64,000 bases of DNA from Marinobacter nitratireducens (lineage in GTDB: Bacteria > Pseudomonadota > Gammaproteobacteria > Pseudomonadales > Oleiphilaceae). The DNA is taken from NCBI RefSeq assembly GCF_000708045.1, contig NZ_ANIE01000007.1, positions 310,001 to 374,000 on the forward strand. The letters are read 5' to 3'. Positions 1 through 64,000 of this stretch are shown here, in pieces. Each line of letters begins with the position of its first letter. The first letter of the stretch is position 1. The translations under genes were made by a program, and so were the position numbers. Under the pieces are notes generated by a model. It was given only the letters and a program-made list of their open reading frames with translations. It was not told the origin of the DNA and made no database searches.

Positions 1-803
1 GAATCCACCAGGGTCCTGACGGCTGAGCGTATACTGTCGGCGTCATAGTTGGTGATGCCGCGTCCACCCCGAAGCACAAGGTGCGTGTCGGGATTGCCCG
101 GCGTCGTAATCATCGCCGGCGCACCCGATGCCGACAGTCCAAGGTGGTGATGAGCATGGGCTGCCGACTTCATGGCATTCACCGCCACACCGATGCTGCC
201 ATCCGTTCCGTTCTTGAAGCCTGTCGGCATCGGCAAGCCACTGACCATTTCCCGATGGACCTGAGATTCAGTAGTTCGGGCGCCAATGGCCGTCCAGGTC
301 ACCAGATCCCCCAGGTAATCCATGACCAGCGGGCTGAGCGCTTCCGTGGCCAGCGGTAATCCGATGCGGGCCAGGTTGAGCAGCAAACGACGGGAACGCA
401 CCAGACCTTCGCGGAGATCTCCGGAGCCCGTGCGCTCCGGATCATACAAAAGCCCTTTCCATCCAACCGTGGTTCTCGGCTTTTCCAGGTAGGCCCGCAT
501 GACAATCAGGAAACGGTCGCTCACCGCGTCGGAAAGCGCCTTCAGCTTCTCGCCGTACTCCAGGGCGGCAACTTCATCGTGAATGGAGCATGGACCGACC
601 ACGATCAGGGTGCGGCTATCCTCTCCCCTGAGAATACGGCGGACGGCATCCCGGTGCGACCGCACCTGACAACGTATTGTCTCATCCAGCGGCAGCTGCT
701 GGTTCAACTCCCGGGGGGTGGGCAGAGTCATTTCCTGACGTTGGTGAATCCCTGTTTCGGACTCTGGCTGCGTCAGCGCATCGGTGCTTAAAGGCATGTT
801 CAT
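1..803 (-). CDS. 3-deoxy-7-phosphoheptulonate (DAHP) synthase, class I, 3' end outside window
   Basis: Condenses phosphoenolpyruvate and erythrose 4-phosphate to DAHP, the first step of the shikimate pathway. The minus frame is open from an ATG at 803 to the window edge, covering about 267 of the usual 350 residues. Visible family motifs are VVGPCSIHD, then MRAYLEKPRTTVGWKG, TEALSP, a GARTTESQVHREM stretch and GFKNGTDG. This is the AroF/AroG/AroH type; the feedback-inhibited paralogue cannot be told from sequence alone, so no symbol is given. The C terminus is missing only because the window ends. The gene lies directly downstream of an attenuator with an aromatic-rich leader peptide (836-1013), so its expression probably responds to charged aromatic tRNAs. 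Confidence 0.93.
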   Translation of the reverse strand, partial: MNMPLSTDALTQPESETGIHQRQEMTLPTPRELNQQLPLDETIRCQVRSHRDAVRRILRGEDSRTLIVVGPCSIHDEVAALEYGEKLKALSDAVSDRFLIVMRAYLEKPRTTVGWKGLLYDPERTGSGDLREGLVRSRRLLLNLARIGLPLATEALSPLVMDYLGDLVTWTAIGARTTESQVHREMVSGLPMPTGFKNGTDGSIGVAVNAMKSAAHAHHHLGLSASGAPAMITTPGNPDTHLVLRGGRGITNYDADSIRSAVRTLVD

Positions 804-835
804 GTCGGCGGTCCCGTTTTCCCTGTATCAGAATC

Positions 836-908
836 AAAAAAGCCCCGGCTGGGCTACCAGTCGGGGCTTTTCGAGTCCGGTGGCAGCCTGGATATCTGCC
901 GGGCTGCC
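836..908 (-). promoter_or_regulatory. Transcription attenuator of the DAHP synthase gene
   Basis: Read on the minus strand, a first hairpin has arms GGCAGCC (908-902) and GGCTGCC (888-882). It is followed by a strong intrinsic terminator with a 10-bp stem, AAAAGCCCCG (871-862) and CGGGGCTTTT, a 14-nt loop, and a run of six T ending at 836. The terminator lies 33 nt upstream of the DAHP synthase ATG, so it must be read through for expression. AGCCCGGC at 905-898 can pair, with one bulged G, with GCCGGGGCT in the 3' arm of the terminator and is a candidate antiterminator. A CCGGGC near the leader stop codon could in turn mask that segment. The pairings were found by eye, not by energy folding. 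Confidence 0.85.
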
Positions 909-935
909 TTCCTCTATGTTCGGTCGATGAAGAGC

Positions 936-1013
936 TTAGGGGCGGCCCGGGCTGTGGCTAAAATAAAAGCCATAACCAAACCACCAAAAAAACACAGACG
1001 CGACCGCCGCCAT
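936..1013 (-). CDS. Aromatic-rich leader peptide (Phe/Trp/Tyr), 25 aa
   Basis: A small frame starts at ATG 1013 and stops with TAA at 938-936. Its centre reads FFWWFGYGFYF: nine aromatic residues in eleven, made of five Phe, two Trp and two Tyr codons. A GGTGA about seven nt upstream could serve as ribosome binding site. It ends 65 nt before the attenuator terminator and lies in the transcript of the DAHP synthase gene, the layout of classical trp, phe and his leader peptides. Its job would be ribosome stalling when any charged aromatic tRNA is short. It probably has no function as a peptide. A longer frame continues upstream to 1193, but only the segment from this ATG makes regulatory sense. 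Confidence 0.85.
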   Translation of the reverse strand: MAAVASVFFWWFGYGFYFSHSPGRP

Positions 1014-1082
1014 CGGTTTTTCACCGAAAGCTTGCAGAACATTCAATTGACAGGTCGCGTGTGTCGTCTTCATGCTTTTCAA

Positions 1083-1110
1083 TATATACCTGCTGTTTTC
1101 CCGTTGGCAA
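1083..1110 (-). promoter_or_regulatory. Candidate sigma-70 promoter for leader and DAHP synthase
   Basis: On the minus strand, TTGCCA (1110-1105) and TATATA (1088-1083) are 16 nt apart, close to the -35/-10 consensus. This puts the start near 1076, giving about 60 nt of 5' leader before the aromatic-rich leader peptide. No second good candidate was seen between here and the secretin-domain gene that diverges at 1154. Confidence 0.5.
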
Positions 1111-1153
1111 CCCGTGATCCGGATTTTTTCCCGGCACCTTTCCAGGAGATCCA

Positions 1154-1960
1154 ATGCATTCGATTCCAAGAACCGCCGCGACAGCCCGTCCAATATCGCT
1201 TGTTATGGCGCTTGTCCTGCTTGCGGGAACGCTCCTGGCAAGCTCTGATGCGCTCGCCGAAGCCCGGGTCTACGAACTCAAAAACCGCCCGGCCGAGGAC
1301 ATCGCCAACCAGATCAGGACGCTATACCAGAACACGCCAATCACGCTCACCGCCCGGGGAGCCCAGCTTGTGATTCGCGGCGAGCCAGCCTTACTGGATG
1401 AGATCAGCACCCTGATCGACACCATGGATGTCGCACCGACCCAGCTCAGGATCAGTGTGCGTTCCAGCGAAGATATCGGAGGCAAGCAGTCCGGCGCCGG
1501 CGTGAGTGCTTCAAACGACCGCATCGGCGTGTCGGTGGAACGCAAGGTCATCACCACTGGCAACCAACGGGTGCGCTCACTGATTGTCCAGGACGGTCAG
1601 TCGGCTCACATCACCTCAGGCAAGGTTCGAACCCTGCCGTTCGTCGTTCGGGGCGGGCGTAATCCAGCAGCGGTTCTGCAGCAGGTCGAGACCCGCAGTG
1701 GATTTCTGGTCAGCCCCCAGGTTATTTCCGATCGCGCCATCGAACTGAACATCGTGTCATTTGAAGAAGACCCGGCCGCCATGCCTGGCTATGAAACGGA
1801 GGCCCTGATGACCATTCGCCGCGTGGAACCAGGCCAATGGGTGTCGCTTGGCAGCACCTCCACGGAGACCAGGAACCGCGAGTCCGGAATCACGTACAGC
1901 GTTAAGGGAAACCGGCAGGAGAACCGCCGCTTTGAGGTGAAAGTGGAGCTGCTGCCCTGA
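1154..1960 (+). CDS. Secreted protein with a secretin/TonB short N-terminal-type domain
   Basis: A 268-residue protein. Residues 1-35 form a signal peptide (hydrophobic stretch then ALA), so it should be exported. Residues about 38-100 (YELKNRPAEDIANQIRTLYQ, then VIRGEPALLDEISTLIDTMD) match the N1-type fold of secretin subunits, including the usual alternation of a repeat-like helix and a strand. The rest (about 100-268) is beta-rich and resembles the part before a secretin pore, but the protein stops before any pore domain. The ATG has AGGAG five nt upstream. It stands alone, facing a J-protein gene tail to tail at only 4 bp. Specific function unknown; it could be an accessory of type II secretion or type IV pili, but none of those genes are nearby. 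Confidence 0.75.
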   Translation: MHSIPRTAATARPISLVMALVLLAGTLLASSDALAEARVYELKNRPAEDIANQIRTLYQNTPITLTARGAQLVIRGEPALLDEISTLIDTMDVAPTQLRISVRSSEDIGGKQSGAGVSASNDRIGVSVERKVITTGNQRVRSLIVQDGQSAHITSGKVRTLPFVVRGGRNPAAVLQQVETRSGFLVSPQVISDRAIELNIVSFEEDPAAMPGYETEALMTIRRVEPGQWVSLGSTSTETRNRESGITYSVKGNRQENRRFEVKVELLP

Positions 1961-1964
1961 AGAC

Positions 1965-2471
1965 TCAGGCCCGGTATTTCTTAAGCAGGGTGGCTTTGGC
2001 CTCGTTGATTTTGGCCGCCAGGTAATCGTTGCCGCCGCGATCGGGATGAAGCTTCTGAATCAGCCGGCGGTGCGCCGCCACAATCTCTGATTCGGAGCAG
2101 CCCGGCTGAACACCGAGAACATCACAGGCTTCGCTTTCAGACATGGCGTCCGATCGGTCATTTTCATTGCCACCGTTTGTTCCGTGGCTGTGCCCATCCC
2201 CCCGGGCGCCTGATGCTCCCATGAAACGTCTGAAGGTTGGAATGTGGTGAATCAAGGCCGGCAGCTTCCTGAGCAGAGGTAACACGGCAGCGACGGCAGC
2301 AGTCAGCACGTGCACTCTGCCGGTCAGCACCATGAACAGCAACAGGGCACCACCGACCACCAACGCCGTTTTCCAGGCAGCGGATTTTTTCTTTTCCGGC
2401 GTCAGGGCGCCCCACTGTTTCAGAATCACAAAAACGGCCGCTGCAAGCGCGATACCGAGAATCCACTGCAT
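1965..2471 (-). CDS. Membrane-anchored J-domain protein
   Basis: A 168-residue co-chaperone-like protein. Two hydrophobic segments (about residues 3-18 and 35-70) precede a His/Gly/Asn-rich linker. A C-terminal J domain (about 110-168) carries the HPD tripeptide in LHPDRGGND, the motif that stimulates DnaK ATPase. The layout, membrane anchor first and J domain last, is like mitochondrial Pam18/TIM14 and bacterial relatives rather than DnaJ itself; the zinc-finger and substrate-binding regions are absent. The ATG at 2471 lies opposite the efflux operon start. The substrate is unknown. Confidence 0.8.
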   Translation of the reverse strand: MQWILGIALAAAVFVILKQWGALTPEKKKSAAWKTALVVGGALLLFMVLTGRVHVLTAAVAAVLPLLRKLPALIHHIPTFRRFMGASGARGDGHSHGTNGGNENDRSDAMSESEACDVLGVQPGCSESEIVAAHRRLIQKLHPDRGGNDYLAAKINEAKATLLKKYRA

Positions 2472-2761
2472 GCATTGATCCCTGGACTGATTGGAGTCGT
2501 AATTTTGTCACCGTAACCTGGGAAAATGCCAGTCGCCAGACGACAGAAAAACGATCAGAAATGATTTCTAACCCGATTTACTGACAAACCGGTGACAAGC
2601 ATTACCATTGTTTTATAGGATGCTATCATTCGTAACATACAATTAATCTAACAAGGCCGCCTTCCTGCGGCCTAACTTGATCGGCAAGGGAATGCGGGTC
2701 CTCGTTGTCCGTCCCCTGTTGCTTAATACCAGACACAATACCGATTCCCAGGAACTGAACT
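2472..2761. promoter_or_regulatory. Divergent intergenic region upstream of the RND efflux genes
   Basis: No gene is seen in these 290 bases. On the plus strand TTACCA, 16 nt and TATCAT (around 2600-2630) form a plausible promoter for the efflux genes. Further down, at 2655-2672, a perfect hairpin has arms GGCCGC and GCGGCC around a 6-nt loop. It is not followed by a T run, so it is not a terminator by itself. The adaptor ATG at 2762 has AGGA seven to eight nt upstream. Confidence 0.45.
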
Positions 2762-3865
2762 ATGCGCACCGCCTCCCGTTTCGTGATCGTTATCATTTTC
2801 CTTGGCATCGTCCTTGGTGGAATCTTCGGCTATAAAATCTACCAGTTCGGCCAGTTTCAGAAACAGATGAGCCAACCCCAGCCGCCGGCTCAGATTTCTG
2901 CGACCCGCGCCACCACCGAGCAGTGGACTCCCAGCATCAAGGCCGTTGGTAGTATTGAAGCGGTCAATGGAATCGAGATCGCCAACGAAGTCGCCGGTGT
3001 TGTCGAAGAGATCAACTTCGAGTCCGGCGACCGCGTCAAGCAGGGAGATGTCCTGATCAGGATCGACTCTGCCATCGATGAAGCCGCACTGAGAACCCGT
3101 CGTGCCGAGGCCCAGCTCGCACAACAGGAGTTCAAACGAGTGTCTGACCTGCTGCCCAAGCGTGCCGTTTCCCAGTCCCAGTACGACGAAGCCAAGGCCA
3201 ACTACGACGCTGCCAAGGCTCGGGTGAACGAAGCCGAGGCGCAACTCAGCAAAAAGATCATCCGCGCACCGTTTGACGGAACGCTCGGCATCCGCATGGT
3301 CGATCAGGGTGAATACATCGCCACCGGCACCTCCATTGTCGAGGTCAACATGCTGGATCCGATTTACGTCGATTACACCCTCTCCGAGAAGAACCTCCCG
3401 AACGTTGCGACCGGGTATCCCGTCGCAGTGACCGTTGCCGCTGTGCCCGATCAACAATTTGAGGGCAGCGTCAGCGCCATCAATACCTCCGTTAATCCGG
3501 AGACTCGTACCGTTCGCATCCGGGCCACCCTCGAGAACCCCAAGGGACTTCTGCGACCCGGTATGTTTGCCACGATCCAGACCCAGCAACCTCAAGACAA
3601 CGAGGTCGTTACTGTGCCACGCACCGCCGTTTCTTTTAACACCTACGGCGATTTCGTTTTTGTTGTGGCAGACAATGACGAAGGCCAGCAGGTAGTCAAT
3701 CGGCGCACCATTGTCTCCGGTGAAACCCGAAATGGCCGGGTGGCGGTCATGTCCGGGCTTGAGGCAGGTGAAACAGTGGTCGCCAAAGGCCTCCTGCGCC
3801 TGCGAGCCGGCCAGAGCGTCGTCATCCAGGAAGGAGACGAGCAGTCCCAGGAGGACTCTGAATAA
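2762..3865 (+). CDS. RND efflux periplasmic adaptor (membrane fusion) subunit
   Basis: A 367-residue HlyD/AcrA-family protein linking the inner-membrane RND pump to an outer-membrane channel. It has one N-terminal membrane segment (about 7-27), no obvious lipobox, then a barrel-sandwich half (GSIEAVNGIEIANEVAGVV), a coiled-coil hairpin (about 105-160, with LAQQEFKRVSDLL), the second lipoyl half (RAPFDGTLGIR) and a beta-barrel/membrane-proximal part ending in a Gln/Glu-rich tail. It overlaps the pump gene by one base (TAATG), so the two are translated together. No outer-membrane channel gene lies next to them; a TolC-like protein from elsewhere would be needed. It resembles MexH/AcrA-type adaptors, but the substrate cannot be read from sequence. 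Confidence 0.92.
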   Translation: MRTASRFVIVIIFLGIVLGGIFGYKIYQFGQFQKQMSQPQPPAQISATRATTEQWTPSIKAVGSIEAVNGIEIANEVAGVVEEINFESGDRVKQGDVLIRIDSAIDEAALRTRRAEAQLAQQEFKRVSDLLPKRAVSQSQYDEAKANYDAAKARVNEAEAQLSKKIIRAPFDGTLGIRMVDQGEYIATGTSIVEVNMLDPIYVDYTLSEKNLPNVATGYPVAVTVAAVPDQQFEGSVSAINTSVNPETRTVRIRATLENPKGLLRPGMFATIQTQQPQDNEVVTVPRTAVSFNTYGDFVFVVADNDEGQQVVNRRTIVSGETRNGRVAVMSGLEAGETVVAKGLLRLRAGQSVVIQEGDEQSQEDSE

Positions 3866-6800
3866 TGCGATTCACCGACATATTTATCCACCGTCCGGTG
3901 CTGGCGACGGTGGTCAGCCTCCTGATTCTGCTGCTCGGCGCCCGGGCGGCCATGGAAATGGAGATACGTCAGTATCCTGAACTGGAAAGCACCACCGTCA
4001 CGGTAACAACCGCGTACCCTGGTGCCAGCTCCGACCTGATCAAGGGCTTCATCACAACCCCATTGCAGCAGGCCATCGCGGAAGCCAGCGGCATTGATTA
4101 CCTGACCTCCACCAGTTCTCAGGGCCGCTCCACCATCGAAGCGAAGATGGTGCTCAACTATGACGCTAACGCCGCACTCGCCGAAATACAGGCCAAGGTC
4201 GCCAGCCAGCGCAACGTCTTGCCAGCAGAAGCCCAGGATCCTGTCATCACATCCACAACCGGCGACTCAACGGCTCTGATGTACATTGCGTTCTACAGCA
4301 CAGAGCTGGCCGTTCCTCAGATCACCGACTACCTGACTCGGGTTGTTCAGCCCAAGCTCCAGGCCCTGTCCGGTGTTGGTAAAGCGGAACTTCTGGGCCG
4401 AAAATTTGCCCTGCGGGTATGGCTCGATCCAGAGCGCCTGGCGGCAGTGGACATGACGCCGACAGAAGTGGTCGGAAAACTCCGCGCCAATAACTATCAG
4501 GCTGCTGTCGGCAACACCAAAGGCCGGTATACCGAAATCAGCATGACCAGCGATACCGATGTGGCGGACCCGGACGAGTTCCGCAACCTGGTGGTTAAAC
4601 AGGCTAACGGCACACAGATTCGCCTCCAGGATATCGCCCGTGTCGAACTGGGTTCTGAGAGCTATGACCAACTGGCCTTGTACAAGGGCCAGCCGGCAAC
4701 CTATGTCGCGATTGAGCTCGCTCCGGGCGCCAACCCGCTGACCGTTGCCGATCTGGTCAAGGCAGAGCTGCCCGACATCGAGTCGCAGCTGCCATCGGGA
4801 CTCAAGGTTCGACTCGCCTACGATGCATCCGACTTTATCGAAGACTCCATCAACGAGGTGATCAAGACCCTGTTCGAGGCCCTGATCATCGTCCTGGTGG
4901 TGGTATTCCTGTGCCTTGGCTCAGTCCGGGCGTCGGTGGTGCCGTCTGTTGCGGTGCCACTGTCCCTGGTCGGCGGGGCTTTCATCATGTTGATGTTCGG
5001 CTTCTCCCTGAACCTCCTGACGTTACTCTCGATGGTTCTTGCCATCGGCCTGGTAGTCGATGACGCCATCATCATGGTCGAAAACGTCCACCGGCACATC
5101 GAACATGGCGAGTCCAGAATGGATGCAGCCATCAATGGCGCCCGGGAAATGGCGGTGCCGATCATTGCCATGACCACCACGCTGGTTGCCGTGTACGCTC
5201 CGATCGGCTTCATGGGCGGATTGGTAGGCTCCCTGTTTACCGAATTCGCATTCACCCTGGCGGGTACCGTTGTAATATCCGGCATCGTGGCCCTGACCCT
5301 TTCGCCCATGCTGTCGGGCAAAATCCTCAAGCCTCACGGCGATCCGGGCAAGTTCGAGCAACTGGTTGAAAAAGCCTTTAATGGACTTTCCAACGGCTAC
5401 AAAACCGCGCTGAGCTCTCTCATGGAAACCAAGTCCGTGGTGGTCTTCTTTGCCGTGGTCGTACTCGCATCGATCTACTTCATGTTGATGATGAGCCAGA
5501 ACGAACTGGCGCCCACGGAAGACCAGGGAATTTTGTTCTACCAGGGCCTCGGCCCCCAGACATCGACGCTCGATTACCTGCGGGAACACGGTGATGAAGT
5601 ACAGGAGCGCATGTCGGCTGTCCCCGGCTACAACGAGGACTTCATGATCCTCGGCATCACTAGCCCAAATGCCGTGTTCGGCGGCTTCAAGCTGGCCCCC
5701 TGGAGCCAGCGGGATATCAGCCAGTTTGAGGTTCAACCGATGCTGGATGCGGAGCTGAAAAAGGTCACCGGTCTGCAGACTGCGGTTTTCCCCAGGCCAT
5801 CCCTTCCGGGCTCCGGGGGCGGGCTACCGTTCCAGTTCGTGATCACGACAGGCAACAGCTATGACCAGCTCGATCAGGTTGCCGATGAGTTGCTGGGCAA
5901 GGCCATGGCGAGCGGTAATTTCATGTTCCTGCAGAAGTCCATCAACTTCGATCGCCCGGTGACACGCATCAACGTGGACCGGGATCGTGTCGCGGACCTT
6001 GGCCTGTCGATGCAGGACGTCGGGCAAGCGCTGTCCAGTATGCTGGGCGGCGGCTACATCAACCGCTTCAGCATGGAAGGCCGCTCCTATCAGGTTATTC
6101 CACAGGTGGACCAGAATTTTCGCCTGGATGAACAGGCGCTGAATGACTACTACATCCGCGCCGATACCGGCGACCTGATTCCGTTGAGCAGCGTTGTCAG
6201 CTTCACCCGTGATGTAGAGCCGTCCAACCGCACCCAGTTTAACCAGCAGAATTCCCTGACGCTTCAGGGAGTCGTCATGCCGGGTGTTGCTGCCGGTTCC
6301 GCCATGGAGTTCATGGAAAAAACCGCCGGAGACGTATTCCCCCAGGGCTTCAGCTTTGACTACACCGGCCAGAGTCGACAGTTGGCCAACCAGGGAAGCG
6401 CCCTGATCGTAACTTTCTTCCTGTCACTGCTGGTGATCTACCTGGTTCTGGCTGCTCAGTTTGAAAGCTGGAGGGATCCGTTCATCATCCTGGTTTCCGT
6501 ACCCATGTCTGTGGCGGGTGCCATGGCGTTCATCGTGCTTGGCTTTGCAACGATGAACATATACACCCAGGTAGGTCTGATCACCCTGATCGGCGTGGTA
6601 TCGAAGAACGGCATTCTGATCGTGGAATTTGCCAATCAGCTGCAGATCGAGAAAGGTATGGACAAGGTCAAGGCTGTGATCGAGGCGGCGGCGATCCGAC
6701 TGCGCCCGATCATCATGACCTCCCTGGCATTGATCTTTGCCATGGTGCCATTGTTGATCGCCATCGGCGCCGGTGCCGAGAGTCGTTTTGCCATCGGGCT

Positions 6801-6903
6801 AACCATCAGCGCGGGCCTGGGTATCGGTACCTTGTTCACCCTGTTCGTGTTGCCGGCGTTCTACATCCTGCTGGCACGGGATCACAACAGCGAAACGCAC
6901 TGA
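3865..6903 (+). CDS. RND multidrug efflux permease, HAE1 type
   Basis: A 1012-residue inner-membrane proton/drug antiporter. It begins with the family signature TDIFIHRPVLATVV, has two large periplasmic loops after TM1 and TM7, and twelve predicted membrane helices. The proton-relay residues are present: the Asp pair in GLVVDDAIIMVENV (residues 399-400) and a Lys in GVVSKNGILIVEF (residue 914), equivalent to AcrB D407/D408 and K940. This supports a functional pump. Shorter than AcrB, it is closer in type to MexI/VexF-like pumps. It forms a two-gene unit with the adaptor upstream and ends just before a bidirectional terminator. Confidence 0.93.
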   Translation: MRFTDIFIHRPVLATVVSLLILLLGARAAMEMEIRQYPELESTTVTVTTAYPGASSDLIKGFITTPLQQAIAEASGIDYLTSTSSQGRSTIEAKMVLNYDANAALAEIQAKVASQRNVLPAEAQDPVITSTTGDSTALMYIAFYSTELAVPQITDYLTRVVQPKLQALSGVGKAELLGRKFALRVWLDPERLAAVDMTPTEVVGKLRANNYQAAVGNTKGRYTEISMTSDTDVADPDEFRNLVVKQANGTQIRLQDIARVELGSESYDQLALYKGQPATYVAIELAPGANPLTVADLVKAELPDIESQLPSGLKVRLAYDASDFIEDSINEVIKTLFEALIIVLVVVFLCLGSVRASVVPSVAVPLSLVGGAFIMLMFGFSLNLLTLLSMVLAIGLVVDDAIIMVENVHRHIEHGESRMDAAINGAREMAVPIIAMTTTLVAVYAPIGFMGGLVGSLFTEFAFTLAGTVVISGIVALTLSPMLSGKILKPHGDPGKFEQLVEKAFNGLSNGYKTALSSLMETKSVVVFFAVVVLASIYFMLMMSQNELAPTEDQGILFYQGLGPQTSTLDYLREHGDEVQERMSAVPGYNEDFMILGITSPNAVFGGFKLAPWSQRDISQFEVQPMLDAELKKVTGLQTAVFPRPSLPGSGGGLPFQFVITTGNSYDQLDQVADELLGKAMASGNFMFLQKSINFDRPVTRINVDRDRVADLGLSMQDVGQALSSMLGGGYINRFSMEGRSYQVIPQVDQNFRLDEQALNDYYIRADTGDLIPLSSVVSFTRDVEPSNRTQFNQQNSLTLQGVVMPGVAAGSAMEFMEKTAGDVFPQGFSFDYTGQSRQLANQGSALIVTFFLSLLVIYLVLAAQFESWRDPFIILVSVPMSVAGAMAFIVLGFATMNIYTQVGLITLIGVVSKNGILIVEFANQLQIEKGMDKVKAVIEAAAIRLRPIIMTSLALIFAMVPLLIAIGAGAESRFAIGLTISAGLGIGTLFTLFVLPAFYILLARDHNSETH

Positions 6904-6917
6904 CCCGCGGCAGTCAC

Positions 6918-6957
6918 AAAAAAGCCCGGCTCGCGCACAAGCGAACCGGGCTTTTTT
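6918..6957. terminator. Bidirectional intrinsic terminator between the RND permease and AraC-type genes
   Basis: A GC-rich stem, AGCCCGG...CCGGGCT, extended by an inner TCGC/GCGA pairing, is flanked by A6 on the left and T6 on the right. It can therefore stop transcription from both convergent genes. The last bases overlap the end of the AraC-family gene. Confidence 0.9.
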
Positions 6958-7960
6958 ATACCCCGGCGGTCTGCTCGCTGGTGACCGGTACTTCGTGTCC
7001 ATCAGGCAGTCTTCTCCGCCACTGGACCGTCTCACTCGGGAGCTCACCAAAATGTTCGCGATACAGCGCCGCGAATCGGCCTAGATGGGTGAACCCCTCA
7101 TCCGCCGCATACCATGAGATGTGAGGCGTCTCACACTGACAGTCCACCAGTCGCCGACGAACACGGATCAATCGGCTGCGCTGGAAATACCGATAGGGCG
7201 TCATCCCCGTCTGGCGCTTCATCAGGTAATACAGGTTACGTTCGCTCACGCCCGAATGCATCGCGAGTTCCTTCAGATCGAATTCCCAATTCGCATCACC
7301 ATCAATCTTCTCGATGACCCTGAGGACCCTTCGGTCACTGGCCTGCGGGCCAGGCATTGAGTCAGGCTTATCTCCGCACAACACCCCCACCAGAGTGCAG
7401 AGCATACTCGCGGTCTGACTTTCCGCATGTCGGTGGTCACGGAAGAAGCGGGCCTGATTAAGATAGTGCTCCAGAAGACGGGTCACTTCCAACGCAGGAA
7501 TCCGACTCGACGCCTGAATGTTGCCAACGGACAACGCGGGATCCGGCCTGACAATGAGCAGTTGGCTCTCAGGCGCCATGCGAATGGAAGAGAGAGCATG
7601 CGGGTAGACTATGGCAAGACCATCAAGAGGCTGCCATCGCCTCCCAAGGACGGAGAATTCCGCAACGCCACTGAGGGGCAACACCATCTTCGGGCCGATA
7701 TTCCGGCATCCGGACAGATCAAATCCATGGGTGGCGTGCAGTACGGTAACACTTCCACCCTCAACCTCAAGAGAGGCAATCGCGCCAATCGTGGCAGGAT
7801 TACCATGGGGTCTGCACTCCAGGTCATCACAACCGGAAAGCACCTTCGCAGCCGCCAGCCATTCCCCAGGGGATGCTCGATTCAGCCTCAGGTACGACGC
7901 CAGCTCCAAGACTGGAAATTCATTAGGCATAACAGTGAGGAATATCAAAAATTTCCTCAT
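6956..7960 (-). CDS. AraC-family transcriptional regulator
   Basis: About 334 residues from the chosen ATG. The C-terminal 100 residues hold the two helix-turn-helix motifs of the family (FDLKELAMHSGVSERNLYYL, then the GMTPYRYFQRSRL linker helix and a second HTH through GFTHLGRFAALYREHFGE). The N-terminal 200 residues are a sensing/dimerisation part without a recognisable ligand signature. The start is uncertain: the frame extends to a TTG at 8032, with further ATGs at 7981 and 7930. I chose 7960 because GGTG lies seven nt upstream. It converges with the RND permease gene but has no proven link to it. Target genes are unknown. Confidence 0.85.
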   Translation of the reverse strand: MRKFLIFLTVMPNEFPVLELASYLRLNRASPGEWLAAAKVLSGCDDLECRPHGNPATIGAIASLEVEGGSVTVLHATHGFDLSGCRNIGPKMVLPLSGVAEFSVLGRRWQPLDGLAIVYPHALSSIRMAPESQLLIVRPDPALSVGNIQASSRIPALEVTRLLEHYLNQARFFRDHRHAESQTASMLCTLVGVLCGDKPDSMPGPQASDRRVLRVIEKIDGDANWEFDLKELAMHSGVSERNLYYLMKRQTGMTPYRYFQRSRLIRVRRRLVDCQCETPHISWYAADEGFTHLGRFAALYREHFGELPSETVQWRRRLPDGHEVPVTSEQTAGV

Positions 7961-8041
7961 ATTCCTGCACCAGGGAGGCATCACCAAGCCATATATTGCA
8001 AAGCCTGAACGATTCGTCACCTTTCTGCCCAAGCTTTGATT

Positions 8042-9709
8042 TTAATCAATCAGCTGCGCCTTTATTTCCCTCCAGGGAGCCGGCCTGGCCAGAAGAAAGC
8101 CTTGCCCTCGATGGCAGCGAAAGTCTCTCAGTTGTGCCAGTTGCTGCGCATGCTCTATGCCCTCTGCGACAACCTCCAACCCCAGGGCATCTGCAATACC
8201 CAGAATAGCGGAGACAATGCGGGCATCGGCATGCTCTTCTCCCAGTCTGCGGACAAACTGCCGATCAATCTTGAGAGTATCAACGGGCAATGCATGCAAA
8301 TACGCCAATGAGGAGTAGCCCGTTCCAAAATCGTCAATGGCTATCTTCACCCCCTGGGCCCCGAATGCCTCCAGTCGGCCAAGACTCGCTTTCGACAGGT
8401 TCATCATATGGGTTTCTGTGATCTCTATTTCCAGCTGCCAGCCGATGCGCCCAATTTGCTCGAACAAAGGCTTCAGCGCAGCGTCAAGCCGAGCATCGGT
8501 AATCTGGCGAGCGGAAATATTGATAGCCAGACGCAATCCGTGCACGACGTCATCCACAGTGTCCGGCAGGTCATGGATCACGCACCTCACCAGCTGCTCC
8601 GTGAGCTCATGGATATGACCACGTTGCTCTGCGATGGGAATAAAATCGGCCGGAGAAACCGAGCCCAATTCAGGATGCTCCCACCTCAGCAATGCTTCGA
8701 TACCCACGACAGAGCCGCACGCCAAATGGTACTGGGGCTGATAGACGACATTGAACTCTTCCGGTGCCGTTTTCAGGGAGACAACAAGCGCTTCCGAAAG
8801 CCGTTGCTCATAACGACCCTGTTCGGAATCTCCAGCACAGTAGATTCGGTAACAGGCGCGCCCCGCAAGCTTGGCCATATACATGGCACTGTCGGCATTC
8901 TGGAGCAGCTCGCTACCGGTTCGGCCGTGCTGCGGGAACAGAGCGGCTCCGACCGAAACCGAAAGAAAGTACTCATGCCCCAGGTCTTTAACCGGCTGTT
9001 CAAACGCCAGGGCCACTCGTTGGCAGACATGGTCAAGCCCGACTTCCGAGTTAAGTTCTGCAATCACGGCGAACTCGTCTCCGGACAGCCTCGCGACCAC
9101 ATCACCCTCGCGCAACACCCCCCGGATGTTTTTCGCGGCTTGCTGGAGTACCCGGTCTCCGCAGTCATGTCCATGCAGGTCATTGACTGATTTAAAAAAG
9201 TCCAGATCAATGAAAAGCACGCCAAAGCCCTCGGCGTCCAACTGGCGACGGGAAACCCGGGCCCTCAGGAATTCCTGAAAAAGAGACCGGTTGGGCAGTT
9301 CAGTCAAAGGATCGTAATACGCAAGGGACGCCAGTCTCTCATCGCAGGCGGTGATGTCACCCAGATCCATAAACACACCGGCAAAAAAGTCTCTGCCCTG
9401 AAATCTGACCGGATAAATGGTTAACCATTGAGGGTAGGTTTCCCCATTCTTGCGGCGATTCCAGATCAGGCCATCCCAGCGCCCCGATCCCGAGAGGCTG
9501 CTCCACATGGACTCGTAGAAATCCACGGAATGGAGCCCGGAGCTCAGCACCGATGGTGGTTGTCCAACGACCTCGTCAGAACGGTATCCCGTCACCGATC
9601 GAAACATGTCATTCACATAGGCGATTCTGGGTTCGGTCGTCGCCAACATGATGGCGCGCGGGTGAACATCCACCAGTGCCTTGAAATCTTTTTGTTGTAG
9701 TACGGGCAT
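8042..9709 (-). CDS. PAS-GGDEF-EAL protein (c-di-GMP turnover)
   Basis: About 555 residues with no membrane segment, so cytoplasmic. Counting from a GTG at 9748 as residue 1, a PAS domain covers about 20-135 (VHPRAIMLATTEPRIAYVND), a GGDEF domain about 140-305 and an EAL domain about 330-565. The diguanylate cyclase motif reads SGDEF (222-226), a variant that can still be active. The phosphodiesterase residues look complete: EALLRW (351), the Asn of NISARQ, EITET, DDFGTG (472-477), KIDR and AEGIE. Net phosphodiesterase activity seems likeliest. I preferred the ATG at 9709 over the GTG because it has GGGAG nine nt upstream. Confidence 0.9.
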   Translation of the reverse strand: MPVLQQKDFKALVDVHPRAIMLATTEPRIAYVNDMFRSVTGYRSDEVVGQPPSVLSSGLHSVDFYESMWSSLSGSGRWDGLIWNRRKNGETYPQWLTIYPVRFQGRDFFAGVFMDLGDITACDERLASLAYYDPLTELPNRSLFQEFLRARVSRRQLDAEGFGVLFIDLDFFKSVNDLHGHDCGDRVLQQAAKNIRGVLREGDVVARLSGDEFAVIAELNSEVGLDHVCQRVALAFEQPVKDLGHEYFLSVSVGAALFPQHGRTGSELLQNADSAMYMAKLAGRACYRIYCAGDSEQGRYEQRLSEALVVSLKTAPEEFNVVYQPQYHLACGSVVGIEALLRWEHPELGSVSPADFIPIAEQRGHIHELTEQLVRCVIHDLPDTVDDVVHGLRLAINISARQITDARLDAALKPLFEQIGRIGWQLEIEITETHMMNLSKASLGRLEAFGAQGVKIAIDDFGTGYSSLAYLHALPVDTLKIDRQFVRRLGEEHADARIVSAILGIADALGLEVVAEGIEHAQQLAQLRDFRCHRGQGFLLARPAPWREIKAQLID

Positions 9710-9931
9710 GGTCAAAAACTCCCTGTCACTGACGAACTGCTGACCCACACCCAGAATACGGGGGTATTCCCATCAACCTAGCCATTTACTGCAAAAAGCT
9801 CTTATTAATTGGTCGATATGTCGTGTAACCCACCTCAATATCGGCACTTTTGCAATATAGGGATACCCCTGCGTCAGGTTTCAACCATAGTGAACCGACA
9901 ATAAAACACGATCCAGCTGGAAGAATCGGCT
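9710..9931. promoter_or_regulatory. Divergent promoter region with a candidate sigma-28 promoter for the aer-like gene
   Basis: On the plus strand TCAGGTTT (9874-9881), 12 nt and ACCGACAA (9894-9901) resemble the FliA consensus TAAAGTTT-N11-GCCGATAA, matching six of eight bases in the -10 half. This would start transcription about 25 nt before the receptor ATG. A perfect inverted repeat GAATAC-GGGG-GTATTC lies at 9754-9769, and GGGATACCCC at 9860-9869 nearly mirrors part of it; a regulator site is possible. Confidence 0.4.
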
Positions 9932-11569
9932 ATGCGCAGAAATGAACCCGTCAGCGGGAAAGAGAGACGCTACCCACCGCACTATCACCTGATTACCACT
10001 ACGGATATCAAAGGCCGCATTACCGCAGCAAACACAGAGTTTGCCGAGGTCGCCGGGTTCGAGATTGATGAACTGGTAGGCCAGCCTCACAACATCATCC
10101 GACATCCGGACATGCCAGAGGGCGCCTTCAAACACCTGTGGGAAACCATCAAAGCCGGCGATTCATGGCGCGGCATGGTCAAAAATCGTTGCAAGAACGG
10201 CGATCACTACTGGGTGGACGCGTTTGTCACCCCGATCAGAAAACACGGACAAATCGTTGAGTTTCAGTCGGTCCGAACGTTACCGACTCAGGCCCAGATC
10301 GACAGAGCTGAGCAGGTCTACAAAGCCTGGAACCAGGGTGTCATCTCCAGGCGATTCCTCGCCACCAGCCCTCCGCTCACGCTCAAGCTCATGACTCTGT
10401 GGCTGGTGCTGGCGGGAGGGGTAGGCGCCCTGACCGCCCATCACCTGGCACCGGGTGTCATGGTGGCAACCCAGGCCCTTATTTTCCTGGTATTTTCGGT
10501 GCTGTACTGGCTCGCACGGCCCACACTCAGAATCGCGCGCGATACCTGCTGCGATGCCCACCCCGCCATGCCCTGGATCTATACCGGAAGGCGTGACGAG
10601 GGCGCCTGGATCGAGTTCGACCGGCAAAAGCGAAATGCGACCCTCAGGGCGGTCTCAGCCCGCATGCACTCAAACATCGATAAACTCCACGGACGCAAGC
10701 AGCGCACCATGGAGTGGGTCTCAAATTCAGTGGCCAGCATCCGCAGCCAGCAGGATGATATCCAGGATATTACCCGGGCCTTTGCCGCCCTCGGGGAGAG
10801 CGTTGCCCGGGTGAGTGAACTGACATCCCAGACACACGAAGCCACCCACAATGCCCATCGCTCTGCAGATATGTGCAGAGACCGCATGTCCATTATGAAT
10901 CAGGCGCTTTCTGGCCTGGAAACCCAGCTCGCCACCGCCAATCAGCGCATTGACCGCCTGGCCGAACGGAGCGACTCCATTGGTCTGGTTCTTGAGGTGA
11001 TCTCCGGCATTGCCGAGCAAACCAACCTGCTGGCACTGAACGCAGCCATCGAGGCCGCCAGGGCGGGAGAATCAGGCCGAGGCTTTGCTGTGGTCGCGGA
11101 CGAGGTACGTGGGCTTGCACAACGCACCCACGAGTCAACCCGGCAGATCGATGAGATGATCGCCACGCTCCAGCAGGAAACACGCGCTGTCGTGGATGTC
11201 ATAAACAACGGCGTATCCTGCTGTGAGGAAACCGCCGCCGTCGCGTTGGAAGCCAGCGAGGCCCTGGACGCGACGATGACCGATGTATCAGTGATTTCCG
11301 ACTGCGCACAGGAAGTCGCGAGCGCAACGGAGGAACAATCCGCCTTGAGCCTGCAGGTAGAGCGTCAGGCCACCCGGTTGATTGATCTCGGCAATGACTC
11401 GGTCAAGAGCAGTGAAAGCGCCCGAGAAGAATCGGAACAGTTGGGCAGTAACGTCGACCAGGCGCAGCTGCTGACCAGTCACTTCCTCCAGATGCTCTGC
11501 GACACATTGATTCCCGGCTCCGAAGAACATCGGGATAAACACCAGCGATTCCCCGAGCCTGCGCAATAG
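9932..11569 (+). CDS. aer: Aer-type PAS methyl-accepting chemotaxis (energy taxis) receptor
   Basis: A 545-residue receptor. The PAS domain (about 10-115) contains [18 protein letters not shown] and a W-rich FKNG-type stretch typical of the FAD-binding Aer sensor. Two close membrane helices (about 151-168 and 175-195) leave almost no periplasmic loop, as in Aer, so it senses internal redox/energy state. The cytoplasmic signalling tip ([20 protein letters not shown] and [15 protein letters not shown]) is fully conserved and should contact CheA/CheW. There is no C-terminal CheR-binding pentapeptide. The likely sigma-28 promoter upstream fits motility-linked expression. The PAS-GGDEF-EAL gene diverges from it. 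Confidence 0.88.
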
Positions 11570-11618
11570 GGTAGTCTGACGATCCATTTGCCCTCTGACA
11601 TGACCGATAAGATCGACC

Positions 11619-11930
11619 GTGACACTATCAACCCTGTTCTGGCTTTTTGTGGCCGCCACCAGCATCTGGTACTGGTGGCGGGCAAAAGCCATCAAGGATT
11701 TTGTTCTCCAGGCAGCAAAGCAGTACTGCGAGACCATGGACGTTATGCTGCTGGATGATGCCGTCTACCTCCGGGGACTCTGGTTCAAGCGGGACCCGGA
11801 GGGCAAGCTCCGGGTCTGGCGCCGATTCCTGTTTGATTTCACCTCAACCGGCGAAGAACGGTATACCGGTCGAGTCATCATGCTTGGTCAGCGCATTCTG
11901 CACATGGAACTGGAGCCTCATCGGTTTTGA
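11619..11930 (+). CDS. DUF3301 family small membrane protein
   Basis: A 103-residue protein with a GTG start. One N-terminal membrane segment (about 4-20, ending WYWWRAKAIK) is followed by a cytoplasmic part that matches the DUF3301 pattern: ...YCETMDVMLLDDAVYLRGLWFKRD..., FDFTSTGEERYTG and a closing HMELEPHRF. The family is widespread in Gammaproteobacteria and has no known function. It follows the receptor gene by 49 bp on the same strand, so co-transcription is possible. Confidence 0.8.
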   Translation: MTLSTLFWLFVAATSIWYWWRAKAIKDFVLQAAKQYCETMDVMLLDDAVYLRGLWFKRDPEGKLRVWRRFLFDFTSTGEERYTGRVIMLGQRILHMELEPHRF

Positions 11931-11978
11931 GCCTGCATTACCTTTTGAGAAACAATCCGTTACAGGGCTGAAACCTGA

Positions 11979-11996
11979 CTGTCATATTTCTGTAGC
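11979..11996 (+). promoter_or_regulatory. Pho box (PhoB binding site)
   Basis: CTGTCATATTTCTGTAGC holds two direct CTGT(C/A) half sites with an 11-bp period, close to the consensus CTGTCATAWAWCTGTCAY. It lies 45 bp before a phosphate-binding-type gene, the right distance for a PhoB-activated promoter in which the box replaces the -35 element. Confidence 0.7.
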
Positions 11997-12040
11997 ATTC
12001 TGGACGCCTCTCAGATTTTTCCCGGATAGAAGGATTCCGA

Positions 12041-13384
12041 ATGCTGCCCTCCACACTCCTCAAGCGTCCCCTGGCGCGGCGTCTCACCCTGTTCTGCTCG
12101 CTGGTATTTGGCTTACCACTGGTCAGTCATGCCAACGATCTGGAGATCCATGGTTCCAACACCATCGGCGCCCGGCTCGCCCCGATGCTGATGACGGCCT
12201 ATCTCCAGCAGTCGTCGGGTACCAAGGTCACCACACGCCCCAATGGCAAGGAAAACGAGCGTCTCCTGCTAACCTCCGTGGATGGCAAACCAGTCAGAGT
12301 TCTGGTGGCCGCTCATGGTTCCAGTACCGGCTACAAGGCCCTGGCCGCGAATCGAGCCGATGTCTGGGCAGCCTCGCGTCCGGCTAAAGCGTCAGAGATT
12401 GCCTCACTGAAAGCACGCGCAGACCTGACCTCCATGGATAGCGAACACGTTATCGCCATCGACGGACTCGCGGTACTGGTTCACCCGAGCAACCCGGTCG
12501 ATCAGTTGAGCATCGATACCCTCGGCAAAGTGTTCGCCGGGCAGATCCGAAACTGGGCGCAACTGGGCGGCCCCGATCGTCCTATCCACCTGTATGCGAG
12601 AGATGACCGTTCCGGCACCTGGGATACGTTCAAGAGCCTGGTGCTCGGTAAAACCTACAAACTGGATGCCTCAGCCAAACGTTACGAGTCCAATGACCAG
12701 CTGTCTGACGATATCAGCCAGGATCCTGCCGGTATCGGCTTTGCAGGCCTGGCTTCTGTTCGTGACAGCAAGGTTCTCGCCATTTCCGATGGCAACGCAC
12801 CGGCCCTGAAACCAAACCAGCTCACCGTCGCAAGCGAGGATTACCCGCTGGCCCGGCGCCTGTTCATGTACACACCCGGCCCGGAAACCACCGCCATGGC
12901 CTCGGATTTTCTGGAGTTTGTGCTTGGTTCAGAGGGACAGGCCATCGTTTCCAGATCCGGATTCATATCGCAGAACCCGATTGCTGTCAGGCCCGAGTTT
13001 GACGACTCTGTTCCAGCCACGTTCCAGAGACTGACCGCCAACTACAGTCGCCTGACTGTAAACTTCCGCTTCTCGGAAGGCCGTACGAAACTCGATAACA
13101 AGGCCCAACGGGACCTGAAGCGGGTAGCCGACTACCTGGCCAGTGAACGGCTGGTAGCCGACGACCTGATGCTGATCGGGTTTGCGGACCAACAGAGCAA
13201 TGAGCTGCGGGCCCAGATGATCTCAGAGCTCCGCGCACTGTCGGTCCGCAAGGCACTTCAGGCCGAAGGCATCGCCGATGTCGCCTACACCGGATACGGT
13301 CACTATATGCCTGTTGGCACCGCCGGCGGCAATGCCGGCAAGCAGAGAAACGGTCGCGTCGAAGTATGGGTGCGCAACCATTGA
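12041..13384 (+). CDS. Phosphate-binding (PstS-like) protein fused to an OmpA peptidoglycan-binding domain
   Basis: 447 residues. A signal peptide (1-31, ending VSHA) leads into a PstS/PBP-like domain (about 32-325) with the phosphate-binding style motifs EIHGSNTIGARLAP and YARDDRSGTWDTFK. The C-terminal part (about 340-447) is an OmpA/MotB domain, with LIGFADQQSNELRAQ and GRVEVWVRN matching the peptidoglycan-contacting Asp and Arg positions. It should therefore be a periplasmic phosphate-binding protein held to the cell wall, not a free ABC-transporter subunit; no pstCAB follows. A Pho box upstream supports induction by phosphate limitation. Related fusions exist in marine Gammaproteobacteria, but their role is unclear to me. 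Confidence 0.85.
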   Translation: MLPSTLLKRPLARRLTLFCSLVFGLPLVSHANDLEIHGSNTIGARLAPMLMTAYLQQSSGTKVTTRPNGKENERLLLTSVDGKPVRVLVAAHGSSTGYKALAANRADVWAASRPAKASEIASLKARADLTSMDSEHVIAIDGLAVLVHPSNPVDQLSIDTLGKVFAGQIRNWAQLGGPDRPIHLYARDDRSGTWDTFKSLVLGKTYKLDASAKRYESNDQLSDDISQDPAGIGFAGLASVRDSKVLAISDGNAPALKPNQLTVASEDYPLARRLFMYTPGPETTAMASDFLEFVLGSEGQAIVSRSGFISQNPIAVRPEFDDSVPATFQRLTANYSRLTVNFRFSEGRTKLDNKAQRDLKRVADYLASERLVADDLMLIGFADQQSNELRAQMISELRALSVRKALQAEGIADVAYTGYGHYMPVGTAGGNAGKQRNGRVEVWVRNH

Positions 13385-13390
13385 GCCAAG

Positions 13391-13412
13391 CAGGCCGCCC
13401 CCGGGCGGCCTG
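13391..13412 (+). other. Perfect 10-bp stem-loop after the PstS/OmpA gene
   Basis: Arms CAGGCCGCCC and GGGCGGCCTG meet around two C residues eight nt after the stop codon. There is no T run behind it, so it may stabilise the 3' end of the mRNA rather than terminate. Confidence 0.45.
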
Positions 13413-13529
13413 ACGCAGTCGACGAAAGTCGATACCCAAAATGCGGCAATCCCCTATCCCTGGCTGGATCACAGATATGTTTGGGTTTCCTATACTGACG
13501 GTGTCACTTCCAACCAACAGATCGGGAAA

Positions 13530-14825
13530 ATGGACATACACTCAGACCACCGCTTTGCAATCAACCTGAACGTTCGCGGCATCCAGCCTTCATCCACTCT
13601 GCGCATCAACGAACTGAGCAACCAACTCAAGTCCGAAGGAAAAGACATCATCAAACTTGGGCTGGGACAGTCTCCTTTCCCGGTTCCCGATCGTGTGGTC
13701 GAAGCGCTACAGACCCATGCTCACGAAAAAGACTACCTGCCCGTGAAAGGACTCAAGGGCCTTCGTGAGTCCATTGCCGGCTACATCAACCGCAGCCAGC
13801 GCACCCGGTGTTCCTGGGAAGACGTCCTCATTGGCCCCGGCTCCAAGGAACTGTTGTTCATTCTTCAACTCGCTTACTACGGCGACCTGCTGATTCCGCG
13901 CCCAAGCTGGGTTTCCTATGCGCCACAGGCTCGCATCATCGGGCGCTCAGTGCACTGGTTACCAACCCATGCCGAGAACAATTGGCAGCTCACTGCCGAG
14001 GAGCTCGACATCATTTGCCGGGACGACCCGACCCGCCCACGCATCCTGATCCTCAACTACCCCTCGAACCCGACGGGTTGCACCTACACCGACGATCAGC
14101 TGCTGGCCATCGCCAACGTCGCCCGCAAGTACAAGCTGATCCTTCTCTCCGACGAGATTTACGGCGAGGTTCACTTCGAGGGCAAGCACAAGTCCATTGC
14201 CCGCTATTATCCTGAGGGCACCATCATCAGCACCGGCCTGAGCAAATGGGCAGGTGCAGGCGGCTGGCGGTTAGGGTCGTTCATCTTCCCGCCGGAACTT
14301 CGTCCGCTTCTCGACGCCATGGCCATCATTGCCAGCGAAACCTTCACGTCCACCAGCGCTCCAATCCAGTATGCGGCGATTACCGCATTCAATGGCGGTG
14401 AGGATATCGACGAGTACCTGGTCCATTCACGGCGGGTTCTGAAAGTTATTGGCGAGTACATTCACCGCCGAATGACGGATATGGGTGCCATCGTGCAAAA
14501 ACCCCAGGGCGCTTTCTACCTGTTCCCGGACTTTTCCGCGTTCCGGGAACGACTGGACCGGAAAGACATCAAGACCAGCCAGGCGTTCTGCCAGGCATTG
14601 CTGGAAAACACCGGCGTGGCCATTCTCCCCGCCAGTGACTTCGGCTTTGTTCCCGACCACCTGGCCGCCCGGCTGGCATTCGTGGACTTCGATGGGGCCG
14701 AGGCTCTGAAGCTGTCCGCGGGGGATTTCGCACAGATTGAGCTGGGCGACGACTTCGTGGCCCAGGCCTGCCCCCGTTTGGTCAAAGCCATGGACAAGAT
14801 GCAGAGCTGGCTGAACAGCCTCTGA
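13530..14825 (+). CDS. PLP-dependent class I/II aminotransferase
   Basis: 431 residues from the ATG at 13530; the frame is open further upstream but overlaps the preceding gene. Fold-type I landmarks are present: GLGQSPFPVPD, the SNPTG motif in LNYPSNPTGCTYT, the DEIYGEV aspartate that contacts the pyridine nitrogen, the catalytic Lys in STGLSKWAGAGGWRLG, and an Arg near the C terminus for the substrate carboxylate. It belongs to the aspartate/aromatic aminotransferase group; the substrate cannot be fixed by sequence. A TATACT -10-like box lies about 35 nt before the ATG. Confidence 0.85.
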   Translation: MDIHSDHRFAINLNVRGIQPSSTLRINELSNQLKSEGKDIIKLGLGQSPFPVPDRVVEALQTHAHEKDYLPVKGLKGLRESIAGYINRSQRTRCSWEDVLIGPGSKELLFILQLAYYGDLLIPRPSWVSYAPQARIIGRSVHWLPTHAENNWQLTAEELDIICRDDPTRPRILILNYPSNPTGCTYTDDQLLAIANVARKYKLILLSDEIYGEVHFEGKHKSIARYYPEGTIISTGLSKWAGAGGWRLGSFIFPPELRPLLDAMAIIASETFTSTSAPIQYAAITAFNGGEDIDEYLVHSRRVLKVIGEYIHRRMTDMGAIVQKPQGAFYLFPDFSAFRERLDRKDIKTSQAFCQALLENTGVAILPASDFGFVPDHLAARLAFVDFDGAEALKLSAGDFAQIELGDDFVAQACPRLVKAMDKMQSWLNSL

Positions 14826-14878
14826 CCCTGCCGTGCTAAACTGGCGCCCTCACTCATTTTCGAGATCCTGGGGGCGCC

Positions 14879-15703
14879 ATGTCCGATCCTGTTTCCCTTG
14901 TCGACATCACCGACTTTGCCGAATCCCTCGCCCGTGAGGCTGGTGAACTGATCCAGCAGGAGCGTGAACAAAACACTCTGCGCACCGATTACAAGAAACA
15001 GACCGAGTTGGTAACCCACGCCGATGTGATGGCGGACGAGTTCATTACCGGAGCCATCCGGCAACGGTTCCCGGACCATCGGATTCTTTCCGAAGAAACC
15101 ATGCCCGACCTGAGCCAGGCCGAGGAACTGGAGACACCACTGTGGATCGTTGACCCCATCGATGGCACCGTTAACTATGCCTATGGTCATCCCCAGGTCG
15201 CCGTGTCCATTGCCTACGCCGAGAAGGGCCGGGTTCAGGCCGGCGTTGTTCACGCACCTTTCCCCGCTGAAATCTTCCGTGCCACAAGGGGCAGAGGCGC
15301 TACCCTCAATGGTTCCTCCATCACCCACAGCGGCGCGACTGTGCCCCGCGAGTCCCTCTTCGCCACCGGGTTCCCGTACACCAAGGACGATCTGGAACCG
15401 CTGGTTAAACGCCTGGATGCCATGATCCACCAATGCCGCGATCTTCGCCGGATCGGCTCTGCTGCTCTGGATATCTGCTGGGTGGCGTGTGGGCGACTGG
15501 ACATCTACTACGAAAACGTCAGCCCCTGGGACTTCGCCGCCGCCCGCCTGATTGCCCTGGAGGCCGGTGCCACCGCAGGCCACTTCAGCGACGTGCCGGA
15601 TGGGTACCCGGCTGACTTGTGGGGTCGAGATATTTTGATCTCAGCTCCTGAGATCTGGGAGCCCATCCGCGCTATTCTTCGGTCCGCCTCAGGGTACGAA
15701 TGA
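14879..15703 (+). CDS. Inositol monophosphatase family protein
   Basis: 274 residues, Mg-dependent sugar-phosphate phosphatase fold. Metal and catalytic motifs are intact: the Glu of ILSEET, WIVDPIDGTVNYAYG (DPIDGTxN) and the late WDFAAARLIALEAGA. The family includes inositol-1-phosphatase, fructose bisphosphatase and PAP phosphatase activities, so the true substrate is open. It follows the aminotransferase gene by 53 bp on the same strand. It is not the typical SuhB context. Confidence 0.85.
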   Translation: MSDPVSLVDITDFAESLAREAGELIQQEREQNTLRTDYKKQTELVTHADVMADEFITGAIRQRFPDHRILSEETMPDLSQAEELETPLWIVDPIDGTVNYAYGHPQVAVSIAYAEKGRVQAGVVHAPFPAEIFRATRGRGATLNGSSITHSGATVPRESLFATGFPYTKDDLEPLVKRLDAMIHQCRDLRRIGSAALDICWVACGRLDIYYENVSPWDFAAARLIALEAGATAGHFSDVPDGYPADLWGRDILISAPEIWEPIRAILRSASGYE

Positions 15704-15756
15704 GCTTGAGAGTTTCCGGTTAGTATCTTGCCCCAAGCCCTCGAGGTGTGGGGGCT

Positions 15757-15866
15757 GGAACGGGCGGGGCACGCCTCCACAGAACCGCTACGGGCACGTC
15801 CGTGTGCGCTTGTTTCCGGCCGTCCTTGGCCTCCAACATTCTGTGGAGGCGCACCCCACCCGTTCC
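15757..15866 (-). repeat. Palindromic repeat element A (28-bp arms, 54-nt core)
   Basis: Arms 15757-15784 and 15839-15866 are complementary at 25 of 28 positions. The core (15785-15838), read on the minus strand, matches the core of element B at 46 of 54 positions and has the same length. It contains two sub-palindromes, around GGCC...GGCC and GCAC...GTGC. The arms show no similarity to those of element B. Confidence 0.8.
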
Positions 15867-15961
15867 GAATCTACGTTGATTGCAGACCGCTGAATGGCGC
15901 AAGTCTAATCGGGAGGGTTGTTTAAAACGTTTTTCCTTGCGGATATCGAGATGCCGGAGAA

Positions 15962-16069
15962 GCAGTGTCGGGAAGGGCGTTTCCGGAATGTCGGAGGCCA
16001 TGGATGGCCGGAGTCAAGCGCACATGGATGTGCTCGTAGCGGTTCCGGAAACGCCCTTCCCGACACTGC
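15962..16069 (+). repeat. Palindromic repeat element B (27-bp perfect arms, 54-nt core)
   Basis: Arms 15962-15988 and 16043-16069 are perfect inverted repeats of 27 bp. The 54-nt core between them carries GGCCATGGATGGCC and GCACATGGATGTGC, two small hairpins. The orientation is opposite to that of element A. It ends 47 bp from the stop codon of slmA. It may act as a transcript-end structure for both convergent units, as many extragenic palindromes do. Confidence 0.8.
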
Positions 16070-16116
16070 CAACCTCCCCAGCCTTCAGGCTACGAACCGA
16101 GGGCAAACACCCAAGC

Positions 16117-16704
16117 TCACCCCCAAACGGCCTCAGAAACTAACCCCCAACTTTCATCAAACTCGGAAGACGGCAACCGGGAGAACGAAGAGCGGACGAA
16201 GCGCTGGATACGGCCCTCTATGAACACCATCACGAAGTCAGAACCGCGGGCAGCGCTGGTACGTGGGCGCAGGCCCTGGCGGATTTCACCTTCCTTGAGG
16301 GTCTGGCGAATCTGGGTTTCCAGGCGTTCGTAAAACTGCGAGGCCCGCTTTCGAAGCGCTTCGTCTTCGCCCATGAGCGCATCGCCGGTGAGCACGCAGC
16401 ATAGCCCCGGATTACGCTCGGAGAACACCAACACCAGATTGGCGAGTTGCTGCAAGCGGGTGCGGACATCCTCCTGCTCCTGAAGGATCACCTGGCAACG
16501 GGAGAACACCGCTTCCTCGGCAAACTCGATAAGAGCTTCGAACATTTTCCGCTTGCTGGGAAAATGGCGGTACAGGGCGGCTTCGGTAACGCCGACGGAG
16601 CGTGCCAGGCCGGCCGTGGTGATGCGGGCACCGGGGTCCTGCTCCAGCAGGGCCACCAAAGCATGGAGTATCGCCTCACGGCGACTGGGTTTCTGGTCGG
16701 TCAT
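16117..16704 (-). CDS. slmA: Nucleoid occlusion factor SlmA (TetR family)
   Basis: 195 residues, the usual SlmA length. The N-terminal HTH (about 26-48, ITTAGLARSVGVTEAALYRHFPSKRKMFEALI) is the SlmA variant of the TetR fold, followed by the all-helical domain ending in RIQRFVRSSF. Bound at chromosomal sites, SlmA blocks FtsZ polymerisation over the nucleoid. It is the last gene of the minus-strand run, 88 bp after thiG. In E. coli slmA follows dut; here dut is about 47 kb away, next to algC. Confidence 0.85.
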   Translation of the reverse strand: MTDQKPSRREAILHALVALLEQDPGARITTAGLARSVGVTEAALYRHFPSKRKMFEALIEFAEEAVFSRCQVILQEQEDVRTRLQQLANLVLVFSERNPGLCCVLTGDALMGEDEALRKRASQFYERLETQIRQTLKEGEIRQGLRPRTSAARGSDFVMVFIEGRIQRFVRSSFSRLPSSEFDESWGLVSEAVWG

Positions 16705-16792
16705 GTTGGAAGTACAGCGCTGATTAGTCGTTATCGGGGCCGGTCATTCGGTGCCAGCCCTCGTTTATTGGAATTCGGGATTGTGCCCGAGA

Positions 16793-17602
16793 TCAGAAAA
16801 AGGTGCCATCAATGGGCGAGGATGCGCTCGCATAGAGTTTTTTCGGCATCCGGCCTGCCAGGTAGGACTCGCGCCCTGCTTCGATCCCCAGACGCATGGC
16901 GTTCGCCATCCGGATCGGATCCTTGGCCTGGGCAATCGCGGTGTTCATCAGCACGCCATCACAGCCCAGTTCCATGGCGATGGTGGCGTCCGAGGCGGTT
17001 CCCACGCCAGCATCCACCAGCACTGGCACGCTGGCATTTTCAACGATCAGGCGGATATTGTAGCGGTTCTGAATGCCCAGACCGGAGCCGATGGGTGCAC
17101 CGAGGGGCATGATGGCCACGCAGCCCATCTCTTCGAGGCGCTTGGCAAGCAGCGGGTCATCGGAACAGTAAACCATGATCTTGAAGCCATCCTTGATCAG
17201 CTCCTCCGCAGCGACCAGGGTTTCGGTCATGTTCGGATAGAGCGTCTTCTCCTCACCGAGGACCTCCAGTTTGACCAGGTCATGGCCATCCAGGAGTTCA
17301 CGGGCCAACTTGCAGGTACGGACCGCGTCTTTGGCGGTGTAGCAGCCGGCGGTATTCGGCAGAATGGTGTAGTGCTCCGGCGAGATCACGTCCAGCAGGT
17401 TCGGCTCATCCGGATTCTGGCCCAGATTGGTCCGGCGAACGGCAACGGTTACGATCTCCGCACCACTGGCTTCGATGGCGTGGCCGGTTTCCATCATGTC
17501 CCGGTATTTGCCTGTGCCAACAAGCAGCCGTGATTGATAGGTCCGGCCGGCAATCTCAAGGGGTTTATCTTCGGGAAGCTGAATCGCTGGGGTCTCGCTC
17601 AT
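16793..17602 (-). CDS. thiG: Thiazole synthase ThiG
   Basis: 269 residues from the ATG at 17602; the frame extends upstream but that part overlaps thiS. ThiG forms the thiazole phosphate ring of thiamine from deoxyxylulose 5-phosphate, the ThiS thiocarboxylate and an imine. Family motifs seen: [32 protein letters not shown], the Lys-bearing [16 protein letters not shown], the GSGLGIQN phosphate loop and [15 protein letters not shown]. It lies 55 bp after thiS, the usual pairing. Confidence 0.95.
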
Positions 17603-17657
17603 GTTGTTCCTGGAGTGTTGATAAATGGAGTTTCGTGGCTTCAGCAGGTACGGACGG

Positions 17658-17858
17658 TCAGCCGCCACCAATCGCATGGACCACTTCCACCCGGTCACCA
17701 TCACTGAGCACAAAGTCAGGATGCTGGCTGCGGGGCACAATATCCTCATTCACTTCTACGGCCAGGCGTTTACCCGCCAAAGCCATCTGTTCGATCAGCG
17801 TGGCCACGGTGGCGCCGGAAGGCAACTCCATGGCATCACCATTCACTTGAACTTGCAT
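17658..17858 (-). CDS. thiS: Sulfur carrier protein ThiS
   Basis: 66 residues from the ATG at 17858; an in-frame TTG lies four codons upstream. Ubiquitin-like fold with the essential C-terminal Gly-Gly (VVHAIGGG), where ThiF adenylates and the sulfur is loaded. It supplies sulfur to ThiG, encoded next. No TPP riboswitch was recognised upstream. Confidence 0.92.
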
Positions 17859-17901
17859 TGATGCTTTCAACCTCTGATTGACGTTGGTGTTGCCCGCGGT
17901 T

Positions 17902-18288
17902 TCAGCGGCGAAGTGCTGCTACCGCCAGCAGGATCCAACCCACCATGAAACAGACACCACCGAGCGGCGTAATCGGGCCTATCCCGCGGATGTCGGTGAG
18001 AACGATCAGGTAGAGGCTGCCGGAAAACAAGACAATCCCCGCGAAGAAAAAGCCAGCACCGATGCCCAACAACCGTTGACTCAACCCTGTCGCAGCTAAA
18101 AGTCCCACCAGGATCAGCCCGAGAGCGTGGTACATCTGGTAGGTTACAGCCGTCTGGAATACCTCGAGCCCCCGCGCATCCACAATGTGCCGTAAACCAT
18201 GGGCGCCAAAAGCGCCCGCCATCACCGCGATCAAGGCACAAATGGCGCCGAGCACCACAGGCCACTTCAGAGCACGCTCAGCAATCAC
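17902..18288 (-). CDS. DUF423 family inner-membrane protein
   Basis: 128 residues with a GTG start and four predicted membrane helices. Family pattern: VMAGAFGAHGLRH near the N terminus, VFQTAVTYQMYHALGLILVGLL, then FFFAGIVLFSGSLYLIVLT and a closing PLGGVCFMVGWILLAV. Same family as E. coli YgdD. No function is established. It overlaps the start-proximal end of apaH by 11 bp and precedes thiS by 43 bp, so it is co-transcribed within this run. Confidence 0.85.
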   Translation of the reverse strand: MIAERALKWPVVLGAICALIAVMAGAFGAHGLRHIVDARGLEVFQTAVTYQMYHALGLILVGLLAATGLSQRLLGIGAGFFFAGIVLFSGSLYLIVLTDIRGIGPITPLGGVCFMVGWILLAVAALRR

Positions 18289-19078
18289 AGTGAATCTTTT
18301 CTCCGGTGTCCAGGTTCATGATGGTCAGGGCGCCGCCCCATACGCAACCGGTGTCCAGCCCGACAAACTGGTCATTGCCGGTCTGTCCTTCCAACGCCGC
18401 CCAGTGGCCAAACACCACCCTGGCAGTATCCCGCCGGGCAAATTGGAACCAGGGCGCAAACCCTCCGGGAGCGTGATCGGCCGATTCCTTCGTCGCCAAC
18501 TCAAGGGTGCCATCCTCGGCAATGAACCGCATCCGGGTAAAGTAGTTGGTGATGATCCGCCACCGATCCATCCCTGCAAGGTTATCATCCCATCGGGCGG
18601 GTTCGTTACCGTACATATGGCTGAAGTACTCGGTCGCCTCCGGCCCGCGAATGACCGCTTCCACTTCCCGCGCGCAGGCCACGCCCTGATCAATACTCCA
18701 GATATGGGGAATGCCGGCGTGTGCCATCACCAGGTTTCGTTCCGGGTCATGAATACAGAGATTCTGCTGGCGCAGCCAGGCAATCAGCTCGTCATGGTCC
18801 GGTGCTTCGAGAATGTCCGAAAACGTATCTTTCTTGCGAACCTGGTGTCCGCCAAGGGCGACCGCAAGCAGATGCAGATCATGGTTACCCAGCACGACGA
18901 CGGCAGAGTCACCCAGCCCCGACAGGTATCGAAGGGTGTCCAGGGACGAAGGGCCGCGATTGATCAGGTCACCAGCCACCCATAGGCGATCCCGCGACGG
19001 GGAAAAATCAACCCGTTCCAGGACCTCCAGCAGCCGCAGATAGCAACCCTGAATGTCGCCAATGGCGTAGTCAGTCAT
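18278..19078 (-). CDS. apaH: Symmetrical diadenosine tetraphosphatase ApaH
   Basis: 266 residues. Hydrolyses Ap4A to two ADP and, as known in E. coli, can remove Np4 caps from RNA. Calcineurin-like metallophosphatase motifs appear in order: GDIQGCY (residues about 7-13), [26 protein letters not shown], then VMAHAGI and the late [10 protein letters not shown]. It overlaps rsmA by 8 bp. The small gene apaG that usually sits between ksgA and apaH in Enterobacteria and Pseudomonas is absent. Confidence 0.95.
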
Positions 19079-19904
19079 GACTTACCTCTTCAGCCTCCGA
19101 ATCGCTCGACTTGTTGTCATACACCAGGTCCGCAATCTTCACGAAATCCGCCAGGCTCAGGTTCTCCGGGCGGAGGCCATCGTTGATACCGAGAGACTGC
19201 AGCTGATCCACCGTGACCATGGCCGCCAGCGCCTTGCGAAGGGTTTTCCGACGGGCATTGAAGGCTGTCCGGACGACCGCCTGGAGGGTGGACAGGTCCC
19301 GGGCAGGATGCGGCAAGGTGTCGTGGGGCACCAGCCGAACGATGGCCGAATCCACTTTCGGCGCAGGCCTGAAGGCTCCTGGCCCCACTTCAAACAGGGG
19401 CTGAACCTTGCAGAAATACTGGGCCATGATCCCGAGACGACCGTAGTGGTTATCCCCGGAGACTGCCGCCAGTCGCTGCACCACTTCTTTCTGCAACATG
19501 AAATGCATGTCTTGCACCACCCCGGCCTGCTCCAGCAGGTGGAAGATCAGGGGGGTAGAAATGTTGTAGGGCAGGTTGCCGACAATCCTCAATGGCTTGC
19601 CATCCCGGACCAGCTGGCTGAAGTCGAACTTCAAGGCATCCGCTTCATGGATTCGGAATTCCGGGTAGTTGAAGAACTTGGTGCGCAACACCGGAATCAG
19701 GTCACGGTCCAGCTCTACCACCTGCAAAGCCGGGTTAACAGAGAGAATCTCTTCGGTCAGTGCGCCAAGCCCGGGACCGATTTCAACCATCACATCGTCC
19801 GGTTTGGGGTTGATGGCGCGCACGATCTTTTCGATGACACCGGGATCGTGCAGAAAGTTCTGGCCGAAACGTTTTCGGGCCTGATGTCCGTGTTTGTTGC
19901 TCAC
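19071..19904 (-). CDS. rsmA: 16S rRNA dimethyladenosine transferase RsmA (KsgA)
   Basis: 277 residues with a GTG start overlapping the pdxA stop by 4 bp. Dimethylates A1518 and A1519 of 16S rRNA (E. coli numbering) late in 30S assembly. Motifs: [18 protein letters not shown], the SAM-binding [11 protein letters not shown], and the catalytic NLPYNIS. A C-terminal helical domain ends with an acidic tail. It lies within the conserved surA-pdxA-rsmA-apaH order. Confidence 0.95.
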
Positions 19905-20911
19905 AACTGATTCTCTTGATTGGCGGCTTTACGGCCCTTGGCCATCTGGGCACCGACCCGAATGGCGGTATGCAGGCTACCGGCATCGGCCTTGCCGGTA
20001 CCGGCCAGATCCAGCGCTGTGCCATGATCCACCGAGGTTCGCACGATGGGAAGGCCGAGGGTGATATTCACAGCCCGGCCAAACCCCTGAAATTTCAGTA
20101 CCGGCAGCCCCTGATCATGATACATCGCCAGTGCGGCATCCGCCTGATCCAGCCAGTGTGGGGTAAACAGGGTGTCTGCCGGCAACGGCCCAACCAAATC
20201 GAGGCCTTCCGACCGGAGCTTTTCCAGAGTCGGTTCGATGACATCAATTTCTTCAGTACCAAGATGGCCACCTTCCCCGGCGTGGGGGTTCAAGCCAGCC
20301 ACCAGAATTCTCGGTTTTTCAATGCTGAAGAATGTTTTCAGGTCCGCCGCCAGTATACGGCTGACCTGGGACAGCCGGTCTGGCGTGATCGCCGCAGAAA
20401 CATCTTTGAGCGGTAAATGAGTGGTCACCAGGGCCACGCGTAAGTCTTCCGTGGCGAGCATCATGACCACCCGCTCCACACCACACAGTTCCTGCAGGAA
20501 TTCGGTGTGTCCACTGAAGGCGATGCCGGCGTCGTTGATGACACCCTTGTGGACCGGCGCGGTGACCATGCCGTCAAAATCGCCGGCCAGGCAACCTTTG
20601 GCCGCTACCGTCAGGGTTTCCAGAACATAACCACTGTTTCGGGCATCCAGCACGCCAGGCTGATAGTCAACGCAGCCTTCCACATGTCGGACCGACAAAC
20701 GCCCGGGCTCGGTTTCCGCTGGCTGACCAGGCACCCAGTCATGCAGGGCTACCGTCTGGCCCAGCTGTTCTGCTCTGGCCTCAAGCAGCGCCCGACTGGC
20801 CACCACAACAATGCCCGCGTCCCGCGCTTCCAACGCCAGCTGCAGGCACAGCTCCGGCCCGATGCCGGCTGGCTCACCCGCAGTCAGCGCAAGAATGACG
20901 GGCGCATTCAT
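19901..20911 (-). CDS. pdxA: 4-hydroxythreonine-4-phosphate dehydrogenase PdxA
   Basis: 336 residues. NAD-dependent oxidation of 4-phosphohydroxy-threonine in pyridoxal phosphate synthesis. Family landmarks: [13 protein letters not shown] at the N terminus, [24 protein letters not shown] with metal-ligand His, [17 protein letters not shown], and [37 protein letters not shown]. The ATG overlaps the surA stop as ATGA, so the two are translationally coupled. Confidence 0.95.
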
Positions 20912-22245
20912 GAGTTCTCGCCCTCAGCCTCCGGCTCAGGTGCATACGGACCCTTGAATTCAACAAAGGCCTCGTCACGGATTTCCCTCAGCCAGTTCTG
21001 CAGCTCGGTCTCAAACTTGCGGCGGTATATGGTCTGGCGGGCCTCGGCCTCTTTGACCTCACCGCTGACGTCTCTCTGGCGACGCTCCTGAACCTGCAGG
21101 ATATGCCAGCCAAACTGAGAGCGGAATGGCCCTTTGAACTCGCCGATATCGGCATTGAGCATCGCACGCTCAAACGCTGGTACCATCTGGCCTTTGCTGA
21201 CCCAATCGAGATCACCGCCAGCCGATCCGGATACCGGGTCATCGGAGTATTCCCGGGCCAGTTCCGCAAAGTCGGCGCCATCCTGGAGCTGTTGGTAGAT
21301 ATCTCGGATTTTTTCTTCCGCCAGCGCCTCCGGTACCGCCTCGGACGGCCGGATCAGGATATGGCGGACCTTATGCTGCTGGATCACCTTCTTTTGGTCA
21401 CCGCCGCGCTTATCCATCACCATGACCAGGTGGAAACCGCTATTGTTCTTCAGAACCTCAGACGGCGTACCCACCGCCAGGTCCGGTACGATCGGAGCGA
21501 CCAGCGAAGGCAGCTGGCTCTCGCTGCGCCAGCCCATATCGCCTCCTTCGAGCGCGTTGGCGGCATCCGATTCAGCAACGGCAACCTCACGGAAATCACG
21601 TCCGTTCATAATGTCCTGGCGGAGCGATTCCGCCTTGCTCCGGGCCCGGGCCACCGCCTCTTCGTTGGACGGATCCGTGACTTCGATATAAATGTAGGCC
21701 AGACGGTACTCCGCACCATTACTGCCCCGGTCATCCAGTGCCTGAAGGTAGTTTTCCACTTCACGGTCGGTGACCCGCACCCGGTTACCCACCTGCCGCT
21801 GTTGCACCCGACTGGTGAGCATTTCGTTGCGGATCTGTTCACGGGCCTGACGGTAGGTCACGCCCTCGGCCGCCAGTTGCTGCTCAAAATCCGCCATGGT
21901 CATGCCGTTGCGCTGGGCAATGTTTCGCATGGTCTCGTTGAGTTCGTTGTCACTGATGCGCATCCCCATCCTGTCAGCTCGCTGAAGCTGGATGGATTCT
22001 GTCACCAGCTGCTCGAGCACCCGCTGTTCCATGATGCTTCTCGGCGGCAACGCGGTACCCTGGGAACTGAGCCTGTTCGAGATGGTGTTGATTCTGGCAT
22101 CCAGCTCGGTCTGCAGAATGACGTCGTCCTCAACAATCGCCACCACCTGATCCAGCAACTGGCGCTCGGCCTGCACCGTCGTGGTAATGGAAACCGCCAG
22201 AAACATCAGCAACGTCTTAATACCCTGGCGAAGAGTCGCCTTCAT
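20908..22245 (-). CDS. surA: Periplasmic chaperone/prolyl isomerase SurA
   Basis: About 445 residues. A signal peptide ends near VQA. It is followed by the SurA N-terminal chaperone domain (LLDQVVAIVEDDVILQTELDARI), two parvulin domains (about 175-275 and 288-388) and a short C-terminal helix. It escorts outer-membrane proteins, LptD included, to the Bam machine; lptD is the next gene upstream (52 bp). I chose the ATG at 22245 because AGAGG lies five nt before it; a GTG two codons upstream is possible. Confidence 0.95.
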   Translation of the reverse strand: MKATLRQGIKTLLMFLAVSITTTVQAERQLLDQVVAIVEDDVILQTELDARINTISNRLSSQGTALPPRSIMEQRVLEQLVTESIQLQRADRMGMRISDNELNETMRNIAQRNGMTMADFEQQLAAEGVTYRQAREQIRNEMLTSRVQQRQVGNRVRVTDREVENYLQALDDRGSNGAEYRLAYIYIEVTDPSNEEAVARARSKAESLRQDIMNGRDFREVAVAESDAANALEGGDMGWRSESQLPSLVAPIVPDLAVGTPSEVLKNNSGFHLVMVMDKRGGDQKKVIQQHKVRHILIRPSEAVPEALAEEKIRDIYQQLQDGADFAELAREYSDDPVSGSAGGDLDWVSKGQMVPAFERAMLNADIGEFKGPFRSQFGWHILQVQERRQRDVSGEVKEAEARQTIYRRKFETELQNWLREIRDEAFVEFKGPYAPEPEAEGENS

Positions 22246-22303
22246 AAACACCTCTTGATCAAAGTTAGCTGAGCGCGATGCCCGCGGTTAGTCCTCTTTT
22301 CCG

Positions 22304-24661
22304 TCACGGAGTTCCGAACCGGCGACGCTCGCGCTCATCAAAGCCGTAGATGGCCTCGGAGATCCGGGACGACGAACCGCCACTGCCTCCAAGCCCTTTG
22401 AGTTGAACCTGGAACAGTATCCGACTGTCCAGCTCCTGATCGTCGGTCAGGTAGTTCTGATGCACCACCTGAACACTCCAGCAACAGTTGTTATATTCCA
22501 CGCCTGCCAGCGAACCTACCGTCCGATCCAGAATTGAATCGTGCACCCAGCGACCGATCAGACTGACCTGGTCGGTCACCGGCAGGACACCGGCAATGTC
22601 CGTCTGCTCCAGCTCGGCCCGGCTATAGGTATGGCCAATGCTGGCGAGGTATCGGTAATCGTCGGAGTGGAAGATCAGCTGGCTGCGCCCTTCTTCGGTA
22701 TCTCCGGTATCGGGATCCCAGAGACCGGACGACCGGATTTCCAGCGTGTCCAGGGGGTGCAACACCAGTTCACCCGCAAGCGGAGATCGGCTACGGGTAC
22801 CCGCACCTTCGCCGAACAGCGTCACTTCCCGATCCTCAAAATACTGCACCTGACCGATGCTGAATCGAGCACGCTCCGCACCGGTCACCAGGTCATTGAA
22901 ACGGCTGGTCAGGGCAACGGTCAACTGGTTGGCATCTCCCACCCGGTCACCGCCGGAAAAACGGTCCGGCTGAAAGAGCTGATCAAATCGGAAGGTTTTC
23001 AGATCCGTGTCAAAATCCGGGATCTCGTTCTGGTCGGCATCGGCATCAGCCCAAACATAGTAAAGCCTCGGCTCCAGGGTCTGGTTGTAGGGCACATCAA
23101 ACAATGTCGACCGGCGATCGAAATAGAGCCCATTATCCCATTCCGCCACCGGCACGGTGCGGTCGAATCGGCCATCTCCCAGGGAATAGTCGTCCAGTTG
23201 GTAGCGAGTGTAATCCACACTCACCGAGGGTCGGCTGAAGCCCCACAGCGAACGCATGGGCAGCGCCAGCTCAGGAATCGCCCGCAGACGCTGTCCGGTG
23301 GCCCGATCCAGGCCGGTCAGGGTTTCGTTGTCTCGATCGAACCAGGTGTACTGGCTTTCCAGACCGGCCTCGAACCAGCCAAGCTCCGCCGTGCCGCCGT
23401 AGAGCACTTCCGGCAGCTGCGCGTAGGGTTTGTCGACCTCTGCGATCCGGTCAGCAACGGTCTGGTAATCATTCAGGTAGATTTCAAAATACTGGGCATC
23501 ACTCCGGTAACGCAGCCCGCCCTTGCGCTGAAGATGGGTGGCCGTATTGATCGCCAGGCTGCGGTTCAGGTCTCCCAGATAATCCTCGTCGCTGACCACA
23601 GAGAAATCGCCGTACCCTGACCAACCATAACCAAACTCGGCGCGGGTGGTCGCATCCAGCGCCCATCGCTCGCCATCCGCTCCCGGGTTCTCATCCTCGT
23701 ACGCGGAATCGTTGCCGATGTAGCCAACCTGCAAAACGGTCTCTCCGAGACCGCTCAGATAACGTCCTTCGGCTTCGGTAAACAGTCCGCGGCCATGGTG
23801 GTACTGGGGGGTCAGTGTGGCGTCGTAGTGCGGCGCCAGGTTGAGATAGTATGGAACCGCCAGGAAGGCCCCGCTACCGGCACTGGAGGAACCGAATTGC
23901 GGGTACAGGAAACCGGTCTTGCGGCGGTCATCAATCGGAAAGCTGGCCCACGGCCAGTAGAAGACGGGCACATCCAGCACTTCCAGGCGCACATGTTTTG
24001 CGGTGCCGAAGCCCTCTGCCCGTTTCAGTTCGATTTCCGATGCAACAATCGCCCAGTCATTCCGACCCGGCCCACAAGTGGTCAGCAGCCCATCCCGGAT
24101 GTCCACCTGGTCACCTGCCAACCGGGTCAGGCTTGCCGCGCTGCCGCGCATTTCCGGGCCATGCAGGAGGAAGGTCGCGCTATTAATGTCAAACCGACCG
24201 GTATCAACCTGATAGTCCGCACGCTGGCCGGTCAGCAGGAAGCCCTGCCCCCGACTCACCAGTGGCCCGGATATGGAAACGGCATTCTGCTGCTGATCGT
24301 AGCGAGCGGACGATCCGTTCACCTGGAAACCACCCTGCCTGAGCTGAACGTCACCATCCAACTGCAGCGTCTGATCAATCTCATAACGGGCATTGAGACT
24401 GCTGGCTTCCAGGGGAGCGACAGAACCGGTTTCGGCTCCGAGTGCATCTCCAACCCCGTCGCCTGACGGCAAGTAGCCGCCCTCGCAGAAGGCAGGCAGC
24501 CTGTTTCTGACAGACTCCGGTAATTCGGCCTTTGGCCGCCAGTCCATCTCGGCCGCAGTGGGTGCCGGCTCCGCCAGCGACTGCCCGCTCACCGCGCCAA
24601 CCACCAGCAGCCCGGCGATCCGGCACACAGGCTTCAGCAAAGGGCGTTCGGGAAATGGCAC
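22304..24661 (-). CDS. lptD: LPS assembly outer-membrane protein LptD
   Basis: 785 residues with a GTG start and a signal peptide (about 1-31). An OstA-type beta-jellyroll (about 95-250) precedes a 26-strand-type barrel. The cysteines needed for the interdomain disulfides of E. coli LptD have counterparts: FCEGGY near residue 58, LTTCGPG near residue 200, and the adjacent pair in NNCCWSVQV near the C terminus. With LptE it inserts LPS in the outer leaflet. First gene of the long minus-strand run; amgK diverges from it. Confidence 0.94.
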   Translation of the reverse strand: MPFPERPLLKPVCRIAGLLVVGAVSGQSLAEPAPTAAEMDWRPKAELPESVRNRLPAFCEGGYLPSGDGVGDALGAETGSVAPLEASSLNARYEIDQTLQLDGDVQLRQGGFQVNGSSARYDQQQNAVSISGPLVSRGQGFLLTGQRADYQVDTGRFDINSATFLLHGPEMRGSAASLTRLAGDQVDIRDGLLTTCGPGRNDWAIVASEIELKRAEGFGTAKHVRLEVLDVPVFYWPWASFPIDDRRKTGFLYPQFGSSSAGSGAFLAVPYYLNLAPHYDATLTPQYHHGRGLFTEAEGRYLSGLGETVLQVGYIGNDSAYEDENPGADGERWALDATTRAEFGYGWSGYGDFSVVSDEDYLGDLNRSLAINTATHLQRKGGLRYRSDAQYFEIYLNDYQTVADRIAEVDKPYAQLPEVLYGGTAELGWFEAGLESQYTWFDRDNETLTGLDRATGQRLRAIPELALPMRSLWGFSRPSVSVDYTRYQLDDYSLGDGRFDRTVPVAEWDNGLYFDRRSTLFDVPYNQTLEPRLYYVWADADADQNEIPDFDTDLKTFRFDQLFQPDRFSGGDRVGDANQLTVALTSRFNDLVTGAERARFSIGQVQYFEDREVTLFGEGAGTRSRSPLAGELVLHPLDTLEIRSSGLWDPDTGDTEEGRSQLIFHSDDYRYLASIGHTYSRAELEQTDIAGVLPVTDQVSLIGRWVHDSILDRTVGSLAGVEYNNCCWSVQVVHQNYLTDDQELDSRILFQVQLKGLGGSGGSSSRISEAIYGFDERERRRFGTP

Positions 24662-24844
24662 AGTCGCGAATTCCTGTTCCGGATGAGTGGTGGGTATCGT
24701 GTCATTTAACAGGCGCCTAGTTTACACGTGCCCCTCAGGCTTGTTAACGGAAACTCCGCTGCAAAACCGATTTACCCCCTTTATACTCCTCTGCTAACTT
24801 TCGAAGACAGTAACAACCCATTATTCAGGAAGACCAACCAGACC

Positions 24845-25876
24845 ATGGATACACGCCTGCAGGAGCTGACCGACTGGGTCAGACAGTTCCCCGGATTCGA
24901 CCAGGCCTCCGCCGAACCGGTCTCCGGCGATGCCAGCTTCCGACGCTATTTCCGGGTTTGGCGAAATAACAGCACTTCCACGCCAGTGATCGTGATGGAT
25001 GCGCCTCCCGAGCACGAAGATTGCGGGCCATTCGTCGCCATTGCGACACATTGGCACCGGCAGGGAATTGACGTACCCGAGATCCTGCAGCAGAACCTGC
25101 AACGCGGATTCCTGCTGCTGGAAGATCTGGGCGACCACCTCATGCTCGGGCAGCTCGACAATGACTCCGCAGACCGTCTCTACCGGGGCGCGCTGAGAGA
25201 GCTGGTTGATATCCAGAAGGCAACGCCACCGGCGGATTACCCTTTACCGCCCTATGACCAGGCATTGCTGGACCGGGAAATGGCCCTGTTCCCCGACTGG
25301 CTACTGGAAAAGCAACTAGGCATGGAACTGAGCAACGGCGAGCGCTGCCTGCTCGACACCGCCTTTGCCTTTCTCCGTGAGAGCGCGCTGGCGCAGCCAG
25401 AGGTGACCGTGCACCGGGACTACCACTCGCGCAACCTTCTGGTTCGCCCTGGAACTGACCGCCCCGGCGTCATCGACTTCCAGGACGCCGTCAGCGGCCC
25501 GGTGACCTATGACGCGGTGTCCCTGTTAAAGGATTGCTACATTGAGTGGCCCGAGCCGAAAGTCGCCGAGTGGTTGGAGTTCTTCCGGCAGCTCAGCCTG
25601 GACGCTGGCCTTCACAAGGCCGACCCGGAGACGTTCCGTCAGTGGTTTGAGCTGATGGGCATGCAACGACACCTCAAGGCCTCGGGCATTTTTGCCCGGC
25701 TCGCGATTCGCGACGGCAAGACCGGTTACCTGAACGACATTCCTCGCACCGTCGGTTACCTCATCAGCGCCAGCAGCCGCCAACCCGCCCTCCGCCATTT
25801 CCATGAGTGGCTGCTCGAAGGGGTAATGCCGGTGGTCGAACAAAAACTCGGCACCCCATCCGACACGGAGCTCTGA
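24845..25876 (+). CDS. amgK: N-acetylmuramate/N-acetylglucosamine kinase AmgK
   Basis: 343 residues, aminoglycoside-phosphotransferase fold. The catalytic loop reads VHRDYHSRNLLV (HxDxxxxN), followed by the metal-binding VIDFQDAVSGP. In Pseudomonas AmgK phosphorylates the anomeric hydroxyl of MurNAc in a peptidoglycan recycling route that bypasses de novo UDP-MurNAc synthesis and lowers fosfomycin sensitivity. The next gene, murU, encodes the following step and starts 5 nt after this stop. The frame is open upstream of 24845, but homology begins at this ATG (MDTRLQELTDWV). Confidence 0.9.
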   Translation: MDTRLQELTDWVRQFPGFDQASAEPVSGDASFRRYFRVWRNNSTSTPVIVMDAPPEHEDCGPFVAIATHWHRQGIDVPEILQQNLQRGFLLLEDLGDHLMLGQLDNDSADRLYRGALRELVDIQKATPPADYPLPPYDQALLDREMALFPDWLLEKQLGMELSNGERCLLDTAFAFLRESALAQPEVTVHRDYHSRNLLVRPGTDRPGVIDFQDAVSGPVTYDAVSLLKDCYIEWPEPKVAEWLEFFRQLSLDAGLHKADPETFRQWFELMGMQRHLKASGIFARLAIRDGKTGYLNDIPRTVGYLISASSRQPALRHFHEWLLEGVMPVVEQKLGTPSDTEL

Positions 25877-25881
25877 CACCG

Positions 25882-26562
25882 GTGAAAGCCATGATTCTTG
25901 CTGCTGGCAAAGGCGAACGCATGCGCCCACTTACCCTGACCACCCCCAAGCCCTTGCTTGAAGTCGGTGGCAAGGCGCTGATCGTGCACCATCTGGAGAA
26001 TCTGGCGCGGGCCGGCTTTCATGACGTGGTGATCAATCATGCCTGGCTCGGCGAGCAGATCGAAACGGCTCTTGGCCACGGGGAACGTTTTGGGCTGACC
26101 ATCGAATACTCCCCCGAGGGCTCGCCGCTGGAAACCGCAGGCGGCATTGTTCGCGCACTGCCACGACTGACCAAGACTGGCAGCGAGTGGTTTCTGGTGA
26201 TCAATGGCGACATCTGGAGCGATTTCGACCTGACTACTCTGACGCCACCAAAAGACCGGGATGCGCTGCTGGTGCTCACCGATAACCCACCCCATCATCC
26301 GGACGGAGATTTCCACCTTGGAGCCGACGGTGTGGTCTCCGACACCGGTGAAAGCCGGCTTACGTTCACCGGCATCAGCCTGTTGCACCGGCGCCTGTTT
26401 GACGGTCTGGATGATCAGGCCGGAAAGCTCGGACCAGTGCTGCGCCAGGCCATGTCACGGAACCGGGTGGCCGGCCTCTACCACCCCGGGCACTGGGTAG
26501 ACGTGGGTACGCCGGAGCGTCTTGGCGAACTGGACCAGAGACTAAGAGCCGGAGCGTATTGA
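25882..26562 (+). CDS. murU: N-acetylmuramate-1-phosphate uridylyltransferase MurU
   Basis: 226 residues from a GTG start (an ATG three codons later is the alternative). Nucleotidyltransferase fold with the pyrophosphorylase motif LAAGKGERMRPLT, then the Lys of TPKPLLEVGGKALI, and the metal-binding NGDIWSDFD. Makes UDP-MurNAc from UTP and MurNAc-1-phosphate, completing the recycling step begun by AmgK. It lies between amgK and the J-domain gene with almost no spacing, so the three form one unit. Confidence 0.92.
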   Translation: MKAMILAAGKGERMRPLTLTTPKPLLEVGGKALIVHHLENLARAGFHDVVINHAWLGEQIETALGHGERFGLTIEYSPEGSPLETAGGIVRALPRLTKTGSEWFLVINGDIWSDFDLTTLTPPKDRDALLVLTDNPPHHPDGDFHLGADGVVSDTGESRLTFTGISLLHRRLFDGLDDQAGKLGPVLRQAMSRNRVAGLYHPGHWVDVGTPERLGELDQRLRAGAY

Positions 26563-26565
26563 GTC

Positions 26566-27327
26566 GTGACCAGAAACAGCCCACCACCCACATTGCCTGC
26601 ACGGATGGAAGCGGAGTTTTCCGGCCTGCTGCGGGAACTGGCCGCGTGCGGGCATCAGGCGCCGACCCTTCTCGACCGGGCTCGACTGCCCGGCTGGTGC
26701 CGGCGACCGCTGTTTTTCTTTCTCGGTTACATCGCCAAGGCCGAGGGCCGGGTCACCGAGGCAGACATTGGTTATGCCGAGGGCGTCATCAAGGCCCTGA
26801 AGCTGTCCCAGCGCCAGAGAAAACGAGCCATCAACTGGTTCCAGGAAGGCAAATCGGTCAACGAATTACCGCGCGTCAGGGGGCTGTCATTCCGCTTGAG
26901 CAACCGCCTCTGGCCGGCGCCTGCCATCACCGTGGCCATCTGCCTGTGCCATGGCTCGCAATTAAAAGGGCAGCCCGGCAAGTCCCGCCGATACCGGTGC
27001 GAGGATGCCATCGACCAGATGGGCCTGCCGGTCTCCGTCAGCGACGACATTTTCGAGAGCTACGCCAGCAAAGTCTGGCGGCGCCAGGCAGACAATCTGC
27101 CGCAGCCAACAAGCTATGAACAGGCCTGCCAGCTGCTGGGCGTCACTAGACGCGAGACTCTGACCGACATCAAGCGCGCCTATCGACGCAAAGTCTCCGA
27201 GTGCCACCCGGACAAACTGGCACAACAGCACATGGACGCCATCGAACAACGCGCCGCCAAGGACCGCCTACTGCGCTACCAGCAAGCCTGGGAACTGATC
27301 AAACGACGTCACAAGGCCGCCCGCTAA
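26566..27327 (+). CDS. DjlA-like co-chaperone (TerB-like plus J domain)
   Basis: 253 residues with a GTG start. A TerB/DjlA-like helical domain (about 45-160; FFFLGYIAKAEGRVTEADIGYAE) precedes a C-terminal J domain with ECHPDKL carrying the HPD motif. Position after amgK-murU matches djlA in Pseudomonas. Unlike typical DjlA, no N-terminal membrane anchor is visible, so it may be soluble. It should stimulate DnaK; the client is unknown. Confidence 0.8.
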   Translation: MTRNSPPPTLPARMEAEFSGLLRELAACGHQAPTLLDRARLPGWCRRPLFFFLGYIAKAEGRVTEADIGYAEGVIKALKLSQRQRKRAINWFQEGKSVNELPRVRGLSFRLSNRLWPAPAITVAICLCHGSQLKGQPGKSRRYRCEDAIDQMGLPVSVSDDIFESYASKVWRRQADNLPQPTSYEQACQLLGVTRRETLTDIKRAYRRKVSECHPDKLAQQHMDAIEQRAAKDRLLRYQQAWELIKRRHKAAR

Positions 27328-27345
27328 AGGTACGGAAACCCGTCC

Positions 27346-28143
27346 TTATCCCGACGTGGACGTCTTCGTTAGCCAGGCCGCAATCCGGCTGGCCATCGCC
27401 TCACCGGACAATTCCAGTTCCAGCACCTGAAGGCCATTTGCGGCCTTCCGACGCTCAGCCACGGCAAGCTTCTGCGTCGGATAAAACACCGGCTCCACCC
27501 AGATCAGGCCCACGGGTTCGGTGCCCTCCCAGGCTTCCTCGACCAGATAATTGCAGGCATGCCCAACGCCCACCAGCGCGATCCTCTGGTACCCCTGCCC
27601 GGCAAGATCCGCCAGCCCGGCTTCCACCAGCTTACGCACATGGGCATAGTGGCGCTCCAGGGGATCATTACCTGTGCCGGATTCGTCCATCATATCGATC
27701 ATCACCGACGAGCCACCCTGCTCGCCGCCATCACTCTTCGCCTCGTCACCAGCATCCGACGCCACCACCGGCTGCTCCAGCAGGCGCTGCAATCCGGGCC
27801 CCGGCGCTTCCATCCCGAGAGTCAGCGCCGCCCAACCCCGTTCCGCCAGGTGACGACCCAGATCGCCGGCAAGCCCCGAGGCCGCCGTTTCACCAACATC
27901 CGCCAAAATCAGAGCCGCGCCGGCCGCCGGCGGATCCTGCTCGGGAAACATCAAGCCAAGCGCCCGGCCATCATTCTCCAGCTCCAGCCAACGGGCGGCG
28001 TCGGGAAAGCGTTCAGCGAGGGACTGCTGCCCCACACCAGTATAGACCGCTGACCGCGCCTGCTCATCGCCCGACACACCCTCACACAGCCCTGTAAACA
28101 GGGCCAGCAAAAGCAACAAAAAACGTCTTTGACGATTGAGCAT
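27346..28143 (-). CDS. DUF3530 family exported alpha/beta-hydrolase-like protein
   Basis: 265 residues from the ATG at 28143, which has CGGAG eight nt upstream; a longer TTG start is unlikely. A signal peptide (about 1-26) is followed by a hydrolase-like core with ALILADVGETAASGLAGDLGRHLAERGWAALTL. The nucleophile elbow region reads IALVGVGHACNYLVEE, with a Gly where the catalytic Ser would be expected, so enzyme activity is doubtful. A DUF3530 gene occurs at this same position before rpe in Pseudomonas. Function unknown. Confidence 0.75.
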   Translation of the reverse strand: MLNRQRRFLLLLLALFTGLCEGVSGDEQARSAVYTGVGQQSLAERFPDAARWLELENDGRALGLMFPEQDPPAAGAALILADVGETAASGLAGDLGRHLAERGWAALTLGMEAPGPGLQRLLEQPVVASDAGDEAKSDGGEQGGSSVMIDMMDESGTGNDPLERHYAHVRKLVEAGLADLAGQGYQRIALVGVGHACNYLVEEAWEGTEPVGLIWVEPVFYPTQKLAVAERRKAANGLQVLELELSGEAMASRIAAWLTKTSTSG

Positions 28144-28243
28144 GAATACGGCTCCGAAAAAACCATCCAAACTGTTAGACTAGCACTCGATTTAGCGTGC
28201 GGCAGGCGCTGCACAACTATTGCCCGAGATCGAGAGAGCCGCC

Positions 28244-28930
28244 ATGAATCCCTACCTGATCGCCCCGTCCATCCTGTCCGCCGATTTTGCTCGCCTGGGC
28301 GAGGAAGTCGATAACGTCCTGAATGCTGGTGCCGACGTTGTTCACTTCGACGTCATGGACAACCATTACGTACCAAACCTGACAATCGGCCCCATGGTCT
28401 GCGAGGCTCTCCGCAAACACGGCGTCACAGCGCCCATCGACGTGCACCTGATGGTATCGCCGGTCGACGATCTGATCCGCATGTTCATCGACGCAGGGGC
28501 CAGTTATATCACTTTTCACCCGGAAGCCAGCAACCACATCGACCGCTCACTTCAGCTGATCCGTGACGGCGGCTGCAAGGCCGGTCTGGTTTTTAATCCG
28601 GCGACCCCGCTGAGCTACATCGACCATGTCATGGACAAGCTGGATATGATCCTGCTGATGTCGGTGAACCCGGGCTTTGGTGGCCAGAAATTCATTCCCG
28701 GCACCCTCGACAAACTGCGTGAAGCCCGCAAGCGGATCGACGCCAGCAACTACAACATCCGGCTCGAAATCGATGGCGGCGTGAAAACCGACAATATCCG
28801 TGAAATTGCCGAAGCCGGTGCCGACACCTTTGTGGCCGGCTCTGCCATCTTCAACACTGATGATTACAGGGCCACCATCGACGCCATGCGCGCCGAACTC
28901 GAGCAGGCCCGCAGGGCTGTCGGCCAATGA
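28244..28930 (+). CDS. rpe: Ribulose-phosphate 3-epimerase
   Basis: 228 residues from the ATG at 28244 (GAGAGAG upstream); the frame is open to 28220 but the family begins [14 protein letters not shown] barrel with [10 protein letters not shown], the metal-binding [17 protein letters not shown] and [18 protein letters not shown] and [10 protein letters not shown]. Interconverts ribulose and xylulose 5-phosphate in the pentose phosphate pathway, which also supplies the erythrose 4-phosphate used by DAHP synthase. It overlaps gph by 4 bp. Confidence 0.96.
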
Positions 28931-29616
28931 GCCTGAGCGGCCTGTTCAATGCCCGCTGGCCAGGCGTTGCCCTGTTCGACCTGGACGGCACTCTGGTTGA
29001 CAGCGCTCCGGATCTCGCGGCCGCCGTTGACCAGATGCTTGAACATCTGGGCCGCACGCCCGCAGGTCTGGACAGGGTGCGCGATTGGGTCGGCAATGGC
29101 GCTGCGATCCTGGTGCGTCGGGCACTGGCCGGAAAGACCAATTGGGAGCCTGCGGAACCGAAGGACGACGCTCTTTTCAAGGACGCCCTGGCTATTTTTT
29201 ATCACTGTTATGGTCAGCACAACGGTCGTCACGCCCAGGTCTTTGAGGGTGTAGTGCCCTGTCTTGCGCACCTGAAAGCGCTGGGCTGCCGCCTGGGAAT
29301 CGTGACCAATAAACCCGATCAGTTTGTGGCTCCCTTGCTCGAGCAAACCGGACTGGACCAATGGTTTGAACTGTCGATTGGTGGCGATACCCTGGCCGTC
29401 AAGAAGCCGGACCCTGCTCCGCTGCTGCATGCCATGGAACAGCTCGGGGGCAGCCCCGGCACCACGGTCGTGATTGGGGACTCCGCCGCAGACGTGAATG
29501 CCGCACTTGCAGCCAATATTCCATGCGTTGCCGTGCGCTACGGGTACAACTTTGGCGGCTCCGTCGATAGCCTCGGCGCAGACGCAGTTGTTGATTCGCT
29601 GGCCGAGCTTTTGTAA
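28927..29616 (+). CDS. gph: Phosphoglycolate phosphatase
   Basis: 229 residues, HAD superfamily. Motif I is [16 protein letters not shown] with the nucleophilic Asp; motif II lies in LGIVTNKP; the Lys comes in [13 protein letters not shown] and motif III in [13 protein letters not shown]. Removes 2-phosphoglycolate formed by DNA repair. The ATG overlaps the rpe stop. The gene ends 18 bp before the earliest possible start of the trp leader peptide, and no clear promoter separates them, so trp transcription may begin upstream, inside or before this gene. Confidence 0.95.
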
Positions 29617-29667
29617 CCTCCAAGGACGTTCTCATTGAATACTTCAATTTTTCGGGAGATTCCTGCC

Positions 29668-29748
29668 GTGCAGGGACTGAATCTGACAGCAGCGCGAGGC
29701 ATCCTCACAACCCGCGCAACACGATGGTGGCGATGGCGCACCGGCTGA
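29668..29748 (+). CDS. trpL: trp operon leader peptide
   Basis: A 26-residue frame with a GTG start (GGGAG nine nt upstream); an in-frame TTG at 29635, also with an AGGA in place, would give 37 residues. It contains three Trp codons in RWWRWRTG immediately before TGA. It lies between gph and trpE, upstream of a terminator-like hairpin. This is the layout of Trp attenuation: ribosome stalling at scarce Trp-tRNA favours read-through into trpE. Confidence 0.85.
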   Translation: MQGLNLTAARGILTTRATRWWRWRTG

Positions 29749-29796
29749 GTAAGCCCGGCGGCTGACTGGCGCCTGCCTGTCGAGACCGCACCACCA

Positions 29797-29826
29797 GCGA
29801 AGAAGCCATCGGGGCTTTTCCTTCGC
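29797..29826 (+). terminator. trp attenuator terminator
   Basis: An inner stem AAGCC/GGCTT (29803-29807 with 29813-29817) is enclosed by GCGAAG and CTTCGC and is followed by a T-rich stretch, 30 nt before the trpE ATG. An upstream AAGCCC at 29751-29756, just after the leader stop, could pair with the GGGCTT of the same 3' arm and so act as the alternative structure. Confidence 0.65.
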
Positions 29827-29857
29827 TCACGCAGATCAGATTTCAGGAAACCGAGAC

Positions 29858-31345
29858 ATGACACCCGAGCAATTTTCCGAGCTCGCCCAAGCCGGCTATA
29901 ACCGAATCCCCGTCTTCCGCGAAGTACTTGCCGATCTCGACACGCCACTGAGCACCTATCTCAAGCTTGCCAGCGGCCCCTATTCCTACCTGTTCGAATC
30001 CGTGCAGGGCGGTGAGAAATGGGGTCGATACTCGATCATTGGCCTGCCCAGCCGAGAAGTGCTCAAGGTCTATGACCACCGCATCGAAATAAGCCGAAAC
30101 GGCGAGATCGTGGAACAATCCGAGGTGGCAGATCCACTGGCCTTTGTGGACGAGTACCAGGCACGTTTCAATGCGCCGGATCTTCCGGAGCTGCCCCGTT
30201 TCAATGGCGGGCTGGTCGGCTACTTCGGCTACGACACCGTGCGCTACATTGAGAAACGCCTGCGCCCCAGCTGCCCGCCCGACAAGATCGGCACACCCGA
30301 TATCCTGCTGATGGTGTCGGATGAGATCGTTGTCTTCGACAACCTGCGTGGCAAGCTGCACCTGATCGTACACGTAGATCCGGCCGATCGGGGCGCGTTC
30401 GAACAGGCCCAGGCAAGGATCGATGAGCTGGAAGCCAAACTGCACCGGCAGACGGCCAACGCGCCCAGAACCCCGGAACACCTGCGCGGAAAGGTGGTTG
30501 ATGAAAGCGACTTTGTCTCCGGCTTTACCCAGGACAAGTTCGAGGCCGCGGTCGACAAGATCAAGGAGTATGTGCTGGACGGAGACGTGATGCAGACCGT
30601 CATTTCCCAGCGCATGTCCATTCCGTTCGAAGCACCGCCCCTGAACCTCTACCGCTCGCTGCGAGTACTGAATCCGTCGCCTTACATGTACTTCCTGGAC
30701 CTGGAAGACTTCCACATTGTGGGCTCGTCGCCGGAAATTCTGGCCCGGGTCGAGGATGAAGAGGTCACGGTGCGCCCCATCGCCGGCACCCGTAAACGCG
30801 GCGCAACCGATGCTGAAGACAATGCACTGGAGAAGGAGCTGCTGGCCGACCCCAAGGAAATCGCCGAGCACCTGATGCTGATCGATCTGGGCCGAAACGA
30901 TGCCGGCCGGGTCTCGGAAACCGGCACGGTGAAGCTGACCGACAAGATGATCGTGGAGCGCTATTCCCACGTTATGCACATTGTCTCCAATGTGACCGGC
31001 CGCTTGAAAGAAGGCACCAGCTGCCTGGACGTGCTGCGCGCCACGTTGCCTGCCGGCACGCTTAGTGGCGCTCCCAAGATCCGCGCCATGGAAATCATCG
31101 ATGAACTGGAACCGGTCAAGCGCGGCGTCTACGGCGGCGCGGTCGGTTACCTCTCGTTCAACGGCAACATGGACACCGCGATCGCTATTCGTACCGCCGT
31201 CATCAAGGACGACACGCTGCACATCCAGGCCGGTGCCGGTGTGGTGGCCGACTCTGTTCCCCGCCTCGAGTGGAAGGAAACCATGAACAAGGGGCGCGCC
31301 ATTTTCCGGGCCGTCGCCATGACCTATAACGACTACGATCACTGA
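29858..31345 (+). CDS. trpE: Anthranilate synthase component I
   Basis: 495 residues. Converts chorismate to anthranilate with ammonia from TrpG. The N-terminal Trp feedback site is visible ([19 protein letters not shown]). The chorismate-binding catalytic part carries [35 protein letters not shown], the YSHVMHIVS stretch and [19 protein letters not shown]. Preceded by the trp attenuator. An antisense frame of 499 codons covers the same bases and is a shadow. Confidence 0.96.
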
Positions 31346-31361
31346 GGCGGAGGAACGAATT

Positions 31362-31940
31362 ATGTTGCTGATGATCGATAACTACGATTCCTTCACCTAT
31401 AACGTGGTCCAGTATCTCGCCGAACTTGGCGCCGACGTTCAGGTATACCGCAATGACGAGATCACTGTGGAGCAGATTGAAGCCCTGAAGCCAGAGCGTC
31501 TGGTGGTTTCTCCGGGCCCCTGCACCCCCAACGAGGCCGGCATTTCCATGGACGCGATTCGGCATTTCGCTGGCAAGCTCCCCATTCTCGGCATCTGCCT
31601 TGGCCACCAGTCCATCGGGCAGGTATTCGGTGGTGACATCATCCGCGCCGGACGGGTCATGCACGGCAAGGTATCGCCGGTGTACCACAACGATATTGGT
31701 GTGTTTCGCGGGCTGAGCAATCCGTTGCAGGCAACCCGGTACCACAGTCTGGTGATCGACAAGAATACCCTGCCGGATTGCCTGGAAGTCACCGCCTGGA
31801 CACGCAATGAAGACGGCTCCATTGAAGAAATCATGGGTGTCCGCCATAAAACCCTGCCGATCGAAGGCGTTCAGTTCCACCCCGAATCCATCATGACGGA
31901 ACAGGGCCATGAATTGCTGCGCAACTTCCTGAGAACATAA
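31362..31940 (+). CDS. trpG: Anthranilate synthase component II (glutamine amidotransferase)
   Basis: 192 residues, class I glutamine amidotransferase. The Cys nucleophile lies in [16 protein letters not shown]; the His-Glu pair is in [11 protein letters not shown]. Supplies ammonia to TrpE and, in many bacteria, also to aminodeoxychorismate synthase. It is 16 bp from trpE and 14 bp from trpD, with GGAGG before the ATG. Confidence 0.95.
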
Positions 31941-31954
31941 CAAGAGGCTGACAC

Positions 31955-32983
31955 ATGGACATGAAAGAAGCTCTTAACCGCATTGCCTCCAACCTGGACC
32001 TGTCCCGGGAGGAAATGAAAGATGTCATGCGTATCGTCATGAACGGCGAGGCAACGGATGCCCAGATCGGTGCCTTTCTCATGGGATTGCGCCTGAAAAG
32101 CGAAACCATCGACGAGATTACGGGTGCCACCGAAGTCATGCGCGAACTGGCCACCGGCGTAACCGTGAATGCCTCCCCACTGGTGGATATCGTGGGAACC
32201 GGTGGTGACGGCGCCAACCTGTTCAACGTGTCCTCGGCAGCCTCGTTTGTGGTGGCTGCGGCGGGTGGCTATGTCGCCAAACACGGCAACCGCGGCGTGT
32301 CATCCAAGAGCGGCAGTGCCGACCTGATCGAGAAGGCAGGCATCAACCTGAACATGACCCCGGAGCAGGTCGCCCGCTGTGTCGAGCAGATCGGCGTTGG
32401 TTTTATGTTTGCTCCGGCCCATCACGGCGCCATGAAGCACGCCATCGGCCCCCGCCGTGAGCTTGGTTGCCGCACCATCTTCAACATCCTCGGCCCGATG
32501 ACCAACCCGGCCGGCGTGAAACGCCAGTTGATCGGTGTGTTCACCCGGGAGCTGTGCCGACCGATGGCCGAAGTCCTGTCGCGTCTGGGCGCGGAGCACA
32601 TCATGGTCGTGTGCTCCAAAGACGGTCTTGATGAGATCAGCCTGGCCTCAGCGACCCACGTGGCGGAGCTGAAGAACGGCGAAATAACCGAGTACGATCT
32701 CACGCCGGAAGAGCTTGGCATCAAGAGCCAGTCGCTGGTCGGGCTTTCCGTGGAATCCTCCGAGGAATCCCTGGCACTGATCAGGGCAGCCTTTGGTCGC
32801 ACACACGACGAGGTCACCGAGAAAGCCAGGGACATGATCGCCCTCAATGCTGGCGCGGCCATCTATGTCGCAGGTCTGGCGGAAACGCCCAAAGCCGGTG
32901 TCGATATGGCTTTGGATGCGATGGGTTCCGGCCTGGCGGCGGGCAAGATGTCCGAGCTGGCTGATTTCTCTCAATGTTTCTAA
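31955..32983 (+). CDS. trpD: Anthranilate phosphoribosyltransferase
   Basis: 342 residues. Transfers phosphoribose from PRPP to anthranilate. Motifs: [23 protein letters not shown] (PRPP site), [21 protein letters not shown], and [20 protein letters not shown]. Third gene of the trpEGDC unit. Confidence 0.95.
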
Positions 32984-33050
32984 CCGCCTGAAGGCAATCA
33001 TGATCTCCGGGAGCCGCCGGTCAGCGGCTCTGGCACCAGAGTCCGACACT

Positions 33051-33872
33051 ATGAGCAACAGACACCTGGATAAAACACCTACCATTCTGCGCAAAATCGT
33101 TGACCGTAAGTGGGAAGAAATCGACGAACGGAAGCGGAAAGTTTCCGTGGATGACCTGAAAGCGATGGCGGGAGACCAGCCAGCGGCTCGCGGGTTTGCC
33201 GACGCGCTTCGCGCACGCATCGAGCAACAAACACCGGCCGTTATCGCCGAGATCAAGAAGGCATCGCCGAGCAAAGGCATTCTCCGTGACCCTTTCGAGC
33301 CTGCCCGTATTGCAGAAAGCTACGAACAGGGCGGAGCCGCTTGTCTCTCTGTGCTCACTGACCGGGATTTCTTCCAGGGCCACGAAGACTACCTGAAAGC
33401 CGCCCGCGCAGCCTGCAGCCTGCCGGTCATCCGCAAGGACTTTATGGTGGCGCCCTATCAGGTGTATGAAAGCCGGGCCATCGGAGCGGACTGCATCCTG
33501 CTGATTGCCGCCTGCCTGACCAAATACCAGATGCAGGAACTGGAAGGCATTGCCCATGAGATCGGGCTGGATGTGCTGGTCGAGGTGCACGACGGTGAAG
33601 AACTGGAAGATGCCCTGACTCTGAGCACCCCTCTGGTGGGCATCAACAACCGGAACCTGCACACGTTCGATGTCTCACTCGATACCACCTTCAGCCTGCA
33701 CGAGCGCATCAGTGCGGATCGGTTAACAATCACGGAAAGTGGCATCATGACCCGTGAAGACGTAGACGCCATGACCAGCCGAGGCATCTATGGCTTCCTG
33801 GTGGGAGAGTCCTTCATGCGGGCACCAGAGCCCGGCGACAAGCTCCAGGAGCTGTTCTTCCCGGAAGGCTGA
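33051..33872 (+). CDS. trpC: Indole-3-glycerol phosphate synthase
   Basis: 273 residues from the ATG at 33051, where family homology begins ([16 protein letters not shown]). An in-frame ATG at 33000 has a better ribosome site (AAGG) and would add 17 residues, so the start is not settled. TIM barrel with the catalytic Lys in [14 protein letters not shown], then [27 protein letters not shown] and TESGI. Not fused to TrpF. Its stop and that of the convergent DUF4202 gene abut exactly at a TGATCA palindrome. Confidence 0.95.
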
Positions 33873-34487
33873 TCAGCCTTCCGGTTCCTCCAGTGCTTCC
33901 TGCAACAAACTCAGCAGGTGGGCTGGCATCCCCTCCGCCAGCTTCAACGCCGCTTCATGGCCCCTCGGCGTCATCTTGCCCCAGGTCCTGCGCACAATCC
34001 TCAGCCATTTTTCCTTATCGTAATCCGGGTTGTCCTCGAAGAACTGAGCGAAGTAGCGTTCCAGAAACACCATGCAGGCCACATCTTCCAGCAGCTGAGT
34101 ATCCGGATCCTGTCTCAGCTCGCGCTTGGTCAGGATGGTTTCCACGCGACTGCATTCCTCCTCAGGATAACCACACGCAGCCATGATTTCGGCCGCTCGC
34201 CGGCCGTGCATACGTCCACAAGCCTGACGCCACGCGTAGTAGCCTTTGCGTCCTTCCGGATACTCGCTTCGAGCCAGGGTCCAGCGTTCGATGTGCTGGG
34301 CACGGCAGGCAATCTGCATACGCTCAGAGGGCGCCGGCTCGAGCGCCTGTAGCCAGCGAGTCATATGCAGGCTGTAGGCGTATTCACGGGGCAGAGCTTC
34401 ACCCTCGACCGTCTCGCGATTGGGGTCGCTCCGGTTGGCCTGGTCAATACTGTCCAGGGCGCACTGCAAGGCATCCGGTGAGTTCAT
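33873..34487 (-). CDS. DUF4202 family protein
   Basis: 204 residues with no signal or membrane segment. Charged, all-helical pattern with a His-containing CRAQHIERWTLARSEYPEGRKGYYAWR and MAACGYPEEECSRVETILTKRELRQDPDTQLLEDVACMVFL, which I recognise as DUF4202. The conserved His/Asp/Glu spread recalls HD-type hydrolases, but no function is established. It converges on trpC with no gap. Confidence 0.75.
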   Translation of the reverse strand: MNSPDALQCALDSIDQANRSDPNRETVEGEALPREYAYSLHMTRWLQALEPAPSERMQIACRAQHIERWTLARSEYPEGRKGYYAWRQACGRMHGRRAAEIMAACGYPEEECSRVETILTKRELRQDPDTQLLEDVACMVFLERYFAQFFEDNPDYDKEKWLRIVRRTWGKMTPRGHEAALKLAEGMPAHLLSLLQEALEEPEG

Positions 34488-34549
34488 CGTCAGTCCTGTT
34501 ACTGTCGGAAATCGTGTTCAAAGAAGCCCAGTCATTTTCAGGGCAACCG

Positions 34550-35215
34550 TCACCGGGTCACCATGGTCTGGGCATTCCGGACCAACTGTTCGGCATCCCG
34601 GGGGCGTTCCGGTTTGCGAACACCAGTCTGGCATCCCGGACGAGCATACAGTTCGTTAACCCATCGTTCCAGGTTATCCAGCCCCTCCATCGACACCCCC
34701 GACCAGTTGTAGGTCCGCACCCAGCACCAGTTGGCAAAGTCGGCAATGGTGATCTCATCTCCGGCCAGGTAAGCGGATTCGCCCAGCCGTGTATCAAGCA
34801 CTTCGAACAGCCGGCGGCACTCATGCTGGTAGCGGTCGATGGCAGGCTGGATTTTCTCAGGAAAATAGCGGTAGAAAACGTTCGCCTGTCCCATCATCGG
34901 TCCGACGCCACCCATCTGGAACATCAGCCATTGCAGCGCTCTGGATCTGACCTTCGGATCGGTCGGATAGAACTGGCCATACTTCTCGGCCAGGTAGACC
35001 ATGATGGCGCCGGACTCGAACACCACAAAATCGTCGTTATCACGATCCACAATGACCGGAATGCGACCGTTGGGATTCATCCCCAGAAACTCCGGAGTCT
35101 TCTGCTCATTCTTCGACAGATCAACCGGGATCAGGTTGTACTCGACGCCCATTTCTTCAAGCAAGACCGAAACCTTGTGTCCATTGGGAGTCGGAGAGGT
35201 ATAAAGATCAATCAC
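34550..35215 (-). CDS. Glutathione S-transferase, YfcG/Ure2p-like
   Basis: 221 residues from a GTG at 35215 with GGAGG five nt upstream; the frame is open further. Thioredoxin-fold half ([53 protein letters not shown]) and helical half ([33 protein letters not shown]). This is the nu-class type with disulfide reductase activity in E. coli YfcG; the real substrate is unknown. It follows the next GST gene on the same strand, 38 bp downstream of it. Confidence 0.85.
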
Positions 35216-35253
35216 ATTGGCCTCCAGGCACGTCTGATGTGGAGCAACCCAGG

Positions 35254-35871
35254 TCAAACCTGGGCAGAAGGGCGGGCCTTGATGCGGTCAAACCAGGCCT
35301 GGAGATTGGTCTGCTCGGGTTTGATCCGGATATTCACGACCCGGGCAAAGGCGAGCGTGGTGAAGGCGTTGATGTCTGCCGCGGTGAAACGATCGCAACA
35401 GATGTACTCTTTGCCCTCAAGGTGCTTGTTCAGGAAGTGCATGAACTTTTCGACGTTCTGACCACACTCCTCACCCCATTCCTTGATCGGGTTCATGCGG
35501 TCCTTGAAGTAGCCACTAGTATGCTGGAAACACATGCCGGTGGGCATGAAAAAGAACAATTCGATCCAGCGCATCCATTGTTCGATATGGGCCTTCTCCA
35601 ACGGTGTATCACCCAGAAGGTGGGGCGTATCCGGGTAGCTTTCTTCGAAGTAACGGCAGATGGCCATGGTTTCGGCAATGCAGGTACCGTCGTCCAACTC
35701 CATCACCGGCACTTTCTTCATCGGGTTGCGAGCAGCAAACTCCGGAGTGAGGTTCTCTCCCTTCTGAATATCAACCTCAACAAACTCTGCCTTTTCCAGC
35801 AGCCCCTTTTCCGCCATAAACATGCGGACTCGGCGGGGATTGGGGGCAGTCTTGGTTTCGAAGATTTTCAT
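35254..35871 (-). CDS. Glutathione S-transferase family protein
   Basis: 205 residues. N-terminal thioredoxin-like half with [53 protein letters not shown]; helical C-terminal half with [20 protein letters not shown]. No Cys at the usual bacterial beta-class position; a Thr/Ser-Asn-Pro region takes its place. It is the first of two GST genes in tandem, which share only fold-level similarity, so they are not a recent duplication. Confidence 0.85.
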
Positions 35872-35962
35872 TCTTGTCGGCTCCGTTCCGGGGTATCAGG
35901 TTCTGATGGACTGTTTTGTCATTCCAGAGACTGACGTGAAAAAAGAGTTGCGTCAAGCAACC

Positions 35963-36700
35963 TTACCAGCGAGAGATCCAGTCAGACATCTGGCGCAGAA
36001 TCCACTCCGGTTCATCCAGAGGCAGGTCGTGGCCCGCATTCGGATGGACTTTCAGAGTCCACTGCCAACGCTGTTCAAGTACGGAGCTACACCTCCAGTG
36101 CACCAGGCGATCACCCTGACTCGCCAATAACAGAGCTTCCGGCATCGGTCGCTTTTTGCCCGGGGTGTATCGGGCAGCCGCAGACAGTTGCCTGAATGCG
36201 TTCCCCGGACTGACCGGGCGCTGGCGCTGAATGCGATACCATTGCTTGACCAACTCCAGGGACGGCTCGCGGTTAGAGGTCAGCCGGAGGATATCCCGCT
36301 CCCGCTCAAACAATTCCCTGCGAGCGATCAATCGGACAACCCTGGGCCATACACCGGGCCGCATTCGCCGCCAGGGCGGACTGAATCCCGAGCTGGTGTT
36401 GATCAGCACCAGATGCTGAATTTCACCCTCTGGCGCATTCTGCGCCCAGTCCAGAGCGACCATCCCACCCATCGATAGGGCCAGGATACTGAAGGGTCGG
36501 GGAATGTGGTCCACCTGGCGGCGCACCGCTTGCCGGATGGCGGGAATGTTGTCGGGGCTGGGGTCATGAAAATGCACACCGGTGCCCGGAAGGTCCACGG
36601 TGTGAAAATCGTGTTCCGGAAACGCGGATTTCAGCTGCTCGGGGAATGCTCCCCAATGTCCCTGCTCCCGGGTTAGTCCACGCAATAGAATCCAGTGCAT
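35963..36700 (-). CDS. Alpha/beta-fold hydrolase
   Basis: 245 residues, no signal peptide. The start HWILLRGLTREQGHWGAFPEQL matches the hydrolase oxyanion region; the nucleophile elbow is FSILALSMGGMVALDWA. A late Asp (LASQGDRLVHW) and His (NAGHDLPLDEPE) complete a plausible triad. Its start lies one bp from the end of the carboxypeptidase gene upstream, so the two are co-transcribed. The substrate is unknown. Confidence 0.8.
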   Translation of the reverse strand: MHWILLRGLTREQGHWGAFPEQLKSAFPEHDFHTVDLPGTGVHFHDPSPDNIPAIRQAVRRQVDHIPRPFSILALSMGGMVALDWAQNAPEGEIQHLVLINTSSGFSPPWRRMRPGVWPRVVRLIARRELFERERDILRLTSNREPSLELVKQWYRIQRQRPVSPGNAFRQLSAAARYTPGKKRPMPEALLLASQGDRLVHWRCSSVLEQRWQWTLKVHPNAGHDLPLDEPEWILRQMSDWISRW

Positions 36701-36701
36701 G

Positions 36702-37802
36702 TTATGGCTGGTCCCGATACCAGTGCATGATGGCCGCTTCCCTCAGCATGGACTCCTCTTCCCTGGCCGGCAACCAGTTTTCATGGCTCGCTGCGGCATG
36801 CATCAGAAAGTCGATCCAGGTCAGATGTGTCCGCAATACCCGTTTGTGGCGATGAGGCACCAGCGGATTGAAAAATCCCTGCAACCGAAGCAACTGCCTC
36901 GGGCGTTTACGTATCCAGCGCCAGGAGCCCATCTCGAGGGTTAGCGGCAGGAAAACGCCCGCATTGTCGCGATTGATCTGCTTGTAGAAATAATCCCAGA
37001 GGTCGCCGTGGGTCAGGTAATGGCGGGACTGAGGCTCGAACTGGTAGTCATGGTTGGGATAGGCCTGCTCCCAGATTAGTTTGAGGGCCATCACTGACGC
37101 GATGCGCCGCATTGGGCGTCGTCGATAGGCATAGGGAAACCAGATCTGATCCTGCCAGCCAAATCCGGAATGGCAATCCAGCGCCAGGCTGAATGGCCGA
37201 CCCGGAAGCAGCTCCCGAATCACCGACTCAAGGGCCTGATTCTCTGCCTCCATGCCCTGTTCCGGGTCACCCGTGTACCACGGCAGCCGGGGAGACAGGC
37301 GTTGACCTCCGAGCAGGAAGGCACTGCGATCCTGAGCCGTGATCGGCGCATTGCGCATCAGATCGACACCGTTTGGATTGCTACGCTGATTGAGGTACAT
37401 ACCTCCCGGATTCAGAATTGGCAATACAGTGATCCGGACTCTCTCCAGCAGTTGCCGGAAGCTGTCATCCCAACGCAGCCTGGCCAGGGCCGAACCCAGC
37501 CACGCCAGTACCACCTGGCTGCCAATCCGCTCAAGGCCATGAACCCCGCCAACCAGCAGTATGACCGGCGCATCAGGCCGGTCGCTGCCAAGATCAGCAC
37601 GGTATATGGGCAAGGCGAGATCCTTGAGGCCGACCCGGTCGACAACGGATGTGGAGATCAGGTCAGGAGCCTCTGCAAGAAGCCGTTCCAACTGGATCAT
37701 CTCCGGAAGGAATAACCGTAATAGCCGCCGCTGCCGGCTGTCACGTGTCGCCTGTTCTGCGGGGATCGCAGCATGGGGTGTGATTGCTCGCAACTCTGTC
37801 AT
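36702..37802 (-). CDS. M14 family zinc carboxypeptidase-like protein
   Basis: 366 residues, cytoplasmic by absence of a signal. Zinc ligands are visible: HGLE in LLVGGVHGLERIGSQ (HxxE) and the downstream His in ALDCHSGFGWQD. A catalytic Glu is likely in LPLTLEMGSWRW. An Asn-Pro-x-G stretch (LPILNPGGMYLNQRSNPNGVDLMRN) is typical of M14 enzymes such as succinylglutamate desuccinylase and murein-tetrapeptide peptidases. The exact substrate is open. Paired with the hydrolase gene downstream. Confidence 0.8.
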   Translation of the reverse strand: MTELRAITPHAAIPAEQATRDSRQRRLLRLFLPEMIQLERLLAEAPDLISTSVVDRVGLKDLALPIYRADLGSDRPDAPVILLVGGVHGLERIGSQVVLAWLGSALARLRWDDSFRQLLERVRITVLPILNPGGMYLNQRSNPNGVDLMRNAPITAQDRSAFLLGGQRLSPRLPWYTGDPEQGMEAENQALESVIRELLPGRPFSLALDCHSGFGWQDQIWFPYAYRRRPMRRIASVMALKLIWEQAYPNHDYQFEPQSRHYLTHGDLWDYFYKQINRDNAGVFLPLTLEMGSWRWIRKRPRQLLRLQGFFNPLVPHRHKRVLRTHLTWIDFLMHAAASHENWLPAREEESMLREAAIMHWYRDQP

Positions 37803-37870
37803 GCGGAACTCCTCCCTAAACGGTCGGAGTTTAAAGATGGAATACTACAACTGTTTGACGACCACGCGGA

Positions 37871-37898
37871 TTACAAGTCAGGCAACAGGCGCTATGAT
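37871..37898 (+). promoter_or_regulatory. Candidate promoter of the binding lipoprotein gene
   Basis: TTACAA (37871-37876) and TATGAT (37893-37898) are separated by 16 nt and lie about 40 nt before the ATG of the solute-binding lipoprotein. Confidence 0.4.
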
Positions 37899-37938
37899 AA
37901 CAATAAGCGCCGCGCTGCGGCCCATTGGTCAAATCACC

Positions 37939-38787
37939 ATGCCGAAATTATTGATTACCCTTTGCCTGTTGGCTCTGACGGCCTGTTCACCGTCGGAAGA
38001 ACCTGTCGGGGAACAGGCACCACAAAATCCAGCGACACAGAATGGCGAGACTTCAAACGCCACGATGCCTTCTCCCACCAGACCCGATGCCGTGGTTACG
38101 ATTGCTGCCGATCCCTGGTGCCCTCACAACTGCACCGCAGGCAGCCCGGATGAGGGCTACGCAGTGGATATCGCCCGGGAAGCCTTTGCCCTCTCGGGTA
38201 TCAAGGTACAATACGTGAATATGAGCTGGGCCCGAGCGCTGCAACAGACTGAGAGTGGGCATATCGATGCCGTCGTCGGCGCCTTTGTGTCCGATGCGCC
38301 AAACTTCGTGTTTCCCGATCAGGCCAGCGGATACTCACGAACCGCACTATTCACGAACCCTGAAAGTGACTGGCAGTGGGAGGGTATTGAGTCCCTTCAG
38401 GATCAAACCTTGATGGTGATCAATGGGTACTCCTACTCCCCGGAAATCGATGCCTACGTCGATCGTCACAAGGACGATCCTGCAAGGGTATTGGTGCTCT
38501 CGGGCACATCGCCACTGAACCGGGCGATTGAGCTTCTGGAGCAGGGGCGATCCGATGTGTTTCCCGAGGATCAGGCGGTCATGAACTGGACAATCCGGAA
38601 TTCCGACCACAGCATCGTTCCTCGTCAGGCTGCGATGATCTATGAATCACCGTTCTACATTGCCTTTTCGCCCGCCAAATCCGATTCACCCAAACTGTCA
38701 AAACTGCTTTCACAGGGGATCATCAAGCTTCGCGAGTCCGGGAAGTTCGAGCAGATCCTGGCGCCCTATGGCTTGTCACAACCCTAA
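37939..38787 (+). CDS. Extracellular solute-binding lipoprotein (SBP family 3)
   Basis: 282 residues. A lipoprotein signal (LLALTAC, lipidated Cys near residue 16) is followed by a Pro/Asn-rich spacer and a family-3 binding domain (about 50-282) with VTIAADPWCPHNC, GYAVDIAREAFALSGI and ESGHIDAVVGAFVSDAPNF. There are no permease or ATPase genes beside it, so it may be an orphan sensor or binder rather than part of an ABC importer. It converges on the META-domain lipoprotein gene and overlaps it by 4 bp. Confidence 0.8.
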   Translation: MPKLLITLCLLALTACSPSEEPVGEQAPQNPATQNGETSNATMPSPTRPDAVVTIAADPWCPHNCTAGSPDEGYAVDIAREAFALSGIKVQYVNMSWARALQQTESGHIDAVVGAFVSDAPNFVFPDQASGYSRTALFTNPESDWQWEGIESLQDQTLMVINGYSYSPEIDAYVDRHKDDPARVLVLSGTSPLNRAIELLEQGRSDVFPEDQAVMNWTIRNSDHSIVPRQAAMIYESPFYIAFSPAKSDSPKLSKLLSQGIIKLRESGKFEQILAPYGLSQP

Positions 38788-39743
38788 TGGGTTGCGGTGA
38801 TATTCCTCCCGCCTTCCGAGATCAACCGGAGCTCTCCGTTTCGACCGATCGTAAGCCTTGAGGCCTGCCCCAGCATCTCCAGAAAACGTTGTTCCTGCGC
38901 CATCAGTTCCGACGCGCACGCCATCCGGGTCGAAACGATCCCCGTGACAACCAATCTCCCCTCCCCCGTCAACCTGTATCGGCCACTAAAGCGATTGCAC
39001 GAAGCCTCCCCGGCAATTCGGTTGTCCGCGAGGAACCGGATCGTTGCACGAGAGCGCTCAATGAGTGCGTCATTGCCAAGTTTCTGAACCTGCCACTCCA
39101 CCCCCCGGAACAGTCGCTCGGGGTCGCCACCGCATCCATTGAAGACCTCACCATTGACGTCAAGTTGAGCCTGATTAGGGAATTGGGCATCTGACATGGT
39201 GTCTTCGCACAGTTGCCGGGCCACGGTGAGAACCACCCGGATATTTTCCCCCTCGGCACCAAACACTCGGCCATGCCGGTTCGATTCAATCACCTCAACA
39301 GGCAAGGTCAGAGCAGGGCCTTGTTCGTAGGGACGAAGCAAAACGAGGTTTGACGAATCCACCGTCACATGCCAGAACGGCTCGTTGCCGCCAGCTTCAA
39401 ACGGCATGCTGACATCACCCGGCTGCAAACACTCGGGGTAGGTCTCGCCCTGAACCGTAAACCGCGCTTTCTCACCCTTGCTCCAAAAGCGGGTATCGTC
39501 CTCCCCTGGCGCAATGTACAAAGCTCCGGACGCACTCTCGGACGATTTGAGTAACAGATGCTTGTCCTGATACTCGACATTCAACAGGTTCGATTTCTCC
39601 CCCCTCGACACCCGGATGTCCAGCTCCCCGCAGGCGTACGCTATGCCTGAAGAGTCATCGGTTCCTGACAGTGTTGAGCAGGCGGATAACACGACGTTGA
39701 TCACAGTCACGACGGACAGCATCCATACTCGTCGCAAAGTCAT
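38784..39743 (-). CDS. Lipoprotein with META/HslJ domain
   Basis: 319 residues. Lipobox in VVLSACS near residue 22. The first part (about 35-110) resembles MliC-type lysozyme inhibitors (FWSKGEKARFTVQGETYPEC); the middle resembles the COG3650-type region (GNEPFWHVTVD...); the C-terminal META domain (about 215-315) has RSRATIRFLADNRIAGEASCNRFSGRY. This composite is common among envelope-stress lipoproteins. The exact role is unknown. Confidence 0.8.
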   Translation of the reverse strand: MTLRRVWMLSVVTVINVVLSACSTLSGTDDSSGIAYACGELDIRVSRGEKSNLLNVEYQDKHLLLKSSESASGALYIAPGEDDTRFWSKGEKARFTVQGETYPECLQPGDVSMPFEAGGNEPFWHVTVDSSNLVLLRPYEQGPALTLPVEVIESNRHGRVFGAEGENIRVVLTVARQLCEDTMSDAQFPNQAQLDVNGEVFNGCGGDPERLFRGVEWQVQKLGNDALIERSRATIRFLADNRIAGEASCNRFSGRYRLTGEGRLVVTGIVSTRMACASELMAQEQRFLEMLGQASRLTIGRNGELRLISEGGRNITATH

Positions 39744-39867
39744 ATTGAGTTCCCTTTCTGAAATGGACAGCGGGCTACAGTGTACTGCCCGCCATTGGTC
39801 ATCGCCATCGAAGTTATCGGACAGGAAGAGAAACTGTGATACGTAAAATTATTTGACAGTATTTAAC

Positions 39868-39896
39868 AAAAAAGGGCTGCCGTAGGCAGCCCTTTT
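39868..39896 (-). terminator. Intrinsic terminator of the PEP-CTERM gene
   Basis: Stem AAGGGCTGCC with GGCAGCCCTT and a 3-nt loop, flanked on the minus-strand 3' side by a run of T, 16 bp after the stop codon. Confidence 0.9.
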
Positions 39897-39912
39897 GATA
39901 CAACTTGGCGAA

Positions 39913-40812
39913 TCAGGCCTTTCTGCGACGGAAGGCCAGGCCAGAGAGTCCGAGACCCAGCAGAGCGAGAGTACCCGGCTCAGGAACGGATACCGGAGGC
40001 TGCTCGGTGATTTCCTCGACCTTGGTGTCGATGAAAGACTTGGTGAACGACTGCGCATTGGCGCCGCCACTGCGGAGGATGTTCAGATCCCAGCCGGCAC
40101 CACCACTGGCAAGCGCCAGGTCCACGTAGTCGGTTTCTGTAGTTCCGTATCCATTGCCAACAATGCCGTCACCCGCGCACTCAGTGTAACCACCGGAACC
40201 GTCTGCCTGGAAACCGTTCGCATCGCTGTCCACACCAATTGCGGAACCCGCGCCATCACAGGAGAACGGGTTATTCACGACCACGTTCAGGAGGGCGTTC
40301 AGCCCGCTAAGACCAGACAACAGCGACGAGGAGTCCAACGCGCCGTTAGTGTTATCGCGGTCCTCGTCTGTCACCAGGACGAAGTTAACAGCCGCGTCAC
40401 TCCGGTAGCTCAGATTATTGATCGCCCAATCCAGAGCATTCCAACCGTCCTCAGTACCACCCGTAGTCACCAGTGAGCCGGTGGCTGTTGCAAAGTCGGA
40501 GGAGCTACCCCAGTCCGACCCACCCATGTCGTGGGCATGAGGATCCAGATGATTTCCACTGTAATAGGAATCAGCGCCACCGAAGCCCACCAGGGAATAG
40601 CGGTTGGCATCGGTGACACCCACACCCTCGGCCTGAAGCCCGGATTCGAGACTCGCAATCATCGTGCTAAGCCAATTGTGCTCACCACTCATTGAGCCGG
40701 ACTCATCCACCAGGAACACCACATCGGCAGTAATCGGTGCCGCCATTGCAGCAGAACTCATCATCATTGCGGCAGCAACACCCGCTGTTCCCGCGATCCA
40801 TTGTTTTTTCAT
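39913..40812 (-). CDS. PEP-CTERM-anchored von Willebrand factor A protein
   Basis: 299 residues. A signal peptide (1-25, ending AMA) leads into a VWA domain with the metal-binding DESGS (residues 36-40, DxSxS) plus later Thr and Asp sites. The C terminus carries the exosortase sorting signal VPEPGTLALLGLGLSGLAF followed by RRRKA, so it should be processed and exported to the surface together with exopolysaccharide. No exosortase or EPS gene is in the window. A sigma-54-type promoter lies upstream, matching the PrsK/PrsR-RpoN control known for PEP-CTERM genes elsewhere. SD AAGGAG precedes the ATG. Confidence 0.88.
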   Translation of the reverse strand: MKKQWIAGTAGVAAAMMMSSAAMAAPITADVVFLVDESGSMSGEHNWLSTMIASLESGLQAEGVGVTDANRYSLVGFGGADSYYSGNHLDPHAHDMGGSDWGSSSDFATATGSLVTTGGTEDGWNALDWAINNLSYRSDAAVNFVLVTDEDRDNTNGALDSSSLLSGLSGLNALLNVVVNNPFSCDGAGSAIGVDSDANGFQADGSGGYTECAGDGIVGNGYGTTETDYVDLALASGGAGWDLNILRSGGANAQSFTKSFIDTKVEEITEQPPVSVPEPGTLALLGLGLSGLAFRRRKA

Positions 40813-40854
40813 GATTAAACTCCTTTTTTTCAGGTCTTTCGTTGCCTCACGACC

Positions 40855-40873
40855 TAAGCGGATTCCTTGCCAA
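40855..40873 (-). promoter_or_regulatory. Sigma-54 (RpoN) promoter of the PEP-CTERM gene
   Basis: On the minus strand TTTGGCAAGGAATCCGCTT has GG (40871-40870) and GC (40859-40858) exactly 10 nt apart, the diagnostic -24/-12 spacing. Predicted start near 40846, giving about 34 nt of leader with a good AAGGAG. Confidence 0.6.
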
Positions 40874-41043
40874 ACTCAACTATTTATTTTTATTTCATGC
40901 AATTAGAAACATACTCAGAGCCACAATCATGCCTGTGCGTAAAATCACTCGACACTTGACCCGCGGGCGGGCTGTGTTTGCCTCCCTCTTCATCTGAATC
41001 CGTTCGAACGCTATCCTTTGGGCTCAGCATCAGGAGGCACCTC

Positions 41044-41793
41044 ATGGCCATCAAGCTCTATCAGTTCGCTATTTCCCATTACTGCGAAAAAGTTCGCTGG
41101 GCTCTCGATCATAAGCAGATCAATTACCAGACCGTGACGCTGCTTCCAGGTCAGCATGTGAATGTGATTCGGCAACTGACCGGGGCAGATTCGTCCGTTC
41201 CGGTGCTGGATCATGATGGGCATGTGGTGCAGGGCTCGGCCCGCATTATCGACTATCTGGATGAAACGTTTCCCGAACGGTCGCTAACCCCTGACGATCC
41301 GTCGATCCGCGAACAAGCCATCGCCTGGGAGAAACGACTCGACGATGAACTCGGGCCGGCCGTTCGCTGCTACTCCTACCACCATTTCCTGCAGCGCCCC
41401 AAAGCTGTGGTCCCCTTGCTGACTGCCGGGACTCCCTTCTACAACCGGTTTCTGGTCAGCCTTGCTTTCAGCCGCGTCAATGAAGTCATGCGGAAGTGGA
41501 TGAAAATCAACGACAAGACGGCTGAGACGTCCCGGGAGACTATGGAAAGCCTGCTGACTGAGCTCACGGACCTATACGGGAAACAGCCATTTCTGGCTGG
41601 CAATCAATTCTCCCGCGCCGATCTGGCGGCGGCGGCCCTGTTTGCGCCCCTGTTCCAGCCCGACGCCTATCCCGTGCCCTGGCCGAAAGACCGGCAGATC
41701 CCTAAGGACGTCAAGGCCTGGCTGGAACGTTGGAACCCCCGACTCCAGACCATTGCCGAAATCTACAACCAGCATCGCAAGGCGGGACAATAA
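41044..41793 (+). CDS. Glutathione S-transferase family protein
   Basis: 249 residues from the ATG at 41044 with a perfect AGGAGG six nt before it. Thioredoxin-like half with KLYQFAISHYCEKVRWALDHKQINYQ, carrying a Cys in the active-site loop; SSVPVLDHDGHVVQGSARIIDYLDE; and a helical half with FLAGNQFSRADLAAAALFAPL. The SHYCEK loop suggests a glutaredoxin-like or omega-type enzyme. Third GST-type gene in this block; single-gene unit. Confidence 0.85.
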   Translation: MAIKLYQFAISHYCEKVRWALDHKQINYQTVTLLPGQHVNVIRQLTGADSSVPVLDHDGHVVQGSARIIDYLDETFPERSLTPDDPSIREQAIAWEKRLDDELGPAVRCYSYHHFLQRPKAVVPLLTAGTPFYNRFLVSLAFSRVNEVMRKWMKINDKTAETSRETMESLLTELTDLYGKQPFLAGNQFSRADLAAAALFAPLFQPDAYPVPWPKDRQIPKDVKAWLERWNPRLQTIAEIYNQHRKAGQ

Positions 41794-41904
41794 CTGGCTC
41801 CGTGGCGGAAAACGCCAGTAGCCCTGACGGAATGGGACACCGGCGATACCGGCCCCGCGTGCCACAATGGGTAAGCATTAACATGACACCCATAGGTATT
41901 TCGC

Positions 41905-42879
41905 ATGGCTCTGACCGACATGATCCTGGCCGTTTTCGAAGACAGCGGCCTCAAAGCCCTCTGGGAGACACTTGCGCCCTGGCTGGCGCTGGATGAGCGC
42001 CAACTCATTTTCGTCGTTGCCACGCCGGTTTTCGTGATCGTGGCCGTCTGGGAGTACCTGAAGATACGCCATGACCCCAAACTCATGGATACGCGTGAAG
42101 CCTTCCGCAACTTTGCCCTCGGCGCCGGCTACCAGGTCACCGAGTTATTGTTCGCAGGCATCATCGCCTTCCCGGTCTATGCGCTCTGTTACCACTACCG
42201 GCTGTTTGATCTGGAACTGAACTGGCTGACGGGCTTGCTGACCTTTGTCGGAGTGGATCTCTGTTTCTACTGGATGCATCGCGCCAGTCATCGTATGCGC
42301 TGGTTCTGGGCGGCTCATGTTGTCCACCATTCCTCGGAGCGCATGAACTTCTCGACCGCCATGCGTCAGAATGCCACGAATATTTTCAATGGCATGTGGG
42401 TGTTCTACCTGCCCATGGCCCTTCTCGGCTTCAATCCAGTATGGATCGGCATCGCCTACGCGCTGTCACTGGTGTATCAGTTCTTCATTCATACCACCCT
42501 GATCAGGCGCCTTCCGGGCTGGATCGAATTCATCTTCAACACCCCCAGCCACCACAGGGTCCATCACGGCCGCAATCCCGGTTACATCGACCGTAACTAC
42601 GGCGGCACGCTGATACTCTGGGACCGCCTGTTCGGCACCTTCGTTTCCGAAGATGCCCAGGATCCACCGGAATACGGCATCACCCGGCCGGTCCCTTCCA
42701 ATAACCTGCTTGTACTCTGGACTCACGAATACGTGGATCTGTTCCGCGACATGGCACGCCCTGGCAGATTAATGTCTCGACTCAAACATTTATGGAAGCC
42801 GCCGGAGTGGGAACGCCCGGCACCCACCAACCCGGAATCACAACATGCAGGAACACACATTCACCCTGACGGGCCTTGA
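41905..42879 (+). CDS. Sterol desaturase/fatty acid hydroxylase family membrane protein
   Basis: 324 residues with about five membrane segments. The three diiron His boxes are complete: HRASHR, HVVHHSSE and HHRVHHGRN. This is the family of fatty acid hydroxylases and alkylglycerol monooxygenase-like enzymes; the lipid substrate is unknown. The C-terminal 35 bp overlap the start of the following hydrolase gene, so the two are tightly coupled. Confidence 0.88.
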   Translation: MALTDMILAVFEDSGLKALWETLAPWLALDERQLIFVVATPVFVIVAVWEYLKIRHDPKLMDTREAFRNFALGAGYQVTELLFAGIIAFPVYALCYHYRLFDLELNWLTGLLTFVGVDLCFYWMHRASHRMRWFWAAHVVHHSSERMNFSTAMRQNATNIFNGMWVFYLPMALLGFNPVWIGIAYALSLVYQFFIHTTLIRRLPGWIEFIFNTPSHHRVHHGRNPGYIDRNYGGTLILWDRLFGTFVSEDAQDPPEYGITRPVPSNNLLVLWTHEYVDLFRDMARPGRLMSRLKHLWKPPEWERPAPTNPESQHAGTHIHPDGP

Positions 42880-43795
42880 TCAGCACCTTATCCATGGTGT
42901 GACCATTAGCCCTACCAGCCCATCCGCCATGCTGGTTATTGCCCATGGCATGGCCGAACATTCCGGACGATACACCGGGTTTGCCCGCTGGCTCGCGGAG
43001 CGAGGTATCGCGGTGACGACCTACAATCACCGCGGGCATGGTCCGAATTGCGGGCCCGAGACACTCGGCCTGTACCATCAACAGAGTGGATGGCATAAAG
43101 TCACAGACGATCTGCACCGGATTCTCATAGACGCACGTGCCCGCTTCCCCAGCCTCCCCTTGCTGTTATTGGGACACAGTATGGGGTCGTTCATCGCCCA
43201 GAGCTGTATCCAGCAACACCCACTCGCGGCAGACGCGCTGATCCTCAGTGCTACCAATCGCATTAACCCTTTTGAACTGAAATCATCACGCCTCCTGATC
43301 GGAATAATCCGTGCCTTTTTTGGCCCGGAGCACCGCAGTAAGTTTCTGGCAACCATGACGTTCGGCAAGTTCAATCGGCGCTTCCGCCCCAATCGAACAA
43401 CCTCCGACTGGTTGAGCAGAGATACCACTCAGGTCGACCAGTACCTCAGAGATCCACTGTGTGGCTTTGAATGCACCACAGGGCTCTGGCATGACTTTGT
43501 CAGTGGCATGCTGACGATCGATCCTCAGAGCTGGCGCAAGGATCTGCCCGTGCATCTGTTTGCCGGCACCTGTGATCCGGTCGGAGAAATGGGCGAGGGC
43601 GTCAGACGCCATTTTCAGGCCATCCGTAATGCTGGCGTTGAGCAGGTCACGCTGCGGCTGTTTGAAGGGGGGCGCCATGAAATGCTTAATGAAACCAACG
43701 CCGACGAAGTATGGAGCTATGTCCTGAGCCTGATAGAATCACAGGCCGGGGTCCGGGAATACGCGGACCAGTCGCAAACGCTGGAAACCGCCTGA
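42845..43795 (+). CDS. Alpha/beta hydrolase, monoacylglycerol-lipase type
   Basis: 316 residues. VIAHGMAEHSGRYTGFARWLAERG (oxyanion HG), LLLGHSMGSFIAQSC (nucleophile Ser), a late Asp in FAGTCDPVGEMG and the His of GGRHEMLNE form a complete triad. Closest in type to YqiA/PldB-like lysophospholipase or monoglyceride lipase. The coupling with the desaturase-family gene suggests a lipid-related step. The next gene, modA, begins in its stop codon (TGATG). Confidence 0.85.
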   Translation: MQEHTFTLTGLDQHLIHGVTISPTSPSAMLVIAHGMAEHSGRYTGFARWLAERGIAVTTYNHRGHGPNCGPETLGLYHQQSGWHKVTDDLHRILIDARARFPSLPLLLLGHSMGSFIAQSCIQQHPLAADALILSATNRINPFELKSSRLLIGIIRAFFGPEHRSKFLATMTFGKFNRRFRPNRTTSDWLSRDTTQVDQYLRDPLCGFECTTGLWHDFVSGMLTIDPQSWRKDLPVHLFAGTCDPVGEMGEGVRRHFQAIRNAGVEQVTLRLFEGGRHEMLNETNADEVWSYVLSLIESQAGVREYADQSQTLETA

Positions 43796-44580
43796 TGCCT
43801 GACGTGCCGTCACCGTTCAAACTGAATACCTGCATACATCGAGTCCTGCTGGTGGCAGCAATGATCTTATCGGCCCCGCTCGCCGGGGCAGGCGAGGTCC
43901 GTGTGGCGATCGCTGCCAATTTCACGGACACCGCCCGCGCACTGATCAGCGCCTTTGAACAGACCACGCACCACCTTGTCTCGGCAAGCTACGGTTCGAC
44001 CGGCAAACTCTACGCCCAGATAGAGCACGGAGCGCCTTTTGACGTGTTCATGGCGGCTGACATTCGCCGCCCCCAATTGCTGGAAGAAAACGGTCGGGGT
44101 GTTGCAGGAACCCGCTCCACCTATGCACAAGGCAAACTGGTTCTCTGGAGCCCTCGGACGGAGCAGTTCAGTGATCCCGTTCGCTGGCTGTCATCCGCCG
44201 ACTTCAGGAAACTGGCCATTGCCAATCCCAAGACCGCCCCCTATGGTGCCGCGGCGGAGCAGGTCCTGACCAACCTGGATTTGTGGAACCCAATTCAGCC
44301 CCGCCTGGTTCGCGGCGACTCCATTGCCCAGACCTTCCAGTTCGTTGCCACACACAATGCCGATGCGGGATTTGTAGCTCTGTCCCAGGTCAAGGCCTGG
44401 GATCGTGGGGCCGGATCGAGCTGGCCTGTCCCCCAGCAGTACTACTCACCGATACAGCAGCAGGTTGTTTTGCTGACCAGGGGCGAGAAGAATGACGCCG
44501 CGCGAGCCTGGCTTCAGTTTCTGAGTGAGCAAGAGGCCAAGACGATCATCCAGCGCTTCGGGTACGATACACCTCTCTGA
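43795..44580 (+). CDS. modA: Molybdate-binding periplasmic protein ModA
   Basis: 261 residues from the ATG overlapping the previous stop by one base. A signal peptide (about 1-32) is followed by EVRVAIAANFTDTARALISAFEQ, the SYGSTGKLYAQIEHGAPFDVFMAADIRRPQLLEENG oxyanion-binding region and ANPKTAPYGAAAEQVL. The high-affinity binding protein of the molybdate importer encoded by the next two genes. Confidence 0.92.
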   Translation: MPDVPSPFKLNTCIHRVLLVAAMILSAPLAGAGEVRVAIAANFTDTARALISAFEQTTHHLVSASYGSTGKLYAQIEHGAPFDVFMAADIRRPQLLEENGRGVAGTRSTYAQGKLVLWSPRTEQFSDPVRWLSSADFRKLAIANPKTAPYGAAAEQVLTNLDLWNPIQPRLVRGDSIAQTFQFVATHNADAGFVALSQVKAWDRGAGSSWPVPQQYYSPIQQQVVLLTRGEKNDAARAWLQFLSEQEAKTIIQRFGYDTPL

Positions 44581-44600
44581 TTCATCATTCCGGGCGACCC

Positions 44601-45278
44601 ATGGATCCATATTGGCAACCTATCTGGCTGACCATAAAACTGGCGGGATCAACGACCTTGCTTCTGCTCCTCGTGGGCACGCCGATCGCGTGGTGGCTTG
44701 CCCGGAGCAAACATTGGATCCGCCAGCCCGTTGCCGCCATTGTGGCACTGCCGCTGGTTCTCCCGCCCACCGTTCTCGGGTTCTATCTGCTGGTTCTGCT
44801 CGGCCCCAACGGCCCGATTGGAAGCGCGATGGATTCCCTTGGGCTGACGCTACTGCCCTTCACATTCGAGGGCCTGGTGATCGCATCCATGATCTATTCC
44901 CTGCCCTTTACCGTTCAGCCTCTGCAGAATGCCTTTCAGAACGTTCATCACCGATATCTCGAGGCCGCTGCCACGCTGAGCGCATCCCCGATCGATCAGT
45001 TTTTCTCGGTCGTGGTGCCCATGGCGCGAGCCGGGTTCCTGAGCGCCGCCGTACTGACATTCGCCCACACTGTCGGCGAATTTGGTGTGGTTCTGATGAT
45101 TGGCGGCAACATTCCCGGCGAGACCAAGGTGTTGTCCGTGGCCATCTATGACCATGTGGAATCCCTGGAGTACGTCCAGGCACATTGGCTGTCGGCCGGT
45201 ATGATTGCGTTCTCGTTCCTCGTCCTTGTTACGCTCTACTCCATCAACGGACGCATTGGAGCAGGAGCGCTCAAATGA
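44601..45278 (+). CDS. modB: Molybdate ABC transporter permease ModB
   Basis: 225 residues with about five to six membrane helices. The cytoplasmic EAA loop that contacts ModC reads YLEAAATLSASPIDQFFSVVVPMA, and VLTFAHTVGEFGVVLMIGGNIPGET is the typical ModB ending. Its stop overlaps the modC ATG (ATGA). Confidence 0.93.
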   Translation: MDPYWQPIWLTIKLAGSTTLLLLLVGTPIAWWLARSKHWIRQPVAAIVALPLVLPPTVLGFYLLVLLGPNGPIGSAMDSLGLTLLPFTFEGLVIASMIYSLPFTVQPLQNAFQNVHHRYLEAAATLSASPIDQFFSVVVPMARAGFLSAAVLTFAHTVGEFGVVLMIGGNIPGETKVLSVAIYDHVESLEYVQAHWLSAGMIAFSFLVLVTLYSINGRIGAGALK

Positions 45279-46357
45279 CTGTCGGGCCGGGCATCAAAGC
45301 CCGCTTTCAGTGCCGATACCCGGGGTTTGAGCTGGCAGTGGACCTCAAATTGCCGGGTAGCGGGGTGACCGCCCTGTTTGGCCACTCTGGTTGCGGCAAA
45401 ACCACCCTGTTGCGCTGCATGGCGGGATTACAACGTGCCGCCGGGACCATGTCGGTTAACGGCGATTGCTGGCAGAACGACACTCAGACCCGCCCGGTCC
45501 ATCACCGTCCGCTGGCCTACGTATTCCAGGAGACCAGTCTTTTCCCCCACCTGACGGTCCGGAAGAACCTGCTGTACGGCTATCGACGAACCCCGAAGGC
45601 AAACCGCCGCATCCAGATGGATCAGGCAATTCAATGGCTGGGGCTGGAGCATCTTCTGGATCGCATGCCCGGAGGCCTGTCCGGCGGGGAGCGTCAGCGC
45701 GTTGCCATTGGCCGGGCCATACTGACCAGCCCAAACCTGTTGTTGATGGACGAACCTCTGGCAGCGCTGGATCAGGCCAGCAAGCAGGAGATCATGCCGT
45801 ACCTGGAATCGCTCCGGGACAGCCTGTCCTTGCCCATCATCTACGTATCGCATTCGGCCGCGGAGGTAGCCAGGCTGGCGGATCACATTGTGATGATGGA
45901 CCGCGGCCGGGTGGTTGCCGAGGGCCCGCTGCAGGAGACGCTGGCGCGGACCGATCAGCCATTCGGTCTGGAAGAGGATGCCGGTGTCATACTGAACGCC
46001 ACGGTGAGGGAAATGGAGCCCAATTGGCACCTGGCGCGGGCGGAATTCGAGGGAGGACATCTGTGGATCCGCAGCCGTGACTCTCTCCATCAAGGGCAAC
46101 GTATCCGACTGCAGGTTCTGGCCAGAGATGTCAGCATTGCCCTGAAAGAGCATTCTGATCAAAGCATCCAGAACCTGATACCGGCGCGGGTCGATGAGAT
46201 TGCCACGGACCTGAGTCCCGGCACGGCGATGGTCCGGCTGGTCGCCGGAAACACCCCGTTTCTGGCGCGATTGACAAGCCGCTCTGTGGAATGCCTGGAC
46301 CTGCAACCAGAGCGTAGGGTCTGGATGCAGGTAAAATCAGTGGCAATTGTTGACTGA
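45275..46357 (+). CDS. modC: Molybdate ABC transporter ATP-binding protein ModC
   Basis: 360 residues from the ATG overlapping modB. Walker A GHSGCGKTT, Q-loop VFQETSLFPHL, signature LSGGERQRVAIGRA, Walker B LLLMDEPLAALD, H-loop YVSHS. A C-terminal MOP/TOBE-type molybdate-binding domain (about 290-355) has QNLIPARVDEIATDLSPGTAMVRLVAG, which lets it sense molybdate itself. No modE repressor gene is present nearby. Confidence 0.94.
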   Translation: MTVGPGIKARFQCRYPGFELAVDLKLPGSGVTALFGHSGCGKTTLLRCMAGLQRAAGTMSVNGDCWQNDTQTRPVHHRPLAYVFQETSLFPHLTVRKNLLYGYRRTPKANRRIQMDQAIQWLGLEHLLDRMPGGLSGGERQRVAIGRAILTSPNLLLMDEPLAALDQASKQEIMPYLESLRDSLSLPIIYVSHSAAEVARLADHIVMMDRGRVVAEGPLQETLARTDQPFGLEEDAGVILNATVREMEPNWHLARAEFEGGHLWIRSRDSLHQGQRIRLQVLARDVSIALKEHSDQSIQNLIPARVDEIATDLSPGTAMVRLVAGNTPFLARLTSRSVECLDLQPERRVWMQVKSVAIVD

Positions 46358-46371
46358 GAAAGCGTTGGGCT

Positions 46372-47013
46372 TTACCGGGTACCGTAGACCACCATGGTCT
46401 TGCCCTTGACCCGGACCAGTCCCTGATCTTCGAGGGTTTTCAGAACCCGACCCACCATTTCGCGGGAGCAGCCGACGATCCGGCCGATCTCCTGGCGGGT
46501 GATCTTGATCTGCATACCATCCGGATGCGTCATCGCGTCCGGCTCCTTGCAGAGATCCAGCAGTGTACGGGCAACACGACCGGTAACATCCAGGAACGCC
46601 AGGTCCCCGACCTTGCGCGTGGTCTGGCGCAGGCGGGATGCCATTTGTTCGCCAATAAAATAAAGAACACGCGGATCCTGCTGGGCAATCTCGCGGAATT
46701 TGGTGTAGGAGATCTCGGCAACTTCACACTCGGACTTCGCTTTCACCCAGGCACTGCGGGAATCCATGTTGTCAAACAGCCCCATCTCACCGAAGAAGTC
46801 TCCAGCATTGAGGTATGCCATGATCATCTCACGGCCATCGTCATCCTCGATGATTACCGTAACCGACCCCTTGACGATGTAGAACAGGGAGTCACTCTTG
46901 TCACCGGCGTAAATGATGGTGCTCTTGGCTGGGTAGCGCCGGCGATGGCACTGGGAAAGGAAATAATCGAGATGTTTGGTCTTCTGCTCAACCGGCTTGA
47001 CGATAGTAGCCAT
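46372..47013 (-). CDS. crp: cAMP receptor protein (CRP/Vfr)
   Basis: 213 residues. A cyclic-nucleotide domain (about 20-130) with [31 protein letters not shown], holding the cAMP phosphate-binding Glu and Arg-Ser. The dimer helix and C-terminal HTH ([28 protein letters not shown]) match CRP/Vfr closely. A global regulator of carbon use, and in Pseudomonas also of virulence and motility. Its neighbours osmC and speD are those found beside vfr in Pseudomonas. The SD GAGGAGG is unusually far (13 nt) from the ATG. Confidence 0.93.
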
Positions 47014-47153
47014 AATGCGAGTCGTGCCTCCTCAAATACTGGCGGGTCCCAATGGTTGTTATGCACCCGGCTTTCCCTGCGGGTTCGTTCATTTTTATTC
47101 AAAATCAGCGCAACTTATAACAAGAAGGCCTGATTTGGGCAACCGGAAACAGT

Positions 47154-47166
47154 ATACATAATGTAT
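47154..47166. promoter_or_regulatory. Perfect palindrome in the crp-osmC intergenic region
   Basis: ATACATAATGTAT is a perfect 6+1+6 inverted repeat in the 274-bp gap between the divergent crp and osmC genes, overlapping TATACAT that could serve as a -10 element. It does not match the CRP site TGTGA-N6-TCACA. Nothing else recognisable was seen in the gap. Confidence 0.35.
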
Positions 47167-47287
47167 CCATCCCGCGCCCTGACCACTGCCACAGAATTGC
47201 GACTGTGCTAGCATCCAGCAACCAGACAAGCATCCCGGCGCATGCATTGCCCTGCGCCAGAACCCAAGCCAACGGAGATCAGGTTTT

Positions 47288-47710
47288 ATGAAAGCAACCG
47301 TCGACTGGACAGGCAATGCCAGCTTTAAGGCCACCAGTGGCAGTGGCCACAGCGTACAGTTGGACGGCCCTCCGGATCATGGCGGCGAAAACCTGGGGCC
47401 TCGCCCGATGGAATTGCTGTTGATGGGTCTCGGAGGCTGCTCCTCTTTTGATGTCATGAGCATCCTGAAGAAAAGCCGCCAGGACGTGACCGCTTGCCAC
47501 GCCGACCTGGACGCCGAGCGTGCCGACGCCGTTCCCTCTGTCTTCACGAAAATACACCTGCACTTTGTGGTGACCGGAAACAACCTGAAAGAGAACCATG
47601 TCAAGCGCGCGGTCAGCCTGTCCGCGGAGAAGTACTGTTCTGCTTCCATCATGCTGGAAAAAGCCGGCGTCGAGATCACTCACAGCTACGAAATCCGCGA
47701 CGCTGAATAA
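47288..47710 (+). CDS. OsmC family protein (YhfA type)
   Basis: 140 residues, OsmC/Ohr fold. The conserved Cys lies in LLMGLGGCSSFDVMSILKKSRQDV and a second Cys comes late in SLSAEKYCSASIMLEKAG. OsmC proteins use such a Cys pair to reduce organic hydroperoxides; the YhfA branch, next to crp in E. coli as here, has no proven substrate. Confidence 0.85.
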   Translation: MKATVDWTGNASFKATSGSGHSVQLDGPPDHGGENLGPRPMELLLMGLGGCSSFDVMSILKKSRQDVTACHADLDAERADAVPSVFTKIHLHFVVTGNNLKENHVKRAVSLSAEKYCSASIMLEKAGVEITHSYEIRDAE

Positions 47711-47957
47711 CACATCCGGCCCTTCAAATAGGGCCAGAAAAGGGCCTCTGGCATCCGCCGGGAAGCAGTAACAGATACCGGTGCTAAAATGTGCTTTCAC
47801 AGACTATCCAATGTCACGTCCGGTGTGCATAATACGCACCCTCTCCGCCGGTCTGCGCAAAAGGTGAACAGCCTGGTCAGTAGTCGGTGGCGGCCTCGGC
47901 AGGGCGGAATAGGCTCGCCCTGCAGTCATTCATCTCCATCATCCGGAGGGGCTGAGC
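47711..47957 (+). other. Leader region of speD with stem-loops
   Basis: No gene seen. A short hairpin GGCCCT/AGGGCC lies just after osmC without a T run. A perfect 8-bp stem, GCAGGGCG with CGCCCTGC (47899-47923), stands about 35 nt before the speD ATG, upstream of a strong GGAGGGG ribosome site. It may be a simple 5' UTR structure. Confidence 0.35.
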
Positions 47958-48749
47958 ATGGAAACCAAACTCCAATTGCACGGTTTCAACAACCTGACCA
48001 AATCCCTGAGCTTTAACATCTACGACATCTGTTACGCGCAGACCGAAGAACAACGCGAAGCCTACATCGACTACATTGACGAGATGTACAACGCCGAGCG
48101 TCTGACCCAGATTCTGACCGACGTGGTTAAAATTATCGGCGCCAATGTACTCAACATTGCCCGTCAGGATTACGAGCCTCACGGTGCGTCCGTCACCATG
48201 CTGATTGCGGAGCATGAACTGACCAACGGCGAGGCAAACAACGAAGAATCGCCAGGCCCCCTTCCGGATACCATCGTGGCGCATCTGGACAAGAGCCACG
48301 TCACGGTTCACACCTACCCGGAAAGCCACCCGCACGACGGTGTCAGCACCTTCCGTGCGGACATTGACGTTTCGACCTGTGGCCTGATCTCACCACTGAA
48401 AGTGTTGAACTACCTTATCCACAGCTTCGATTCGGACGTTGTGACAGTGGATTACCGGGTCCGGGGCTTTACTCGCGATGTGGATGGTACCAAGCATTAC
48501 ATTGATCACGACATCAACTCGATCCAGAACTACCTCACGGAAGATACGCAAAACGCCTATCAGATGATCGACGTGAACGTGTACCAGGAAAATCTGTTCC
48601 ACACCAAGATGATGCTGAAAAACTTTGATCTCGATAATTACGTTTTCGGGGTGAATGCCAGCGACCTGGACCCCGACGAAGCCAAGTCCATTGAGGAACG
48701 CCTGCGCCGGGAGATGCTGGAAATCTTCTACTCCCGGAATGTGGAATAG
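47958..48749 (+). CDS. speD: S-adenosylmethionine decarboxylase proenzyme
   Basis: 263 residues, the long SpeD class of E. coli and Pseudomonas. Self-cleavage should occur before Ser113 in [15 protein letters not shown], making the pyruvoyl cofactor. [23 protein letters not shown] carries the second catalytic Cys. Makes decarboxylated SAM for spermidine synthesis; no speE gene is in the window. Preceded by a very strong ribosome binding site. Confidence 0.94.
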
Positions 48750-48757
48750 GCTGGCAA

Positions 48758-48799
48758 GGCGCGCCCCGGGCGGCGCGCCGAACATCCATCAGTTTTTTT
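48758..48799 (+). terminator. Probable speD terminator
   Basis: GGCGCGCC and GGCGCGCC form a perfect 8-bp stem around a 6-nt loop, 8 bp after the speD stop. A T7 run follows only after a 13-nt gap, so its efficiency is uncertain. Confidence 0.5.
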
Positions 48800-48891
48800 G
48801 AACAAAGCCTCCAAGATTCTCCGATTTCATCCTATCTGCTCTAGCTGTTCAATAGTCCCATCACATTCCAATGTCCTTGGAGGCTATGAAC

Positions 48892-49494
48892 ATGAAGAAC
48901 ATTCTCGTTGTTACCGCAAGTATCTTTGGCAAAGACGGCCAATCCTCGCAGTTGGTTGAAAAAACGCTTGAGCAGCTTCGCCAGACCCACGGCGAGATCC
49001 AGGTCACGACACGGGATCTTGCCGCCGAGCCGGTCCCGCACCTGGATGCGACCCGTTTTGGTGCTTTCCTTGCCTCGGCGGACGAGCGCAACAACGACCA
49101 ACAGCAAGTCGTGGATTATTCAGATTCATTGATCGATGAAATCCATAACGCCGACATTCTGGTTCTCGGAGTCCCGATGTACAACTTCGGCATTCCCTCC
49201 GCACTCAAGGCTTACTTCGATCACATTGCACGGGCAGGGATTACCTTCCGCTACACTGAGAATGGCCCGGTTGGTCTGCTTCAGGATCGCCCCGTCTATG
49301 TACTGGCGGCCCGCGGTGGCATCTATGCCGGGACAGCGAATGATTCGCAGACTCCGTTCATTCGCTCGTTCCTGGGCTTCATCGGCCTGACCGATCTGCA
49401 CTTTGTTTATGCCGAGGGGCTCAACATGGGTGATGAGCAGAAGCACAATGCCCTGACTGAAGCCAGCCGGGACATTGCAGCCCTGGCATCCTGA
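48892..49494 (+). CDS. azoR: FMN-dependent NADH:quinone oxidoreductase / azoreductase
   Basis: 200 residues from the ATG at 48892, which has GGAGG eight nt upstream; ATGs at 48871 and 48886 are alternatives. Flavodoxin-like fold: MKNILVVTASIFGKDGQSSQLVEKTLEQL, ADILVLGVPMYNFGIPSALKAYFDHIARAGITFRY (FMN contacts), VYVLAARGGIYAG. Reduces quinones and azo compounds and helps against thiol stress. Confidence 0.9.
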   Translation: MKNILVVTASIFGKDGQSSQLVEKTLEQLRQTHGEIQVTTRDLAAEPVPHLDATRFGAFLASADERNNDQQQVVDYSDSLIDEIHNADILVLGVPMYNFGIPSALKAYFDHIARAGITFRYTENGPVGLLQDRPVYVLAARGGIYAGTANDSQTPFIRSFLGFIGLTDLHFVYAEGLNMGDEQKHNALTEASRDIAALAS

Positions 49495-49531
49495 GACGTT
49501 CGAAACAATGCCGGTTGGCAGGAGGTAGCTG

Positions 49532-50377
49532 ATGACAGAGCGCATGCTGAAACAGGTCATTCCCGGTGCCGAGACATCCGATGGCGCCGGCGTTCGGATC
49601 AAACGTTCCCTCGGACAGAACCCGTCGGTTCGGCTGGACCCGTTCCTGATGCTGGACGAGTTTGGCTCGGAGAGCGCAGAGGACTACATCGCGGGATTCC
49701 CGTCGCACCCGCATCGCGGCTTTGAGACCGTCACCTATATGCTTGATGGCCACATGTTGCACGAGGACCACCTGGGAAACCAGGGCGATCTGTGCACGGG
49801 TGGTGTCCAGTGGATGACCGCCGGGCGTGGCATCATTCACTCGGAGATGCCTCAGCAGACCGAGGGCCTGATGCGGGGCTTCCAGCTCTGGCTGAACCTG
49901 CCTGCCGCCGAGAAAATGACCGACGCGGGCTATCAGGACCTTCAGCCGGAAAGTATCCCCGAGTTCACCTTTGCAGGAAGCAAACTCAAGCTGATCGCAG
50001 GCACGCTCGAACTCGGCGAGCAACGCTGTCTAGGGGCAGTCACGGATCGCAGTACCCAGCCGATTTATGCGGATATCCACCTGGAACCCGCGGCAAAGCT
50101 CACGCTGCCCATACCCGAGGGCCACAACGCAATGCTCTACCTGTACGAGGGCGAAGCCAGCGTTGGCCGGACTCCCCTGCGTGCCAGCGCCGCCAGTGTA
50201 CTGAGCGATGGTGACCATATCATCCTGACCGGCGGGGCTGAGCGGGCTCGTTTGCTGTTGATCGCGGGCAAGCCGATTGGCGAACCGGTCGTACAGTACG
50301 GCCCATTCGTCATGAACACCCGGGAAGAGATCGAACAGACTCTCCGGGACTATCGGGATGGTCGCCTGACAGCCTGA
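49532..50377 (+). CDS. Pirin family protein
   Basis: 281 residues, double cupin. The N-terminal cupin carries the metal-binding His set in FPSHPHRGFETVTYMLDG and GRGIIHSEMP; the C-terminal cupin is divergent. Bacterial pirins include quercetinase-like dioxygenases and regulators; activity here is not predictable. GGAGG lies before the ATG. It converges on prkB with 7 bp between. Confidence 0.88.
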   Translation: MTERMLKQVIPGAETSDGAGVRIKRSLGQNPSVRLDPFLMLDEFGSESAEDYIAGFPSHPHRGFETVTYMLDGHMLHEDHLGNQGDLCTGGVQWMTAGRGIIHSEMPQQTEGLMRGFQLWLNLPAAEKMTDAGYQDLQPESIPEFTFAGSKLKLIAGTLELGEQRCLGAVTDRSTQPIYADIHLEPAAKLTLPIPEGHNAMLYLYEGEASVGRTPLRASAASVLSDGDHIILTGGAERARLLLIAGKPIGEPVVQYGPFVMNTREEIEQTLRDYRDGRLTA

Positions 50378-50384
50378 ACAGGTG

Positions 50385-51251
50385 TCAGGCAAACGGCTTC
50401 TGGGCCATCAGCTTCTGAACCATGGGTCTGACCAACAGATCCATGGCCAGAGCCATCTTGGTTCCCGGGATAACCAGCGTATCCCGACGGGACAGACTGC
50501 TACCGGCAATCACCTGAAGCAGATAAGGGAAGTCCACTTCCGACGGGTCGCGAAAGCGGATCACCAGCATGCTTTCGTCTTCCGAGGGCACATCCCGCAC
50601 AACAAAGGGATTGGATGTGTCCACCAGGGGGATACGCTGGAAGTTGATGTGGGTGTGAGAAAACTGCGGCACAATGTCGTGTACGTAGTCGTCCATCCGG
50701 TTGATGATGGTTTCTACGACAGCCTCCTGGCTGTATCCCCGTTTGTGGGTGTCCCGGTGAATTTTCTGGATCCACTCCAGATTCACAATGGGTACCACTC
50801 CGATCAGCAGGTCAACATACTGTGCGATGTTGAAGGCCTCGCTGACCACACCGCCATGCAACCCTTCATAGAACAGCAAATCGGTATCTGCCGGCAATGA
50901 TTGCCAGGGTGTAAAGGTGCCTGGCTTGTGCCCTGCGGAGACGAGGTTACGGTCTTCGTCGTGGACGTACTGGCGATAACGGCCATTGCCAGTATGACCG
51001 TAGTCGTAAAACAGCGCCTCCAGCTTGTCGATGTGATTGGCCGCCAGGGCAAAATGGTTGCGCTCGCCAAATTGGCCCTTGGCCGCCAGACGCGCCATCT
51101 GCTCACGGTTGTAACGATGAAAGCTGTCGCCGCTGACCATAGCCGCGTTCAGTCCCTCGCTGGCAAACATGCGGCTGAAGATCTGACCGGTGGTCGTGGT
51201 GCCTGCACCGGACGAGCCGGTCACAGCAATGATCGGATGACGCTTCGACAT
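50385..51251 (-). CDS. prkB: Phosphoribulokinase-family protein PrkB
   Basis: 288 residues from the ATG at 51251 (MSKRHPIIAVTGSSG). P-loop TGSSGAGTTT, then SGDSFHRYNREQM, RQYVHDEDRNL, DLLFYEGLHGGV and the C-terminal MALAMDLLVRPMVQKL. Same length as E. coli PrkB, which lies next to yhfA (osmC) and crp, a neighbourhood partly kept here. No RuBisCO or Calvin-cycle gene is present, so a carbon-fixation role is unlikely; the real substrate is unknown. Confidence 0.9.
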   Translation of the reverse strand: MSKRHPIIAVTGSSGAGTTTTGQIFSRMFASEGLNAAMVSGDSFHRYNREQMARLAAKGQFGERNHFALAANHIDKLEALFYDYGHTGNGRYRQYVHDEDRNLVSAGHKPGTFTPWQSLPADTDLLFYEGLHGGVVSEAFNIAQYVDLLIGVVPIVNLEWIQKIHRDTHKRGYSQEAVVETIINRMDDYVHDIVPQFSHTHINFQRIPLVDTSNPFVVRDVPSEDESMLVIRFRDPSEVDFPYLLQVIAGSSLSRRDTLVIPGTKMALAMDLLVRPMVQKLMAQKPFA

Positions 51252-51270
51252 GATTGGAAAACCCTGGAAA

Positions 51271-54200
51271 TCAGGTGAGAGTGTCGAGCAACCTCGGTTT
51301 CTCGACGACGAAACCCTGAGCGTAGTCCACACCCAGTTGTCTCAGCATATCCAGAATATCCCGCGATTCAACCTGTGATGCGATAACTTCACGGTCCATG
51401 TAATGCGCCATATCGACCATGGAGCGCACCATGGCCCGGTCTGTCTCGCTGGTGGTGAGCTGGCCAATAAACGCGCTATCAATCTTGATCAGGTCCACCG
51501 GCAGCGAACGCATGAACTGGAAAGAGCTCGGGCCGCTGCCGAAGTTCCCCAGACAGAAACGACACCCCAGCTCTTTCATTTCTTCAATGAATTCGGCAAT
51601 TGCTGCCACATCGTTGATCGCGGAAGCTTCCGTGAGTTCGAACCAGAGCCGCTCTATAGGGGCATTCTTCTCACTCAGTTTCTCGTAGATGAACTCCAGC
51701 AGGGACTGATCATTCAGTGAGTAGCCAGACAGGTTGATACACATGCCCCCGAGATGCCTGGGGTCCGGAGCCTTGTCCCGCAACCAGTCAAGCATATGAC
51801 CCACCACCCAGCGATCGACCGCCTGCATGCGGTCGTAGCGCTCCGCCATACGAACGAAATCATGGCCGGTAATCAGGTTCCCCGCGTCATCATACATACT
51901 GATCAGCACTTCATACTGCGCCGACATATTGGCCTTGGGATGAAGCGGAATGATCTTCTGACAACGCAACAACATGCGCTCCTCGTTCAAGTCACTCAGG
52001 CTCGCAACCTTCTCGGCAATCTGTTCCTGACGAGCCTGCTCTGACGCGTCGGGCATATACTCGGCAATTTTGCCATGCCCCAGCTGCTTGGCCGAAGACA
52101 GTGCCTGTTCCGAGGCCCTTAACCAACGCTCTGCGTTCACCAGGGTGGGCAACTGAGGCACCACCCCGGCACTGGCCGACAATTTGTAGCTGCGACCCCC
52201 GAAGGTAAATTCGGCGCTTTCCACCGACGACACCAGTGCCCTAGCCGACTCCAAGGCCGTCTCGGCGGGCACCAGCAGGGCAAACTCGTTGCCAGCCAGG
52301 CGCGCCAACGGCATGCCGTCTTCTACTTTTTGGCCCAGTAGCCTGGCCACCTCTTTCAACGTATCGTCGCCGGCCTGGTAACCCGCCGTGTCATTCAGCA
52401 GCCGGAAACGGCGCAGGTCTAACCGAACCAGGGCACGATCATCTTCCCGTCTCGCCAACTGCTGATCCAGCATGCGTTCAAATTCTCGGCGCCCGAGCAA
52501 CCCTGTCAGCTCATCATGGGTCGTTGCCCAGGAAAGCTGGTCATAAACATTGCGAACCATACGGTCAATGCTTTCATCCACAAGCGGCCGCTCATACTGG
52601 CTATCCGGAACAATCACGCCTTTACGCATCTGCCGGGCCAGCGCTTCCAGCTCCAACTCCACCACCCGCATGCCCTGGTGATTGACGAACACAAAGCGGC
52701 TGAAGCCCCGGGCAATCCACACCAGTCGGATGTACTGGGGTTCCTCTGGGTTGTCCTGATCTCGCAACCAGTCTCCGGTTCGCAGCTGCTGCGCCCTGTT
52801 GATCCAGCGTTGCAGGCTCCGCTTCTCCCGCTCAGACAGTTTATTGGTGCTTTTTTCCTCTTCCTGCATCGCCGGCACCTCGACCATTTCTGGCAAGGTA
52901 TCGGGGCTGCGCACGAGAAACTGCTTGAGCTCATCACGGATCTGCGACGAAGGCATGTGATTGCTGGAGATCGACGCCAGGCCGTCCTGAATCACTCGCA
53001 AAAGCTCCGGCAAATTGATGGGGCTCGCCGGGTCCTCAGCGAATGCCAGCAAGGAATCGATCACCGACAGGTAGTCCTGCCATAACTGGCTGTCTGCCCC
53101 CTGACGAATCCAGGTCAGCGACAGCAAATCACGCCAGCCTCCGTCCAGCAAACTCAACACCGCTTTGGGAACCTTGCGACCGGCCAGTTTTTGATTAAGC
53201 ACCTCAGAGACGGCCGCCTTCGAGTCTGAAACCTTCTGTGCCCCCTCAGCCGCTGCCGTAACCCGCTCGACGTTGCGCCGGTACACAAGGTTCTGCCGAT
53301 CGATCAGAGTATCGAGTTCCTGTACGGTCTGCTCAAAGACACCGGTATCCTGCTCGAAGTCATTGGTAATGCGGGTAACCAGCTCGTCCATACGGCGCTG
53401 AACCACAGGGTTGATTCGCCCGCCTTTCACTCCCAATTGGGCCAGGCGATTGAGCACCCCGCGAACTGGACTGTCCTGATCGTCAAAGAACTCTGGATCC
53501 CTCATGACTACTTTGAGGACAGGCACCTCCAACTGTCGCATGCGCGCCTGAGCGTGCTCGCTGAGCTTGGGGCTCTCGACAACCGAATGGAAAAACCGAT
53601 CGACAACGTCGAGGGTTGACTGCTGCTCTTCGTTCAGCCGGTTATCGCCACTTTCCTTGACCTTCTCGACCACACGCTCGCGGAGCGGCAGCGCCTCGGC
53701 CCCGGGGGCCTCAACCTGCAACTGTTGCAGCTCCCGCTGCAGTTCGCCGGAGGACAACGGGCGAGCATTCGGGGCAAACGCGACGGGTTCTGCATCACCC
53801 CGCGCTACGCGACTGGCATTGAGCGTCGTCAGCAGATTTCTGACGGTGGCAAAGGCCGTCTGGGCGGCCTGGGCATAGCCCCGAAACTCGTTCCCGGTCT
53901 TACCGGGTTGGCTTGTCGGTTTTTCCCGCTCGGCGGGAGCTGCGGCTTTCTTCACCGACTCTGTAGGCGCTTTAGGCTTGGGCTGCGGTTCCTTGGTGTT
54001 CGCAGCCTTGTCACTCAGATATTTGGTCAGATCCAGATCAGGCAGAACGCCGTGGCGAATCAGTATGTTGTTTAGCTCTTTGTAGAGCGGCCCCAGATGC
54101 TGCAGAACCGATTGTTCAAAGACTTTCAGGCAGACTTTTTCCACCTCGCGGGAAGTCTTCATCTGGCTCAAGCCCGCGTGAAACGCTTCACAGACAAGGG

Positions 54201-54996
54201 ATGGCCCGAGGGGATTGTGGTGACCGGTTGCGTTAGCAATGCCAAGCTTGTCGAGGCGCAGCTTAAGCTGAAGCAGATCTCCCCGATACAGGGTGTCGGC
54301 TTTGGTGACCATCACACGAATGGTCAGCCAGTCCTCAAATTCACCTTTGTCGACAACGGACAACTCCGACCCTGGAAATCCCTTGGGGGCCGGTTTCAAG
54401 GGCGATTCAAGGCTGCGGGCCATTTGATGCCAGATCACGCGTTGCCGGGCCTGAATCTGCCCGGAGGCGTCCATGTACTCATTGGCCAACTGATCGCTTG
54501 ACGCTTTCTGCGCCGCGGCCTTGAGGCCGGACACCATCTGCACAAAGCAGGCATCCATGAGCGGCTCGATAAACTGAATCACCGCTTTGGCAGACTGGTG
54601 CAGAACAAACTGGATCCGATCGCTCGGTGCCCGGAGCGATGCCCTCTGCTGGCTCGAAGAACCACCACACTGCTGAAGCATGGCACCAACGGCTTCCGGG
54701 TTCGGTCGGGTAAAATTGACGCCCATGGCACCATCAATGCGACGCACAATATTCACATACAACTCGTGGCGGTGACTGCCATCGACGCTGCGAAACCGGA
54801 CTACGATTTCCGGGGGCGTTCCACCTGCGAGTGCCTGATCAAGCTTTCGTGACGTATCACCGGAATAGCGTACAAACAGCCCCTCGGCGCAAAAGTCCGC
54901 GATCTGACAGGGCCAGGACTCACCCATACCCAAGTCAATCTGGGCTGCAAGCTTGATGGGCTGCCGGGGGCTGCTTCGACGTTCTCTAGGATCCAT
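51271..54996 (-). CDS. PilZ-DUF1631-degenerate GGDEF-degenerate EAL protein
   Basis: 1241 residues, no membrane segment. An N-terminal PilZ-like domain (about 1-110) has RRSSPR and DFCAEG, the latter with Cys where Ser is usual. A long DUF1631 region (about 130-800) includes a Lys/Pro/Ala-rich linker near 330-370. The GGDEF domain (about 827-985) reads AGNEF (901-905) and the EAL domain (about 1010-1241) reads YEVL at 1028 and CLGNFG (1148) where catalysis needs DDFG. Both enzymatic domains thus look inactive, so it is more likely a c-di-GMP receptor. It stands 19 bp from prkB on the same strand. Confidence 0.85.
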   Translation of the reverse strand: MDPRERRSSPRQPIKLAAQIDLGMGESWPCQIADFCAEGLFVRYSGDTSRKLDQALAGGTPPEIVVRFRSVDGSHRHELYVNIVRRIDGAMGVNFTRPNPEAVGAMLQQCGGSSSQQRASLRAPSDRIQFVLHQSAKAVIQFIEPLMDACFVQMVSGLKAAAQKASSDQLANEYMDASGQIQARQRVIWHQMARSLESPLKPAPKGFPGSELSVVDKGEFEDWLTIRVMVTKADTLYRGDLLQLKLRLDKLGIANATGHHNPLGPSLVCEAFHAGLSQMKTSREVEKVCLKVFEQSVLQHLGPLYKELNNILIRHGVLPDLDLTKYLSDKAANTKEPQPKPKAPTESVKKAAAPAEREKPTSQPGKTGNEFRGYAQAAQTAFATVRNLLTTLNASRVARGDAEPVAFAPNARPLSSGELQRELQQLQVEAPGAEALPLRERVVEKVKESGDNRLNEEQQSTLDVVDRFFHSVVESPKLSEHAQARMRQLEVPVLKVVMRDPEFFDDQDSPVRGVLNRLAQLGVKGGRINPVVQRRMDELVTRITNDFEQDTGVFEQTVQELDTLIDRQNLVYRRNVERVTAAAEGAQKVSDSKAAVSEVLNQKLAGRKVPKAVLSLLDGGWRDLLSLTWIRQGADSQLWQDYLSVIDSLLAFAEDPASPINLPELLRVIQDGLASISSNHMPSSQIRDELKQFLVRSPDTLPEMVEVPAMQEEEKSTNKLSEREKRSLQRWINRAQQLRTGDWLRDQDNPEEPQYIRLVWIARGFSRFVFVNHQGMRVVELELEALARQMRKGVIVPDSQYERPLVDESIDRMVRNVYDQLSWATTHDELTGLLGRREFERMLDQQLARREDDRALVRLDLRRFRLLNDTAGYQAGDDTLKEVARLLGQKVEDGMPLARLAGNEFALLVPAETALESARALVSSVESAEFTFGGRSYKLSASAGVVPQLPTLVNAERWLRASEQALSSAKQLGHGKIAEYMPDASEQARQEQIAEKVASLSDLNEERMLLRCQKIIPLHPKANMSAQYEVLISMYDDAGNLITGHDFVRMAERYDRMQAVDRWVVGHMLDWLRDKAPDPRHLGGMCINLSGYSLNDQSLLEFIYEKLSEKNAPIERLWFELTEASAINDVAAIAEFIEEMKELGCRFCLGNFGSGPSSFQFMRSLPVDLIKIDSAFIGQLTTSETDRAMVRSMVDMAHYMDREVIASQVESRDILDMLRQLGVDYAQGFVVEKPRLLDTLT

Positions 54997-55162
54997 GAAC
55001 TACCTGATATTTCAGCAAGCCACAGCCGTTACCAAAGCCGACCTGTGTGACTCACATCCCTGAAAATGGCGGCCTTGGCCACCTGCTACTTTGGGAACCA
55101 TGTCTGTAATATAGCGGTCAGATCCGATCAGACAACCGACCTTGATTACAACATTGTGATTA

Positions 55163-56233
55163 ATGAAACAGCTTAGCCAGATATATCTTCTTTTACTACT
55201 GGTAACAGGCCTCTCGGGGTGTACGACCATTGGCTACTACACCCAGGCGATAGGAGGTCACCTGTCACTGATGACGTCCGGCGAACCCGTGGATGCCTTG
55301 CTGTCCGGAGACCACACCGACCCCGAACTTCGTTCAGCCCTTCAGACAGCGAAACAGGCGCGACTTTACGCGCAGGAAAAGCTTTCGCTCCCGATCGGCG
55401 ATGCCTTCACAGAGTATGTGCAACTCAATCACCCGTGGGTGGTGGTCAACCTGGTCGCCGTGCCGGAATTCTCCCTGGAGCCACACCGTTGGTGTTATCC
55501 GGTACTGGGCTGCCAGGCATACCGTGGGTACTTCGACATTGACGATGCTCGGGCGGAACAGGCGATTTTCGAAGCTGAAGGCTATGACACACTGATTGGA
55601 GGTGTTACTGCCTACTCGACTCTCGGGTGGTTTGACGACCCGCTACATTCCGGCTTCACCCGACTCAGCGAAGATCGCATGGTGGCGCTGATGTTTCACG
55701 AACTCGCGCATCGTGTTGTCTATGTCGACGGTGATACCGCTTTCAACGAAAGCTTTGCCACAGCGGTGGAACTCGAGGGCCTCAAGGGATGGCTGGTCCA
55801 GGCTGGCAAGCCGCAGCTGTTCGAACTGGCCCTGGAACGGCTGCAGCAACGCCAACAGACCCTGGAGCTGGTTCGGGAAGCCGCCAACAGCCTGAAAACC
55901 CTCTACCGCCAGCAGGGGGCGCGCCCGGAAGAGGAGCTCAGACGTGTTAAAGCTGACATCCTCAGTGATCTGCTGGCTTCCTACAACGAGCTGACAGAAC
56001 ATTGGGCGCAACCCGGCCCGTTCGGCGCATACCCTGAACAGCTCAACAATGCCAACCTTGCTTTATTCCAGCAGTACAACCAGTACGTACCGGGTTTTCG
56101 AGAGCTCCTGAGAGAGCTGGACCACAACTACCCGGCGTTCTACAACGCGGTGAAAGGCCTCGCGAAACAGCCTGCCAGTACGCGGTCGGCAACCCTGGAG
56201 AAGCTGTCAGAGCGGTTTACAGAAGACCTTTGA
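55163..56233 (+). CDS. Lipoprotein metallopeptidase, putative aminopeptidase (COG4324 type)
   Basis: 356 residues. Lipoprotein signal LLLLVTGLSGCTT (Cys near residue 20). The zinc motif HELAH (MVALMFHELAHRVVYVDGDTAFNESFATAVE) has a downstream Glu in NESFA as third ligand, fitting the COG4324 predicted aminopeptidase family. It should be periplasmic, membrane-tethered. Its last 27 bases overlap the 3' end of the convergent argA gene. Confidence 0.82.
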   Translation: MKQLSQIYLLLLLVTGLSGCTTIGYYTQAIGGHLSLMTSGEPVDALLSGDHTDPELRSALQTAKQARLYAQEKLSLPIGDAFTEYVQLNHPWVVVNLVAVPEFSLEPHRWCYPVLGCQAYRGYFDIDDARAEQAIFEAEGYDTLIGGVTAYSTLGWFDDPLHSGFTRLSEDRMVALMFHELAHRVVYVDGDTAFNESFATAVELEGLKGWLVQAGKPQLFELALERLQQRQQTLELVREAANSLKTLYRQQGARPEEELRRVKADILSDLLASYNELTEHWAQPGPFGAYPEQLNNANLALFQQYNQYVPGFRELLRELDHNYPAFYNAVKGLAKQPASTRSATLEKLSERFTEDL

Positions 56234-57514
56234 ATTTCTCTGGGCATTGTAGGAAGCCAGTTTTGGGCCAGGCAAAGACTGCACGGAAGTCGGCTGAAAA
56301 CCGCGCTCCCGAAACCAGTGTTCGGTCTGGGTGGTAAGAACAAACAACTTGCCAAGCCCCTGGCCGCGGGCCAACTTCTCGACCATGGCCAGAATCTCGT
56401 CACCTCGACCGGAGCGCCGGTAGGATGGGTCCACCGCGAAGCAGGACAACTCTCCCGCCCCTTCATCCGGGTACAGATGCAACGACGCACAGCCAACAAT
56501 GGTGCCGTCCCGTTCGGCCACGACAAAGCGGTCGATTTCGGTCTCCAGCATTTCCCGGGATCGTCTGACCAGAATCCCCTGTTCTTCCAAGGGCTGAATC
56601 AATTCCAGAATGCCGCCGATATCCTCAACCCGGGCCTGCCGAATCTGCTCGTAGTGGTCGCCACTGACCAGGGTGCCGGAACCATCACGGGTAAACATCT
56701 CTTCCAGCAGCGCACCATCCTTCAGGTAGCTAATAATGTGCGCCCGACGAACCCCTTTTACGCAGGCATCGCAGGCAGCCCTGAGCAAGTCGGCATCATG
56801 ACCGGTCACCGCGCCAGACGCCAAACGCTCTGATGCCTGCCTTGCCGAGAGTTCCCGGATCAATGAGCCGTCTTCCTCCAGCAACCCCTGATCGTCTATG
56901 AACACGATCAACTTTTCCGCCTGAAGCGCCGCCGCAACCTGGCTACCCACATCTTCATAGGACAGGTTAAAGGCATCGCCAGTGGGCGAGTACCCCATAG
57001 GCGGCAGCAACACGATATGGCCCAGCTCAAGGAGCTTTTCAATGCCCGCCACATCGACCCGGCGCACCCGGCCAGTGTAGCCATAATCAATGCCATCCAG
57101 GACACCGACAGGCCGGGCGGTCACGTAATTTCCGCTACTGACCCGAATCCTGGCATTGTGCATGGGTGAATTTACCAGCCCCATGGACAACTGGCTTTCG
57201 AGGTGTGCCCGCAAACCGCCGATGGCTTCCATCACCAGCGGCAATACCGATTCCGGCGTCACGCGGAGGTTGCGGGCGAACGAGGATTCAAAACCGGCAC
57301 TGTCCAGGCGTGACTGAATCTGCGGTCGGGCGCCGAACGCCACCACTAATCGCACCCCGAGACTGCTCAACAACGCAATGTCGTGAATGATGTTGATGAA
57401 GTTTCTGTCGGCAATGGCGTCCCCGGGAATGGTCAACACCACCGTACGACCGCGATGGGCGTTGATGTAGGGGGATGAGTGCCGGAACCCATGCAGCCAG
57501 TCGTTAGAATTCAA
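56207..57514 (-). CDS. argA: Amino-acid N-acetyltransferase ArgA
   Basis: 435 residues with a TTG start supported by GGAG six nt upstream. An N-terminal amino-acid-kinase-like domain (about 1-290; WLHGFRHSSPYINAHRGRTVVLTIPGDAI), which binds arginine for feedback inhibition, precedes a GNAT domain (about 295-435) with ELSCFAVDPSYRRSGRGDEILAMVEKLA as the acetyl-CoA site. Makes N-acetylglutamate, the first step of arginine synthesis. ArgE and ArgB of the same pathway are encoded just upstream. Confidence 0.95.
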   Translation of the reverse strand: MNSNDWLHGFRHSSPYINAHRGRTVVLTIPGDAIADRNFINIIHDIALLSSLGVRLVVAFGARPQIQSRLDSAGFESSFARNLRVTPESVLPLVMEAIGGLRAHLESQLSMGLVNSPMHNARIRVSSGNYVTARPVGVLDGIDYGYTGRVRRVDVAGIEKLLELGHIVLLPPMGYSPTGDAFNLSYEDVGSQVAAALQAEKLIVFIDDQGLLEEDGSLIRELSARQASERLASGAVTGHDADLLRAACDACVKGVRRAHIISYLKDGALLEEMFTRDGSGTLVSGDHYEQIRQARVEDIGGILELIQPLEEQGILVRRSREMLETEIDRFVVAERDGTIVGCASLHLYPDEGAGELSCFAVDPSYRRSGRGDEILAMVEKLARGQGLGKLFVLTTQTEHWFRERGFQPTSVQSLPGPKLASYNAQRNSKVFCKPL

Positions 57515-57545
57515 TCACTTCTCCATATCAGTCAACAATAGTGGG

Positions 57546-58715
57546 CTACAGGCAGAACTGCCGGATCAGGCCCTTGAGAATCTTCACGGTGGGCTCAAGC
57601 TGGGACAGCTCCAGAAACTCATCCGGCTGGTGCGCCTGATCAATTGATCCAGGCCCCATCACGAGGGTTTCGAGCCCCAGCTTCTGAAGCCAGGGTGCCT
57701 CGGTGGCGAAGGCAACGGCGTGAGCCGTATGCCCGGTCAACGTTTCACAGACTCTCACAAGCTCCGCGTCGGCGGCGGTTTCGAAGGGAGGGACGCCGTC
57801 AAATAACGGCTCGAACACCAGCCCCAGCTGCCGGCGCTCGGCGACCGGCTGAATCTTATTCATGATGGCCTGACGCAAGGTCTCCATATCCATTCCCGGC
57901 AGCGGGCGGAGATCAAAATGCAGCTCGCAGCGAGCACAAATCCGATTCGGATTATCGCCGCCATGAATACAACCCAGGTTCATAGTCGGAACCTGGACCT
58001 CAAACGCGGCATTCTGGTAACGGGCCTGCCACTGTGACCTCAACTCCAGGAGTTCACCCAATGCTTCGTGCATGCCCTCCAGGGCATTATTTCCGAGCGC
58101 TGGATTGGAGGAATGCCCTGACTGCCCCTCAAAAGCCAGCCGCTCCATCATGATGCCCTTGTGCATGCGCACCGGGCGCAACGCCGTCGGCTCGCCAATC
58201 ACCGCATAACGGGCTTTCGGAGTACCTGCCTCGGCCAGGGCGCGAGCACCATTCATTGAGCTTTCCTCGTCCGCCGTGGCGAGGATAATCAGCGGCTCTT
58301 TCAATGGCTGGCCTGCGTACTCTCGCGCGGCTTCGATCGCCAGGGCAAAAAAGCCTTTCATGTCACAGGTGCCAAGACCATACCAGCGGTCGTCACGCTC
58401 GGTCAGACGAAAGGGATCACTCTGCCAGCGCTTGTCATCAAATGGCACGGTATCGGTATGCCCGGACAGAACAAGCCCGCCGGGACCGCTACCCAGGGTC
58501 GCAATGAGATTGAACTTTCCGGGCATCCCGGGCACCGCGAGGATCTCCACCGAGAACCCCAGGGGCTTGAGCCAGTCCGCCAGGGTGTGGATCACCGCCT
58601 CGTTGCTATGATCCCAGTCGGGAGACGCACTACTGATGGACGGTAGGGAGATCAGGCGGGTCAGCATCTCCCGGATACCCGGCACGGCCTCCACATTTAC
58701 GGTCGTCTGCGACAT
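57546..58715 (-). CDS. argE: Acetylornithine deacetylase
   Basis: 389 residues, M20 metallopeptidase fold. Metal ligands: His of SGHTDTVPFDD, Asp of GTCDMKGFFALAI, Glu pair ATADEESSMNGARAL, plus a late His (HQPDEF). Releases ornithine from acetylornithine. 31 bp separates it from argA and 22 bp from the unknown gene before it, so all are in one transcription unit with argB. Confidence 0.93.
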   Translation of the reverse strand: MSQTTVNVEAVPGIREMLTRLISLPSISSASPDWDHSNEAVIHTLADWLKPLGFSVEILAVPGMPGKFNLIATLGSGPGGLVLSGHTDTVPFDDKRWQSDPFRLTERDDRWYGLGTCDMKGFFALAIEAAREYAGQPLKEPLIILATADEESSMNGARALAEAGTPKARYAVIGEPTALRPVRMHKGIMMERLAFEGQSGHSSNPALGNNALEGMHEALGELLELRSQWQARYQNAAFEVQVPTMNLGCIHGGDNPNRICARCELHFDLRPLPGMDMETLRQAIMNKIQPVAERRQLGLVFEPLFDGVPPFETAADAELVRVCETLTGHTAHAVAFATEAPWLQKLGLETLVMGPGSIDQAHQPDEFLELSQLEPTVKILKGLIRQFCL

Positions 58716-58737
58716 CGTTCTCTACCCTCCCGCGGGC

Positions 58738-59985
58738 TTACTGGCCGCGCCCAAGGCGCCAGACCTCGAAACGGGCAATGGCGCGGATCAGCATGGGATA
58801 GGCCACTTCGCCGCCGGCAACCACCCGCGCCACTTCAAGCTCGCGGTCGCTGACGCTGACCAGCCTGCCTTCTACAACGTTCTCGTTGTTCAGGGTCACC
58901 CTGACCTTGCGCCCGACCCACTGCCCGGCACTCGCAACACTGTCGGCGTACCAACCCGGTTCACCTGCAACTTCATCAGACCCGGTTTCCACGGGCGCCA
59001 CCGCAGCTTCAACCACCGGCGGTAATTCCCGGAGATAGACTTCAGGCACCACAGCGCCATTATAAGAAACCGACCAGCCTTCAAGGTCTGCACCGCCCTG
59101 CGCCTCAGGGTATACCGGGATACCAGCAAAGGGCGCCGCCGGATCCAGCCTGAGCGAGAGTTCTCCGCCTTCGGTTAACCACTGCCGATACAATGCCAGC
59201 AACTGGCTGCTGGCATTGAGGCCACGAGCCTCGAACCCCTTGCTCATCGCCTCGACCGCCTGAGCGGCCCATGCCGGAACATCCAGCCCGGTTTCACGGG
59301 CACAATAGGCGGCCACTCTGCGCATCAGGCCACCATCTCTGACCGTGACGTCCATCGCACCGGAGGCGTTTTCAAACACACGCTCTGGCTCCATCGCAGC
59401 CAGTTGCGCACCCGGCCAGTCAATCTCAAGACTACCGGTGCCAGCGGTACTGACCTCTGCGTACAGGCCGTCAGGGCGCTGACGAACCATCACCTCGCCG
59501 CTGATGCTGGTGACGCCCATTCGCCTCAAATCCCCGCTGCCAAGTTGCTGGCGAGAGTCCGGCGCGCAGGAAAGGACGATGAGCGCCGGTTCGCCCTCGC
59601 TGGTCTCTCCCTCCGCGGTCACCCAGTTGCGGAACATGGTCGATTCGAGCGCCAGGCCGAGCCCTTCCGCTCTCAGGGTCCAACTGACGGGCATCAATTC
59701 AGGGTCAGCCAACACACTCAGCAAGGTCAGCGGCGAGCCGGCATCAAACTCAAGCTTGCCAATCTCCAGCGGCCGGGTCAGACGAAAATCCTGCCAGCTC
59801 CCACCCGTGAGCACCAACCGGCCATCCAGACCGGACCCGATCGTCCCGCGCTCAAGGACGCCCCAGGATTCCAGACTGGTCCTGGCTTCAGCCAGGCGTT
59901 CATTCGCCAGCCACCAGACCCCGGCCTTGAACCCGCCAACCACAACCAGCGTCAGCACAATTAGAAATGTGATCAGGCGCTTCAT
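58738..59985 (-). CDS. Unknown exported/membrane-anchored protein with a C-terminal Sm-like segment
   Basis: 415 residues. An N-terminal hydrophobic segment (about 5-28) acts as anchor or uncleaved signal. A long beta-rich region follows without known signatures; it includes a Cys in LIVLSCAPDSRQ and another in YCARETG. The last 59 residues (VGRKVRVTLNNENVVEGRLVSVSDRELEV and then YPMLIRAIARFEVW) look like an Sm/Hfq-type beta barrel. It sits between argB and argE with gaps of 24 and 22 bp. I do not recognise the family; a direct role in arginine synthesis is not supported. Confidence 0.7.
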   Translation of the reverse strand: MKRLITFLIVLTLVVVGGFKAGVWWLANERLAEARTSLESWGVLERGTIGSGLDGRLVLTGGSWQDFRLTRPLEIGKLEFDAGSPLTLLSVLADPELMPVSWTLRAEGLGLALESTMFRNWVTAEGETSEGEPALIVLSCAPDSRQQLGSGDLRRMGVTSISGEVMVRQRPDGLYAEVSTAGTGSLEIDWPGAQLAAMEPERVFENASGAMDVTVRDGGLMRRVAAYCARETGLDVPAWAAQAVEAMSKGFEARGLNASSQLLALYRQWLTEGGELSLRLDPAAPFAGIPVYPEAQGGADLEGWSVSYNGAVVPEVYLRELPPVVEAAVAPVETGSDEVAGEPGWYADSVASAGQWVGRKVRVTLNNENVVEGRLVSVSDRELEVARVVAGGEVAYPMLIRAIARFEVWRLGRGQ

Positions 59986-60009
59986 CCGGAAACTCCTCAG
60001 GGCATACCG

Positions 60010-60915
<906 letters not shown>

Positions 60916-60953
60916 TTAATGATCCATAATTGATTCGTTTGAAATTCGGAGCG

Positions 60954-63563
60954 TCAGAACTCGGCGACCACATCCGGAGCGGCCTTGCTCAGCTGTTCCC
61001 GGAACACACCTTTGATCCGCTCCAGAGCATCCTCGTTCTCAGCTTCAAAACGCAACACCAGAACCGGCGTGGTGTTTGACGCCCGGCACAACCCCCAGCC
61101 ATCGGTATAGTCCACCCGGATACCGTCAATCGTGCTGATATTACCATCGCCAAAATCGCCGACTTCACCGAGACGCTCGATGATCGAGAATTTGTTCGCT
61201 TCGGTCACTTCGACATTCAGCTCGGGGGTACTGATATCCTCAGGGAAGTCTTCGAACACGTCTTCACTATGGCGATCCTCGATGCCCAGGATTTCCAGCA
61301 GACGAGCCGCTGAATACAGGCCATCGTCAAATCCATACCAGCGCTCACCAAAGAAGATGTGGCCACTCATTTCGCCAGCCAGCAAGGCTCCGGTTTCTTT
61401 CATTTTCGATTTCATCAGGGAATGGCCGGTTTTCCACATAATTGGACGGCCGCCCGCCTCGGACACCACGCCAGCCAGACGACGGCTGCATTTGACGTCG
61501 TACAGTACATCCGCGCCCGGATTCCGGGACACCACATCCCGTGCAAACAGCATCAGCAACCGGTCCGGCCAGATAATCTTGCCTGTATTGGTCACCACGC
61601 CGAGCCGGTCGCCATCACCGTCAAACGCCAGGCCGATATCGGCACCTTCCTCTTTGACCCGGGCAATCAGATCGGCCAGATTCGCAGGTTTGCCTGGATC
61701 CGGATGATGATTGGGGAAATCGCCATCAATCTCGCAGTACAGCGGGATTACCTCACAACCCAGCTCTTCCACCAGCATCGGGGCCAGCTCGCCAGCAATG
61801 CCATTACCCGCATCAACAACGACTTTGAGGGGAGCGGCAACGGCAATATCTCCGACGATACGGTCCAGGTAGGCCCGGCGAACGTCCTGAGGGTTCTGGC
61901 TGCCCTGGCCACGGGCAAACTCACCGCTCTGGATGCGCTGATGGAGCTTCTGAATGGCTTCGCCGGACAGGGTTTCACCGCCCAGCATGATCTTGAGGCC
62001 ATTGTAATTTGCCGGATTGTGACTGCCGGTCACCATGACGCCAGAACCGGTACCGAGTTCATGGGTTGCGAAATATAGAACCGGAGTCGGCACAGCACCA
62101 ATAGGGATAACATCACATCCGGTGGACATGATACCCGCCCCCAGAGCGTCAGCCAGCTCGGGGCTGGAGTGCCGGCCATCATAGCCGATGCAAATGGCCG
62201 TCACGCCACGCTCAACGGCTTCGGAACCGATGGACTGCCCGATAACACGGACCACCTCTGGCGACAGCGTTTCTCCGACAATACCGCGAATGTCATAGGC
62301 GCGAAATATATCCGGAGACAGTTCAACGCCGGGATTGGGCGTCTCCTCAAGCCCCGACAGATCATCATCCCCAAAGCCCAGGACATCTTCATCGCCATCC
62401 AGCATGTCGATGTCCGGCATATCGGAGTCCTGGAACAGAGGCTCATCTTCAGAGGATGCGGGCTGCCTGCCTGTCTTTTTAGGCCTGGCCGCCTCCACTG
62501 CCTTGGCAAGCCGTTTTTCCACAGTCTGGGACAGGCGGTATAGCACTTCACCGGCAGAAGCAATCAGATCCCAACGAAACGGCGGCAACTTGGCGCGCTC
62601 TCCGCCAAACACCTTATGTGACCACTGAATCAGGGCAGCCACATCCTGGCGCAGCCCCCGTTGCGCTCCGGAGATCAGGATCCAGCCAATGATAGCGGCA
62701 ATCAGCGCCGGAACCACGACCAGGATGGCAATCATCACAATATCAACCGGTGCGCCCACCATCCGGGCGGGCTTGTAGGTAACCGACCAGTCCGGATTGA
62801 CAAGCGGACGGGACATTTCCGTCCCGCTGCCATTGCCGTTGCTAACAACGGCTCGGGACGAACCAGATATAGTCTGTACCAACGCCAGTTGCCCACCCAG
62901 TTCAGCATTGACAACCTGCAGCAGCGGGCGAAGCTGAGCCGCGTCAAAAATGACCAGCAGACTGCCGGTCACGGCATTGCTTTGTGGGTTGCGCACAGTC
63001 GCGGCCATCTGCACAAACCACTTGCCATCTTTGGGAAACGCATCCGGAAGCATAGGGCTGGCGAGCTCGGCTTTTCTGGCCAGCTCCAAGCCAGCGAAGC
63101 CCAGCAACCCATCGCCATTGGCCGTGCGGGGCACCTTCCGGTAGGGGAAAAGGTGGGCCTCCACAACGCCTTCCAGCGGTGCTGTCAATCGAGCCTCAAC
63201 CTGAGCAACTCCCGAAGTCCCCGCCACGGCTTCCCGCACATCCATCCGGGAGGCCAGACTATCGACACTGTCCTGCAGCAGGGCAAGATACTGATTGATG
63301 CGGATGGCCGCGGAATCAACCTCAACCGAGGCAGCCTGCTGCTGCCTGTCTTGTGCTGCCGGTTCCACCACCAGAAACTGGATCAGGGCAGCCGCCAGAA
63401 CTGCAGCCAGCACCACGGCCATAGACTGGTTGACTGCTACCGAGGTGAGTTGCCGGAGCTTGGGCCCCTTGCCAGCGTTTTTCTTGTCAGCCTTCGCCGC
63501 CTTCCTGGCAGTTTTTTTGTCCTCAGGGGCGTCGGAATCGGAAGTCTTCTTACCCAGCTTCAT
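60954..63563 (-). CDS. algC: Phosphomannomutase/phosphoglucomutase AlgC with membrane-bound sensor-like N terminus
   Basis: 869 residues, roughly twice the catalytic unit. Residues 1-45 are Lys-rich; TM1 about 47-67; a periplasmic segment (about 68-272) of dCACHE-like make-up; TM2 about 274-298; an acidic linker; then the mutase from about 415. The catalytic Ser is in TGSHNP (512-517), the metal loop is DGDGDR (648-653) and the sugar-binding motif is GEMSGH (730-735). Supplies mannose-1-P and glucose-1-P for LPS core, alginate-type polymers and rhamnolipid precursors. Long forms are also found in Pseudomonas. It is 47 bp upstream of argB. Confidence 0.92.
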   Translation of the reverse strand: MKLGKKTSDSDAPEDKKTARKAAKADKKNAGKGPKLRQLTSVAVNQSMAVVLAAVLAAALIQFLVVEPAAQDRQQQAASVEVDSAAIRINQYLALLQDSVDSLASRMDVREAVAGTSGVAQVEARLTAPLEGVVEAHLFPYRKVPRTANGDGLLGFAGLELARKAELASPMLPDAFPKDGKWFVQMAATVRNPQSNAVTGSLLVIFDAAQLRPLLQVVNAELGGQLALVQTISGSSRAVVSNGNGSGTEMSRPLVNPDWSVTYKPARMVGAPVDIVMIAILVVVPALIAAIIGWILISGAQRGLRQDVAALIQWSHKVFGGERAKLPPFRWDLIASAGEVLYRLSQTVEKRLAKAVEAARPKKTGRQPASSEDEPLFQDSDMPDIDMLDGDEDVLGFGDDDLSGLEETPNPGVELSPDIFRAYDIRGIVGETLSPEVVRVIGQSIGSEAVERGVTAICIGYDGRHSSPELADALGAGIMSTGCDVIPIGAVPTPVLYFATHELGTGSGVMVTGSHNPANYNGLKIMLGGETLSGEAIQKLHQRIQSGEFARGQGSQNPQDVRRAYLDRIVGDIAVAAPLKVVVDAGNGIAGELAPMLVEELGCEVIPLYCEIDGDFPNHHPDPGKPANLADLIARVKEEGADIGLAFDGDGDRLGVVTNTGKIIWPDRLLMLFARDVVSRNPGADVLYDVKCSRRLAGVVSEAGGRPIMWKTGHSLMKSKMKETGALLAGEMSGHIFFGERWYGFDDGLYSAARLLEILGIEDRHSEDVFEDFPEDISTPELNVEVTEANKFSIIERLGEVGDFGDGNISTIDGIRVDYTDGWGLCRASNTTPVLVLRFEAENEDALERIKGVFREQLSKAAPDVVAEF

Positions 63564-63656
63564 AATTCATCCTGCAATTTATTATTTCGTCCTGGCCAAG
63601 CACTTATGCGCAAAGTATAGACGCCGACAAGTGTCAATGCGTCGCCGAGCTGAGTC

Positions 63657-64000
63657 TCAACGGGTACCGGTGGAACCGAACCCCCCCTCGCCCCGGGCAC
63701 TGGCATCAAATTCGGAGACAATTTCAAAATCGGCCTGCACGACGGGAACCAGCACCAGCTGGGCGATCCGTTCACCGATATCGACAGTAAAGGTGGTGTG
63801 ACCGCGATTCCAGCAAGAGACCATCAACTCGCCCTGATAGTCCGAGTCGATCAACCCGACAAGATTACCCAGAACAATACCGTGCTTATGGCCCAGACCG
63901 CTGCGGGGAAGAATCATGGCAGCAAGGGACGGATCGGCAATGTGAACGGAAAGGCCGGTTGGAATCAGTTCGGTTTGCCCCGGTTCCAGTGTAAGAGGTT
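63657..64000 (-). CDS. dut: Deoxyuridine 5'-triphosphate nucleotidohydrolase, 5' end outside window
   Basis: The C-terminal 114 residues, open to the window edge, so the N terminus is missing only by the cut. Conserved dUTPase motifs: [52 protein letters not shown] and the P-loop-like ending [11 protein letters not shown]. Hydrolyses dUTP to dUMP. The order dut-algC-argB is known from Pseudomonas; the gene is 93 bp upstream of algC. Confidence 0.94.

Follow-up and report, generated by a model that had tools for sequence, protein, structure and literature searches.

Transcription of a type I-alpha DAHP synthase (DAHPS) gene of Marinobacter nitratireducens is very probably governed by a ribosome-mediated leader-peptide attenuator, through which the charging of tRNA-Phe, tRNA-Trp and tRNA-Tyr would together control the gene. 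A leader ORF rich in codons for the three aromatic amino acids, promoter-like boxes, RNA arms with alternative partners and an intrinsic terminator were found upstream of the gene by sequence analysis and computation, and are conserved in the genus and beyond it. The window, that is, the whole stretch of DNA analysed, comprises 64,000 nucleotides (positions 310001–374000 of contig C7) of the 3.89 Mb genome, and positions are those of the window unless a contig is named.

The aromatic-rich leader and its RNA arms

The DAHPS gene lies at positions 1–803 on the minus strand, with its ATG at 803. It comprises 351 amino acids and extends beyond the window start; the complete frame was read in locus L003, and the gene exceeds the cut-offs of NCBIfam TIGR00034 and NF009395. 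Upstream of it, a leader ORF of 45 codons plus stop (936–1073, minus strand; MKTTHATCQLNVLQAFGEKPMAAVASVFFWWFGYGFYFSHSPGRP) contains the control codons FFWWFGYGFYF (960–992, minus strand), in which nine of eleven residues are aromatic: five Phe (all TTT), two Trp and two Tyr (both TAT). The aromatic frame described by an earlier sequence-only reading of this DNA proved to be real, given that no more than seven aromatic residues in eleven arose when this intergenic stretch was dinucleotide-shuffled 1000 times, compared with the nine observed, and that no second site with at least seven in eleven occurred elsewhere in the 64 kb window. The intergenic stretch is common to the predicted leader promoter and a divergent gene (1154–1960, plus strand), whose secretin-like match (GspD, PilQ) is weak and far below threshold.

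A second type I-alpha DAHPS, 51% identical to the leader-bearing one, is located at C3:447670–448659 (L002/L004). Upstream of this second DAHPS, of a second trpE-like gene on C3 and of pheA, a scan of ORFs of 6–70 codons found no aromatic leader, and none of these ORFs had more than four aromatic residues in eleven. The trpE gene of the window (29858–31345, plus strand) is preceded by an ORF (29635–29748, plus strand) that lies 3′ of the end of the preceding gene and ends in RATRWWRWRTG; this ORF is probably a Trp-only type leader of trpE. With such a leader at trpE and a three-aromatic leader at DAHPS, it seems that Trp alone is sensed at the Trp branch and all three amino acids at the pathway entrance. 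The ORF upstream of trpE (MNTSIFREIPAVQGLNLTAARGILTTRATRWWRWRTG) has a TTG start, and a GC-rich stretch and TTTT lie downstream of it.

The leader RNA forms a chain of six arms, in which the pairings 1:2, 3:4 and 5:6 compete with 2:3 and 4:5. Arm 1 (UGGUGGUUUGGUUAUGGCU; 968–986), as defined by the fold without a ribosome, lies within the control codons. Arm 2 (AGCCACAGCCCGGGCCGCC; 941–959) has two possible partners, arm 1 and arm 3 (GGCAGCCCGG; 899–908), and its pairing with the latter is the antiterminator; arm 3 has arm 4 (CCAGGCUGCCACCGG; 877–891) as its other partner, and arm 4 pairs with arm 3 or arm 5. Arms 5 and 6 and the U run constitute the intrinsic terminator (836–871; all arms on the minus strand), which has a stability of −20.6 kcal/mol and six U ending at 836, the DAHPS ATG lying downstream at 803. 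Its pairing is retained in 99.0% of cells across 77 sequences, and the leader RNA as a whole is more stable than its shuffles (z = −4.8). The terminator of the sequence-only reading was thus borne out, and its two competing hairpins have to be extended to the six-arm chain.

In the mechanism that we infer, RNA polymerase would start no more than about one base away from the leader ATG, and a ribosome would load on the leaderless leader ORF and translate it. When all three aminoacyl-tRNAs are plentiful, the ribosome would reach the stop codon and cover arm 2, upon which 3:4 and then 5:6 would form and transcription would terminate before the gene. When any one aminoacyl-tRNA is short, the ribosome would stall in FFWWFGYGFYF and cover arm 1, and arm 2 would pair with arm 3; arm 4, left free by the 2:3 pairing, would pair with arm 5 ahead of the synthesis of arm 6, and read-through into DAHPS would follow. 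If the leader were not translated, 1:2 and then 3:4 and 5:6 would form, again leading to termination. Each of the three amino acids would therefore count, and since a shortage of any one would give read-through, the leader would act as an OR gate that detects shortage where the pathway begins.

This scheme was compared with a folding model in which the sequence is folded in the state before arm 6 exists. For M. nitratireducens, the model gave 2:3 and 4:5 with the ribosome stalled from the first F to Y8, 3:4 with the ribosome from the following Ser codon to the stop, and 1:2 and 3:4 without a ribosome. Among 77 distinct Marinobacter leaders, 3:4 beat 2:3 in 77/77 with the ribosome at the stop codon and in 74/77 without a ribosome. 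In 70/77, each of the three amino acids had one or more codons at which a stall favoured the antiterminator, and in 66/77 more than half of the aromatic codons behaved in this way; a strict switch, with at least 80% of the aromatic codons and both controls right, was obtained in only 29/77. Where the cluster is of the standard form (61 leaders), the strong stall sites were the two codons before WW (50 and 54 leaders), W1 (54), F7 (54) and Y8 (60); W2 (37) and the last F (40) were intermediate, and F3 (17) and Y5 (16) were weak.

The full-length lowest-energy fold retained the terminator in every state tried, and antitermination must therefore be kinetic. A generic shuffle control of all upstream pairing of arm 5 in the M. 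nitratireducens sequence was not significant (56/300; 31/300 in a second form), and was followed by the arm-by-arm duplex test described below. Covariation within the genus was little: the score of the terminated structure was matched by 411 of 500 shuffles, and that of the alternative structure by 1 of 500, but few of the pairs in the latter vary.

Recurrence of the leader in Marinobacter and other families

The DAHPS of the window was used to retrieve 225 candidates, and the 80 best named loci, which were kept, were all Marinobacter, placing the genome in this genus by its relatives. Leaders were anchored on WW together with six aromatic residues in ten, and the sole failure was the truncated locus L048, whose contig starts 25 bases before the gene. 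The leader set therefore comprised 80 sequences, namely, 79 of the 80 named Marinobacter loci and M. nitratireducens. Conservation of the aromatic frame and the terminator, on which the sequence-only reading had staked its claim, was found: the frame was present in 80/80 leaders, the terminator hairpin was called by script in 80/80, and both recurred in other families (terminator hairpin in 27/29 outside leaders). At E ≤ 1e-5, a leader-peptide profile built from 17 peptides had matches in 120 of the 124 Marinobacter genomes, the one in G074 being partial. Two of the four misses (G081 and G087) have a single DAHPS match of paralogue strength, and in the other two (G086 and G092) the DAHPS lies at a contig edge. 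The 124 genomes and the named loci may in part represent the same species.

Phe, Trp and Tyr were all present in each of the 80 Marinobacter leaders. The control codons were TTT for 325 of 358 Phe and TAT for 170 of 178 Tyr, compared with 224/511 and 128/376, respectively, in 35 long ORFs of the window; this bias fits slow decoding, which may aid sensing, and arm pairing is a possible alternative cause. One-codon losses within the cluster (FGYGYF) occurred in 12/80 leaders and gains (WWFFGYG) in 4/80, a tolerance that fits codon counting better than a fixed peptide. Outside the cluster, C8, Q9, N11 and SQSPGRP-like ends are conserved in Marinobacter. The nucleotides of leader codons 8–12 (TGT CAA TTG AAT GTT; 1038–1052, minus strand) are near-invariant among 62 distinct sequences and lie outside all switch arms.

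Beyond the genus, an order-wide DAHPS search matched 61 of 215 genomes at E ≤ 1e-100 and gave 64 places, of which 54 lie outside the genus and 10 within it. Upstream regions were read at 40 outside loci, consisting of 39 of the 54 places and G737, which was found via its leader; the 15 places omitted were six in family f207, four in f197, a single one in each of f218 and f220, two second matches in f4 and one second match in f222. Leaders with all three aromatic amino acids were present at 31 of these 40 loci (30/39 without G737), in five other families (f3, 9/9; f222, 7/7; f4, 9/9; f189, 2/2; f217, 3/3) and one sister genus (f1 g273, 1/1). No leader was counted in the upstream regions read from f207 (0/3), f218 (0/2), f220 (0/2), f197 (0/1) and f223 (0/1). 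The DAHPS at loci lacking a leader are 48–52% identical to the query, like the second DAHPS of M. nitratireducens (51%), and may therefore be the other paralogue. The outside loci are related, so these counts are not independent, and the six families are the better measure.

The outside leaders were chosen as ORFs with at least five aromatic residues in eleven; their richness is thus a product of this choice, unlike the joint occurrence of Phe, Trp and Tyr. All three were found in 29/29 outside leaders, as well as in G737 and in G657, whose leader was missed by the ORF filter and recovered with the model of sRNA P15 (see below). In G561 (L220) and G653 (L214), more distant DAHPS genes are preceded by short ORFs containing WWFTYF and YWGYW, respectively; these ORFs also have five aromatic residues in eleven, were left out of the leader count and could be unrelated leaders. 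A second short ORF, often Tyr-rich and with a conserved WRF (e.g. MNTTYYRYYRNSDWRFSS...), was observed between the terminator and DAHPS in L192, L199, L200 and other f3, f4 and f222 loci, and GWRFISGWRY or GWRFIGGWRY occurs in G671 and L113. This second ORF downstream of the terminator is possibly a second control, perhaps a translational one.

The order of residues in the outside clusters varies (YFFYGYWF, FYFGYWF, YWYWF, FGYYAAYWF), and in G395 and G637 a single Phe is accompanied by two or three Tyr. The arm sequences also differ among families, arm 3 being, for example, GGCAGCCCGG, GGCGCCC or GGCACACC, and the alternative pairs are kept. In the arm-by-arm duplex test of the outside families, 2:3 exceeded shuffles (p < 0.05) in 26/27 leaders and 4:5 in 21/27, and 3:4 reached −8 kcal/mol or lower in 27/27; G613 and G678 were excluded from this test as the script found no qualifying terminator in them. 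The folding model and this cross-family pairing are the two lines of evidence that point to an antiterminator that would be mutually exclusive with the terminator pathway and dependent on ribosome position.

Profile searches on a wider scale were also conducted. When the leader profile was run against 369 genomes of the class at E ≤ 1, matches came from 97 genomes, with M. nitratireducens at E 4.8e-30 and the next best at E 0.0025; the 29 loci made from these matches (L116–L144) contained no DAHPS by tblastn and were taken as chance. Across the order, 39 of 293 genomes had a match at E ≤ 0.1, including 12 Marinobacter, and 4 of 18 outside loci checked adjoin DAHPS. The remaining family spread was established by reading the upstream regions of DAHPS.

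The presence of all three aromatic amino acids in the 80 Marinobacter and 31 outside leaders and the modelled response to each of them in 70/77 leaders support the any-aromatic sensor that the sequence-only reading had proposed. It is unlikely that the attenuator in practice senses one amino acid, most probably Phe, with the Trp and Tyr codons tolerated or kept for the RNA arm. UGGUGG and UAU do lie in arm 1, pair with arm 2 and could persist for that pairing, but the three amino acids also persist in families with another arm 1 and residue order. The Marinobacter core contains more Phe than Tyr codons (358 vs 178), whereas G395 and G637 show the reverse proportion. Stalls on the middle Tyr codon seldom favour the antiterminator in the model (16/61), yet those on Y8 (60/61) and the first Trp (54/61) mostly do. 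The DAHPS leader of Corynebacterium glutamicum, aroR, answers to Phe only, as given in the available part of PMC11802643; its Phe-Tyr-Phe codons, responsive to Phe and not to Tyr, illustrate that the presence of a codon does not prove sensing.

Promoter-like boxes and the start of the leader

The sequence-only reading had placed the translated leader in a 25-codon frame (1013–936, minus strand; MAAVASVFFWWFGYGFYFSHSPGRP), which lies within the longer in-frame ORF. The ATG at 1013 was found in only 13 of 62 distinct aligned sequences, whereas the frame from 1073 is open in 62/62 and the ATG at 1073 shares the reading frame of the aromatic cluster in 80/80. The spacing between this ATG and WW is always a multiple of three; that between the ATG and the cluster is 81, 84, 87 or 90 nt in 79/80 leaders and 129 nt in L101, where the script chose a further upstream in-frame ATG. 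Among the 62 distinct sequences, stops occur in both other frames (62/62 and 34/62) and none in frame 0, and third codon positions are the most variable. The rarity of the ATG at 1013 and the constancy of that at 1073 indicate a leader peptide of 45 residues. Translation from 1013 is consequently very unlikely, even though an SD-like GGTGA lies 7 nt upstream of that ATG in the window.

A predicted −10 box, TATATT (1081–1086, minus strand), ends 7 nt before the leader ATG, and a predicted −35 box, TTGCCA, is located at 1105–1110 (minus strand). A −10-like hexamer, as defined by a permissive pattern, ends 5–7 nt upstream of the leader ATG in 80/80 Marinobacter leaders; TATATT or TATAGT is found at exactly 7 nt in 75/80, and a TTG-initial hexamer lies 15–19 nt from the −10-like box in 77/80. 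Conservation of these boxes at 1110–1081 predicts a transcription start near 1073, in line with the sequence-only reading, which a start downstream of 836 would have contradicted. An SD-like tetramer precedes the leader ATG in only 1/80, and this near absence, together with the −10-like box 5–7 nt before the ATG, suggests that the leader ORF is probably leaderless. The 7-nt spacing also occurs in G671 (sister genus), G718 (f217), and G536 and G497 (f189), and is absent in G525 (f217). The candidate leader ATG is preceded by GGAG, AGGA or GAGG in f3 (9/9), f222 (7/7) and f4 (5/8). From these signals, the leader ORF would be leaderless in Marinobacter, G671, G718, G536 and G497. Leaderless leader ORFs are known from trpL of Sinorhizobium meliloti and from Streptomyces, according to the accessible text of PMC7298713 and PMC8079986, respectively.

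Relation to sRNA P15 and to known leaders

The f3 leaders correspond to Rfam RF00627, ‘Pseudomonas sRNA P15’, in 9/9 loci (96–126 bits, above the gathering score of 70), and the match suggests that f3 is Pseudomonas-like. Scores were 60–95 bits in f222, with 3/7 over the threshold, and 26–47 bits in f4 (0/9). The M. nitratireducens locus scored 25.4 bits (E 0.0055), far below 70, and was the only match in the genome at E ≤ 0.01. A permissive Rfam search of the window gave 17 weak matches, with P15 at the top of the list (25.4 bits, E 0.0024); at the gathering threshold no family was found in the window, including Trp_leader, His_leader and other curated leaders. With strict filters and E ≤ 0.01, RF00627 gave no match in nine other Marinobacter genomes, G671 and G497, so this model is not enough by itself to connect Marinobacter with P15. 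What connects them is a shared position ahead of one kind of gene, a similar core of the peptide and a common set of arms.

In the 26 genomes with an RF00627 match, whose DAHPS upstream regions had already been read, each match lies just upstream of DAHPS, save a few weak opposite-strand matches in the same place, and the matched regions carry an aromatic ORF and antiterminator pairings. We take P15 to be the terminated leader of this DAHPS attenuator. P15 resembles the Marinobacter leader in its place before the same kind of DAHPS, and its model begins at the control codons; it differs in being filed as an sRNA gene and not as a cis-regulatory leader, and in an SD-like sequence before the ATG, which is common there and found in 1/80 in Marinobacter. 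Among the open-access papers listed, none was seen to state that P15 is the leader of a DAHPS attenuator (one locus tag queried was wrong). The enzyme PA2843 is of type II (PMC6435475, available part).

It is highly improbable that the leader is instead a P15-like free trans-acting sRNA with its own terminator, for which the position before DAHPS would be incidental. RF00627 is filed as a gene, and P15 is named among the sRNAs detected by Livny et al. in the accessible part of PMC2375449, a study that itself did not recover P15; moreover, trans action of an attenuator RNA and of its peptide has a precedent in rnTrpL and peTrpL of S. meliloti (PMC7298713, in part). The matches nevertheless lie just upstream of DAHPS with the aromatic ORF and antiterminator pairings described above, and a role in trans could coexist with attenuation. 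An arrest-peptide sensor, in which the nascent peptide would bind a free aromatic amino acid and stall the ribosome as the nascent peptide TnaC does, is likewise highly improbable, for although residues beyond the cluster are conserved in Marinobacter (C8, Q9, N11 and the SQSPGRP-like ends), the C-terminal part encodes arm 2 and the C-termini differ among families (RRA, GVPLADA, QLDHR).

Several elements of the attenuator preferred here have precedents. The his operon leader is a six-arm switch, and in thrL and ilvL one leader senses several end products. The Marinobacter leader resembles these in its six arms (his) and in the number of end products per leader (thrL, ilvL), and differs in its aromatic codons and in the genes that it precedes, with no Rfam family at threshold in the window. 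Closer in function is the aroR leader before aroF of Corynebacterium glutamicum, reportedly described by Neshat in 2014. It attenuates DAHPS through Phe-Tyr-Phe, with Phe but not Tyr effective, in the portions available of PMC11802643 and PMC4046766. Both are cases of leader-peptide attenuation of a DAHPS gene with aromatic codons; however, aroR has only Phe and Tyr codons, responds to Phe alone and belongs to another phylum, and the two were likened by description and not by sequence. The uORFC-13-1 motif before aroF of Acholeplasma, a prediction in the accessible part of PMC8632094, likewise combines an upstream ORF containing at least one Phe with a terminator before a DAHPS gene, but no Trp or Tyr is described for it and it comes from another phylum. 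In S. meliloti, trpL/rnTrpL has a leaderless leader ORF, its terminated RNA exists as an sRNA, and trans action has been reported for both the RNA and the peptide (PMC7298713, in part). The Marinobacter leader would share the first two properties, whereas that of S. meliloti is a Trp leader before trpE(G) with reported trans action.

Among the open-access papers listed and the portions of them consulted, no leader with all three aromatic amino acids and no function of P15 was seen, and the part available of PMC2965389 contained no DAHPS leader. The sequence-only reading had likewise been aware of no three-aromatic example, but relatives had already been listed as sRNA P15, and DAHPS leaders from other organisms had been published. 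Attenuation of DAHPS by a leader and leaders for several end products are therefore known already, and the three-aromatic leader at DAHPS appears to be what is new here.

A broader reading can be put together from these parts, and is doubtful when taken as a whole: an ancient attenuator of six Pseudomonadales families would be a true Phe/Tyr/Trp OR gate at the entrance to the shikimate pathway with P15 as its terminated product, its leader ORF would have become leaderless in Marinobacter and two other families, and the terminated RNA there would be a very small leaderless mRNA, the conserved CQLN N-terminus of which would confer on the RNA or peptide an additional role in trans, as with rnTrpL/peTrpL.

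TyrR and TrpR serve as regulators in E. coli. In the leader described here, one transcript may read three tRNA pools and thereby provide a natural sensor. The tRNAs for U-initial codons share the modification of A37 by MiaA/MiaB; the aromatic codons all begin with U, and the leader may therefore also report on tRNA modification. The families with an SD-led leader and those with an apparently leaderless one would form a pair for studying leaderless initiation in attenuation.
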